From Planctomycetota bacterium (GTDB lineage Bacteria; Planctomycetota; Planctomycetia; Pirellulales; Pirellulaceae), in contig JAQCHP010000023.1 in assembly GCA_027619595.1 (NCBI GenBank), forward strand, positions 1 through 46,566: a stretch of DNA of 46,566 bases, in the 5' to 3' direction. The position numbers and the translations under genes were made by a program. Below the pieces are notes generated by a model. It had not been told where the DNA came from and made no database searches. It saw only the letters and a program-made list of their open reading frames with translations. Below are positions 1-46,566 of the stretch, piece by piece (position 1 is the first letter of the stretch; every line of letters begins with the position of its first letter).

Positions 1-919
1 TGCGTAGCTCACGCGGCAGGGCAAAATGGACGTTCTCTGCACGTATCGTTTGAACGTTTATTTCCGCCTGGAAATTCTCCCGTAGATAGTCCAGAACTTG
101 TTCCACGACCGATTCGGGAGCACTGGCGCCTGCCGTCACCAAAACCGTAGCAACATTACCGAACCATTCTCTTCGCAAGTCCTGGGGACCATCAATCAAA
201 TACCCTGCGATGCCCAACTCGCTGGCAATCTCTTTGAGTCGTTGGCTATTGGAACTATTTTGGCTGCCCAGTACTAACACCAGGTCAGCTTGTGTTGCCA
301 AGAGTCGTACGGCCTCCTGACGATTTTGGGTCGCATAACAGATGTCTTCTCGCGGAGGGCCCTCGATTTGTGGGAATCGCTGCCGAAGTCGAGCGATAAT
401 TCGGTTGGCGTCATCGACCGACAAAGTGGTTTGTGTAAGGTAGGCAAGTTTGGTCTGTGGAGCGAACTCCAATTGGTCGACATCGTGTTCTGTTTCGACG
501 AGCACGATCGCCTCAGGTGCTTCGCCCATCGTGCCGATTACTTCATCGTGTCCATCATGTCCGATCAACACAATCGTGTAGCCCGCTTTAGCAAACCGAA
601 TGGCTTCCATGTGCACTTTTGTGACGAGTGGGCATGTGGCATCTATGGCGAAAAGCTTTCGGGCTCGTGCGTAGTTGCGTATCTCTGGCGAGACGCCGTG
701 GGCAGAGAACAAGAGGTGCGAACCTTCGGGTACCTCATCCAGGTGGTTCACGAATATGGCTCCTTTTTCTTGGAACGTCTCCACAACGTATTTGTTATGG
801 ACAATTTCGTGAAACACGTAGACGGGACTACCGAATGTCTGTAGTGCAAGTTCGAGACTTTCGATGGCCATATTGACTCCCGCACAGAATCCGCGCGGGC
901 TTGCCAGCAGGACTTTCAT
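1..919 (-). CDS. ispH: 4-hydroxy-3-methylbut-2-enyl diphosphate reductase (IspH/LytB), 3' end cut by window edge
   Basis: Last enzyme of the MEP isoprenoid pathway. It reduces HMBPP to IPP and DMAPP using a [4Fe-4S] cluster. The minus-strand reading starts at ATG 919 with MKVLLASPRGFCAGV, the classic IspH N-terminus carrying the first cluster cysteine (Cys12). The other two ligands lie in DATCPLVTKVH and in a CYATQNRQ segment. The frame stays open for 306 codons to the window edge and ends in NVHFALPREL, a typical IspH C-terminal motif, so only a few residues are probably missing. It provides the C5 units needed by the hopanoid genes at 5.6-9.6 kb, but lies on the opposite strand and is not in that operon. 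Confidence 0.95.
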   Translation of the reverse strand, partial: MKVLLASPRGFCAGVNMAIESLELALQTFGSPVYVFHEIVHNKYVVETFQEKGAIFVNHLDEVPEGSHLLFSAHGVSPEIRNYARARKLFAIDATCPLVTKVHMEAIRFAKAGYTIVLIGHDGHDEVIGTMGEAPEAIVLVETEHDVDQLEFAPQTKLAYLTQTTLSVDDANRIIARLRQRFPQIEGPPREDICYATQNRQEAVRLLATQADLVLVLGSQNSSNSQRLKEIASELGIAGYLIDGPQDLRREWFGNVATVLVTAGASAPESVVEQVLDYLRENFQAEINVQTIRAENVHFALPRELR

Positions 920-1082
920 GTCGTGGGCCTCAGGGGGGTCCTAAGCGATCGCAAACCATGGATTCCAGGATACACCTACCAGTTGCCAAGTGGTAGGCAG
1001 CGCTGGTTCATGACGGTAGGCAAGGCCCACAATCTTGGCGCAGCATGGACAGTTTGCCCAACCTTTGGTTGCGCTCGCGTTC

Positions 1083-2111
1083 CTAGGAGGAGGCAATCGA
1101 ATCGACGCCTAGCCGTCGTAGTTCTGCTACGACTTGTTGCACAATGCGGGTGACGGAAGAATCGTCGGATTTGGTGGGGCATCCACCCAAAGGTTCGCCC
1201 GTAAATCCTTCCTCCGAGAGTAGGCACTGCAATTGGTTGCTCAATTGCTCTAGATCGTGACGTTGTTTATTCGACTGTGGCTGCCGACCGACACCTGTTT
1301 CGAATCCACGAAGTTGGAGTGCGGACCTGAATCCCTCTGGGAATTCGGAGTGGTAAATCATGGCATCGAATAGCTTCAAAAGCCGGTATTGCAGGTCACG
1401 CGCCGCATCCAGTTGTCCGGCCATCGTCATTTCGTAGAGTTTGCGGGTAATTTCTGGCACGATACCACTGGTGGCATTAGTCCCCCCATCACAACCGATC
1501 AACAGCATCGGCATCAGGGCCGCCTCCCAACCGGTCAGGAAGCTGAAGTTCGGGTGAGAAGGTCGGACCGCGGTAATCATCCGCATCATGTGGGGAATAT
1601 CACCGGACGAGTCTTTGATGGCGACGACCCGAGGACACTCATCCGCCAGCCTTCTCACGGTGTTAACCTCAATCGGCGTGGCAAACAGGGGGATGTTGTA
1701 CAGTGTGACGTCCACTGGCGAATTGTCGGCGATTTCTTTGAAGTAGGCGTAAACACCGTCTTGCGAAAGTTTGAAGTAAAACGGCGCGACAACGGCAACG
1801 GCCCGTACGCCAAGTCCGTGATAATACTCGCAAGCACGAATCGTTTCGCGAGTGTTGGCCTCTGCTGCCCCCGCCAAGATTGGCACGCGGCCGCGGACTT
1901 CGTCAGCGATAATATCGACAATTCGTCGGCGTTCTTCGGCAGTGAAACGTGTGAACTCACCGGTGGACCCGTTGGGATACAGGCCGTGGACTCCGCGTTC
2001 GATCAACCAATTGACATATCTCCGCAGTTCCCGCTCGTGGATATCGCCATGGGAATCGAGGAGGACGAGGTTGGGGGTAAAAATCCCTTGCAGGCGTTGT
2101 GTAGATTGCAT
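1083..2111 (-). CDS. Dihydrodipicolinate synthase / N-acetylneuraminate lyase family aldolase
   Basis: Class I aldolase of the DapA/NanA superfamily, 342 aa. The pyruvate-binding GSTGE is at residues 48-52, the catalytic Tyr of the YNIP motif is Tyr138, and the Schiff-base Lys of IKDSSG is Lys166. The family condenses or cleaves pyruvate with an aldehyde in a TIM barrel. The substrate cannot be told from sequence, and this looks like one of several paralogues rather than certainly DapA. The C-terminus, after about residue 285, is longer than in ordinary DapA (about 290-300 aa). It lies 163 bp upstream of ispH on the same strand. Its start is divergent from the large membrane protein that follows. 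Confidence 0.85.
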
Positions 2112-2254
2112 GGTCGGTCAGATGGTTGGGGGGCGATGAAGCGGGCAGGGGGGTACGGAGCGGCGTTCCGCCTGACCCGAAAAACAGGTACAACCGAACG
2201 TCGCGCGTTCGACTCAAGGATAGCTTACATCAGCCGGCCGTGAAAAACAGTGCC

Positions 2255-4516
2255 ATGTCGAGAAATCAGCGGAAGACCAAGGGGTTGGGAGTGGAAGGGT
2301 TGCCGTCCCCGTTCGACGCCGCGCCCTGGTCCTCGGAATGGATTGTAGCGGGATTACTGCTTTATTTGGCGTGGTATTGGACGCGTCCCTTGCCGAGCAT
2401 GGCCTGGCTCGCTCCCGACCACGGCCCGCCAAACCGTCTGGCTGTGACCCTTGTCTACGGGTCGCTCCGTACGCTTTGGGGGGTGGCGACGGGAGGAGAG
2501 AGTCCGGTAATACTGGATCGAATACCGGTTTTCGCTGCCGCGTTTATGCAAATCGCTGTAAGTTGGGCCGCCGGTTCTGTCACGATCGGCCGAGTAATAC
2601 ACAATTTTCCGCTGCCGACGGCGGGACGCGAGGCGGTAAATCTCGCGGCAGGACTCCACATTCTTTCGCTATGGACCTTCATCGTCGGCATTTGCGGTGG
2701 TTTGCAGTCGCCACTTTGGTTTCAGGGACCGGGGCTCGCAGTCATTCTCTTAGCAATTGCCTGGCGGCGCCGCGCGCATCACGGGAGAGACCCAAAACCG
2801 ACGGCCGTGCTGCCCCAGAAGGAGCGGGCAGCCGGCGGCTTGGACCTTCATTCACTCGGGCCTTGTCTACTCATGGCGCCTTTTGTGGGGCTGATTTTCT
2901 TATTGGCGAGCCTACCTCCCACCGACTTTGACGTGCGCGAGTACCACTTGCAGGTGCCGAAGGAGTGGTATCAGAGTGGTCGAATTGGTTTCTTACCGCA
3001 CAATGTGTACGGTAACATGCCCTTGGGAGCAGAAATGCAGGCCCTTTGCGCGATGGGATGGACGATGTGGTCCGAAAGCCATCGATGGTGGTACGGTGCG
3101 TTGGTGGGGAAGATCGTCATGGCGTTTTTCGCGCCGCTCGGTGCGATTCTCATCAGCCAATTAATTTATCGTTCAATGAACGATGATTCCGCAGGGGCTC
3201 GTCAGTGGTGGAGTGCCTTGTTTCTGGTATCGACTCCCTGGGTCGTTCACATTGCTGCGGCGGGTTTGAATGAAAATGCCCTCGGATTGTACTTGTACCT
3301 ATCCTGTTGGTTTTGCCAGCCGCCGGATCGAAGTAAGTCAATCACCGACGCGGCGAAGCCGGCGACAGATTTCTTTCTGCGGCGAGTAGGGGTGGCGGGG
3401 TTTTTCTTGGGGGCGGCCATCTCGATCAAGTACACCGCTTGTCTTTTTGGTTTGCCACTGCCGTTGTGGGTGGCTTGGCAAGGATTTCGAGCCAAATGTT
3501 TGGCGAAGTCCGTGGCGGTCTTCACGTTGGTCTGCCTGTTGAGTGGTGGCGGTTGGTATTGGAAGAATCTGGTACTGTCCGGAAATCCAGTTTATCCCTT
3601 GGCGTATTCTTGGTTGGGTGGCGAAACGCGTACTCCTGAAAACGATCTGCAGTGGCGTTCTGCGCACCAAGTTCCGCTCGATTCGCAAGGCAATCGTTAC
3701 TCACTTGCTCAGTGGGGTGCGGCCTTCGTATCCTTTTTGGGCGGCAGTGAATGGCAGCATGCTCTGCTGGTTCCATTAGGTGCATTGGCTATCGCGCGGA
3801 ATATCCGGCTGAGCAAACAGTCGGGATGGGGTCCTACCGGTTGGCTTTGCTGGATGATGTGTGTTTGGTGGCTAGTGACGCACCGTTTGGAGCGGTTCTG
3901 GGTCCCTGCGTTGCCGTGGCTGGCGTATCTCGCAGGCCAAGGAATGAACTGGTCCCAGCAAGTTACATGGAATCGCTATCGATGGTTACCGGTGGCAATC
4001 GCGCTGCCGATGCTGTGGATTTTTTGTGCGAGTCCAAGTATCCGCGTCGATCCGCGGTGGTTGGTTCCCTTGTCGAAGTTAAGAATCGACCCAGACCGCG
4101 TGAATCCATTTCATCTCTATCTCAACAAGGTAGTTCTTCCCAACGAGCGAGTTCTGCTCGTTGGTGATGCCCAGCCTTTCGATCTGGAAGTCCCCGTGTT
4201 CTATCATACTTGCTTCGATGCATGTTTGTTGGAGGCTTGGCTAGTGGATCGCCTGCCGCACGAGCAATGGCAATTGCTTCATGATCGTCAAGTTCGTTAC
4301 GTATACTACCACCGAGGGGAAGTGAAGCGATATCAATCTGCCGGCAACTATGGCTTTACCTCGTACGTCAATGATGCACGATTTGCGCAGTTGGTTGAGA
4401 CGGGAGTGTTGGTGCCTGAACGCGATGCCCGATCCTTGGGGGATCTCGATGTATATTTCGGTGAATTGTATCGTTTGGCGGAGCATCCACCACCGAGCAG
4501 CAATTGGCCGAAATAG
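2255..4516 (+). CDS. Large multi-pass membrane protein, GT-C (ArnT/PMT-like) glycosyltransferase candidate
   Basis: 753 aa from ATG 2255 (MSRNQRKTKG), chosen because the in-frame sequence upstream is low in hydrophobicity and lacks a good ribosome site. Many hydrophobic helices alternate with short loops. An early extracytoplasmic loop carries DFDVREYHLQVPKEW, resembling the acidic catalytic loop of GT-C transferases that use lipid-linked sugars. A hydrophilic C-terminal domain (about residues 600-753) follows the last helix. The acceptor and sugar are unknown. The downstream EamA transporter starts 75 bp after the stop on the same strand, so the two may be co-transcribed. The GT-C assignment rests on topology and the loop motif only. 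Confidence 0.6.
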   Translation: MSRNQRKTKGLGVEGLPSPFDAAPWSSEWIVAGLLLYLAWYWTRPLPSMAWLAPDHGPPNRLAVTLVYGSLRTLWGVATGGESPVILDRIPVFAAAFMQIAVSWAAGSVTIGRVIHNFPLPTAGREAVNLAAGLHILSLWTFIVGICGGLQSPLWFQGPGLAVILLAIAWRRRAHHGRDPKPTAVLPQKERAAGGLDLHSLGPCLLMAPFVGLIFLLASLPPTDFDVREYHLQVPKEWYQSGRIGFLPHNVYGNMPLGAEMQALCAMGWTMWSESHRWWYGALVGKIVMAFFAPLGAILISQLIYRSMNDDSAGARQWWSALFLVSTPWVVHIAAAGLNENALGLYLYLSCWFCQPPDRSKSITDAAKPATDFFLRRVGVAGFFLGAAISIKYTACLFGLPLPLWVAWQGFRAKCLAKSVAVFTLVCLLSGGGWYWKNLVLSGNPVYPLAYSWLGGETRTPENDLQWRSAHQVPLDSQGNRYSLAQWGAAFVSFLGGSEWQHALLVPLGALAIARNIRLSKQSGWGPTGWLCWMMCVWWLVTHRLERFWVPALPWLAYLAGQGMNWSQQVTWNRYRWLPVAIALPMLWIFCASPSIRVDPRWLVPLSKLRIDPDRVNPFHLYLNKVVLPNERVLLVGDAQPFDLEVPVFYHTCFDACLLEAWLVDRLPHEQWQLLHDRQVRYVYYHRGEVKRYQSAGNYGFTSYVNDARFAQLVETGVLVPERDARSLGDLDVYFGELYRLAEHPPPSSNWPK

Positions 4517-4590
4517 ATGATTTCGGCCGGTGTGATCTATTTTGTTGTGAATGGCGATCGTATTGGACGGCCCTTACGGAGACGAAACGA

Positions 4591-5454
4591 ATGTTGGAGT
4601 TTTCTCCGTTGGCGATTGGTCTCGTGATTTTATCTGCCGTGGCACATGCTTTCTGGAATTTTTGCTCCAAGAAAAGTAACGGTGGGGCAAGATTCGTGTA
4701 CCTTGTCGCATTTTGGTCGATGATCCTTTGGTCTCCTTTAGCGGCGTTTGTAGTGTACCAATCATGGGGTCAATTCACGATGGAACGCGTCCTGGCCTTG
4801 GGAGTTACGGCGGCGATCCACTTGGTCTATTTTCTGTTTTTGCAACAATCGTATCGAAAAGGTGACCTTTCACTTGTTTACCCACTTTCGCGGGGACTGG
4901 GGCCGGCTCTTACTGTCGCGGCTGCCGTGCCATTGCTGGGTGAATATCCATCCGTCAATCAAATCTGTGGGGTACTGTGCATCCTTTTGGGAGCGGGCGG
5001 TCTTGGTTTTTCTGGAAGATCGCATGTAAATTCCACCGCGATTGTCTTAGCGTCGATTACCGGAGCCTTTGTCGCGGCCTATACCTTGTGGGACAAGTAT
5101 GCTGTGGTGAGTCTAGGTATATCGCCGATTCTGATTGATTGGTGCAATCACCCGTTTCGAAGTATGTGTTTGCATCGTTTTAATCGACCAGAACAGGCCG
5201 CAGCGAATCCGGTCCAGCTTCGTTATGTGATCGCGGTGGCCGTATTGAGCCCAGCGTCGTATATCACGTTTCTGTTCGCAATCTCGCTCTCCCAGTCAGT
5301 ACTCTTGGCACCCTTACGAGAACTGAGCATTGTGATCGGTGCCGTGATGGGGGGGGGGGTTCTGGGCGAACGGTTTTCTCGTCCAAAGCTTTGGGCCATA
5401 GCGGCGATCACTGTCGGCGTAGCACTGGTCGCGTTGAAACTACAGCGATACTGA
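4591..5454 (+). CDS. EamA/DMT-family membrane transporter
   Basis: 287 aa from ATG 4591 (MLEFSPLAIGL). About ten hydrophobic helices form two repeated halves, as in the drug/metabolite transporter superfamily; the second half has the usual small-residue-rich ends (GAVMGGGVLGER). The family moves small metabolites or drugs across the inner membrane; the substrate is unknown. The gene lies between the GT-C-like protein and shc on the same strand. The codons for MGGGV contain an uninterrupted run of 11 G residues (5349-5359), a slippage-prone tract that could switch the gene on and off or attract sequencing errors. Confidence 0.75.
   Translation: MLEFSPLAIGLVILSAVAHAFWNFCSKKSNGGARFVYLVAFWSMILWSPLAAFVVYQSWGQFTMERVLALGVTAAIHLVYFLFLQQSYRKGDLSLVYPLSRGLGPALTVAAAVPLLGEYPSVNQICGVLCILLGAGGLGFSGRSHVNSTAIVLASITGAFVAAYTLWDKYAVVSLGISPILIDWCNHPFRSMCLHRFNRPEQAAANPVQLRYVIAVAVLSPASYITFLFAISLSQSVLLAPLRELSIVIGAVMGGGVLGERFSRPKLWAIAAITVGVALVALKLQRY
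5349..5359 (+). repeat. Homopolymer G11 tract inside the EamA gene
   Basis: Eleven consecutive G bases run from the G of an ATG codon through three GGG codons into a GTT codon. A one-base change would shift the frame about 35 codons before the end of the transporter and alter its last helix. Confidence 0.9.
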
Positions 5455-5571
5455 TGGTCGGTTTTGGTATCTCGAGGTTGCCGTCCCGCTAGCAGACTTC
5501 TATTGCCCGATTTGGCCTGATCGCGTAGACTCGGGGCGTTCATTTTTCGTTTTTGGAATGGAGTTCTATGC

Positions 5572-7665
5572 ATGGAACCAGGGAAGGATCCGGAATCGTC
5601 CGCCGCGTCTCGACCTGAATTGCCGCCGCGTGATTTTACTACCTTTCCGTCGACTACGGAGATGTCGCAAGCGATTCATGCGACCCAGGCATGGCTGATC
5701 GGTCAGCAGCAACCGTCTGGAGTCTGGTGCGCGGAACTTCAGGGTGACACGATTCTGGAGAGTGAAACGATCCTCTTGTTGGCGTGGCTCGGTGAAGCGT
5801 CGGGAGAGTTCGTTCAACGCTTGGCCGGCTACATCCTCAAACAGCAGTTGCCGGAGGGAGGATGGGGGCTCTATCCCGGTGGCAAGGCCGACGTAAGTGT
5901 CAGCGTAAAGGCCTATTTTGCGCTCAAACTTACGGGCTACGATCCCGACGACGAACCGATGCGACGAGCGCGCGAGGCGGTACTTGGCATGGGTGGTGCC
6001 GATCGGGTCAACAGTTTTACACGATTCTTTTTAGCGCTCTTGGGCCAAGTCCCCTACGATATCTGCCCAGCGGTCCCGCCGGAGGCCGTACTTTTACCTA
6101 AATGGTTGCCGGTCAATATTTATCGAGTTAGCGCATGGTCGCGGACGATTTTGGTCCCGCTAACGCTCGTTTGGGCAGAGCGTCCCTCCGTGGCAATTCC
6201 TGCCGAGCGAGGAATTGCCGAGCTCATGATGGCTCCACCTGCCAACTGGAAGTCCACCTGTGCTCCAGGGGACAAGACGTCGACCAGTGAGTGGGCTTGG
6301 CGTGCCACCTTCCTAGCGCTCGATGGCACCTTAAAGATCCTAGAACGACTGCGTCTAAAACCTTTGAGAAAAGTTGCCATGCAGCGGGCTGAGCGCTGGA
6401 TCTTGGCACGTTTTCGTGGCAGTGACGGTCTTGGAGCCATCTTTCCCTCAATTCTCTGGAGTTGGATCGCTTTGAGGTGCCGAGGGTACACCGATGATGC
6501 GCCCGAAGTGCAAGAATGTCGGCAGCAATTAATGGCGCTGGTGATCGATGACTCGGATACATTGCGCATCCAGCCTTGCAAGTCGCCAGTGTGGGATACG
6601 GCGCTCACTTTGCGATCACTTGGTCGAACCCAAAATGATTCTCATTGGTTGAATGCTAAGATTGTAGCGGCTCGAGAAAATGCCATCACCTGGTTGCTGA
6701 ACAAGGAAGTCCGCGAACCGGGCGATTGGAGTTCCACTGTGGCAGCGGAACCTGCTGGATGGTTTTTCGAATATCAGAATGTTTTCTATCCCGATACGGA
6801 CGATACGGCCATGGTATTGCTCGCTTTGCGGGACGAAGTCGTGTTGGCGGGACACCCTGACCGTGATCTGACCAACGCCACGCAATGGCTTGTCGGTGGT
6901 CGAACCAGCAGTATTGTCGAGGCGAAACGTATAGCTGGCCGGATGGATCAGCTCACAATGGCCTGTCAACGCGGGCGACAGTGGCTGCTGGCGATGCAGA
7001 ATCGCGATGGTGGATGGGGAGCCTTTGACCGCAACAATGACGCCCGATTCCTTTGTCACGTTCCGTTCGCGGACCACAATGCAATGATTGATCCGAGCAC
7101 TCCCGACCTCACGGGGCGCGTCATCGAAGCGCTGGCTGCTTGGGGTGTCGGGAGTAAGGATCGCCCCATCGAACGCGCGGTTGCCTATTTGCGGCGAACT
7201 CAAGAGTCGGATGGTAGTTGGTTTGGTCGCTGGGGAGTTAATTATATTTATGGTACGTGGCAGGTTTTGTGTGGTTTGCGGGCCGCGGGAGTGCCCACGA
7301 CTGACATTTCCATGCAGTTGGGCGCACGCTGGTTGCTGCAGTGCCAACAACCCGAAGGGGGCTGGGGAGAGTCGGCTGATAGCTATGCGGACCCCCGCCT
7401 ACGCGGCTGTGGGCCCCTGACGCCATCCCAAACAGCATGGGCGCTGTTAGGACTAATGGCCGCTGGCCACGCACGGTCGGCGGCTGTGCTGCGTGGTATT
7501 CATTACCTGCTAAGTACTCAACAATCGGACGGTACCTGGGTCGAAGACGAATTCACCGGCACTGGATTCCCGATGGTGTTTTATTTGCGGTACCATTACT
7601 ACCGGATCTATTTTCCATTACTTGCGTTGCGAACCTGGAGATATCTGGTGGGCACCCCTTCATGA
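5572..7665 (+). CDS. shc: Squalene-hopene cyclase
   Basis: Cyclises squalene to hopene/hopanol, the committed step of hopanoid synthesis, at the membrane surface. The protein is 697 aa, close to the usual 630-720. The acid motif is DTDDTA, with Asp408, Asp410 and Asp411 the catalytic DxDD. Several QW repeats are visible, such as QLPEGGWGLYPGG, QNRDGGWGAFDRNND, QESDGSWFGRWG and QQPEGGWGESADS, as in all triterpene cyclases. The DxDD motif separates it from oxidosqualene cyclases. The TGA stop overlaps the ATG of hpnH (ATGA, 7662-7665), so the two genes are translationally coupled. No squalene-synthesis genes (hpnCDE) lie in the window. Confidence 0.96.
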   Translation: MEPGKDPESSAASRPELPPRDFTTFPSTTEMSQAIHATQAWLIGQQQPSGVWCAELQGDTILESETILLLAWLGEASGEFVQRLAGYILKQQLPEGGWGLYPGGKADVSVSVKAYFALKLTGYDPDDEPMRRAREAVLGMGGADRVNSFTRFFLALLGQVPYDICPAVPPEAVLLPKWLPVNIYRVSAWSRTILVPLTLVWAERPSVAIPAERGIAELMMAPPANWKSTCAPGDKTSTSEWAWRATFLALDGTLKILERLRLKPLRKVAMQRAERWILARFRGSDGLGAIFPSILWSWIALRCRGYTDDAPEVQECRQQLMALVIDDSDTLRIQPCKSPVWDTALTLRSLGRTQNDSHWLNAKIVAARENAITWLLNKEVREPGDWSSTVAAEPAGWFFEYQNVFYPDTDDTAMVLLALRDEVVLAGHPDRDLTNATQWLVGGRTSSIVEAKRIAGRMDQLTMACQRGRQWLLAMQNRDGGWGAFDRNNDARFLCHVPFADHNAMIDPSTPDLTGRVIEALAAWGVGSKDRPIERAVAYLRRTQESDGSWFGRWGVNYIYGTWQVLCGLRAAGVPTTDISMQLGARWLLQCQQPEGGWGESADSYADPRLRGCGPLTPSQTAWALLGLMAAGHARSAAVLRGIHYLLSTQQSDGTWVEDEFTGTGFPMVFYLRYHYYRIYFPLLALRTWRYLVGTPS

Positions 7666-8675
7666 GCGTTCCGATTTCCCAAGCCTGGACGGTCGCACGG
7701 TACGTGCTGGAGAAGCGATTGCGTGGAATCAAGCGTTATCCGCTCGTTCTCATGTTAGAACCTTTGTTTCGCTGCAATCTAGCGTGCGGAGGGTGTGGCA
7801 AAATTCAGCATCCACAGAACATCTTGCGTCGCCATCTGTCGCCCGAACAATGTTTTCACGCTGTCGAAGAATGCGGCACGCCCATTGTGTCCATTCCTGG
7901 CGGCGAACCACTCCTGCACCCGCAAATCGAAGAAATTGTGGCCGGTCTAGTACAACGCAAGAAATACATTTACTTATGTACCAACGCATTGAAGCTCGAA
8001 GAGTTTCTGCCGAGATTCCGCGCGTCGAAATATCTGTCGTTATCGGTCCATCTCGATGGTCCACGCGACGTGCATGATCGAGCCGTTTGTCGCGACGGCA
8101 CGTACGATATCGCCGTCAACGCCATCAAGGCGGCTGTCAAGGGAGGTTTTCGTGTCACTACAAACACAACCGTCTTTAGTGATATGCAAGCCGAACGTCT
8201 GCGTGAATTTTTTGACGAAGTTTCCCAACTTGGCGTGGAGGGAATGATGGTCTCTCCTGGTTATGCCTACTCGAAAGCACCCGATCAGGAACATTTCTTG
8301 CCTCGATCGAAGACGCACGAATTATTTCGCCGAGTTCTGCATTCGCCTTCCCGGAAGTGGAAGTTCAATCAAACACCGCTGTTTTTGAAGTTTCTTCAAG
8401 GGGACTGGGATTTTGATTGCACACCGTGGGGAAATCCCACGTACAACATTTTCGGTTGGCAACGTCCATGTTATTTGTTGGACGAAGGATATTGCGCGAC
8501 CTTCGCCGAACTGCTGCACGAGACGGATTGGAGTCAGTACGGTCATAAAAGCCAAAATCCCAAGTGCACTGATTGTCTGGTACACTGTGGTTTTGAACCG
8601 TCGGCAGTTGTGGCGACATTCTCGACGTGGACTGGTTTGTGGGCCACTACACGCCAGGTTTTGTGGAATCGTTAG
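7662..8675 (+). CDS. hpnH: Radical SAM protein HpnH, adenosylhopane synthase
   Basis: Adds the 5'-deoxyadenosyl group of S-adenosylmethionine to diploptene, giving adenosylhopane, the first step of hopanoid side-chain extension. The protein is 337 aa. The radical SAM motif CNLACGGC (CxxxCxxC) uses Cys38, Cys42 and Cys45, followed by the SAM-binding SIPGGEPLLHP. A C-terminal cysteine cluster (KCTDCLVHCGFEPS) matches HpnH. The order shc-hpnH-hpnG is the conserved extended-hopanoid set, which supports the symbol. The start overlaps the shc stop. A gap of 140 bp separates it from hpnG. Confidence 0.94.
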   Translation: MSVPISQAWTVARYVLEKRLRGIKRYPLVLMLEPLFRCNLACGGCGKIQHPQNILRRHLSPEQCFHAVEECGTPIVSIPGGEPLLHPQIEEIVAGLVQRKKYIYLCTNALKLEEFLPRFRASKYLSLSVHLDGPRDVHDRAVCRDGTYDIAVNAIKAAVKGGFRVTTNTTVFSDMQAERLREFFDEVSQLGVEGMMVSPGYAYSKAPDQEHFLPRSKTHELFRRVLHSPSRKWKFNQTPLFLKFLQGDWDFDCTPWGNPTYNIFGWQRPCYLLDEGYCATFAELLHETDWSQYGHKSQNPKCTDCLVHCGFEPSAVVATFSTWTGLWATTRQVLWNR

Positions 8676-8815
8676 AGTTCTAGGCCACCATTCATCGACG
8701 GAAGCACACCTCTGTCTCTGCATTTCATTGTGTTTTGAGATACAATTGAGGGTGCTCGTCGCATCGTCCCCGCGGCCGAGAGATAATCAAAACGCGGATC
8801 GGGTCGGGTGTCAAA

Positions 8816-9625
8816 ATGAACGAATCGCCGCCTGTCTCGACGGTTGTTTCCTTTGCGATTCACGAAGAGGCCAAAGGCTTCTTGGAACGGATGCAAAGTG
8901 TGCATCGTATGCAATGTGCAAATTTCGCGGAATATCGAGGTTTGTGCTCGTCAATTCACTCCGGTCCGGACCGCCCGGTGTTGGTCATCCTAACGGGCAT
9001 CGGGGCGATGCGAGCAACGGTTGCTGCGGCCGACGTTATCAAGTTGTATCGACCGCGACTGTGGGTGGCGGCCGGATTTGCGGGAGGTCTGACCGAAAAT
9101 CTTCGTGCCTTGGATATGGTAGTTGCCAGGCAAGTGATCGACGATGCTTCGGGCGCCATTGTCGACACGCATCCGGAAAGGTTTCCACTACGTCCAGCGC
9201 AGCAAGGGTCAACCCACTTTGGCAACCTGATTTCCGTTTTGAACGTGGTTCGCACCGCCGAAGCGAAGCAACAGCTTGGCATCCGATCTGGGGCGATTGC
9301 CTGCGACATGGAATCCTATGCACTGGCCAAGACGTGTCGCGAATTTGGGGTACAGTTCCAGGCGGCCCGAGTCATTAGCGACACCGTGCACGAAACATTG
9401 CCACGAGAAATTGAAACCATTGTGAAACAAGAATCGTTTGCCAGGCGACTGGGTGCGGCGGCGGGGGCTATTTGGGCACGTCCATCTGCGGCTTCCGAGC
9501 TTTGGAACCTACATGAGCGATCGTGGGAAGCGGCTCAGCGTCTCGGTGCATTTCTCTCCCATTCGGTGCTATCAAATCTCGAAGTGTCGTTGGATAGCCC
9601 GGAAACACGGCAGCGGGACGAATAG
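8816..9625 (+). CDS. hpnG: HpnG-like adenosylhopane nucleosidase (purine nucleoside phosphorylase fold)
   Basis: Removes adenine from adenosylhopane to give ribosylhopane. The 269-aa protein has the nucleoside phosphorylase/MTA-nucleosidase fold: LTGIGAMRA and AAGFAGGL form the phosphate/ribose region, and AIACDMESYALAKTC carries the ribose-binding Glu after Met. The position right after shc and hpnH makes HpnG the best reading over a housekeeping MTA/SAH nucleosidase. The start ATG 8816 gives a good N-terminus but only a weak ribosome site (a G-rich stretch about 10 bp upstream). The stop is 7 bp from the sigma-factor start, suggesting one transcript. Confidence 0.85.
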   Translation: MNESPPVSTVVSFAIHEEAKGFLERMQSVHRMQCANFAEYRGLCSSIHSGPDRPVLVILTGIGAMRATVAAADVIKLYRPRLWVAAGFAGGLTENLRALDMVVARQVIDDASGAIVDTHPERFPLRPAQQGSTHFGNLISVLNVVRTAEAKQQLGIRSGAIACDMESYALAKTCREFGVQFQAARVISDTVHETLPREIETIVKQESFARRLGAAAGAIWARPSAASELWNLHERSWEAAQRLGAFLSHSVLSNLEVSLDSPETRQRDE

Positions 9626-9632
9626 CATCGTT

Positions 9633-10229
9633 ATGTTAGACCGGAACATCCTCCAGTTTGAACGATTTCGCGGCTACCTTTGCGTTTTGGCAAGTATGGG
9701 ATTGGATCGAAATGTAGCGCACAAAGTTGATGCGTCGGATATCGTGCAACAAACATTGCTTCATGCTCTCGAGGCCCGCTCGCAATTCCGAGGCACCACC
9801 GATGCGGAATGTATTGCATGGCTGCGGCAGATACTCACCAACAACCTGGCGCACTGTGTGCGCGACCTTCATCGGGATAAACGAGACGTAAGTCGCGAGA
9901 AGTCGCTCGATCAACGGTTGGAGCAGTCCTCATTGTGCCTGCTAGGTATCCTCGGCGTCGACGATACAAGTCCGTTGTCCAAAATGGAGAACGAAGAACA
10001 GCGACTACGGATTGTGGATTTGCTGAGTCAAATGGAGCCCCACCAGCGCGACGTACTTTGGCTGAAGTATTGGCATGACTTGACCTTAGTCGAGATCGCG
10101 ATGCGATTGCAAATCTCCACGCCTGCCGCCGCCGGAATTCTGTACCGCGGACTCAAACAGTTACGAAGGCATTTTGACTCCCAATTCAGCCCCTCCGACT
10201 ATTCCGCTGCCGGTGAGGGCGATCGATGA
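9633..10229 (+). CDS. ECF-type RNA polymerase sigma factor (planctomycete kinase-linked type)
   Basis: 198 aa from ATG 9633. Region 2 covers about residues 10-90 (DASDIVQQTLLHALE, with the promoter-melting segment FRGTTDAECIAWLRQIL). Region 4 covers about residues 125-185 (LSQMEPHQRDVLWLKYWHDLTLVEIAMRL), a helix-turn-helix for the -35 element. No anti-sigma gene is adjacent. Instead the TGA overlaps the ATG of a Ser/Thr kinase (ATGA, 10226-10229), an arrangement typical of planctomycetes, so phosphorylation may control its activity (inference). It lies only 7 bp after hpnG. Confidence 0.88.
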   Translation: MLDRNILQFERFRGYLCVLASMGLDRNVAHKVDASDIVQQTLLHALEARSQFRGTTDAECIAWLRQILTNNLAHCVRDLHRDKRDVSREKSLDQRLEQSSLCLLGILGVDDTSPLSKMENEEQRLRIVDLLSQMEPHQRDVLWLKYWHDLTLVEIAMRLQISTPAAAGILYRGLKQLRRHFDSQFSPSDYSAAGEGDR

Positions 10230-11938
10230 CGGGTGGCGCGAATGAATGGCAAAACGACGACGAAGTGGCATGGGAGTCCCTCTTGGCGCACTGCCTGCAG
10301 TGCCTTGAGCAAGGGGAATCGGTGAACCCGCACGAGATCTGCAGCGATCCTCGTCGGGCACAGGAATTGGTCGAGTTTATTGCTGCCCATACAGCGATAT
10401 CCGCTCGATTTCAACGAGCGCGTGAGGCCGTTGTCCCGACGCCGCCACAAGCGGATCGTGTTCTTGCGAATCGTGGCGACTTGCCGGGGGAACTGCGGGC
10501 GACCAGCCCTCTGGATAGCAACTATGTTATTCAAGAGGGAAACTCCACGTTCGGCGGCTACGAATTGGTCCGGGAGGTCAATCGTGGAGGGATGGGAGTG
10601 GTGTTTGAGGCCCGGCACCGAGCACTGGATCGTCGAGTGGCGCTCAAGATGATCAAGGCGGGACATCTGGCAGGCGAAGACGAAATACGTCGGTTTCATA
10701 TTGAGGCCCGCGTGGCTGCCTCGCTGGATCACCCTGGTATCGTTCCTGTGTTCGATGTGGGCGAAGAGCGTGGAATACACTTCTACGCGATGGCGTATAT
10801 TGAAGGACAGACGTTGGCAGAATTAATCGTTACGCGACCGATGGACCCGCAGGTTGCGGCTGGCATCGCACAGCGAACGGCAGTTGCCATTGAATATGCA
10901 CACCAACAGGGGATCGTGCATCGTGATCTTACGCCGGGCAATGTGTTGATCGACGCGAGTGGTGCGCCAAGGGTAATGGACTTTGGTTTAGCCAAGCAGA
11001 TCCATCAAGATGACGGCCTAACTCAAACCGGACAGGTTCTAGGGACGCCGGCGTACATCTCTCCAGAGCAGGTACGAGGTGACGTTACGAGACCGCAGTC
11101 AAGCGATATATACGGATTAGGGGCCTGTTTGTATGCCATGATTACAGGGGTGCCACCGCATCAGGCGACGACTTCATTAGAATTGTTACTGCGTGTTTTG
11201 GAAGCGGAGCCGTTGTCTCCGCGGCGGGTTAATCCTGCTGTGCCGCGACGATTGGAACAGATTTGTCTCCAATGTTTGGAAAAAGATCCACTTCACCGTT
11301 ACGCGTCGATGGCCGAACTAGCTGCGGACTTGACGAGGTTCTTACACGGAGAACCGATCCACGCGGGGCAACGCAGCGTGTTCCGGCAATTGCAGTCGTG
11401 GGCACGCTGTCAGCCAGCCTTGGCGGCCCATCTCGCGGGATTGCTCCCAACGCTAATCGTCGTCCAAGCGGTTTACGTAACTCATGTCATTCTTCGACAA
11501 GCTGCATCCTATAGTTTTGCCCATTCGGGCGCCCTAGTGGCTTGGATCGTGTCCTGTTTTGGTTTGCAACGCCTGTTGACGAGGTATCCGCGATCTTATT
11601 GGGTCCGCTATGCGTGGGCTACCGTGGACGTTGCACTAATGACCCTCATCATCGCCTTAGCTTCCCCTGCGCGAGGACAATTGCTCGTGGGCTATTCAGT
11701 GTTGATCGTTGCAAGTGGAATGTTCCTCCGTGAGAAATTAGTGATTACAACCACCGGGTTAGCGACTGCCGGATATTGCCTTCTGTTGTGGCTCAATCGG
11801 ATCGGACGGCTCGATGTGGAATGGCTACCACGCCCAAGTGATAGCCTTCTTTATCTTGTTGGGTTGAATGTGCTTGGCTGTCTTGTGGCGGTGCATGTAC
11901 GACGCTTGCATGTGCTATCGCGATATTACGAACGCTAG
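10226..11938 (+). CDS. Membrane-anchored Ser/Thr protein kinase (Hanks type)
   Basis: 570 aa. An N-terminal region of about 110 residues precedes the kinase domain (about 112-372): glycine loop NRGGMGVVFEA, Lys141 in VALKMIK, a helix-C Glu near residue 160, the catalytic loop HRDLTPGN (His232-Asn239), Mg-binding DFG at 252-254, and SPEQVRG after the activation segment. The usual Lys two residues after the catalytic Asp (HRDLKPxN) is Thr236 here; the Asp and Asn are intact. After about residue 385 come five or six hydrophobic helices, so the kinase faces the cytoplasm. The start overlaps the sigma-factor stop, so the pair is translationally coupled. The target is unknown, and the sigma factor is the obvious candidate. 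Confidence 0.92.
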   Translation: MTGGANEWQNDDEVAWESLLAHCLQCLEQGESVNPHEICSDPRRAQELVEFIAAHTAISARFQRAREAVVPTPPQADRVLANRGDLPGELRATSPLDSNYVIQEGNSTFGGYELVREVNRGGMGVVFEARHRALDRRVALKMIKAGHLAGEDEIRRFHIEARVAASLDHPGIVPVFDVGEERGIHFYAMAYIEGQTLAELIVTRPMDPQVAAGIAQRTAVAIEYAHQQGIVHRDLTPGNVLIDASGAPRVMDFGLAKQIHQDDGLTQTGQVLGTPAYISPEQVRGDVTRPQSSDIYGLGACLYAMITGVPPHQATTSLELLLRVLEAEPLSPRRVNPAVPRRLEQICLQCLEKDPLHRYASMAELAADLTRFLHGEPIHAGQRSVFRQLQSWARCQPALAAHLAGLLPTLIVVQAVYVTHVILRQAASYSFAHSGALVAWIVSCFGLQRLLTRYPRSYWVRYAWATVDVALMTLIIALASPARGQLLVGYSVLIVASGMFLREKLVITTTGLATAGYCLLLWLNRIGRLDVEWLPRPSDSLLYLVGLNVLGCLVAVHVRRLHVLSRYYER

Positions 11939-12136
11939 GCGGCTGGCTATTTTAATGGATGCCAGCATTGGCGGGAACCTACCGTCTGCAAATTCCGTCA
12001 AGATGTATCTTCCATACCGGTCATACGGGAGGAATGGAATCCCTTGGATACACCGACCGATTTGTCCGAATCAGAAGACCTAGGGCGCGGTCGCGCTTTT
12101 ACGGCAAAAAACTATCTTGGAACAGGAATGGATGCC

Positions 12137-12240
12137 ATGTTCGCTCGCATTAGAACTCTTGGCGGATGGGCCGTAGGCGCCGTCGGAGCGTTACTTCTAG
12201 CGGCACCCTTGTTTGGTCAACACTGCAGTTCGTGTAGTGG
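12137..12240 (+). pseudogene. N-terminal signal-peptide segment of the disrupted beta-barrel-like gene
   Basis: ATG 12137, with AGGAATGG just upstream, begins a typical signal peptide: MFARIRT, then a hydrophobic core (VGAVGALLLAAPLFG). It is in a different frame from the main body of the protein that starts immediately after. Without it the outer-membrane-type protein has no export signal, so I read it as the true N-terminus separated by a one-base shift between about 12225 and 12245. An alternative in-frame ATG lies at 12128. Confidence 0.6.
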
Positions 12241-13049
12241 CGCCAGATGGAACCGCCGAGTTGTCGGGCGAAGAGGGCGGTGCGTTGCCGCAGGTGGAAC
12301 CTGATGGAACTGCCGATGTGCCATCGCTATCAAGTTCCGGGAACCGACCTTCAGCGTCTGACTTAGCAGGTCTTTCCGGTGGGATGGGCGCAGCGCAGGG
12401 AAATAACGGCGTACCTAGCATGATAGGCGACTTTTTTGCGGGTGGATTCCGTTACGGAGCAGCACTCAATAATGCAACGGCTTCGCCGGCCGGCTCGGAT
12501 CGACGAGTCAAGTTTTCGGACAACAACAGCCCGTTTCCTCAAAATCGAATCGTATTCAACTACAACCACTTTCACAACGCGCTCGTCGACATCAACGCGC
12601 AGGACCAGAGCGTGAATCGCTACACTTTTGGCCTGGAGCGTTTAATTGGTGACGGAATGAGTTCGTGGGAAGTGCGAGTACCGTTTGCCGGTACGTTGGC
12701 ATCCGATCAGTTCCAAGACAGTGCCGATACGACGTCGACCGAGTTTGGTAACATCGCGTTCGCATTGAAGCGACTTCTCTATCAGGGGCCGTGCTTTGCG
12801 ATTTCGGCGGGGTTAGGCACCGTCTTGCCTACCGGCGACGATAGTGCGGTCTTTGACGATGGGTCGATACCAGCACCGATCGTGACGTTCGATAATGATG
12901 CCGTTCACCTTCAGCCCTTTATTGGTGTCTACGCACCGCGTGGCCGCAGCTTCCATCAAGTATTTGCCCAGCTTGATTTTGACGTAAACGGAAACGACGT
13001 TACTACGAGTGACGGAAGCCAATTTGGCGGAGCGCAAGGGCGATTATAG
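12213..13049 (+). CDS. Beta-barrel-like outer-membrane protein, main fragment (ends at in-frame TAG)
   Basis: Not assigned to a named family. The open frame of 278 codons begins at a TTG, unlikely as a real start because the signal peptide is encoded just upstream in another frame. It has a low-complexity Gly/Ser/Pro segment with two PDGTA copies. Alternating hydrophobic/polar strands follow (for example NRIVFNYNHFHNAL, FAISAGLGTVLPTGDD, FIGVYAPRGRSFHQVFAQ), as in planctomycete porin- or transporter-like barrels. The frame stops at TAG 13047-13049, yet coding continues in the same frame to 13373, so the stop looks like a nonsense change (CAG to TAG is the simplest). Full length without the two lesions would be about 410 aa. 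It follows the sigma-kinase pair but is separated from it by 198 bp. Confidence 0.6.
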   Translation: MVNTAVRVVAPDGTAELSGEEGGALPQVEPDGTADVPSLSSSGNRPSASDLAGLSGGMGAAQGNNGVPSMIGDFFAGGFRYGAALNNATASPAGSDRRVKFSDNNSPFPQNRIVFNYNHFHNALVDINAQDQSVNRYTFGLERLIGDGMSSWEVRVPFAGTLASDQFQDSADTTSTEFGNIAFALKRLLYQGPCFAISAGLGTVLPTGDDSAVFDDGSIPAPIVTFDNDAVHLQPFIGVYAPRGRSFHQVFAQLDFDVNGNDVTTSDGSQFGGAQGRL

Positions 13050-13373
13050 GACCAGACACTCTTGTTCTTGGACTACTCCTACGGTTACTGGCTTTTCCAA
13101 AACCGTTGTCACTCCTTCGTGCAAGGACTGGCACCTATGATCGAATTGCACTATTCGACAACCACACAAGATCAAGACTATGGCCCGTTTGTCGGCACGG
13201 GCTTATTTACCGAAGACTCTCGCTTGGACGTATTGAATTTAACCGGCGGATTTCTGGTGCAGTTCACCCCCATGTCCTACATGAAGGTGGGTGGCGTGGC
13301 ACCGTTGCGAACCACTGGATCTGACAAGGCCTTCGACGCCGAGTTCGGCTTGCAGTTTACTCGACGGTATTAA
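13050..13373 (+). pseudogene. C-terminal continuation of the beta-barrel-like protein after the TAG
   Basis: In frame with the preceding fragment across TAG 13047. It reads DQTLLFLDYSYGYWL and ends in FDAEFGLQFTRRY with a terminal aromatic residue, as expected for the last strands of an outer-membrane barrel. It has no ribosome site of its own, so it is unlikely to be a separate gene. Confidence 0.65.
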
Positions 13374-13400
13374 TCTCAACGACAGCAGCCATGGACCGAT

Positions 13401-15377
13401 TTACTCCTTGACGGCCAGCCTTGTTCGGGGAGATGTGGGAACTGGGTTGGCCGCCTGTGAATTTGCTGACCCTGGTGTTTGAGCGGTGGTGAGCGGTATG
13501 TGAGCGATGCGGAGCAGGTCCGAAGGGCCGGCGGTGGGGATTTGAGGGACTTCATCTCCGGCCGACTCCTGTTGGACCATGGCCCGCACGTATCTCGCGA
13601 CCTCGGGCAAAGTTACCACTCCGTCGCGATCCGAATCGGCAGGCCCGTTCAAGCCAGCGAGGAGGTGGAACGTGAATCGCCCCATGTTTTTTTCTCTGAG
13701 TTCGGCGGCTTCCTGACGCCCTTGGGATGCCGTAAGCGTCATGATCATGTCGTTCTGGAGAACACGCACGGCCGCTTTCAGTTCGCGTTGACGCAGTGGT
13801 TGGATCGCGCCACTATGGCAGGTGTCGAGCACTACCAATTTACGGCACGGAATATCAGCTAGTCGCGAAAAGTCAGCAAACGACAAACAGTCATTGTATT
13901 GACGCGCAAGGACGTCCGATAATCGACTGTTGGCCGTCAAGTAATAGTAATTGTCGTCTTCTGGATCACGGATGCCGTGACCCGACAAGAAAATGACGAG
14001 CAAATCGTCCGGTTGTGCGGAGGTACGTAGTTCGTTGGCCGTTTGATTGATCGCCATTTCCCACATGGGCCGTGTTACACGTTGATTGAGGAGGGCCAAG
14101 GTTTGGCTTCGATAGAATTGCGATGTACGCTTCTCCAAAGTGCTCTTGAGTTGAACGACATTGTTCACGGCGAAGTCGAGAGATTGGACCTGTCGGTCGT
14201 GATAGTCGTTGATGCCTGCGGTGACGAGATAAAGCCGCGATCGACCTCGCTTGGGCAACGCCGAACGAGCTAGTTCCACGGTCGCTTCATCGGCCAGTTC
14301 TTGGTCAGTTGATGCAATCACGTGGATAAGTAGCTTGGGATCGTGCGGCAGATGAGCCTGCCATTGGTAGGTGTGTTTTTGCCATTGTTCGTTGTCACGA
14401 GTGACACTTTCTATTCCGCGCAAGACGCGATGCGTGGCCACAACACCATTGGCAAACGCCTTGGGTGGGACCAGTGTTTGACCTGTGCGCACGAAGATTT
14501 CGGCGGTAATGTCGAGCTTGTCCCCGTCGACCGACTGCTCGGGTTGCGGTGTCAGCAACTGAATGTGAGGCCGAAGTCGGTGGGCGCTTACGATTGCATG
14601 TTCCGGACTGGCGGGAGATTCTTGGTGCGACAGACGAAATGCATCTTCCAGATTTCCAGCGTTGAGGAGTCGCGACATGACATTGGGACGTTCGAGCGAT
14701 GCCCGCAATTGGGCGGCTAGGAAAAAGTCGGGCATCAGATAGAGCCCGCGGTTGAATTGCCAGCCAAATAAGCGATGCCCTTCAAAGGACGCGTCGTAAT
14801 AGCCTGCCGGAGTCCAATAGGCCCATTCCCGGTCGGTCGAGATGACCAGTGAGACCAACGGCTGCCAGGCCGGCACCGATTGGAAGGATTTCTCGAAATT
14901 TCGACCGCGCGTTAAGGTAAAGGTGACGGGCGTTCTCCAGTCGTTTTCTTCCAAGTGGCGGATCATTTCCTGTGGCGATTCCGTGTCACGGTACCCATTA
15001 TTGGCGTCCGCCACTTGGGCCTTCGTTGGGGGAGCTTCGACCCATCGCAAACGGCGGATCGTGTCACCGGACCGCAGGCCTCGAAAGTAAAGGGGGCTGT
15101 CGGCGCGGAGTTCACTTACGATGAGCTGTTCGTCGGTCACGCTGAAGCGTGCTCCCCACCGTAACAATTGAGGGTTCTCTGTATCCAATCCCTCCATATT
15201 CCAAATTCTTGCCGTGCCATCATCCGAAGCAGACGCCAAGTACCGTCGATCTGCGGAGATGCTGAGCGAACTTACACGTGCTCCATGGCCGCGGAATTGC
15301 CGCAAAAGGGGGGCGTCGCCACTGTCAGCTAGGCGATAGATGTAGATGTTATTGTGGCCACTCGTGGCGATGGCCAC
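13401..15377 (-). CDS. Caspase-like (C14) protease with WD40 and PDZ-like domains, C-terminal fragment after an in-frame TGA
   Basis: 658 codons from a GTG at 15377. Order: a last WD40 repeat (LASASDDGTARIWNME); a PDZ-like segment (VSELRADSPLYFRGLRSGDTIRRL); a region with WAYWTPAGYYDAS; an Ig-like stretch; then a caspase/metacaspase domain from about residue 390. The catalytic dyad is His467 (IFLSGHG) and Cys520 (VLDTCHSG). Residues 581-592 (DSDRDGVVTLPE) match a canonical EF-hand calcium loop. The tail is Pro/Ser-rich. The same frame continues upstream through TGA at 15408-15410 into the WD40 fragment, so this is probably the C-terminal half of one protein. The protease part is intact. Its target is unknown. 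Confidence 0.8.
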   Translation of the reverse strand: MAIATSGHNNIYIYRLADSGDAPLLRQFRGHGARVSSLSISADRRYLASASDDGTARIWNMEGLDTENPQLLRWGARFSVTDEQLIVSELRADSPLYFRGLRSGDTIRRLRWVEAPPTKAQVADANNGYRDTESPQEMIRHLEENDWRTPVTFTLTRGRNFEKSFQSVPAWQPLVSLVISTDREWAYWTPAGYYDASFEGHRLFGWQFNRGLYLMPDFFLAAQLRASLERPNVMSRLLNAGNLEDAFRLSHQESPASPEHAIVSAHRLRPHIQLLTPQPEQSVDGDKLDITAEIFVRTGQTLVPPKAFANGVVATHRVLRGIESVTRDNEQWQKHTYQWQAHLPHDPKLLIHVIASTDQELADEATVELARSALPKRGRSRLYLVTAGINDYHDRQVQSLDFAVNNVVQLKSTLEKRTSQFYRSQTLALLNQRVTRPMWEMAINQTANELRTSAQPDDLLVIFLSGHGIRDPEDDNYYYLTANSRLSDVLARQYNDCLSFADFSRLADIPCRKLVVLDTCHSGAIQPLRQRELKAAVRVLQNDMIMTLTASQGRQEAAELREKNMGRFTFHLLAGLNGPADSDRDGVVTLPEVARYVRAMVQQESAGDEVPQIPTAGPSDLLRIAHIPLTTAQTPGSANSQAANPVPTSPRTRLAVKE

Positions 15378-15407
15378 CGCAAACGGTTGACCGTCGCTGT
15401 CGGGGAT

Positions 15408-17279
15408 TCAAGTCCAGGCCGTGGGTAAGCCAAAATACTGTATTGCGAATCGAATTCGGCATTGTTTTGCCTGACGCGGTTGGCCCTGACTACCGCCTGT
15501 GAGCCAATAAACATCCGATTTCTGTTCGTCGCGTTTGAATTTCCAGCCACCTTGAAAACGTGTTATTTCCATCCACTCGTTCGTCTTCGTATCGATTGCA
15601 CTGGCCTTCTGGGACTCTTCCAAAGTTGAAAGTTGAACCTGCTGCGTGTCAAAGATGTGGACCGTTGCGGCAGATGGGTCTTTCGACGACGGGCAAGTTA
15701 TCCTGAGACGATATTTTCCCGGTTGGGCGGGAAAGGCAACCCGCGTTGGGACATCAATTGCTCCGCGCAGGCGTTGCGGAACCGACGGCGACTGATGGAG
15801 ATCGTGCACTTCCACAAGTCGGTCTAAGGCCACAGCTGCAAATTGCCCGTTGGGGCTCAAGGCGCACGCGCGAACGGGCCCGGAGGTCGATTGGTAACTC
15901 AACTGTTTCGGATTGCGAAGAATTGTTGTATCCCAAATTTGCCAGCTGGGCTTCTTTTTGGCGTTCAAGATGGTGGTCCCAACGAGGAGACGTTGGCCGT
16001 TTTGCGATAGGGACAGTGCAAATGCGGGTCCGTCGAGAGCGACTGTCTTGAACTGAGGATTGTTGCCCAGCTGCCAGATGGTCAATTGACCGTGGCCATC
16101 ACAAGTTGCTATTCGTTCGGGCTGTTCGGCGACGGCGATTGTCGTGACGAATCCATGGTGTGTTGGCCCTGTTGGATGGAGCAAGCGAGGTGGGTCGGAT
16201 CCATCTAACGGAATACGGACCAGATTCCATTCAGGAGTCCCGTCGGAGGCAAACGAGGTAAACTGAGGAGCAATCGCATAGTCGCCGACGACAGCGATAG
16301 GAGAGAAGCCGCGAAAGGGCTCCAGCTTTTCGGCTATTTCGGCGCCGTATTGCTGGCTATCCGAGGGGACGATTACCAGCCGATTCCATTGATTTTCCCC
16401 TCGCGTCCAAACCGTTATTTTCCCTTGACGGTCACTGGCGACAAGACGCGGAATACCGTCCTGATGGGCGAATTGAAGGCCGGTGATTACTTGACGCGGT
16501 TCTTGCGACTTGTCAGGCTCGACCAACGTTGCACGCCAGTCCCCCGTGTGCGGATCGACCAGCCAAATCTCGGAATGTCCTCCCATTGCCCCATGCCCGG
16601 CCATAGCGAGCAGATCGGGTGCGGCGGTGACTGCGTGGACGTGACCCAATGGGCCACGATGAACTTGCCAGCGAATCGTTCGTTCGTACTGCCAGCGACT
16701 GTCTGCCGACATCTCGTCGTCGCGTTGCCAAATCAGCGTATGTTTGTCTTCGCCAGCTGCAACCAATCGGCTTCCATCTTGAGTAAACGTCAGTGAGCGT
16801 ACCGGCGCGATGGGGCCTCGGCTTTGCAATCGCAACCAGGGGACCTCGTCCACTGCTTTTCCCTGCGCGTCAGACAGGAGGTCTTCGGCTGGCTTTGCGT
16901 CGGTAGTCGATTCCATTGGGCTGGAATCGTGAGCGGGTAAACTTGGCGGCGGATCGGTTTGATTCATTGCGACCGGCCATGTGGACTCCTCGGGCAATGG
17001 TCGGGGGACGGGCAGATCGGCAGTCACTGCCGGTTGGTTCTCCGTCTTGAGCGGTGGAGGGCCGTCGGGCGGCACCGCGACGGCCGAAGGAATCGATTGT
17101 CCCGGCCATAACGATTCATCCGGCAAAGTTGAAACGGCGCGAATATCACCCGGCCATGAATCTTCACTTGGTAATGCGGGTTGGGCCAGGTCGGCTTTGC
17201 GAGGATCTGTTCCGGAGGCTGGCCAGTGCGAAGCTGATCCAGTTCGATAGGACCACGGCAAAACCAGCACTGGCGGCAA
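15408..17279 (-). CDS. WD40-repeat N-terminal fragment of the WD40-PDZ-caspase protein
   Basis: A 623-codon frame beginning at a TTG, with the true start uncertain. Three LPxExxWPx repeats (LPSEDSWPGD, LPDESLWPGQ, LPEESTWPVA) lie in a proline-rich linker. At least five WD40 blades follow, with GH/WD-type ends (GSRLVAAGEDKHTLIWQ, ERIATCDGHGQLTIWQLG, GQFAAVALDRLVEVHDL). It ends at TGA 15408-15410, but the next ten in-frame codons lead straight into the caspase fragment. Combined length is about 1290 aa. A hydrophobic segment encoded in another frame at 17170-17379, starting with ATG 17379, may be the real N-terminus with a membrane anchor. That would need one more frameshift near 17.2 kb. The WD40 propeller probably binds a partner. 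Confidence 0.75.
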   Translation of the reverse strand: MPPVLVLPWSYRTGSASHWPASGTDPRKADLAQPALPSEDSWPGDIRAVSTLPDESLWPGQSIPSAVAVPPDGPPPLKTENQPAVTADLPVPRPLPEESTWPVAMNQTDPPPSLPAHDSSPMESTTDAKPAEDLLSDAQGKAVDEVPWLRLQSRGPIAPVRSLTFTQDGSRLVAAGEDKHTLIWQRDDEMSADSRWQYERTIRWQVHRGPLGHVHAVTAAPDLLAMAGHGAMGGHSEIWLVDPHTGDWRATLVEPDKSQEPRQVITGLQFAHQDGIPRLVASDRQGKITVWTRGENQWNRLVIVPSDSQQYGAEIAEKLEPFRGFSPIAVVGDYAIAPQFTSFASDGTPEWNLVRIPLDGSDPPRLLHPTGPTHHGFVTTIAVAEQPERIATCDGHGQLTIWQLGNNPQFKTVALDGPAFALSLSQNGQRLLVGTTILNAKKKPSWQIWDTTILRNPKQLSYQSTSGPVRACALSPNGQFAAVALDRLVEVHDLHQSPSVPQRLRGAIDVPTRVAFPAQPGKYRLRITCPSSKDPSAATVHIFDTQQVQLSTLEESQKASAIDTKTNEWMEITRFQGGWKFKRDEQKSDVYWLTGGSQGQPRQAKQCRIRFAIQYFGLPTAWT

Positions 17280-17379
17280 TATGAGTCACCGCTCTCCATC
17301 GTTGACTGGGTCGCGTTTTCGTGATGGCATGACGCGTCCGAGAGGGCTCCGGATCGAACAAGCGGTGTCTTATAAGCAT
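17164..17379 (-). pseudogene. Possible N-terminal membrane-anchor segment of the WD40-caspase protein in a shifted frame
   Basis: ATG 17379 starts a 71-codon frame: a basic stretch (KTRPSQRWRAV), then a hydrophobic helix (ASAGFAVVLSNWISFALASL), a plausible type II anchor. Its frame differs from the WD40 frame. The LPxExxWPx repeats show that the WD40 frame must hold from about 17180 downwards, so a shift between about 17180 and 17260 would join them. This is inference; the start at TTG 17279 remains possible. Confidence 0.35.
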
Positions 17380-17706
17380 AATTTTTCACTTGCGGTAAGG
17401 GAGGCGTGCATCGACGGCTCGACGGAATCCACTCCCCTCAAGAGGTTTTCGCTCGTACCGAGTCGCGGGTTGCGAAAAAAACACCGAAATCTTGCTGACG
17501 TAGAGCGGGGCCACGATCGCCTGTCTTGTGTCGCTCTCTCCAATTCTTGCGTATTCTTAATTTTAGCAGGCAACCGCCTAGCCCAGAGGCACGATAACCG
17601 AGAAGGTTTACAATGACAACTTTGGCCGGCCTCATGGCAGGCGATTTTGCCGTGCGGCCACCGTGTCGCCTCAACGCTTCTCGTGGTTGAATAAGGAAAT
17701 AGATGC
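17380..17706. other. Spacer between the divergent WD40-caspase and VWA genes
   Basis: No convincing gene. This 327-bp stretch must hold promoters for both divergent genes. An A/T-rich block near 17552-17572 is the most promoter-like part, but I see no strong -35/-10 pair. AAGGAAATAG at 17694-17703 is the probable ribosome site of the VWA gene. Confidence 0.5.
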
Positions 17707-18030
17707 ATGAAGAATTTCTTACTTACCAAGGTGGGCGTGAGGACAATCGATGCCCTGGTTTTGACCTCGCTGACATCAGTGTTGTTGCTCACTACGTCAT
17801 TAATAGCAGAACAAGAGCCGCTCGTAGCGAGGTCGCCAGTACAGAATGCGCTGGAGACGATATTCAGTCCGCAACGGGCTCCCGCCAAAAAGACGATGGG
17901 TTTGCTGCAAAGAAGTTTCCTGGACTTGGCGGACGCCGCGCAGCCGAAGCTGCAGATTGCCTTTGTCATCGACGGAACGACGAGTATGGGTGAGAGCTTG
18001 GCAGGCGCCGTGCCGCGCTCGGCCAAATGA
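17707..18030 (+). CDS. VWA-domain protein, N-terminal fragment (frameshifted)
   Basis: Starts at ATG 17707 after AAGGA. It has a basic N-terminus and a hydrophobic segment at about residues 16-34 (ALVLTSLTSVLLLTTSLIA) acting as signal or anchor, then the start of a von Willebrand A domain (LQIAFVIDGTTSMGES) with a MIDAS-like D-x-T-x-S from Asp89. The frame breaks a few codons later. Inserting one base in GGCGCCGTGCC near 18005 restores GVRAALGQMTDD and joins it exactly to the next frame. So this and the following entry are one gene, about 715 aa, with a one-base deletion. Confidence 0.75.
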   Translation: MKNFLLTKVGVRTIDALVLTSLTSVLLLTTSLIAEQEPLVARSPVQNALETIFSPQRAPAKKTMGLLQRSFLDLADAAQPKLQIAFVIDGTTSMGESLAGAVPRSAK

Positions 18031-19853
18031 CCGACGACCTCAGTCTTCAAAAGTCGGGCAATATCGCCTTTCAGGTGGTGATTTTTCGTGACGAAGGAGC
18101 TCCGTCGGGGGCGATTTCTTATCCTCTCCAGGTGCCCGAAAGGGGCTTTACCAACGACCGTGAGGCGTTCAAACAAGCCTTGAGTCAGGTGGAAGCCGAA
18201 ACGGGTGCGCCCTATTTTCCTGAACAGGTCGACGTGGGTGTCAACGCCGCACTGCGAGATTTAAAATGGACGGAAGACAAGGATACGTCGAAGTGGATCT
18301 TCCTGTTTACCGACGCCCCACCCTTTGAGCCCAACTTTGACGAGTCCAATAACAAGGCCCGGCGACATGTCGATACGCAAGTGCTCATCGACTCGGCCCG
18401 CGATCGTGGTATACGAATCAACACGATTCTCTGCACAAGTCGGGAGGAAGATCGAATTGCATACGAGCGTGGGTTGGATCAAACCCGCAGCTTCCTCAAT
18501 CAATTGACGAATGGCACTGAAGGAGTGATGCTCGATTTGTCGTACCCAGATATCCGTCGCGTTCTGGAGGCCGCTTCGCACAAGCCGGTGTCTCCCGTGG
18601 CCAAAATCGGTGCGATTTCTCGACAAGATATTGAATCGGTACGACAAGCCGCCGTGAAACGCAAGGATCCGGTGGCCCAGGAGTTTCGGATTCGACTCGC
18701 GATCCTCCCTCACACGGATTTAAACTCCCAAGATCAAGTGCCGTCCGACGCGTCGGAGGAGATTGCCACGGAATTACGAGAAAAGTGGCGTCGAGCGGGT
18801 GCGGAAGTCGCGAATCCACGGAATGTGCAACAGGCCTTACGTTCCCTATCGCTGGAAGGTGTGGAAGGTACGTCGCTTGTTCAGGCGCTGGGTAATCGGC
18901 TCAAGGTTGATTACGTAGTCTGGGGCGATTACAGCATGAGAAATGGCGTGGCTCAGCTTGAGTCAGCTCTGTACGACCCCAAAGATGGTCAGGCGAAGCT
19001 GAGAGCCTCGCAGGCCGAGAGTGCCAGTGTGTCATCCATTCAGCTTACTGGCGTTGTAACGCAGCAAATGATTTCGGCAGCTCTCGATAAACGCCAGGAG
19101 TTGGACCAGCGTCTGGTTGCTGTGTTGGCCGGGGTGCGCAGTCGTCCGACGCTTGAAAGTGGCATTGTGTCGCCCGTGGCTGGCGATGCTGCCGAGCGTA
19201 GTCACGTATTGATGGGTTTGCATCAATTGGAATTGGCGCTTAGCTACCCGGTAGGTAGCGACGATTCACTACCCTTGTTAAATTCAGCGCGAGAATCGCT
19301 CGAGAAGGCCGTCGGGTCGGCTGGCGACCCGCGGAATGCGTGGGCACAACTATTACTGACGAGTTGCTACTACAACCTTTGGTTTGGTCACTATCAACGC
19401 GGAGACGGTGCCGAAGCGAGTCGTATACAGAAGGAATTTCAAAAATCTCTGTCGCAGGCATACAACTCTCGCAATCGGAAACGTATGCCACTCCCGAGTA
19501 TGCAAGAGGAGATCATGGCGGATTACGCCCTACTTAAGGACAAGGACTATCCGAAGGCAATTGGTGTCTATGAAAAACTAGCGCTGCTCAAGGACGACCC
19601 CAACCCCAACACCGCGCTTCGTGCGCATTGGATGCTCGTAGGGATTTATGCTGGTGACTGGCAGGTGCCGAGTGAGTTTGTCGATGTGGCCAAAGCTCGT
19701 CAGCACTTACAACAGATTTTGGCCCATTGGCCGGATCGCCCGGAGGCGAAGTACTACGCGTCGTTTGTGCGGGCTGATCAACGTGTTGCCGCCAGCAGTA
19801 CGTTCCTGCCTTTAGCCAATGGCGAACTGGCGAACGTAGATGCGGCTCCCTAA
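18027..19853 (+). CDS. VWA-TPR-like protein, main fragment
   Basis: 608 codons from ATG 18027, which is really the Met of GQMTDD inside the VWA domain rather than a translation start. The VWA domain continues to about residue 190 (WIFLFTDAPPFEPN near the metal site). A middle region (about 210-370) includes VVWGDYSMRNGVAQLESALYD, resembling a penicillin-binding-activator or LpoB-like pattern (weak). The C-terminal part (about 385-590) is helical and TPR-like (AWAQLLLTSCYYNLWFGHY, YPKAIGVYEKLALL). With the N-terminal anchor the protein would be exported or periplasmic. The protease gene starts 27 bp after its stop, on the same strand. Confidence 0.75.
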   Translation: MTDDLSLQKSGNIAFQVVIFRDEGAPSGAISYPLQVPERGFTNDREAFKQALSQVEAETGAPYFPEQVDVGVNAALRDLKWTEDKDTSKWIFLFTDAPPFEPNFDESNNKARRHVDTQVLIDSARDRGIRINTILCTSREEDRIAYERGLDQTRSFLNQLTNGTEGVMLDLSYPDIRRVLEAASHKPVSPVAKIGAISRQDIESVRQAAVKRKDPVAQEFRIRLAILPHTDLNSQDQVPSDASEEIATELREKWRRAGAEVANPRNVQQALRSLSLEGVEGTSLVQALGNRLKVDYVVWGDYSMRNGVAQLESALYDPKDGQAKLRASQAESASVSSIQLTGVVTQQMISAALDKRQELDQRLVAVLAGVRSRPTLESGIVSPVAGDAAERSHVLMGLHQLELALSYPVGSDDSLPLLNSARESLEKAVGSAGDPRNAWAQLLLTSCYYNLWFGHYQRGDGAEASRIQKEFQKSLSQAYNSRNRKRMPLPSMQEEIMADYALLKDKDYPKAIGVYEKLALLKDDPNPNTALRAHWMLVGIYAGDWQVPSEFVDVAKARQHLQQILAHWPDRPEAKYYASFVRADQRVAASSTFLPLANGELANVDAAP

Positions 19854-19879
19854 TCGCCGTGTTTTGCCAAGAGGAGCGG

Positions 19880-20770
19880 ATGGCGACCAGAATGGAAGCG
19901 AATTGGATGCAACAAGTAGTTCGGCGCAGGGCGGTAAATTGGTGGTTCGTTATCGGTTTCATGGTACTCTTGACCGCCGTGGGATTGTTGTGGAAACAAA
20001 CCACGACGAGCCGAACTAACGTAGTCGACGCAACAACGCGTCAAGAGAACTTACGGACGCTCTCGGACGGACAATCCATTGCCTTGGACGCATCCGGCAA
20101 GGCATTTGCAGAAATGTCGCGAACGTGCGAATTGATTGCTCAACGGGTGCAACAAAGCGTCGTACATATAACATCCGAAGATGCTGAACTGCTGAATCGT
20201 GAATCACCACAGTTGCGCGAAGTCTGGGGATTGCCTGAAGAGACGCGACTGATGGGCGGATTGGGGTCGGGCACAGTCGTGCGGCGCGACGGTTGCATTT
20301 TGACCAATGAGCACGTGATTCGTGGCATGAATCGCCTCCAGGTGATTCTTTCCGATGGGAGTAGTCACACCGCGCGTCGCGTGGCTGAGGATCCCGGCTT
20401 GGATTTGGCACTTATCCGAATTGATCGTGTGCTCCCGGCACTTGATTGGGGTGACAGCACGATTTTGCAGCCCGGCAGTTGGGTCCTGGGAGCCGGGAGT
20501 CCCTATCGTGGTCTCGACGGGAGTCTGAGTTGGGGAATTGTCAGCGGGTTGCGGCACAATCTAGGTGCCGGGCCCTACCAAGAATTGTTACAAACAAATA
20601 GTGTAACGCACCCAGGGTTTAGCGGAGGTCCGCTCGTGGACCGGAATGGTCAGTTGGTGGGGATACATGTCGCCATCGTCGGAACAGCGACGCACGGATT
20701 GAGCTTAGCGCTGCCTTCCGCTCGCATTCGTGAGGCGGTTCAGCGGATGCTTGGGCCAGATCCTCAATAA
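19880..20770 (+). CDS. Membrane-anchored trypsin-like serine protease (S1C, HtrA-like, no PDZ)
   Basis: 296 aa from ATG 19880, preceded by GAGGAG 4 bp away. One N-terminal helix (about 21-38) anchors it with the protease outside the cytoplasm. The triad is His145 (LTNEHVI), Asp175 (LDLALIRID) and Ser248 (PGFSGGPLVD). The usual Asn before the serine (GNSGGPL) is Phe here. There is no PDZ domain after the protease domain, unlike DegP/DegS, so activation must differ or be constitutive. It lies 27 bp after the VWA-TPR gene and 20 bp before the DUF420-like gene, suggesting one operon. Confidence 0.87.
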   Translation: MATRMEANWMQQVVRRRAVNWWFVIGFMVLLTAVGLLWKQTTTSRTNVVDATTRQENLRTLSDGQSIALDASGKAFAEMSRTCELIAQRVQQSVVHITSEDAELLNRESPQLREVWGLPEETRLMGGLGSGTVVRRDGCILTNEHVIRGMNRLQVILSDGSSHTARRVAEDPGLDLALIRIDRVLPALDWGDSTILQPGSWVLGAGSPYRGLDGSLSWGIVSGLRHNLGAGPYQELLQTNSVTHPGFSGGPLVDRNGQLVGIHVAIVGTATHGLSLALPSARIREAVQRMLGPDPQ

Positions 20771-20790
20771 TCGTTAGGGGAAATGTTGAT

Positions 20791-21282
20791 ATGCCCGACG
20801 GATTCCTAGGAACTCGCGGCTCACTGATGATCGATGTGGTTTTTGTGGCGATGTTTTTGGTGCTGCCGGTGCTGTACTGGAGCATTTACACCGCGCGCGT
20901 GGGGCGACATTATCCGTTCCATAAACGTTTGCAGTTGACCTTGGGGATCGTTCTGCTGGTCGCGGTTTCGGCATTCGAGTTGGAAATGCGGTTGTTTGGC
21001 TGGCAGCATCGGGCCGAGTTGTCGCCGTATTGGCGCGCCGGGCGGTGGAACGACGTAGTCGACGGGTCGCTCGCCGTGCACCTTGCATGTGCGATACCAA
21101 CTTTTTTCATTTGGGTTGCCGTGATCGTACGTGCCGTCCGAACGTTCCCGCGGCCGGCAGCTCCTAACACGCATAGCGGCAGCCACCGCATGTGGGGATG
21201 GATGGCTGCGATTGGCATGACCCTTACCGCCACTACCGGCTGGGTATTTTATTGGCTGGCTTTCGTCGCCAGCCCAATCTAA
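20791..21282 (+). CDS. DUF420-like four-helix membrane protein
   Basis: 163 aa from ATG 20791, after AGGGGA. Four hydrophobic helices are visible (about 13-32, 47-64, 92-113, 137-158), with His residues between and within them (PFHKRLQL, LAVHLACAIP). This resembles DUF420/YozB proteins, some linked to cytochrome oxidase assembly. The function is uncertain. The stop overlaps the convergent leuA stop (21279-21282). Confidence 0.65.
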   Translation: MPDGFLGTRGSLMIDVVFVAMFLVLPVLYWSIYTARVGRHYPFHKRLQLTLGIVLLVAVSAFELEMRLFGWQHRAELSPYWRAGRWNDVVDGSLAVHLACAIPTFFIWVAVIVRAVRTFPRPAAPNTHSGSHRMWGWMAAIGMTLTATTGWVFYWLAFVASPI

Positions 21283-22796
21283 CTGGCGATCTGATTGATG
21301 GCGTCCAGAATGGCCTTGAGCGTAGCTTCGACCGTGTCGGTCGACATGCCGCGTCCGCGATACGAACGGCCTTGAAAGTCGACGTCCAAATTGACTTCGC
21401 CGAGAGCGTCGTGCCCCAACGTAGCGCTGCGCACCGTATAGTCCCGACAAACCAACTTGTATCCAGTAATCTTTTCCACCGCCAGGAACGCCACATCGAC
21501 CGGCCCGTCGCCGTCCTCCAAGGTTTCATGGAATTGTTCCGATCCTCGTGCCAATGTGAGTTCCATGCGAGGCGCGATGCTGGAGCCCGACCGTACACAG
21601 AAATCGACCAGGCGCCATTCCCGTTCGGGTTGGTCATGGAGTTGTTGTTTAATGAGAGCTGCGATGTCGCCGTCGTAGATCTCCTTTTTCTTATCGGCTA
21701 ATAGCTTAAAGCGATCGAAAATCTCGTGCAATTGTTCACCGGTAAGATGGAATCCCATCGCTTTGGCTCGATCCGCCAAGGCTGCCCGGCCGCTGTGTTT
21801 ACCTAATACGAGGTCGGTGCGTTCGAACCCAACGTCCTCGGGCCGCATGATCTCGTATGTGGATGGTTCTTTCAGCATGCCGTCTTGGTGAATGCCTGCT
21901 TCGTGCGCAAATGCATTTCGACCAACGATGGCTTTGTTGCGTTGGACCTGCATGCCGGTGATTCCGGCCACAAGCCGACTGGTAGGGACGAGCCGTCGTG
22001 TCTCGATTTTTGTTTCGAAACGATAATAATCATGTCGAGTACGCAGCGCCATCACGATTTCTTCCAACGAGCAGTTGCCGGCACGTTCTCCGATGCCGTT
22101 GACGGTGCATTCGACCTGACCTGCACCTTCTTCCAGCGCCGCCAGGCTATTTGCGACGGCGAGACCGAGATCGTTGTGGCAATGGATACTAATAACGGCA
22201 CGGTCAATGTTCGGGACACGGTCTCGTAACTTGCGAATCACGCCACCCATATGTGCCGGCGTCGCGTATCCGACCGTATCTGGAATATTCACCGTGGTTG
22301 CTCCAGCGTCGATCGCAGCTTCGACAACTTGGCACAAGAAATCGACTTCGGTTCGAGCGGCATCCTCGGGTGAAAACTCCACGTCATCGCAGTACCGAGC
22401 GGCACGCTGAACTCCAGAAATTGCGCGGGCAATAATCTCTTCACGCGTCATGCGCAATTTGAATTCACGGTGGATGGCACTGGTCGCCAGGAATACGTGG
22501 ATTCTTGGCCGGTGAGCACTCTTTAGCGCTTCCCAGGCCCGGTCAATATCCTGTTCATTGCACCGAGCCAATCCGCAGATGGTGGCTCCCTGGCAGTGGA
22601 GTGCAATCTGCTGCACCGATTCAAAATCGCCCGGTGAAGCGATCGGAAACCCGGCTTCAATCACGTCAACTCCCAAGTCTACCAAGGCGTGCGCGATCTT
22701 TAATTTTTCGTCCAGATTCATGCTGGCGCCGGGTGACTGCTCGCCATCGCGAAGTGTCGTGTCGAACACAATGATGCGGCGATTCGTCGGTTCCAT
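21279..22796 (-). CDS. leuA: 2-isopropylmalate synthase
   Basis: First committed step of leucine synthesis: acetyl-CoA plus 2-oxoisovalerate gives 2-isopropylmalate. The protein is 505 aa, the usual bacterial length. The N-terminal TIM barrel begins with VFDTTLRDGEQSPGA (metal-binding Asp12 and substrate Arg), and ISIHCHNDLGLA supplies the metal-binding His pair. A linker and the C-terminal LeuA dimer/regulatory domain (about 385-505) are present, including the region for leucine feedback. Expression is probably controlled by the leader peptide and terminator just upstream. leuB lies separately at 27.8 kb. Confidence 0.96.
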   Translation of the reverse strand: MEPTNRRIIVFDTTLRDGEQSPGASMNLDEKLKIAHALVDLGVDVIEAGFPIASPGDFESVQQIALHCQGATICGLARCNEQDIDRAWEALKSAHRPRIHVFLATSAIHREFKLRMTREEIIARAISGVQRAARYCDDVEFSPEDAARTEVDFLCQVVEAAIDAGATTVNIPDTVGYATPAHMGGVIRKLRDRVPNIDRAVISIHCHNDLGLAVANSLAALEEGAGQVECTVNGIGERAGNCSLEEIVMALRTRHDYYRFETKIETRRLVPTSRLVAGITGMQVQRNKAIVGRNAFAHEAGIHQDGMLKEPSTYEIMRPEDVGFERTDLVLGKHSGRAALADRAKAMGFHLTGEQLHEIFDRFKLLADKKKEIYDGDIAALIKQQLHDQPEREWRLVDFCVRSGSSIAPRMELTLARGSEQFHETLEDGDGPVDVAFLAVEKITGYKLVCRDYTVRSATLGHDALGEVNLDVDFQGRSYRGRGMSTDTVEATLKAILDAINQIAS

Positions 22797-22816
22797 TGGA
22801 TGTTTCCTTTGTTCTA

Positions 22817-22856
22817 TAAAAAAAGCCCGGCAACCTAGGGGCCGGCTGCGGGGCTT
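22817..22856 (-). terminator. Attenuator terminator in the leuA leader
   Basis: On the minus strand, AAGCCCCGCAGCC pairs with GGTTGCCGGGCTT (13 positions, one mismatch, one G-U) around the loop GGCCCCTA, followed at once by a run of T. It ends about 20 bp before the leuA ATG and begins 28 bp after the leader-peptide stop. This is where translation of the leader could decide between termination and read-through. Confidence 0.85.
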
Positions 22857-22883
22857 GGCGGAATATAATGTTCACACACAGCA

Positions 22884-22943
22884 CTACCGAGGGCTAGTTC
22901 CCCGTCGCTTGAGTCGTAGAAGCAACCATGGTCGGGTTGGCAT
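22884..22943 (-). CDS. leuL: Leucine leader peptide of the leuA attenuator (19 aa)
   Basis: ATG 22943 to TAG 22884 encodes MPTRPWLLLRLKRRGTSPR. Four leucines lie within five codons (TTG CTT CTA CGA CTC), flanked by Trp and Arg, the hallmark of a leucine-sensing leader. It sits between a good promoter and a terminator hairpin just ahead of leuA. With scarce charged Leu-tRNA, a ribosome stalled at the Leu codons would favour an antiterminator and leuA expression. The peptide itself likely has no other function. Confidence 0.82.
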   Translation of the reverse strand: MPTRPWLLLRLKRRGTSPR

Positions 22944-23035
22944 GAATCCGCGCCTGTTGGGTAGAAGTTGAATTACAATGGAGAGGTGCTAGCGGTGTCG
23001 GAACCGCACAGCCCACACGACCTATTGGACATTTG

Positions 23036-23065
23036 AGTGTAGCTGAGCTCAAAAGGTTCGGTCAA
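23036..23065 (-). promoter_or_regulatory. Sigma-70-type promoter for the leuA transcript
   Basis: On the minus strand TTGACC, an 18-bp spacer, then TACACT (5/6 and 4/6 of consensus). The predicted start near 23029 gives a leader of about 230 nt containing leuL and the terminator. Confidence 0.55.
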
Positions 23066-23210
23066 CAGCGCGGATTATAAGGCTCGGGAGTCGACAGTTC
23101 CCTCTTGAGACGCCGAGCAGATTTGCCTACGATGGGCCGCCCCGGGGTACAGGCGGGGAAAGGCTCGAGATATTGGCTCGGCAAGGTCCGTACCGTCTTC
23201 GAGTGTTTCT

Positions 23211-23693
23211 ATGGAATTTGAAGTCAAACGACTAACAAAGCGATGTGCGACGACCGACCAGGAGCTGCGGGCCGGCGAGGTGTACTTCTCGGCGCTGGTG
23301 CAGCAGGGGGCGGAGGTCGTGCGTCAGGACTTTTGTTCTGAGGCTTGGCAAGGTCCTCCCACGGGTACGATCGGATGGTGGACAGGGACCGTCCCTAGTC
23401 TGGAGACCACAAGAACGCATTGGGCGCCGCAAGATGTCATGCTGCACCTCTTTGAAGAACTGGCCGATCAGCCCGATCAGGCTGACCTTCGGTATTTGCT
23501 GACACTCTTGATGATCCGGCGCAGGATCCTCCGCGTGCAGAATACCGAAAACGTCGGCGGATCTGAATTTTTGATCGTGCATTCCGCGAAGCTCGATCAG
23601 GACATACGAGTACAAGTCATCACGCCGTCCCCCGCACGTAAGCAGGTTATTCACGAATATTTGCAAAGATTGATTCTTGAACGCGTGGCCTAG
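23211..23693 (+). CDS. Conserved-looking hypothetical protein with paired cysteines
   Basis: 160 aa, no named family recognised. The N-terminus (FEVKRLTKRCATTDQELRAGEVYFSAL) with Cys12 and a second Cys in DFCSEAW looks like a small metal-ribbon or treble-clef start. The middle is helical (ADLRYLLTLLMIRRRIL), and a strand-rich end has EFLIVHSAKLDQDIRVQVI. It is soluble, with no signal peptide. Start ATG 23211 is the first in frame. Function unknown. Confidence 0.7.
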   Translation: MEFEVKRLTKRCATTDQELRAGEVYFSALVQQGAEVVRQDFCSEAWQGPPTGTIGWWTGTVPSLETTRTHWAPQDVMLHLFEELADQPDQADLRYLLTLLMIRRRILRVQNTENVGGSEFLIVHSAKLDQDIRVQVITPSPARKQVIHEYLQRLILERVA

Positions 23694-23767
23694 GCGATTC
23701 GATTACGAAGATTCGCTGGCTGAGTCCCTCAACAGTGGTTGGTTACTTTCTCGACGCAAGGATACGG

Positions 23768-24847
23768 ATGTCCTTACACAATTGTCTACCAACTGAGCGA
23801 CATCGGTCGTGCCACAGAACGTCGCTATTGTTGTGGCTATCCGTACTCGTCTTTGTCTCCAGCGGCGCTTCTTGCCCGCGGATGATGGGGCGCGGAAGTT
23901 CGATCGCAGCACCCGCACTCTTGATTCCGAACGCCTCCTTGGAACAGGTCCTGGCGGTGATCAACCTACCGGCTGCCACTGTACGCCAGTTACGATCTGT
24001 GGGGGCGCGGTTGACGGTTGATAATGCTCCCACCTTGTCGGCAGAAATTGCCCTGGAACGGCCTCGCCGTTTGCACATCACCGCCAAGCTCAATGTATCT
24101 TTGTCGTCGGAACCCGAAGTCGATTTGGGGAGTAATGACGGGCAGTACTGGATGTGGGTGCGGCGTGAGGAAGTGATTTATACCGGTCGGCACGATGAAA
24201 CAATGACCGGCGCGGCTGGACAATTCTTGCCCGTGCCGCCCGTTTGGATCATGGATGCTTTGGGTCTGTTGGAAGTCGCAGCGCAAGACGTTGAATCGGG
24301 TCCGTCACGTTCCGGTTCCGATCGTTTGGTTTTGCAAACACGCATGCCGGGTCGGCCTGATTTGCGGCGCACGATCGAAATTGATGCGGTACGAGGATTG
24401 GTTCTGACACAGCACCTCTATGACCAGAACGGTCGTTTGCTCGTCTCCGCTTATGCCTCGGATCATCGGTTCATCGCCGAATATGGCCTTTCGCTGCCTC
24501 ACCGAATTAAGATCGACCTTCCGATGGCCCAATCGGAAATGCAACTCGACGCCAATTCTTGGCTGATTAATCAGCTTCCTCGTGATTCTCAGTCGCTGTG
24601 GCAAATGCCGAGTGTGGCAGGGATCGAACGCATTGAACTTACTTCTCCCCAGGGAGTTTCTCCTCAGCAAGCGGTTGCTCCAGCCACCTATCCAGCGGCT
24701 CAAACCATTGGGGCTGTTCCCCCGACGCGGCAGCCGGGATTGCCTCCCCGCGATTCGTTGGGCGGAATCAATACGGCGTGGCGGACACGGGCACCGCAGA
24801 GCGGCGTGACCGATTCGCGTCTCCAAAGACTGCCTTCCCTGAGGTAG
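23768..24847 (+). CDS. Hypothetical lipoprotein
   Basis: 359 aa from ATG 23768. The N-terminus is a lipoprotein signal: a basic stretch, a hydrophobic core (LLLWLSVLVFVSS), and a lipobox-like SGASC. A strand-rich body follows (RRLHITAKLNVSLSSEPEVDLGSNDGQ), reminiscent of LolA/LppX-type lipid-binding folds, but with no diagnostic motif. The Pro-rich C-terminus (about 300-359) is probably disordered. An in-frame ATG lies 33 bp upstream but would only lengthen the signal. Function unknown. Confidence 0.7.
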   Translation: MSLHNCLPTERHRSCHRTSLLLWLSVLVFVSSGASCPRMMGRGSSIAAPALLIPNASLEQVLAVINLPAATVRQLRSVGARLTVDNAPTLSAEIALERPRRLHITAKLNVSLSSEPEVDLGSNDGQYWMWVRREEVIYTGRHDETMTGAAGQFLPVPPVWIMDALGLLEVAAQDVESGPSRSGSDRLVLQTRMPGRPDLRRTIEIDAVRGLVLTQHLYDQNGRLLVSAYASDHRFIAEYGLSLPHRIKIDLPMAQSEMQLDANSWLINQLPRDSQSLWQMPSVAGIERIELTSPQGVSPQQAVAPATYPAAQTIGAVPPTRQPGLPPRDSLGGINTAWRTRAPQSGVTDSRLQRLPSLR

Positions 24848-25050
24848 CGAGGCACCGGTTGGGAAACGACGATGCCCGTCGGCTAGGTCCCCTAGGTACG
24901 GTTTTCGCCGCTCAATCTTGTTTTATCTGCCATGGCGGGATAAGATGGACCAAGAGGTGCGCGCTGGAGAATTTACTGCTAGCGTCCGCTAGGTTAGGTT
25001 GAACCGCTTCGGGCGATCCAGCCAGTTGCGTTTCAGGAAGGGCTTTCGTC

Positions 25051-25683
25051 GTGGTGCTCACCAATAACGACCGTGATTTGCTGGCCCGGTGCCTGGCGCG
25101 TGAACCGTTAAGCTGGAACCAGTTTGTCGACCGTTTTTTGGGTTTGGTGTTACACATCGTTAGGCACACAGCCCAGGGTCACGGTGTTCTTCTTGACGAT
25201 GCCGATTCGGATGACCTTACGGCCGATGTGTTCCTGACGTTGGTCGACCGGGATTTTGGGGTGCTCCGTCGGTTTCGCGGACGGAGCAGCCTTGCGACCT
25301 ACCTGACCGTTGTGGCAAGACGTGTGGTCGTACATCGACTGTTTCATGACCCGTCGCACTTGATGAGTTCTCAGGCCAGATCCATGCGTCCGGGCAGCCT
25401 CCGCCCTGTGTTGGTCCATGAACTGGGTGATCACGAACTGGGTGATGCTGCCGGCAAGTTGGACCCTGCGCAACAGCGAATCGGGGACCGAGAACAAGTG
25501 GAACGTTTGATGTCCAAATTGGACCCTCCCGAGGCAGCTGTGGTCCGAATGTTCCATTTGGAAGGAAGGTCATACCAGGAGATCAGTGCTCGCATTGGCA
25601 TGCCCGAGAATACGATCGGGCCGACATTAAGCCGTGCACGCAACAAGATGCGAATATCGCACGAAGACTCCCGCGTTTCTTGA
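25051..25683 (+). CDS. ECF-type RNA polymerase sigma factor
   Basis: 210 aa from GTG 25051, with AGGAAGGG about 10 bp upstream. Region 2 (about 10-95) includes DDLTADVFLTLV and FRGRSSLATYLTVVARRVVV. Region 4 (about 145-200) includes SKLDPPEAAVVRMFHLEGRSYQEISARIGMPENTIGPTLSRAR, a clear helix-turn-helix. No anti-sigma factor is adjacent. It differs from the 9.6-kb sigma factor and has no kinase partner here. It lies 204 bp after the lipoprotein gene. Confidence 0.85.
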   Translation: MVLTNNDRDLLARCLAREPLSWNQFVDRFLGLVLHIVRHTAQGHGVLLDDADSDDLTADVFLTLVDRDFGVLRRFRGRSSLATYLTVVARRVVVHRLFHDPSHLMSSQARSMRPGSLRPVLVHELGDHELGDAAGKLDPAQQRIGDREQVERLMSKLDPPEAAVVRMFHLEGRSYQEISARIGMPENTIGPTLSRARNKMRISHEDSRVS

Positions 25684-25777
25684 TGCAGGCCGTGGTTGGC
25701 GTCGCCCCGACGGCGTGGCCCCTACGGCTAAGTCGAAAGGGCGGTGTGCTGCGGTAAATTTGCCCGATTCTGGCGGG

Positions 25778-25806
25778 TTGACAGTCTGCGTAAGCCCTAC
25801 TAGATT
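25778..25806 (+). promoter_or_regulatory. Strong sigma-70-like promoter upstream of fdxA
   Basis: TTGACA, a 17-bp spacer, TAGATT (6/6 and 4/6 of consensus). The predicted start near 25813 leaves an untranslated leader of about 165 nt before the ferredoxin ATG. That is long for a small housekeeping gene. Confidence 0.55.
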
Positions 25807-25976
25807 TCCGAAAGGTTGGATCCATCGGCCATCCTGCGGCCCATTCAGGTTTTTGTGTCCTGGGGCCGATAGTCCAAGAGCAGGTGAGCTTGGCTGACCC
25901 TCGTAAGCCGGTCGCTCCGTGGCGGCTGCTCCCAAGCCATTGGCAGTTCGAAATTTCGTTAAGGAGACCGCCCTAC

Positions 25977-26255
25977 ATGACCCACGTTGTTGCTCAACCC
26001 TGTTTCGGCTGCAAGTACACCGATTGTGTGGTCGTTTGCCCCGTGGAATGTTTCTACGAGGGGGATAAAATCCTCTATATTCATCCGGAAGAATGTATTG
26101 ACTGCGAGGCTTGCGTGCCGGAGTGTCCGGTGGAAGCGATTTTCCACGAGGATAACGTGCCGGAAGAGTGGAAAGCCTTCACGGAGTTGAACGCCGAAAT
26201 GGCCCCCGTTAGTCCGTCCATTACCGAGAAAAAGAAGCCCCTGGTCGACGAATAG
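25977..26255 (+). CDS. fdxA: 7Fe ferredoxin ([3Fe-4S][4Fe-4S])
   Basis: 92-aa electron carrier. The first motif is [18 protein letters not shown] (Cys9, 12, 17, 21, 25) and the second is [12 protein letters not shown]. This spacing matches the Azotobacter FdI type, in which the first cluster is [3Fe-4S] and the second [4Fe-4S]. AAGGAG lies 9 bp before ATG 25977. It is a single gene with a promoter of its own. The C-terminus is charged and followed 8 bp later by a tandem repeat array. Confidence 0.93.
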
Positions 26256-26263
26256 CCGTCAAT

Positions 26264-26338
26264 ACCTGGCGATTTCATCGTAACCTGGCGATTTCATCGT
26301 ACTTGGCGGATCCATTGTACCTGTCGAATACAGGGTCG
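26264..26338. repeat. First 19-bp tandem repeat array
   Basis: Two perfect copies of ACCTGGCGATTTCATCGTA (26264-26282 and 26283-26301), a diverged 18-bp copy (26302-26319) and a partial copy. The array lies between the convergent ends of fdxA and the HNH gene. Confidence 0.85.
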
Positions 26339-26351
26339 TCGGTCCATGGCG

Positions 26352-26446
26352 AACGGTAGACAGTGCATGCAACGGTAGACAGTGCATGCAACGGTAGACA
26401 GTGCATGCAACGGTGGACAGTGCATGCAACGGCATACGGTGCAGGC
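26352..26446. repeat. Second 19-bp tandem repeat array
   Basis: Three identical copies of AACGGTAGACAGTGCATGC (26352-26408), a fourth with one change (26409-26427) and a diverged fifth (26428-26446). Same period as the first array but an unrelated unit. Each unit contains the palindrome GCATGC at its end. Confidence 0.9.
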
Positions 26447-26475
26447 GCTGATAGGTGGGCCGAAGTAGGCCGAGG

Positions 26476-27111
26476 CTATCGTAGTTCCACCGGGCTACTG
26501 GCGGCTGCCATGAAGACCTTCCAGCTTTCATACTTGGGATGCTGGATATGTCGTGCGAGTAGTGGTCCTTGGTCAGGTTGCCGCGGTTGGTTTCTCAGCG
26601 TCATCGACGCTTCGCGGGGGGTGCGTCCTCCTTTGCGGGTATTGCAGGCCCGGCAGCAACACACAATGTTCTCCCAGCTCGTATCGCCTCCACGACTGCG
26701 CGGCAGAACGTGATCGAGGCTTAACTGCTGAGGCGGAAACCTGCGTCCGCAATATTGGCACTCATTGCCGTCCCGTGCGAAGAGGCTTCGGCGACTGAAG
26801 CGGAGCGATTGCCTTGGTAATCGGTCGAAACGCACCAATCGTACTACACGGGGAGCTTGCAGATCAAAGTTGACCGACCGGAGCCAGTCTTCGTCGGATC
26901 GCTTTTCCTCGCTTCGTAGCTCACTCATTTCCAGCCAGCCTTGGAAATCGTAATTCGCGTAAAGCCCGTCGCGAACCTCCAGGACTTCCGCGGCACTTCG
27001 GTAAAGCAGGGTCAACGCGCGGCGGATGTTAATGACGTGAATCGCAAGGTAATTGCGATTTAGCACCAGTACGCGTGCATCGAGCGCGGAGGGCGGTACG
27101 TCCTCGGTCAC
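26476..27111 (-). CDS. HNH endonuclease family protein
   Basis: 211 aa. The HNH fold covers about residues 108-170: zinc cysteines in CQYCGRRF, the catalytic SLDHVLPRSRGGDTSWENIV (first His of the HNH motif, then Asn), and CRACNTRKGG with the second Cys pair. The N-terminal part (LNRNYLAIHVINIRRALTLLY) is typical of a widespread bacterial HNH group of unclear role. No toxin, intein or mobile-element partner is adjacent. The C-terminus (PKYESWKVF) is also family-typical. Confidence 0.88.
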   Translation of the reverse strand: MTEDVPPSALDARVLVLNRNYLAIHVINIRRALTLLYRSAAEVLEVRDGLYANYDFQGWLEMSELRSEEKRSDEDWLRSVNFDLQAPRVVRLVRFDRLPRQSLRFSRRSLFARDGNECQYCGRRFPPQQLSLDHVLPRSRGGDTSWENIVCCCRACNTRKGGRTPREASMTLRNQPRQPDQGPLLARHIQHPKYESWKVFMAAASSPVELR

Positions 27112-27374
27112 ATCCAGACTCCCGTAACCTTGAAATAATCGGTCCCGGCTTGGTTCCCCATTCTAGGCGTTATAACAAGCCGGGGCTAGCTAATACGCAG
27201 ATCCACAAGATCCCGTAGGTTACATTCCACTCTGGACGCTATTTTCTCCCTGTCAATGACTTGCCCTAGGGTCCACTTTGCAGATACGATGAGGTGATGA
27301 CATCTCACCGTTGGGCGGCCCCGCTGCCCGGTGCCCTTTTGGGGAAATTCACTCTAGCCAGGGAATGAAACGCC

Positions 27375-27683
27375 ATGATTCACTATTCATGTGATCGTTG
27401 CAGTCGGCCGCTTGATCCACAAGACGATGTTCGATACTGCGTTCAAATAGAAACGCGGGCAGTGATGGATTCGGTAGGGCTGCATGACGATGGCAGTGAT
27501 CGTGATCATCTATTGGAAATTCATGAAATTCTAGAACGAGCCGACGACCTGGAAAATGAGCTCATTGGCGAAGAGATCTACCAGCGTCTTAAGTTTGATC
27601 TCTGCTCAGAATGTTTTCGCAAGTTTATGAGCAGCCCTGTTGGTTCGCGACCGACGAAACAAATGGACTTCAGTAGCAACTAG
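27375..27683 (+). CDS. Small zinc-ribbon-like hypothetical protein
   Basis: 102 aa. Two CxxC pairs (YSCDRCSR near the N-terminus and DLCSECFRKF near residue 86) flank an acidic helix (HLLEIHEILERADDLENEL), suggesting a single zinc ribbon. ATG 27375 is preceded by AGGGAATG. A possible promoter with -10 TACGAT lies near 27285. It lies 91 bp upstream of leuB on the same strand; a functional link is not evident. Confidence 0.72.
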   Translation: MIHYSCDRCSRPLDPQDDVRYCVQIETRAVMDSVGLHDDGSDRDHLLEIHEILERADDLENELIGEEIYQRLKFDLCSECFRKFMSSPVGSRPTKQMDFSSN

Positions 27684-27774
27684 CATCCCTTCCGTCGCGG
27701 CTCTTTCCCACGTACAATCCCCGGTCTGGTGGGTTTGTGGATTGCTTCGTGTTTTCGCGTGGGAGGGGACGGGC

Positions 27775-28857
27775 GTGAGTCAACAGAAGATGCAGATTGC
27801 GGTCATTGGTGGCGACGGTACGGGACCTGAAGTAACTCGCGAGGCCTTAAAGGTCTTGAATGCCATTTCCCAACGCGATGGCTTCACCTACGAGACGACC
27901 GATTTTGATTTTGGTGGCGAGCGTTACTTGCGCACCAAGGAAACTCTCCCTGTCGGCGCAGTCGATCAATTGCGTAAGTTCGATGCGATATTCTTGGGGG
28001 CCGTAGGGCACCCTGACGTGGCGCCGGGAATTTTAGAGAAGGGACTGCTACTCGAATTGCGGTTCCAACTGGATCAATACATTAATCTGCGTCCTGTCAA
28101 GTTGTATCCGGGCGTTGAGACCCCTTTAGCGAATAAGAAGCCGCAGGACATCGATTTCGTTGTAGTGCGCGAGAATACCGAAGATCTCTACTGCGGCGTG
28201 GGAGGGTTTCTCAAGAAGCATACTGCCGACGAGGTTGCCACGCAGTCGGCAGTGTACACTCGCAAAGGTTGTGAACGATGTATTCGATGGGCTTTCGATT
28301 TCACACGACGTCGCAATAATCCCAAGGGGAAGATGCTCACCTTGGTGGCCAAAACGAATGTCCTTACCTTCGGCCACGATCTGTGGTGGCGAACCTTTCA
28401 GGAAGTTGCCAAAGAATTCCCTGATGTGAAGGCCGATTACAATCACGTTGACGCTTGCTGTATGTGGATGGTGAAAAATCCAGAATACTACGACGTCATC
28501 GTGACCACGAACATGTTCGGCGACATCATTACCGATCTAGGTGCCATGATTCAGGGCGGGATGGGGGTCGCGGCCGGTGGTAATATTAATCCAGATCCCG
28601 GTGGTACCAGCATGTTTGAGCCGATGGGTGGCAGTGCTCCGAAATATACCGGCCAAAATGTTATCAACCCGATTGCGGCCATTGGTGCCATGGGGATGCT
28701 GCTGCAGCACACCGGGCACGCAGCGTCCGGCGACCGTGTCTTACGGGCTGTGGAACATGTCACCGGTACGAAAATGAAGGGACAGGCAGCCGGCAAGATG
28801 GGGTACAGCACGACTCAGGTCGGCGATCTCGTTGTGGCTGCTTTGAGCGAGGTCTAA
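27775..28857 (+). CDS. leuB: 3-isopropylmalate dehydrogenase
   Basis: 360 aa from GTG 27775, chosen because GGGAGGGG lies 5-12 bp upstream; the alternative ATG 27787 is less well placed. Beta-decarboxylating dehydrogenase family. VIGGDGTGPEVTREAL forms the N-terminal motif, RENTEDLYCGVGG the substrate loop, and NMFGDIITDLGAMIQGGMGVAAGGNI the conserved metal-binding segment. MFEPMGGSAPKYTGQN lies near the NAD site, where LeuB proteins usually have a variant of FEPVHGSAP. Isocitrate or tartrate dehydrogenase is less likely but not excluded. It acts with LeuA in leucine synthesis, but leuCD are not in the window. Confidence 0.85.
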   Translation: MSQQKMQIAVIGGDGTGPEVTREALKVLNAISQRDGFTYETTDFDFGGERYLRTKETLPVGAVDQLRKFDAIFLGAVGHPDVAPGILEKGLLLELRFQLDQYINLRPVKLYPGVETPLANKKPQDIDFVVVRENTEDLYCGVGGFLKKHTADEVATQSAVYTRKGCERCIRWAFDFTRRRNNPKGKMLTLVAKTNVLTFGHDLWWRTFQEVAKEFPDVKADYNHVDACCMWMVKNPEYYDVIVTTNMFGDIITDLGAMIQGGMGVAAGGNINPDPGGTSMFEPMGGSAPKYTGQNVINPIAAIGAMGMLLQHTGHAASGDRVLRAVEHVTGTKMKGQAAGKMGYSTTQVGDLVVAALSEV

Positions 28858-28868
28858 GCGGCACCGTT

Positions 28869-29105
28869 GGAATTTCTCTCACGGAGGCACAAAGGCACAG
28901 AGATTCAAGAAAATTGGATCGGTGCCGCTATGATGGACGGCGCCGTTCCTCCGATGCAGAATTTGGGTTCCATTCTTTCCCCGTGTCTCTGTGTCTCCGT
29001 GCCTTGGTGAGAAATTGTCGCCATCGCTTGGTTCAAACCGGCGGAATTTCTCTCACGGAGCCACGAAGGCACCGAGAAGGAAGAAAATCGGCTCGGTGCT
29101 GCTTA
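28869..29105. repeat. Repeat element: inverted arms plus a direct half copy
   Basis: Arm 1 at 28871-28902 (beginning AATTTCTCTCACGGAGGCAC) is an imperfect inverted repeat of arm 2 at 28985-29016. About 64 bp from 28869 is repeated directly at 29042-29105 with several changes. The core resembles CTCACGGAGGCACAAAGGCA. A diverged copy lies at 37660-37794. No transposase gene is present. Confidence 0.8.
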
Positions 29106-29129
29106 GACGGCCTGCGAAAATCCCTTCCG

Positions 29130-30278
29130 TTACGTTCCCGCTTGGTGCGCTGCCGGAGGTTCGCCGTCCGTTGGGCCTACGATCGGCAATCGTGTCGAAG
29201 GCCGTTGCGACAAGCCGTAAAATGCCTGTGCGGTGGCCAAGTGGTCATGGACTGCCTTTTGTACGGGTGGTGGCAGTTGAGCGAAATAGTCCTCGTCGAC
29301 GACCAACCCGGGTTGCGTGGTAATCTGCTGCAGCCAGTTCTTGGGTAGGCCCTGGTGTTCTTCGCCGCGAATCTGGTTCCAGACGGTCTTCCATTGATTG
29401 TTGCCTTGGGGACCTTTCTTCGCGTACTTCCAAGCAACTTTGCGAACGGATTCTTCGGATGCAAGAAATTCACGTGCTGCGAGTTTTGCCTGTGAGTCGC
29501 CCGCTGCATGGAGGACGACGCTGAAGACGGCACGGTTGCTGGGCAGCGGTCGTCGGTCGGTATCGGGACGGGTGTGCGCCCATGCATAACAATAGACGTA
29601 GAGCCTTTCACCGCGCCAAGAACCGGGGGTCCGCAAGATGATTTGTAGATCACGTGCCCCCTCCAAAGTCCCCTGCGGAGTCGGACGTGATTTGAAGTAA
29701 ACGCCCCGTCCTCCACGTGTTGTTCCGCTCGCCGTGACTAGATCATGGGGCGGCAACATTTCGTAACGCCGATTAGCCGTGTGACGATCGTCCTGCTGCG
29801 CTCCGGCGTCGATCTGTGCGAGTCCCTTCCAGTCCGCGTGAAATGACGCCTTTGCGCCGACATTCTTTTCTTGTAGATCCTCGATCTGCATGTTGCCCAC
29901 AACGGAAGTCGCCACCGAAGTCTTCGGCGAGAAATCGGCAATCGATGTGGAATCACTGGCGCTTTCGATTCGCACGAGGTACTGTTCCGGCTCCTTTTCC
30001 GCGCCGTGCGAAACGAGTGACGAGACCTGCAGGTGAGCCTCCCACAATCGTTCGTCGGGATTCAGAGTTCCGAACTCGGATGTCGTGACGTCGCGACACG
30101 CTACAATCGGTACGACGTCGAAATAGACTTGCTGTCCCATTGCCGTCATGGCAGGTATAAGCACGAGCCACGTCATGTGGCTGGCCATCAAACCTGACGA
30201 TCGTGTTATCGCGAAAGGGGCACGCCCCATCTCGCCACGATCGCGCCATCTACGGAATAATTTCATTTGGTCATCCAT
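29130..30278 (-). CDS. Secreted hypothetical protein
   Basis: 382 aa from ATG 30278, chosen because AAGGAAGG lies just upstream; a longer in-frame start has no ribosome site. A long basic N-terminus precedes a hydrophobic segment (MTWLVLIPAMTAMGQQ) that looks like a signal peptide ending before VYFDVVPIVACRDV. The body has strand-rich patterns (ERLYVYCYAWAHTRPD). The C-terminal third is helical and polar (KNWLQQITTQPGLVVDEDYFAQLPPPVQKA). No family recognised. The 3' end abuts the repeat region. Confidence 0.65.
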   Translation of the reverse strand: MDDQMKLFRRWRDRGEMGRAPFAITRSSGLMASHMTWLVLIPAMTAMGQQVYFDVVPIVACRDVTTSEFGTLNPDERLWEAHLQVSSLVSHGAEKEPEQYLVRIESASDSTSIADFSPKTSVATSVVGNMQIEDLQEKNVGAKASFHADWKGLAQIDAGAQQDDRHTANRRYEMLPPHDLVTASGTTRGGRGVYFKSRPTPQGTLEGARDLQIILRTPGSWRGERLYVYCYAWAHTRPDTDRRPLPSNRAVFSVVLHAAGDSQAKLAAREFLASEESVRKVAWKYAKKGPQGNNQWKTVWNQIRGEEHQGLPKNWLQQITTQPGLVVDEDYFAQLPPPVQKAVHDHLATAQAFYGLSQRPSTRLPIVGPTDGEPPAAHQAGT

Positions 30279-30847
30279 TCCTTCCTTGTGACAAACAGTG
30301 ATCCGACACAGAATCGTTCGGCGATTCCGCGTTGCGGTCAAGGGACAGAAAAGGAAAATGTTCCGAGCGAGATAGCAATGAAGCTAGCAGACAGGAATGA
30401 CTCGGATTTGCCATCAGGTTCGGAAGTAGCAAATCTGTTGCGTAACGCCGGCTGCGCATCGTTTTGTCGTATTCGCTGTTAAGATATGCGGCCGGTAGCG
30501 ATTCTGATGTAGAACGAGTCTATTGAAACGGACTGGTCACGCAGGCTGTGACCACCCTATGAGGTGTCCGTATCTAGATGTTGCAAACTCAATCTTGCGG
30601 CGCGGGAACCGGCGTAATGCCACGTTTTCCCGCGGTCGCCAGTCATTGCGACCGACTTGACACGCCAGTATGACGAGTGTATTTTCGCGGCGGTCCTGGC
30701 CGCGACAGATTCTTCCAACTTGATTGCCCTGGGCACAGTCGGTCGCGGTGATATCAAGGGGATCGTGCTTGGCGTCCCTAACTGCGGTTACTTCACCTTT
30801 TGACGACGGACTGCCGTCACGGCACTAACAGAGAATAATTAAGACCG
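30279..30847. other. Gene-free stretch with two hairpin-type inverted repeats
   Basis: 569 bp without a convincing gene between the divergent secreted protein and the ion channel. It holds two perfect inverted repeats (30534-30554 and 30686-30704) and presumably both promoters. Confidence 0.5.
30534..30554. promoter_or_regulatory. Perfect 7-bp inverted repeat, possible operator
   Basis: TGGTCAC-N7-GTGACCA. The size and spacing fit a dimeric regulator site or a small hairpin. It is about 290 bp upstream of the channel gene. Confidence 0.35.
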
Positions 30848-31330
30848 ATGTATTCACCCTATGGAATTGTGCTCATTTCAGGGATCGCTGCTGGACTCGT
30901 CGTGATCAATGTAGTTCTTCATTACGAAGTGCTCAATTTGCTTTCGACGCTCCTGATGCGGCTCGCCTGGGTCGGCCGGCCAAGGATCGCCTTACTGATC
31001 TGTGCCCTGCTGCTGGTACACATTGCCGAAATTTGGATTTTTGCAGGTGGCATCATGTTGGCAGAATGGCACGGAGGGATCGGCGATTTGCAAGGCGAAC
31101 ATAGTAATGGAATGCTGGACTATGTGTATTATTCATCGATGACTTATACGGCGGTCGGGTATGGCGATCTGTTTCCATCGGGCCCTTTACGGTTCATTGC
31201 CGCGATGGAGGCCCTGCTGGGTCTCATGCTCATTTCTTGGTCTGCCTCTTTTACCTATCTGGAAATGCAACGTTTTTGGCCAGATCTGCAGCTGAAGCCA
31301 GAGAAGCACCTTAGTGACAGCGTGCCATGA
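30848..31330 (+). CDS. Two-TM potassium-type ion channel
   Basis: 160 aa. Hydrophobic helices at about 6-30 and 47-72 precede a re-entrant pore with the selectivity filter TAVGYGD (Ion_trans_2 family) and a last helix (LRFIAAMEALLGLMLISWSASF). The GYGD filter strongly suggests K+ selectivity. No RCK/TrkA regulatory domain follows, so gating is unknown. ATG 30848 begins MYSPYGIVL. The short C-terminus is charged. Confidence 0.88.
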   Translation: MYSPYGIVLISGIAAGLVVINVVLHYEVLNLLSTLLMRLAWVGRPRIALLICALLLVHIAEIWIFAGGIMLAEWHGGIGDLQGEHSNGMLDYVYYSSMTYTAVGYGDLFPSGPLRFIAAMEALLGLMLISWSASFTYLEMQRFWPDLQLKPEKHLSDSVP

Positions 31331-31424
31331 TTCTCAATGTTAAATTCGCGATCGGACGACCGCGCCCAATGGTCGTTCCCCCTTTGCGAGAGAGTACAAC
31401 GTTTGGACGTCCGCAATTAGACAT

Positions 31425-32180
31425 TTATCCGGGCAATGCGGCAAAGGACGTCATCGCCGCATGTGAGTTGTCGTCGTACGCCGGGTTTCCCGGGCGAATC
31501 GACAAGGCGGTTTGCAGGCCCATGGATCGGGCGGCGTCCAGTTCCTCTGGGATATCGCTCACAAACAAGATCTCGTGACACGGCAACGCGAACGCGTCGG
31601 CAATACGCCGGTAACTCGCCGGTTCTTTCTTACCGCCGATGGTTGTGTCGTAGTGGCCCTTGAAATAAGGCAATAGATCACCGGCGATCGTGTGGCCAAA
31701 AAATAGGTGTTGCGCTAGGACGCTGCCCGACGAATAGACACGCACGTCGAGGCCATTCCGTTGCCATCTTTGCAAAGCGGGGAGTACGTCATCGTACACG
31801 TGCGCAATCAGTTCGCCTTGTTCAAATCCTGCTTGCCAGATGAGACCTTGGAGCTGTTTCAGCCCGGTTGCTTTGACGTCGGCGTCCATGAGCTGAAGGA
31901 CATGCTGAACAACACACGCCACGCGTTCGTCGGTCTCGGCGTTTTCTGGCCAGAGTCGGTTCGTTGTTATGGAATCGACTTGGTGTTCAGCTTCCCTACG
32001 GACAGCGTCGGCCGATAACTGGGAAACGGCTGCACGAACTGGCGCATCCTGCCAGCCGTTGACAAGGAAATTCCGCAAGGCGTGCCGCACATAGGGGAAC
32101 ATCTGATCGTAGACGAACGAAATCGACGACGTCGTCCCTTCAATGTCCAAGAGCAGACCCCGAATTGGCTGCCAACTCAA
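31425..32180 (-). CDS. mtnC: Enolase-phosphatase E1 (MtnC)
   Basis: HAD-family enzyme that enolises and dephosphorylates 2,3-diketo-5-methylthiopentyl-1-phosphate in methionine salvage. RGLLLDIEGTTSSISFVYDQMFPY carries the nucleophile region in the DxE form typical of this family. SSGSVLAQHLFFGHT, GGKKEPASYRRIA (Lys) and LFVSDIPEELDAARSMGL are later HAD motifs. Length is 251 aa from TTG 32180, which overlaps the mtnD stop (TTGA), suggesting coupling. The only other in-frame start upstream is TTG 32237, so the start is uncertain. Confidence 0.9.
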   Translation of the reverse strand: MSWQPIRGLLLDIEGTTSSISFVYDQMFPYVRHALRNFLVNGWQDAPVRAAVSQLSADAVRREAEHQVDSITTNRLWPENAETDERVACVVQHVLQLMDADVKATGLKQLQGLIWQAGFEQGELIAHVYDDVLPALQRWQRNGLDVRVYSSGSVLAQHLFFGHTIAGDLLPYFKGHYDTTIGGKKEPASYRRIADAFALPCHEILFVSDIPEELDAARSMGLQTALSIRPGNPAYDDNSHAAMTSFAALPG

Positions 32181-32758
32181 TGTTTCACCGCCGTCGGAAT
32201 GCGTTCCGAAGGTGCCGTGTAACGGGGTCCCCAACAAAGTGGTTGGTAACCCTCATGAACACCGTCGTCGACGTAGTGCGGCGCCCATCCGGCCTGGTCC
32301 AGGAACAACCGAATGCAGCGGATTCGACGGTCATTACATAGATCGAACCAATGGCGTGTGCCGGCCGGTACATTGATCATGTCACCCGCTTCTACTTGAA
32401 CGGCAAAGACCGGACCGTTTTCGGGGTGAATGTGAAATACGCCACCCCCCTCGACAGTGAATCGAATCTCGTCTTCCGAGTGGGTGTGTTCCTTGCTAAA
32501 TCGGGCCAGCATCGCATCCAACCCCGGTGTGTCAGGATTCACGTTGATGACGTCGGCCGTCGCGTAGCCGCCGCGTTCCTTTAACGTGTCAATCTCAGGT
32601 TTATAGGCGCTTAAGATCTGTTCATTGCTCGACTCCGGCGTGATGCGTCCCGTTACATCCCAGCGCTCGAACCAAATGCCAAATGGCTGCAGGAAGGAAC
32701 GAATTTCGTCGTCGCTCTGTAGCCGACGGTCTTCGGCGGGAATCGTGATAACTGCCAT
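32177..32758 (-). CDS. mtnD: Acireductone dioxygenase (MtnD)
   Basis: Cupin enzyme converting the acireductone made by MtnC to the keto-acid precursor of methionine (Fe form) or an off-pathway product (Ni form). The 193-aa protein has all metal ligands: His91, His93 and Glu97 in HTHSEDE, and His136 in GTRHWFD. ATG 32758 is followed by MAVITIPAEDRRL. It lies between mtnB and mtnC on the same strand and overlaps mtnC. Confidence 0.95.
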   Translation of the reverse strand: MAVITIPAEDRRLQSDDEIRSFLQPFGIWFERWDVTGRITPESSNEQILSAYKPEIDTLKERGGYATADVINVNPDTPGLDAMLARFSKEHTHSEDEIRFTVEGGGVFHIHPENGPVFAVQVEAGDMINVPAGTRHWFDLCNDRRIRCIRLFLDQAGWAPHYVDDGVHEGYQPLCWGPRYTAPSERIPTAVKH

Positions 32759-33000
32759 GGTAGGTTCCTTTGCAATAAAATGTTGTGCGAAAAAAAATGA
32801 TTCGAGTCAATTCATTCGAGCAAACGTTGTCATTCATCCTGCAGCGAAAATTGTGTCGAAACGTTAGTTGCGTCGGTTCGCAAGCACATCGTCCACTCCT
32901 GATTCATGACCCCTCAGCCCCGCCCCTCTCCCCGGAAGACGGAGGCGAGGGTGCGCAATCAAACGTGATGGCAAGTGACGACAGTTTTCATGACTTTTTA

Positions 33001-33720
33001 TCAGACCAGCATCAGGCTGCGTCGTCTCCCCTCACATTCCAACAAGAATTCAATAATCTCAACGTGCCGCCGCGCTTCCGCCAAATCACGCCCCCAGGTG
33101 TACAACCCGTGTCGGCGGAGCAAAAAGGCATGCTGTAGTGGACGCTCTGCATCGGCTAACCGCTGGTCCACTTGTTGCGCTAACGCCGCGATATCCTGTG
33201 TATTCTCAAAAATCTCCAAATTCACTTCGGTGTCGTGGGTTGTGATTCCGGCCAGTCCTTTAAGCATCTCGTAGCCGGCGATACGGATCGCTCGCTGAGC
33301 GAATTCTACGTCGGAGAGGAGCGTGCACCAGACGGAATGCGTATGCAAGACGGCACCTACGTCCGGCCGATGTGCCAGCACGACATGCAGCATCGTCTCG
33401 GCGGACGACTTGGGTTGTACGTCATTGATGGGTTTCCCGTCGGCGCGAATGCGGGCAAAGTCGCCAACTTGCAATTGGTCCTTGTGCAGGCCGCTTGCCG
33501 TCACCAAGAGTTCGAGCGGTTCACGTTGCAATACGACGCTGTAGTTGCTGCTTGTACCGAGAGACCAGCCACGTGCATGGAATTCGCGTCCAATCTGTAT
33601 CAGTCCAGCGACCACATCTTCGTCGTCCATGCGGTTCCAGTTGAGTGGACTGGGCTGGACCGCGTTTGTGCGGTCCGAGCGAGTCGTACGTGACACCGGG
33701 AGTGTTAAGTCCGCAGCCAT
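33001..33720 (-). CDS. mtnB: Methylthioribulose-1-phosphate dehydratase (MtnB)
   Basis: Zinc enzyme of the class II aldolase/adducin fold, dehydrating MTRu-1-P. The 239 aa from ATG 33720 include GREFHARGWSLGTSSNYSV, the catalytic Glu in SSAETMLH, the zinc His pair in AVLHTHSVW, and HAFLLRRHGLYTWG with the third His. Family proteins are about 200-210 aa, so a later start at ATG 33630 (MDDEDVVAG) is possible. It is separated from mtnD by 242 bp, so mtnD may have its own promoter. mtnA, mtnK and mtnP are not in the window. Confidence 0.9.
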   Translation of the reverse strand: MAADLTLPVSRTTRSDRTNAVQPSPLNWNRMDDEDVVAGLIQIGREFHARGWSLGTSSNYSVVLQREPLELLVTASGLHKDQLQVGDFARIRADGKPINDVQPKSSAETMLHVVLAHRPDVGAVLHTHSVWCTLLSDVEFAQRAIRIAGYEMLKGLAGITTHDTEVNLEIFENTQDIAALAQQVDQRLADAERPLQHAFLLRRHGLYTWGRDLAEARRHVEIIEFLLECEGRRRSLMLV

Positions 33721-33961
33721 GCCAATTTGTTCCAGGGCGAGTTTTGTGCGGGAGCGTAATCGGAGTCTTCCACGAATATACGGGGTTAGCCAAACCCTCG
33801 ACAAGGTGACCAGCGTGGCAAAGACGGAACGCCGGTGCGGAAATCGCGGGAATCCTGCGAGTTATCCTCGTTCTTTTGGATTTCGGGACCGCGACATCGG
33901 GCCTGGGAATCGGTCGATGTCGGCTCGGAGTGAACTGATTTGTGCTGGGTTTCACGGTGCA

Positions 33962-35632
33962 TTACGCCCCTGTCGAACGGGCGGAAACGGAATCCAAGAT
34001 ACGTGAAATCAACGGCAGGAGCTGTTTCTTGCGGCTCACAATTCCAGCCAATTCGTAGAGATGCCGGTCGACACGCGGGTAATTGACATCAGACCAACTG
34101 TTGGGCTCATTCGACATGAGCAACAGGCTGCCGTTCGTTCCGATATCGGTGATCATGAGAGCGGCGAAATCGAGCCCCCGACGGTGCGTATGTGCTTCCA
34201 AAGCTGCTTGAAGTTCGTCCTTCCGCTTCCAGAATAGATCAAACCCAATCTCCTCGATCTGCGAAATCGAGAACCGATAACGGTGCTCCTGAAATTCTTT
34301 GCAATCTTCGCGAATCACTTGATCCGGCGTGCATGTTCGGAGGGCCGAACCGATTTCGAAGAACTCTCTGGCAAAATGGTCGAGGTCGCAATTGCAAAAT
34401 CCTTTGAGCCATTCCAACATGTCACGATCTACGTCGGTTGCTGTGGGTGACCGTAAGTGAAGTGTGTCCGAGATGATTCCCGCCGCCATGCACAGAGCAA
34501 TCCCGGGAGACGGTTGATAGCCCAGCTGGCGAAATTGACGTGCGACCAACGTGCACGTCGATCCAACGGGCTCATTGATAAACCGAATTGGTTGCAGGGA
34601 CCGCAGCGAACCTCCCAACCGGTGATGGTCCAGCACCTCCAGGATTTCCGACTCCTCGGCCCCAGCGACCGATTGTGTCAATTCATTGTGGTCGACCAGC
34701 ACAAGTCGCGGTTTGGGAGCTCGCACGAGGTCCGACTTCGACACAACACCGATCATTTGACCTTCATCGTCGAGGACGGGGAACACAATCTGTGTCGAGT
34801 TTTGCACGGTCTGTTGTGCGTCTTGAACCAGTTGTTGGCCGGAGAGTGTCTGGAAATCGCGTCGGATGGCCGATTCAATCGATCGCGCCGCTTTAATGCG
34901 TAGGAGGGTCGTGGCGGTGTCGAGCGGGCTGCTGATCACGGTGACACGATTGGCGGCCGCCAATTGCAACAGTCCCGGTGATAATTCATAACCACCGGTC
35001 ACCACAAGCCCACGCACGCCATGTTCAATCGCAGGGACATGGACCGTGGGACGATCACCGCTCACCACGAGCAACTGGTGCGCGGGAAACTTATGCAGCC
35101 GTTCAGTGAATCCTCCGGAACTCATTGCGCCCACCATCACGATCATATCTTCGCGATTTTCAGCGTCGACCTGATGTTGATAGTGTCCCCCAACGGCAGC
35201 GCAAATCTTCTGGAAACTGCTGTGGACGCGGCGCGATTTCAGTGGGTCGTGATCATCGCCGTGAAAGACAAGTTCGAGCAAATCGAGCAGCGAAAGGGTA
35301 CCGATCAGTTGGCCATGGCGGGAAACCATGGGGATCGCCCGGAGCTTGTATTGACTTAGACGCTGATAGACCTCGAAGAACACGTCGTCTTCGTGCGCAG
35401 TAACAATATCTCGGCGGCATACATCGCGGACCTCGGGACGTACGTCCATAATGATCCGGGGAGCCGCCACACCGGCTTGGCGTAGCGCAAACTCCGTCCT
35501 GGCATTGGCAGGGCCACACGAAGCCGCGATGGCTTGCGGGCACGTGGTTTTTTGCAGTAGGTCGGCGTAGGCAATCGCCGAACAGATAGCGTCCGTGTCA
35601 GGGTTTCGATGCCCGAAAACATAAACCGTCAC
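33962..35632 (-). CDS. ppaC: Family II (Mn-dependent) inorganic pyrophosphatase with CBS and DRTGG domains
   Basis: Hydrolyses PPi to 2 Pi; the CBS domains bind adenine nucleotides to regulate the enzyme. The 556-aa order is: DHH domain start (VFGHRNPDTDAICSAIAYA, metal His8, Asp12, Asp14); CBS1 (about 65-125); DRTGG domain (about 165-255); CBS2 (about 260-305); then the rest of the DHH domain (VLVDHNE at 312-317, LDHHRLGGS at 334-342) and the DHHA2 domain (about 440-556). This is the regulated CBS-PPase architecture, longer than the plain about 310-aa enzyme. ATG 35632 is the conserved start. It lies 241 bp upstream of mtnB on the same strand. Confidence 0.93.
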   Translation of the reverse strand: MTVYVFGHRNPDTDAICSAIAYADLLQKTTCPQAIAASCGPANARTEFALRQAGVAAPRIIMDVRPEVRDVCRRDIVTAHEDDVFFEVYQRLSQYKLRAIPMVSRHGQLIGTLSLLDLLELVFHGDDHDPLKSRRVHSSFQKICAAVGGHYQHQVDAENREDMIVMVGAMSSGGFTERLHKFPAHQLLVVSGDRPTVHVPAIEHGVRGLVVTGGYELSPGLLQLAAANRVTVISSPLDTATTLLRIKAARSIESAIRRDFQTLSGQQLVQDAQQTVQNSTQIVFPVLDDEGQMIGVVSKSDLVRAPKPRLVLVDHNELTQSVAGAEESEILEVLDHHRLGGSLRSLQPIRFINEPVGSTCTLVARQFRQLGYQPSPGIALCMAAGIISDTLHLRSPTATDVDRDMLEWLKGFCNCDLDHFAREFFEIGSALRTCTPDQVIREDCKEFQEHRYRFSISQIEEIGFDLFWKRKDELQAALEAHTHRRGLDFAALMITDIGTNGSLLLMSNEPNSWSDVNYPRVDRHLYELAGIVSRKKQLLPLISRILDSVSARSTGA

Positions 35633-36035
35633 TGGATTTTGTGTCCTCTTCCCGAATCGCAGAATTTGGTAGTTTCCACTGTAGTGCAGGTCGGCCGCTC
35701 CTACGAGTCCTGCCCTTTAGGGCCTGCACAACATTAACTTACCGACTTAGGCCCACCCTGGAAGCCAATAGAATCGCAGCGACGCTGGCTTCCAGAGGCT
35801 GCCAAAATCGAAGTCAGGTCTTTTCTTGGATTTACTGGCGCGCGAAAAATACCTGATCTGTGTGCGAAAACATGAAGATTTCTCGCCAAATTATGTTTGC
35901 TACAGGGATTCATCGGAACATGTTAATTTTTTCTAAAATTGCACCACCATGCTTGCGGACGTATGAATGGGCGGCGCTGCGCTTCTGCCGCCCATTTTGT
36001 GGACCTAATTCAGTAAGTTATTGTTGTGCAAGGCC
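35633..36035. other. Gene-free spacer between pyrophosphatase and MiaE-like genes
   Basis: 403 bp, no convincing gene. An A/T-rich part (35870-35950) is the likeliest promoter area for the pyrophosphatase. TGGAAGCCA near 35758 and TGGCTTCCA near 35785 form an inverted repeat. Confidence 0.45.
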
Positions 36036-36611
36036 TTAGCTGTGCATCCGCGCACAGGGCTCACCGTCAGCCAGAATTGCGGCCTCCTGTTCCGCTAGTT
36101 CCGCCAATCTCTGGTGGACAATGTTCGCGTTGGCAAAAAGTTCCGCGAGCTGGACATAAGTGGAATAGTGGCGTGCTTCAGATTCAAAGAGTCGGTCATA
36201 GAAGCTCGCAAGATCGTGGTCCTGGATGTGATTCCGTAGCAAGTCGAATCGCTCGCACGAACGGGCTTCAATGAGTGCTGCCACCAGGAGGCGATCGACC
36301 GCCCGCTGCGGTTCCTGGCGTCGCACAAGATCGTTGAGTCGTCGGCCGTAGGTACTGGGGGGCAGTCTCCGGAAGCGAATGCCACGCTGCTTTAGGATCT
36401 CCAGAACCTGCTCAAAATGATCGAGTTCCTCGGTCACGATCTCTTTCATTGCTCGGCACAGGGATTCCCGTTCCACATAGGCAAAAATCAAATTCATGGC
36501 GGTCCCCGCCGCCTTCTTTTCACAATGAGCGTGGTCGATCAGGATTTCGTCGAGGTGCAGGTCGACCTGTGATAGCCAGCGTGGTGAAGTTTCGGTACGT
36601 AGATTTAACAC
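36036..36611 (-). CDS. miaE: MiaE-like tRNA-(ms2io6A)-hydroxylase
   Basis: Ferritin-like diiron protein that hydroxylates the prenyl group of ms2i6A37 in tRNA. The 191 aa are read from GTG 36611, chosen because GAGGGG lies 6 bp upstream. Diiron ligands are visible as DEILIDHAHCEKKAAGTAM (E...EKKAA), VTEELDHFEQVLEIL, ALIEARSCERFDLL and ESEARHYSTYVQLA (each with E or ExxH). The family name is fairly secure; the substrate in this organism is inferred. miaA and miaB are not in the window. Confidence 0.82.
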   Translation of the reverse strand: MLNLRTETSPRWLSQVDLHLDEILIDHAHCEKKAAGTAMNLIFAYVERESLCRAMKEIVTEELDHFEQVLEILKQRGIRFRRLPPSTYGRRLNDLVRRQEPQRAVDRLLVAALIEARSCERFDLLRNHIQDHDLASFYDRLFESEARHYSTYVQLAELFANANIVHQRLAELAEQEAAILADGEPCARMHS

Positions 36612-36681
36612 ATGTGTCCCCTCGGAAAGGATACCTATGGCCAGAATTGTAACAGACGACCTTCTTCGTCCACTAGAAATG

Positions 36682-36714
36682 AAAAAAGGGCGTGTGACAT
36701 ATGCCACACGCCCT
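36682..36714 (-). terminator. Rho-independent terminator of the Gly/Tyr-rich gene
   Basis: Perfect 10-bp stem (AGGGCGTGTG with CACACGCCCT) around an 8-base loop, followed on the minus strand by six T. It lies 57 bp after the stop of the upstream minus-strand gene and just before the MiaE start. Confidence 0.88.
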
Positions 36715-36770
36715 GAGTCACAATCATCCGGTCCGAGAATGCCACCGGGAGCTCAGTCCATTATTAACCG

Positions 36771-37136
36771 TTAGAACCCGATAAAGATCCCGCCCCGGGG
36801 CCCAAACCCTACGCCCAAACCGCTGCCATAGCCATATCCGCCTCCGTACCCACCGCCATATCCATATCCGCCATACCCACCCCCGTAGCCATATCCGCCC
36901 CCGTAACTGGGCCGATATCCGCTGCGGTAACCATGGTGGTGACCATGGTAATAGCGTCGCCCACAGTGTCCGGCAAACTGGGGTGGCGCTTCCCGGTCCG
37001 TCGGACGGTTGATTGCCGGACCGTAAGAACGCATCTCCCATGCGTCTCCCGAACCATCCCGGTGGCTCGCCAGACTTGGGGCCGACAAAGCAGCAACCAA
37101 AACTGCCGTCGTGAGGCCGTACTTGATCATCTTCAT
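36771..37136 (-). CDS. Small secreted Gly/Tyr-rich protein
   Basis: 121 aa with a signal peptide (MKMIKYGLTTAVLVAALSAPSLA). A polar segment with two His-rich bits (HGHHHGY) follows, then repeats of GGGYGYGGGYGGYGY type at about 78-108. The tail is GFGPRGGIFIGF. Such sequences occur in surface or matrix proteins but no function is known. Good ribosome site (GGAG) before ATG 37136. It ends in a strong terminator, so it is a single-gene unit. Confidence 0.85.
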   Translation of the reverse strand: MKMIKYGLTTAVLVAALSAPSLASHRDGSGDAWEMRSYGPAINRPTDREAPPQFAGHCGRRYYHGHHHGYRSGYRPSYGGGYGYGGGYGGYGYGGGYGGGYGYGSGLGVGFGPRGGIFIGF

Positions 37137-37584
37137 TTCTCCTGCACTGAGGGACTACGGGAAATGGTGTTCGGCGGCGGCAGTCTCCCGCGTGCCTGAC
37201 GCCGTAGGGGAATAGTCGCAACTGGCGTGCCAGTGTGCTGGCACGCCATGATCTTCAGGAATATCCGATTTTTATCGCCTTACCACACGAGTTCGGCGAA
37301 CAAGTGATGTCAATGTGACACGTTTGGATGTCAAAGCGATAGGTTCGATCGCTGCACTTGCGGATTCCAGATATTCCCGCCCCAGAATCGAAGGATCCCT
37401 TCGGTACCGTCCATGACGAGTGCAGAATGCTCAATATCGAGCATTGTCGACGTTTGGACCGGAAAAGGTTGAGTGCCTGGGCTGCCGGTTCGTCTGGGAC
37501 AGAACTGCTCGGAACACGACTTACAATCATTCCTACGGTTGGTCAAAATGCGACCATCGCCGTGGTGGGCGGGAAAGAATCAAG

Positions 37585-37625
37585 AAAAAAGGGGGGGGCG
37601 CACCCAGTCCCCCCCTCGCTTTTTT
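37585..37625. repeat. A6-G8 / C7-T6 palindrome
   Basis: A run of A then eight G is mirrored, across about 10 bp, by seven C then a run of T. It forms a very stable hairpin with T tracts on both strands and could act as a bidirectional terminator. Confidence 0.75.
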
Positions 37626-37659
37626 CGACTCGGTCGTCAGTTCAGGTTGACACCTCTAC

Positions 37660-37794
37660 TTCTCACAGAGACCCGGAGGCACAGAGAGACGGACAAGGTC
37701 TTGGAGTCGTGGAACCGCACAGTCTACTTCTCCAATCCGCTAGCCGGGTTTCTATCGCGTTCTGATTTACCTCCGTGTCTCCGTGAGGGCTCTC
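37660..37794. repeat. Diverged copy of the 28.9-kb inverted-arm repeat
   Basis: Arms at 37660-37689 and 37769-37794 share the CTCACGGAGACACGGAGG-type core in inverted orientation, about 80 bp apart, as at 28871-29016. Confidence 0.7.
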
Positions 37795-37820
37795 TTCCTG
37801 GGCCGAACTCGCGGTACACG

Positions 37821-38255
37821 TTAACTGGCGCTTTTCACCTCGATTCGTCGCGACTTCTCCTTTTCACCTTTCGGCATGACAATGGTCAGGATCCCGTCGC
37901 GGTATGTGGCTTCGACATTGTCTTCCACCACGTTCTCGGGGATTCGCACCGCGCGTCGGAACGCACCGTAGCGATGTTCGATGCGATGAAAGGTCTTGCC
38001 TTCTTTCTCCCTTTCACTCGTTCGTTCGCCGCTCACGATGAGATAGCCATCTTCGATGCCGACGTGGATATTCTCCGACGTGACCCCCGGCAGTTCCAGG
38101 GTCACCTCAAAGGCTGTGGGAGTTTCGGCCACGTTGGCCCGTGGCGAAAACCCTTGCGGTAGGTTGTCGTCGCCGAAGAGGTGCTGCACGACATTGTCCA
38201 TCTCACGATAGAGTGCGTCAAAATTTCGAGGAACACGATTGATGGCACGTAACAT
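37821..38255 (-). CDS. Hsp20/alpha-crystallin small heat-shock protein
   Basis: ATP-independent chaperone of 144 aa from ATG 38255, with AAGGAGAAT 4 bp upstream. The alpha-crystallin domain (about 40-138) includes FEVTLELPGVTSENIHVGIEDG and ATYRDGILTIVMPK. The N-terminus starts MLRAINRVPRNFDALYREMD, as in bacterial Hsp20. The tail RRIEVKS has the IxV-type anchor. No CIRCE element was seen upstream. Confidence 0.95.
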   Translation of the reverse strand: MLRAINRVPRNFDALYREMDNVVQHLFGDDNLPQGFSPRANVAETPTAFEVTLELPGVTSENIHVGIEDGYLIVSGERTSEREKEGKTFHRIEHRYGAFRRAVRIPENVVEDNVEATYRDGILTIVMPKGEKEKSRRIEVKSAS

Positions 38256-38564
38256 ACTATTCTCCTTCCAGATTTTCGAAAAAAGTAAACAGTGAGAACT
38301 ACCAATTGTGAGCCGATATGTGCACATACGACCACCTGGAGCGGAATCGGCATTTGCATTTCGCTAGGCTGGCCGCTACGTGTCCTCGGAATTGCAATCA
38401 GCGTGTCAATCGCTCTAACTGCTTTTCCAGAAGCAAGTTGTGACGTCCTGTCATATTTTCAGTGTCACAACCAGTCTCGCGGCCGGTCAAAACGGCAGCG
38501 GTTGGGGCGATCAAGATAGCCCCAGTCAGTTGCCTCCTTGGGTCACCAGAATTGCCGGCCGTCC
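38256..38564. other. Spacer upstream of hsp20
   Basis: 309 bp with no credible gene. It must contain the hsp20 promoter (an A/T-rich stretch at 38270-38290), but I cannot pick a -35/-10 pair with confidence. Confidence 0.4.
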
Positions 38565-39431
38565 TTACTTGGTCGCCGGTAAGTGTTGTAGCTCCGCAGG
38601 GGGCGGGGTGGCGGGCTCTTGATGTTCGGCCAGCTTCGCGTCGGGATTTGTCACAGCGTTGTCAGAGGGGGCTAAAATTTTGTTGAGAAGATGCTCGTCG
38701 TATAACGCCGTTTGTCGGTAGGATTCATCTTGAGTTGAATTTTCCGAAGGGCTATCGATCGTTTTCCCATTTTTTTTGTCGACACTTTTTCCGGCGAAAC
38801 GCGTTCCATCGTGGATGGTGCCGCTTTCGAACGGGCCAACGCCAAGCACCCAACGTCCTGAAGCATTGCTCCTACCGATAGCAAGTCCTGACTGCCAAAC
38901 CGGTTCCTTGGTCGCGCGACGGTAAGCAAACAGGGCTAATTTGGCAGCAGAACTTGTCACCGAACGTCGCGCGAACGAGATCTCCGGTATGGCGGGGATG
39001 ACGGGTGCACCAACGATGGCGGAAGCAGCGGCGTTCATGGTATTGCTTGCCGGAACGCCAAAATTTACTTCGTGGCCATCACTTCCCAGCGTGCCGATTC
39101 TGGCTTCGATGACAAAGTCTGCGTCGGCCTCGGTCGATTGGAGTAGACAACCGTAACGAAACAGCTGCTGGCGAATCGAACTCGTCACATAGTTGACATA
39201 GGCAACTTGGTCTGGTTGCATGGTCAAGTACTTCGTATCCAAGTAGACCTTTTCGCCGGTGAAAGGGCCAAAGTTGAGCTGCGATACGCTGCGATCGACC
39301 GCATCGGAGAGCAAGAGTTGGTCGGTCGCACGACGCTCGCGCGTTGTGCCACAACCAGCTAACAGAACAGTCAGACCGAGCAGCCAAACGTTGCGAATCA
39401 GGTTGTTGGTCCAGCGTTGGGTCGAAAACAC
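38565..39431 (-). CDS. Hypothetical lipoprotein (DUF6655-like)
   Basis: 288 aa. Clear lipoprotein signal: VWLLGLTVLLAGCGTT with the lipobox LAGC at residue 27. The mature part (AVDRSVSQLNFGPFTGEKVYLDTKYL) and the motif ADADFVIEARIGTLGSDGHEVNFGVPAS match a planctomycete lipoprotein group without known role. The C-terminal 90 residues are polar and probably disordered. It is likely on the outer face of the inner membrane or on the outer membrane. Confidence 0.75.
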   Translation of the reverse strand: MFSTQRWTNNLIRNVWLLGLTVLLAGCGTTRERRATDQLLLSDAVDRSVSQLNFGPFTGEKVYLDTKYLTMQPDQVAYVNYVTSSIRQQLFRYGCLLQSTEADADFVIEARIGTLGSDGHEVNFGVPASNTMNAAASAIVGAPVIPAIPEISFARRSVTSSAAKLALFAYRRATKEPVWQSGLAIGRSNASGRWVLGVGPFESGTIHDGTRFAGKSVDKKNGKTIDSPSENSTQDESYRQTALYDEHLLNKILAPSDNAVTNPDAKLAEHQEPATPPPAELQHLPATK

Positions 39432-39621
39432 GATGGGACTCCGCGGAGGTAGGGGGCGGAGTTTAGCAGCCTGTCCAAACCATCTCCAGGTCAGACCGAA
39501 TCCTTGACGTGGTCCGCTACCATGCCTGCAGCTGGCTGCATGCGTGCGATTTCCGTATTTGTTGTCCAGGCATAAAGTCGCTATGATAGCGACACTCCGT
39601 TTTCCTTTTCAGTGATGAACC

Positions 39622-40452
39622 ATGCTCTACGAAACACACTCTCATACGCCGTTGTGTCGGCACGCGGTTGGTGAGCCGACCGAATACGCCAGTGTTGCAG
39701 AAACTCAAGGCCTCAGCGGCCTGATCGTGACTTGCCACAATCCAATGCCAAATGGTTTTGGTGACCGCGTTCGCATGCGTGGCGACGAATTCTCGCAGTA
39801 CCTTGAATTGGTCGAAGAAACGGCCAGTCGATGGGCTGGTCGTGTTGACGTTCGCTTAGGCCTGGAAGCAGACTTCTTTCCAGGGTACGAATCGTTCTTG
39901 GAACAGCAGCTAAACAGCGCCGATTTTCACTATGTGCTCGGTTCGGTCCATCCCCAACTCCGAGAATACCGGGAGGCCTATTGGAGCGACAATCCGCTGG
40001 AGGTACAAACTCGCTATTTTGACTTGCTCGCCACGGCTGCGGAAACGCAGTTGTTCGACTGCATCTCTCACCCTGACCTCATCAAAAATCTGACGGCGGA
40101 CGATTGGCGACCGGCCATGGTGATGGATGAGATTTGCGGTGCACTTGACCGGATCGCGGCAACGGGAGTAGCCATGGAACTGAATACGTCCGGTCGCCTC
40201 AAGACCATCCAAGAGATGAATCCATTTCCAGACATGCTGCGCGAAATACAGCTACGCGGGATTCCGGTAGTCATTGGGTCCGACGCCCACCGGCCCGATC
40301 GCGTTGGTGACGGTTTTGCGGATGCAATGGATCTGCTGGAATTGTGCGGATTCACGGAAGTGAATTATTTTCTCAATCGCCGGCGGTGCGAAGTCAGCAT
40401 CGATGTGGCGCGCGCGTCGCTAGTTGCCAATGTAAGCTGTGCCGACGATTAG
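39622..40452 (+). CDS. PHP-domain histidinol-phosphatase-like (HisJ family)
   Basis: 276 aa. PHP metal motifs: ETHSHTPLCRHA (His6, His8), TCHNPMP, GLEADFFPGYE, CISHPDLIK and VIGSDAHRPDRVG. The family dephosphorylates histidinol phosphate (HisJ) or other small phosphates. It is not next to other his genes, so the role is inferred. ATG 39622 sits 8 bp after a short T-rich, G-poor stretch, and no better start exists. Convergent with the TlpA-like gene (12 bp apart). Confidence 0.83.
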   Translation: MLYETHSHTPLCRHAVGEPTEYASVAETQGLSGLIVTCHNPMPNGFGDRVRMRGDEFSQYLELVEETASRWAGRVDVRLGLEADFFPGYESFLEQQLNSADFHYVLGSVHPQLREYREAYWSDNPLEVQTRYFDLLATAAETQLFDCISHPDLIKNLTADDWRPAMVMDEICGALDRIAATGVAMELNTSGRLKTIQEMNPFPDMLREIQLRGIPVVIGSDAHRPDRVGDGFADAMDLLELCGFTEVNYFLNRRRCEVSIDVARASLVANVSCADD

Positions 40453-40463
40453 AAGCGTGCAGG

Positions 40464-41030
40464 CTATTGGACCAACAATGCATCGACAAGTTGGTTGACA
40501 CCTTGGTAAAGGTCACCTTTTGTTGTAGACGCATCGAACCGTTGAACCAACGCACCGTCTGCTCCGTACACTTCTACCATCGGGACCGACGGGATGCCCA
40601 GATCGCGAAAGAAAACATCCGCTTCCATCGTAACGAGCAAATTATCAAACGTGGCGTTTTGCCGCGTTAGGAATTCGCGGACTCGCGATCGAGCCACACT
40701 CAGTTCATCCAATCCCTCGTAGTCGCAACTGACACCGACGCACGAGACCTTCTCGGAATGCATTTGGTGGATTCTTACGAGTTGAGGAAACTCAGCCACG
40801 CAAGGGGGACACCATGTGGCCCAATAGTCGACGACGACAATCTTCCCCTGCTTCGTACGAATGAATTCTCGTAGCTGCTCCACGCCTGAGACTTCTTCAA
40901 TCGTAGCGGCCGCGAGATTGTCTCGAGTCGGTTCGGAAGTATGGGTAAGATCCTCCGAAATAGACTCGTTCGCTGAACCGCAGCCCAGGCACAGGCAGGC
41001 AATCGTAAGACACACAGAAGGCTTGATCAT
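40464..41030 (-). CDS. TlpA-like thiol-disulfide oxidoreductase lipoprotein
   Basis: 188 aa from ATG 41030, chosen because a lipoprotein signal follows directly (SVCLTIACLCLGCGSA, lipobox LGC). An upstream in-frame start would place 50 odd residues before the signal. Thioredoxin fold with the active site WATWCPPCVAEFP; the cis-Pro is in GIPSVPMVEVYG. It probably reduces or forms disulfides on exported proteins. The neighbouring upstream secreted protein also contains a CxxC and is separated only by a terminator. Confidence 0.86.
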   Translation of the reverse strand: MIKPSVCLTIACLCLGCGSANESISEDLTHTSEPTRDNLAAATIEEVSGVEQLREFIRTKQGKIVVVDYWATWCPPCVAEFPQLVRIHQMHSEKVSCVGVSCDYEGLDELSVARSRVREFLTRQNATFDNLLVTMEADVFFRDLGIPSVPMVEVYGADGALVQRFDASTTKGDLYQGVNQLVDALLVQ

Positions 41031-41097
41031 TGAATTGCGTCGTGTCAGAGATGTTGGGCTGGCGGGCTGAGCCGGTCTCAGCTGAGGTCGAAGAAAG

Positions 41098-41127
41098 AAA
41101 AAAGGCGCGGCAAAGTCACGCCGCGCC
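41098..41127 (-). terminator. Rho-independent terminator between the secreted protein and TlpA-like genes
   Basis: GGCGCGGC pairs with GCCGCGCC (8 bp, 8-base loop), followed on the minus strand by TTTTTTCTTTC. It lies 58 bp after the stop of the upstream gene, so the TlpA-like gene needs its own promoter or read-through. Confidence 0.85.
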
Positions 41128-41184
41128 CGAATTGGCTCTCGAAAGAATGCCACGAGAACAACAAGCCATTCATAGCTCACAAGG

Positions 41185-41757
41185 CTAATTCACAAGGCTC
41201 GTTGCTGCGCTCGTGATTTTTTCGATGGCGTCTTTGTTGAGCTCACCTTGTGCTAGGGCAAAGTTCGCCGTTACGGTGCCAGCCTTGTAGACAAGGACCG
41301 TCACATCCGCTTTGGGATTCAAGCGGTACTCGGCAGGTCCATTTTCGTGATCGGCTGGAATAACGACAGCGATATTCTTCGCGCCCGAAGCCTCCACGAT
41401 CTTGCTGGCACTGGCCTTGAGAGCCTTCGTGTCGGCCCCGAGCAAGTTTACAAAGGAGGAGAGCTTCTTGCTTTCATTCTTGGCGAGCACGGCGTCCAAT
41501 TCCTTGAGTAGGTTCGACAGGGACTTGTCGGCCGTGCGAGCAAAAACCGCCACCACGGGCCGGCTCCCGAGCTTGCATCGGTAACACAATTGCTGCCCCT
41601 CGGACACGCCGTCCTTTTCGTTCCCCGCGCATTTCTCAACTTCAAATGCCTCGACAAAATCTCCCGGCTGCGGCCCGCTGCGCAGTTCTTCTGCAGTAGC
41701 GGAGTGCACCCACAAAAATCCGATGGCTAGCGATAGTAATGCGAAAACGTTCTTCAC
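41185..41757 (-). CDS. Secreted thioredoxin-fold-like hypothetical protein
   Basis: 190 aa with a signal peptide (VFALLSLAIGFLWVHSATA). The mature N-terminus contains a Cys plus CYRCKLGSRPVVAVFAR, a CxxC followed by a strand as in redoxins. The rest resembles a peroxiredoxin-like alpha/beta fold (KNIAVVIPADHENGPAEYRLN, VTVLVYKAG). No family name recognised. It probably acts near the TlpA-like protein downstream. Confidence 0.72.
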   Translation of the reverse strand: MKNVFALLSLAIGFLWVHSATAEELRSGPQPGDFVEAFEVEKCAGNEKDGVSEGQQLCYRCKLGSRPVVAVFARTADKSLSNLLKELDAVLAKNESKKLSSFVNLLGADTKALKASASKIVEASGAKNIAVVIPADHENGPAEYRLNPKADVTVLVYKAGTVTANFALAQGELNKDAIEKITSAATSLVN

Positions 41758-41967
41758 GCGAATATCTCCTCTACTCGAAATCGAACATGTCCATCTCTTC
41801 GAGATGAATCGGTACCGTGGAATTGTAGTCGACTCGTATCAGAATTCAATCCTTTTTTACTACCGAAGATGATAAGATCGGGTCATTGCCGTGACGGGGG
41901 CTCTCGAATTTCACGGTGGTTGCGGCCGGTATGTGATCTGAAATAACTTCTGTTGGAGACACTACTT

Positions 41968-42297
41968 ATGGCGTTCGATGACAATCTCGCACAACGAGTA
42001 CGATCGATTTTGGCCGCTCGCAGCAAATACGTGGAGAAAAGAATGTTTGGCGGTATTGGATTCCTTCTGAACAACCACATGTGTGTGGGGATCTGGAAGG
42101 GTGCGTTGATTGCGAGGATTGGGCCAAGTGCGTACGAAGCGGCATTGCGACAACCCCATGTACGTGAGTTCGACATTACCGGACGCCCTATGAAGGGATG
42201 GATTTTAGTTGAGCCCGATGGGGTCGAAAGTGATGCAGGTCTGTCAGAATGGATGGATGCTGCGGTTCAGTTTGTCATAGCGTTGCCACCGAAGTAA
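41968..42297 (+). CDS. TfoX N-terminal domain protein
   Basis: 109 aa from ATG 41968 (MAFDDNLAQRVRSIL). EKRMFGGIGFLLNNHMCVGIWKGALIARIGP is the TfoX-N signature. The C-terminal domain of full TfoX/Sxy is absent, as in many short homologues. In gamma-proteobacteria TfoX promotes competence genes; the short form's role is unknown. Convergent with hrpA (61 bp apart). Confidence 0.88.
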   Translation: MAFDDNLAQRVRSILAARSKYVEKRMFGGIGFLLNNHMCVGIWKGALIARIGPSAYEAALRQPHVREFDITGRPMKGWILVEPDGVESDAGLSEWMDAAVQFVIALPPK

Positions 42298-42358
42298 GTG
42301 TACCTCGATGCGGCGCGTCCGGTGCGCGTCCGCTGTGGAAGTTGTGCCGGGTCACGAA

Positions 42359-45300
42359 TCAGAAACTGACGTCGGACCACTGCTTATCGAGACGTTGTGG
42401 CGAAACCTTGACCATGGTACCGAGTTCTTGTGCAAAGAGGGAGACGCGATATTCCTCCAGCATCCATCGATACTGTTCCAATGCATCATCGACGACACCC
42501 CGTTGTTTGTGTGCTTCGAAACGGTCGCAGAATTGCCGCATTCTTTGCCACCATTCGTGACACGCGGTTTCGTCTCGGGAACTGCCGCCGCCACGCAATC
42601 GTTCTAGACGCACGAGAACGGCCCTTAGGTACCGCGGGTACTGCTTGAGCCAGGGCCAAGGAGTCTCAACGAGGAAGTTTGGCGTGAACAGGTGTTGCAG
42701 ATGTTCCTGGGCTTCTTGACGGACCTGGGACCATTTGTCCGAGAGCGATGCGATTCCGTCTCGCACCTTTTCGCCCATGGTTAATATCTCTGGAACAATC
42801 GATGCGACGTCTTGGACACATTCGGCGATACGCGGTAGGCCGGTTCGCATGAGTTGTTCGAAATCTGCTTGACGGAAGGGTAATGACTGATCTTGCAGGA
42901 ACGCAAGTTGCGATAGGAGCTCACTGAGCTGATCAACGAGAATTTGTTGAAGTCCGAGTTGTCGGAACTGTGCATCGCATTTTTCGAGTCCAGGCAGCCA
43001 GGCAACCTGTGCTCGCAGTCGGTCGCGTGCTGCGAGGACGCACAGGCGTCGCACTCCCCGCTCATGAGATTGAAGCGCCATGGCGCGCTGGTGGAACACA
43101 CGCAGCGACACTTCGTGGCCGCCATCGACAAGGACAGGAAATCCGGTCGTGCTTCCGCCCGGCAGTCGAATTTCCACTTGATCAGGTAAATCACCGAAGT
43201 CCCAGCTCTGCAGATGATCACGATTCCACGCATCGAGTTGCGGAAAGTATTGGGTGGTCGAGGCGGCGACGGAGAGTCTTTTGCGCAGGTCATCGGCACT
43301 TCGTCCCTGCGCCAACCGTTTCCCTGTTTCGTCGACAACACGGAGATGGAACCGCAGGTAAGGTGGCAATTGTGTCATGTCGAAGTCGGTATTGTGAATC
43401 GGTTCGCCCCCGATTTCCGAGAGGACAGCAGCAATCGTGGGCAAAAACGGACCTTGACCAAACTCAATGCGTTCAGCGACTTGGCTGGCGACGTCGGGAG
43501 CGGGAATGAGGTTGCGGCGTTTCGCCTTGGGGAGAAGGCGAATCAGGGCGGTGATCTTTTCGCGGAGCAGGCCCGGGACAAGCCAGTCCAGCAGCGGATC
43601 TTCCAGTTTTGCAAGTGTATCCCGGTCGACGGTCATTGAGATTCCATCGTCATCACGCTGCGGCTCGAAGCGATACGACACGTTAACTCGCAGTGGACCG
43701 ACTTGTACTTGAATCGGATATGCAGATAGATCGCGTGCTCCTCTTTCGTGATCGGGTAGGATATCTTGACGCTGCATGATCAATTCGATTGCGGCAGTTG
43801 GGAATTTCTTAATCCATCGGTGGAGCGTATGGGTATCAAATACACTGTCGGGGATCCGTTCATCGTAGAACGCAAATTGGATAGCGTTCGGTACGAGCAG
43901 ACCGGGATCTCGGCTACGTGCGGCGAGACTCGCCAACGATTGAACTAGTTCCTGGTTTCGTTCCAGAAAATCAAAGGTTGCCCGAAAATCTCCCTCGATC
44001 AGCGCATGTTGAATGAAGAGTCGTCGCGCGGTACCCGGATCGACACGTCCGTAGTCGGTGGACCTGCGAGATGCCAGCTGTAGTCCGCGCCATCGAACAC
44101 GTTCAGTAGCAATCACGGTGCCCAACTTACGTGACCAACTCGGATCCGAATACTCTCGTACGACAAGATGATCGGCCGCCTGTTCGATCCATTCCGGTTC
44201 CACACGAGCGACACAACGCAGGTAACGACGACTTGTTTCCACCAATTCGGCTGCGATTACCCACTTGGGTCGAGTACGAAACGGTCCGGCGCCAGGCCAG
44301 AGGTACGATATTCCTCCACCGCATATTTCGTATTCGTTGCGAGTCTTGAGCATACCAATGTGAGCCAGTAGTCCTGTGGCGAGTGCGCGGTGGATCGATT
44401 CGTACGATTCGTCCGTGGGCAAGTGGCGAGAGTTTAGTTTCCAGCCGCGGTCTGCAGCAACTTGCTTGAGTTGTACATGGACATCTTGCCATTCCAGAAC
44501 GCGCGCGTGGGATAGAAACTGCTGAGTCATCGATCGCTTGTACTGGTTTTTCGAAAGAGAGTGCTTCAAATCATGCAGGTGATCCCAAAGCTGTAGGTAA
44601 CTGATAAAATCGGAATTGGGGTGTTCGAAACGGGCATGTTGTTCATCTGCCAACATCTCTCGTTGGGGAGGTCTTAAGCGCGGATCTTGCACCTCCAAGG
44701 CGGCTGCCAGGATCAGTGCTTCCTGCAGGCATCCTCGTTCCTTTCCAGCCAAAATAATCCTGGCGATGCGAGGGTCGACCGGCATACGGCTCATTTCACG
44801 GCCTATTTCCGTGAGTCGCCCCTCATCGTCAATCGCTTCCAGTTCCTCCAGAGTTCGAAAGCCGTCACGCACCGATTCTTGTCGTGGAGCATCTAAGAAT
44901 GGGAATTCGTCAACGTTGCCCCAGCGCAGCGAGAGCAATCGCAATACGACTCCCGCCAGGTTCGTCCGCCGAATTTCAGGCGTTGCGAACTTATCGCGCA
45001 AGACAAAGTCTTCTTCTTCATAAAGTCGAATGCAAATTCCGGGGGCTTCACGACCGCAACGGCCTTGCCGTTGATTGGCGGCTGCTTGTGAGACGCGTTC
45101 GATCGGCAGACGTTGGAGTTGCAGACGCGGCGAGTAGCGTGATGTGCGCGCCGTCCCTGAATCAATGACATACCGAATGCCCGGCACCGTGAGTGACGAT
45201 TCTGCCACGTTCGTCGATAGGACAATTCTTCGGAGTTCACCACGCTGGAAGATGCGATTTTGTTCCGCTGACGAGAGTCGAGCATAAAGTGGCAGAATTT

Positions 45301-46282
45301 CGCAACGATTAGCTTGGTGCAGAGCCCATCCGCGTAAGTACCGATGGGCCTCGCGAATCGACCGCTCCGTAGGTAAGAAAACTAAAATGTCACCTGGTCC
45401 ATCCACCAAGAGTTCGTCCAGCGCGGCTGCAATCGCTTGGTGTAAAGTTTCATTCGATTCAATATCAACGAACGGGTCTTCGCTGGTATCCAGTGGTAAC
45501 GGTCGGTAGCGAGTCTCCACGGGAAATCCTCGCCCAGACACTTCAATGATAGGTGCCGGATGCGTACCGTGAGAAAAATACGCAGCGAACTTTTCAGCGT
45601 CCAATGTGGCGGAGGCGATGACGATGCGCAAGTCGCGACGTTTGGGCAATAAACGATGTAAATAGCCGAGTAAAAAGTCTATATTCAGAGACCGTTCATG
45701 GGCCTCGTCAATGATCAGCGTATCGTACTGCTCTAAGAATGGATCGTGGTCCGTTTCCGCGAGGAGGATGCCATCGGTCATGAGCTTGATGTAGCTTCCG
45801 GCGGACACGGTGTCCTGGAATCGTACCTTGTATCCCACGGCCTGGCCAACCGCCGACTTGAGCTCGTCAGCCAACCGCGCTGCAATGGATCTGGCTGCGA
45901 TGCGTCTTGGTTGCGTATGCCCGATCAAGCCGGCAGTGCCGCGCCCCAAGGAGAGGCAGATCTTGGGGATCTGCGTTGATTTTCCCGAGCCGGTTTCTCC
46001 GCACAGGATAACGACGGGATGGTTGACGATTGCCTGAGCAATCGCGTCCCGATGCGATGTAATTGGCAATTGTGCGTCCCAGGTCAAGTCCGGGCGATTT
46101 TTTTCTCGGTCGTTACGACGCTGACAGGATAAGTCGAGCTGTTGCGTGAGTTGCGTTAGCGTTTCTTGTTGGAGGGCCTTCGATGGACCACCACGACGTA
46201 ACGAACGCAACCAACGACGAAAACGATGTCGATCTTGCAGCATGGCGCGATCGATTTGCAGTGCAAGTTCGTCCCAGTTCAT
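42359..46282 (-). CDS. hrpA: ATP-dependent RNA helicase HrpA (DEAH box)
   Basis: 1307 aa from ATG 46282, close to the E. coli protein (1300 aa). The in-frame region upstream has no good start signal. DEAH/RHA helicase core: Walker A GETGSGKST (95-103), motif Ia TQPRRIAARS, DEAH at 192-195 (IIDEAHERS), SAT in IASATLDAEKF, QRxGRxGR as NQRQGRCGREAPG; then the HA2/winged-helix and OB-fold regions, and a long C-terminal domain (DUF3418, about 700-1300) found in HrpA but not HrpB. It probably resolves stalled ribosomes or RNA structures. Confidence 0.95.
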   Translation of the reverse strand: MNWDELALQIDRAMLQDRHRFRRWLRSLRRGGPSKALQQETLTQLTQQLDLSCQRRNDREKNRPDLTWDAQLPITSHRDAIAQAIVNHPVVILCGETGSGKSTQIPKICLSLGRGTAGLIGHTQPRRIAARSIAARLADELKSAVGQAVGYKVRFQDTVSAGSYIKLMTDGILLAETDHDPFLEQYDTLIIDEAHERSLNIDFLLGYLHRLLPKRRDLRIVIASATLDAEKFAAYFSHGTHPAPIIEVSGRGFPVETRYRPLPLDTSEDPFVDIESNETLHQAIAAALDELLVDGPGDILVFLPTERSIREAHRYLRGWALHQANRCEILPLYARLSSAEQNRIFQRGELRRIVLSTNVAESSLTVPGIRYVIDSGTARTSRYSPRLQLQRLPIERVSQAAANQRQGRCGREAPGICIRLYEEEDFVLRDKFATPEIRRTNLAGVVLRLLSLRWGNVDEFPFLDAPRQESVRDGFRTLEELEAIDDEGRLTEIGREMSRMPVDPRIARIILAGKERGCLQEALILAAALEVQDPRLRPPQREMLADEQHARFEHPNSDFISYLQLWDHLHDLKHSLSKNQYKRSMTQQFLSHARVLEWQDVHVQLKQVAADRGWKLNSRHLPTDESYESIHRALATGLLAHIGMLKTRNEYEICGGGISYLWPGAGPFRTRPKWVIAAELVETSRRYLRCVARVEPEWIEQAADHLVVREYSDPSWSRKLGTVIATERVRWRGLQLASRRSTDYGRVDPGTARRLFIQHALIEGDFRATFDFLERNQELVQSLASLAARSRDPGLLVPNAIQFAFYDERIPDSVFDTHTLHRWIKKFPTAAIELIMQRQDILPDHERGARDLSAYPIQVQVGPLRVNVSYRFEPQRDDDGISMTVDRDTLAKLEDPLLDWLVPGLLREKITALIRLLPKAKRRNLIPAPDVASQVAERIEFGQGPFLPTIAAVLSEIGGEPIHNTDFDMTQLPPYLRFHLRVVDETGKRLAQGRSADDLRKRLSVAASTTQYFPQLDAWNRDHLQSWDFGDLPDQVEIRLPGGSTTGFPVLVDGGHEVSLRVFHQRAMALQSHERGVRRLCVLAARDRLRAQVAWLPGLEKCDAQFRQLGLQQILVDQLSELLSQLAFLQDQSLPFRQADFEQLMRTGLPRIAECVQDVASIVPEILTMGEKVRDGIASLSDKWSQVRQEAQEHLQHLFTPNFLVETPWPWLKQYPRYLRAVLVRLERLRGGGSSRDETACHEWWQRMRQFCDRFEAHKQRGVVDDALEQYRWMLEEYRVSLFAQELGTMVKVSPQRLDKQWSDVSF

Positions 46283-46566
46283 TTTGTGCAGCACGAGTCT
46301 CTTGAGGCCCAATGAAGGGGGACCGGTATCCCCACCCACTAGCGCTCCTCTTGGTCGGATGGCCATGCGCCGATCGGTGACCAGCTTCCCCTCTTGTCTT
46401 GTTACCAGACTCCCGGTTTGGGATTGTAACCAGGTCGGATGGCATGTGAAAAGTCGTCGAGGGAGAACAAGGGTGCCCTTCACTCCCGGCACCTTTGTTT
46501 TAGGCTCTTCCGATGAATCCGTGGGTAAAACGGGTCAAATCGATTGCGTTCGTGCTACGTAGGTAA
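46283..46566. other. Region upstream of hrpA to window edge
   Basis: 284 bp with no clear gene. The hrpA frame stays open to 46492, but without a plausible start. Confidence 0.4.

What the first reader, a model, noticed from the sequence alone, without database searches (positions are those of the whole stretch)
22817..23065. Leucine-sensing attenuator before leuA in a planctomycete-like genome
Seen in the sequence: promoter TTGACC-18-TACACT, a 19-aa leader with four Leu in five codons (WLLLRL), a stop 28 bp before a 13-position terminator hairpin with a T run, then leuA 20 bp later. Known: ribosome-mediated attenuation of leu genes is best described in Proteobacteria and Actinobacteria. Inferred: the same mechanism works here. 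Mixed leucine codons (TTG, CTT, CTA, CTC), none repeated, suggest that more than one tRNA(Leu) is sensed.
Basis: partly seen in the sequence, partly recalled or inferred. Interest (0 to 1): 0.72.

Follow-up and report, generated by a model that had tools for sequence, protein, structure and literature searches.

The report
Leucine attenuator before planctomycete leuA
A short leucine-rich open reading frame followed by a transcription stop signal sits just before the first leucine-making gene; relatives across planctomycetes carry the same kind of leucine sensor, although this genome's copy is an unusual, stripped-down version whose switch still needs an experiment.

Summary
In detail: promoter TTGACC-18-TACACT, ORF MPTRPWLLLRLKRRGTSPR*, a 12-pair hairpin plus T7, then leuA. 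Of 136 distinct leuA upstream regions (window plus order Pirellulales), 105 have an intrinsic terminator after a leucine-rich short ORF (median 7 Leu in 19 codons). CUA makes up 24% of their Leu codons against 2% in leuA. In most, the stop codon lies inside a strand (GGCC-n-UAG-GG) that can pair with the terminator's 5' arm: paired in 95/105 with the ribosome on the Leu codons, in 14/105 with it at the stop. The same arrangement appears in 15 of 20 upstream regions from other orders of the class. The window's copy differs: 4 Leu, and an antiterminator no better than chance. Its core PTRPWLLLR matches a second, previously undescribed leuA-linked leader of Pirellulales ([ST]R[AS]xL[LVA]L before a covarying hairpin) that other genomes carry after the terminator; of 55 such loci only the window has a terminator after it. 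Most likely a Leu-responsive attenuator built on a leader-2-like peptide. Leu response is untested.

The parts
23036..23065 (-). Promoter TTGACC-18-TACACT
   Evidence: Consensus scan 9 of 12; the same TTGAC-16/19-box arrangement before 91 of 105 leaders
22884..22943 (-). Leader ORF MPTRPWLLLRLKRRGTSPR* with Leu codons TTG, CTT, CTA, CTC
   Evidence: Translation; 4 Leu in 5 codons in 1% of shuffles; core PTRPWLLLR scores as a leader-2 peptide; DNA profile p 0.0045
22904..22926 (-). Possible protector hairpin GUUGCUU/AAGCGAC that involves the first Leu codons (segments 1:2)
   Evidence: In the minimum-energy fold, but no better than shuffles (p 0.35)
22900..22908 (-). Possible antiterminator strand (GCgaCGGGG) that can pair with CCCCGcaGC of the terminator's 5' arm
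   Evidence: Forms in silico when the ribosome stands on the first Leu codons, not at the stop; not better than shuffles
22818..22856 (-). Intrinsic terminator: 12-pair stem, loop of 8, T7
   Evidence: terminators before leuA in relatives
21279..22796 (-). leuA, 2-isopropylmalate synthase, the regulated gene
   Evidence: NCBIfam TIGR00973 and NF002086 above curated cut-off

Best explanation
The stretch is a ribosome-mediated, leucine-sensing transcription attenuator of leuA. Transcription starts at the conserved promoter (inferred). A ribosome translates the 19-codon leader. When Leu-tRNA is plentiful it reaches the stop codon, covers the segment that could pair with the 5' arm of the terminator, the terminator forms and transcription ends before leuA. 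When Leu-tRNA is scarce the ribosome waits on the Leu codons, the downstream strand pairs with the terminator's 5' arm, and RNA polymerase reads into leuA. Shown by sequence: the parts, their order, their conservation in the clade, and the antiterminator in relatives. Inferred: translation, stalling and Leu dependence. In this genome the ancestral Leu-rich leader appears to have been lost, and a peptide of the kind that relatives carry as a second leader stands in front of the terminator.
For: A terminator lies between promoter and gene with no upstream gene on that strand to end: the neighbouring ORF 23211-23693 runs the other way. 105 of 136 distinct leuA upstream regions have terminator plus Leu-rich ORF; 102 of 105 exceed the 95% level of shuffles; Leu is 37% of residues against 6% for I+V+F together, so it is not a generic hydrophobic peptide. 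CUA 24% against 2.1% in leuA. Antiterminator: 5' arm paired upstream in 95/105 (Leu stall) against 14/105 (stop); shuffled spacers give 59% against 90% real; self pairing beats non-self pairing, p 3e-7. In the window the antiterminator pairing forms in silico at the Leu codons and is gone at the stop codon. 15 of 20 upstream regions from other orders of the class show the same arrangement.
Against: The window's own antiterminator and protector pairings are not better than shuffles. Only four Leu codons. No close relative of this genome is held (its genus is represented only by itself), so the window's own leader cannot be tested for codon-level conservation. The leader's Shine-Dalgarno sequence is weak (sequence). 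No expression data.
Confidence: 0.74

Rival explanations
1. The window's leader is simply a weak, Leu-poor member of the ordinary Leu-rich leader-1 family (still an attenuator), and its likeness to leader 2 is chance.
For: Other leader-1 copies are also compact and Leu-poor (L034, L196, L199, L207); the stop-to-stem gap of 27 nt is within the leader-1 range; the stem AAGCCCCGCAGCC resembles leader-1 terminators.
Against: Flanks of L-x-L score 9.6 bits; the best of 104 leader-1 peptides scores 2.8; chance 9e-5 per position. Shuffled window peptide p 5e-5. DNA profile best at the same register, p 0.0045. Position -129 fits leader 2 (three other leader-2 copies at -126 to -129), not leader 1 (median ATG at -311).
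Confidence: 0.22
2. The attenuator is decayed: the terminator lowers leuA expression constitutively and the leader no longer senses leucine.
For: The antiterminator is not better than chance; few Leu codons; the leader-2 hairpin is missing.
Against: Terminator, promoter and ORF are all intact; a terminator 21 nt before a biosynthetic gene without relief would be costly; the pairing still changes with ribosome position in silico.
Confidence: 0.17
3. Leucine control by another RNA device (T-box, or an actinobacterial-type LEU element that hides the leuA ribosome-binding site).
For: Regulation of leuA at the RNA level by such devices is described in other phyla (PMC1262725).
Against: No Rfam family reaches its threshold in the window; eight relatives searched permissively gave only a tRNA and one sub-threshold match to an unrelated sRNA family. 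Leader-2 core of relatives does not pair with the leuA start region better than non-self.
Confidence: 0.03

Closest known systems
Ribosome-mediated attenuators of leu/trp/his operons of Proteobacteria (E. coli leuL type)
   Same: Promoter, short ORF with codons of the end product, terminator before the first biosynthetic gene, competing antiterminator; a possible 1:2, 2:3, 3:4 arrangement in the window.
   Different: In relatives the antiterminator strand straddles the leader's UAG stop codon (GGCC-n-UAG-GG); many genomes carry a second Leu-x-Leu ORF with a hairpin between terminator and leuA. Comparison with E. coli rests on general knowledge.
LEU element of Actinobacteria (PMC1262725)
   Same: Leader ORF with Leu codons upstream of leuA.
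   Different: There a pseudoknot with a base stem pairs the Leu codons with the leuA ribosome-binding site and no classical terminator is described; here there is a terminator, and no such pairing was found for leader 2.
Candidate attenuators of leuS and trp in Streptomyces/Corynebacterium (PMC1262725)
   Same: Leader ORF, antiterminator and terminator predicted by comparison, with complementary triples.
   Different: Other genes and phylum; no second leader described in the passages read.
T-box leaders
   Same: tRNA-responsive transcription control of amino-acid genes (general knowledge).
   Different: No leader ORF needed; no T-box found.

Membership tests
Classical ribosome-mediated Leu attenuator | Short translatable leader ORF with clustered Leu codons upstream of a Leu gene | tested here: met
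   4 Leu in 5 codons in 1% of shuffles; clade-wide Leu-rich leaders
Classical ribosome-mediated Leu attenuator | Intrinsic terminator between leader ORF and structural gene | tested here: met
Classical ribosome-mediated Leu attenuator | Competing antiterminator whose formation depends on ribosome position | tested here: inconclusive
   Met in relatives (95/105 against 14/105; self against non-self p 3e-7); in the window it forms in silico but is not better than shuffles
Classical ribosome-mediated Leu attenuator | Expression rises when Leu-tRNA is scarce; Leu codons required | not testable with these tools
   Needs a reporter or RNA-seq
Pirellulales leader 2 (leuA-linked L-x-L ORF with hairpin, described here) | Peptide motif [ST]R[AS]xL[LVA]L | tested here: met
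   PTRPWLLLR (P in place of A/S) scores 19.0 bits, above the family median 16.6; flank-only p 9e-5
Pirellulales leader 2 (leuA-linked L-x-L ORF with hairpin, described here) | Hairpin a few nt after the last Leu codon | tested here: not met
   Profile match only 2.2 bits, E 0.64; no such stem in the sequence. So described as leader-2-like, not filed as a member
Actinobacterial LEU element | Leader codons pair with the leuA ribosome-binding region | tested here: not met
   Tested on leader 2 of relatives: self -15.5 against non-self -15.5 kcal/mol, p 0.87
T-box | Rfam T-box covariance match | tested here: not met
   Window, gathering threshold, no match; eight relatives, E up to 1, none to a T-box

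The most novel reading that the evidence does not exclude
Many Pirellulales run leuA through two leucine-codon leaders in series: a classical attenuator (leader 1 plus terminator) and a second, order-specific ORF with invariant Leu-x-Leu codons directly before a covarying hairpin without a U tract, which senses leucine by a mechanism not yet described; the window lineage lost the first and coupled the second peptide to an intrinsic terminator.
Probability: 0.4. Interest if true: 0.7.

Novelty: new member of a known kind. Interest (0 to 1): 0.52.

Why it matters
No description of leucine attenuation in Planctomycetota turned up in the open-access papers searched. Its spread through the class implies that transcription and translation are coupled in bacteria whose cell plan has often been called unusual, and offers a direct genetic test of that coupling. 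The second, order-specific Leu-x-Leu leader is a new regulatory element with no assigned mechanism.

Tried and rejected
Element 2 (leader 2) as an interspersed repeat: rejected, profile hits in whole genomes of the order lie only upstream of leuA; weak hits outside the order are not near leuA. Leader 2 hiding the leuA start by base pairing: not supported. Leader-2 hairpin pairing with downstream sequence: weaker than shuffled. Leader-2 hairpin as an intrinsic terminator: no T run in any copy. Leader 2 as a sigma-54 promoter: spacing of the GG and GC elements does not fit (by eye, from sequence). Known Rfam family: none. Leu-rich leaders as signal peptides: rejected, almost no Ile, Val or Phe, and rare CUA enriched.

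Full report
Observation. The stop-to-stem gap is 27 nt, not 28. leuA is a bona fide 2-isopropylmalate synthase. The terminator segment is at least as stable as all but 1 of 200 shuffles. Four Leu in five codons arises in 1% of shuffles, but a plain Leu-richness score gives only p about 0.1, so the window alone would be weak evidence.

Relatives. leuA was found in 59 of 60 related genomes, in 187 of 241 genomes of the family at a very strict cut-off, and in named records of Pirellulales such as Rhodopirellula, Neorhodopirellula, Stieleria and Roseiconus. In 136 distinct upstream regions, 105 have a terminator preceded by a Leu-rich ORF, here called leader 1. Examples: MNKNLSSLLPLLLLALSGPRP, MHQNLLLPLLLLLLADDRP, MPCISLLPLLLLTGLRP. 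Median 7 Leu in 19 codons; 102 of 105 exceed the 95% level of dinucleotide shuffles, and reverse-complement controls look like shuffles. Leu is 37% of residues while Ile, Val and Phe together make 6%. CUA is 24% of leader Leu codons against 2.1% in leuA itself. A conserved promoter precedes 91 of 105.

Switch in relatives. 75 of 105 leader-1 ORFs end in UAG, in the context GGCC-n-UAG-GG. This strand is complementary to the 5' arm of the terminator (CCCC-n-GGCC). Folding the RNA that would be free with the ribosome on a middle Leu codon pairs at least half of the 5' arm upstream in 95 of 105; with the ribosome at the stop, in 14. Shuffled spacers reach 59% against 90%. Leaders pair better with their own terminators than with those of others (54 of 75, p 3e-7; related sequences are not fully independent). 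In 15 of 20 upstream regions from other families of the class a terminator follows a Leu-rich ORF. This is the anatomy of classical ribosome-mediated attenuation, with the stop codon set inside the antiterminator strand.

A second leader. Between the leader-1 terminator and leuA about half of the loci carry another element. A covariance model of it hits only upstream of leuA in 20 whole genomes and gives 56 matches in 100 loci, a few of them reverse-strand matches to the near-palindromic hairpin. It lies in an ORF: 52 of 52 copies (one locus counted twice) have an in-frame ATG in the L-x-L frame, against 6 and 9 in the other frames. The core is [ST]R[AS]xL[LVA]L; the outer two leucines are invariant while their codons vary (TTG, CTG, CTC; TTG, CTT, CTA, CTG), and the Arg codon is AGG in 29 of 42 although AGG is 2% of Arg codons in leuA. 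A hairpin follows a few nt later, with 95.5% of pairs formed and compensatory changes beyond shuffles. There is no T run. Pairing with the leuA start was not supported, and hits near leuA are confined to the order. Its mechanism is open.

The window's leader. The window lacks the strong Leu run and the GGCC-n-UAG-GG motif. Its core PTRPWLLLR scores 19.0 bits on the leader-2 profile (family median 16.6; best leader-1 peptide 12.3; shuffled window peptide p 5e-5). On flanks alone it scores 9.6 against at most 2.8 for leader 1. A scan of all L-x-L stretches in all three sense-strand frames returned three missed leader-2 copies (L155, L154, L109) and the window as the top four, at -126 to -129. 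A DNA profile peaks at the same register (p 0.0045). These tests followed the noticing of the likeness and share data, so they are not independent. The leader-2 hairpin is absent, so the leader is called leader-2-like rather than a member. Among 55 leader-2 loci only the window has a terminator after it. A plausible history is loss of leader 1 with its terminator and coupling of the second peptide to a terminator; the route cannot be settled without close relatives.

Mechanism in the window. Four segments can be drawn: 1, GUUGCUU over the first Leu codons; 2, AAGCGACGGGG; 3, the 5' arm CCCCGCAGC; 4, the 3' arm. With the ribosome on the first Leu codons segment 2 pairs with 3; at the stop codon no upstream pairing with 3 remains and the terminator forms. 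None of these extra pairings beats shuffles, so for this copy the switch is plausible rather than shown.

Verdict. Observation confirmed, interpretation partly supported and extended: leucine attenuation of leuA is widespread in the class, the window holds a divergent version, and a second Leu-x-Leu leader with a hairpin appears to be new. Literature searches in the held library found no earlier description for planctomycetes; the closest described cases are the actinobacterial leader and LEU elements (PMC1262725).

Noticed in passing
Relatives, e.g. L026, L070, L101, L129 (between leader-1 terminator and leuA): Second conserved ORF with [ST]R[AS]xL[LVA]L and a covarying hairpin without T run, found only upstream of leuA in Pirellulales; mechanism unknown.
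   Followed up: partly
L077 and L081, leader 1: The leader-1 stop UAG has become CAG, so the ORF runs four codons further (...TGHRPQGTA*), a natural test of the stop-codon position.
   Followed up: no
G040 contig C241, 16869-20368 (L059, L061): Two leuA copies in opposite orientation with mirrored upstream elements: an inverted duplication or an assembly artefact.
   Followed up: no
window 27757-28854 (+): leuB-type 3-isopropylmalate dehydrogenase about 5 kb from leuA on the other strand; its upstream region was not examined for a leader.
   Followed up: no
L034, L196, L199, L207: Compact leaders with few Leu codons and a terminator 34-86 nt before leuA, suggesting repeated weakening of the attenuator in the family.
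   Followed up: partly
L098 (record titled Alphaproteobacteria bacterium PRO23) and several records titled Candidatus Kuenenia: Metagenome records whose titles name other groups but carry leuA 69-74% identical to the window's; L098 also has both planctomycete leaders. The labels are probably wrong.
   Followed up: no
window 26476-27111 (-): HNH-nuclease-like protein with partial similarity to IscB and Cas9 profiles, below curated cut-offs.
   Followed up: no
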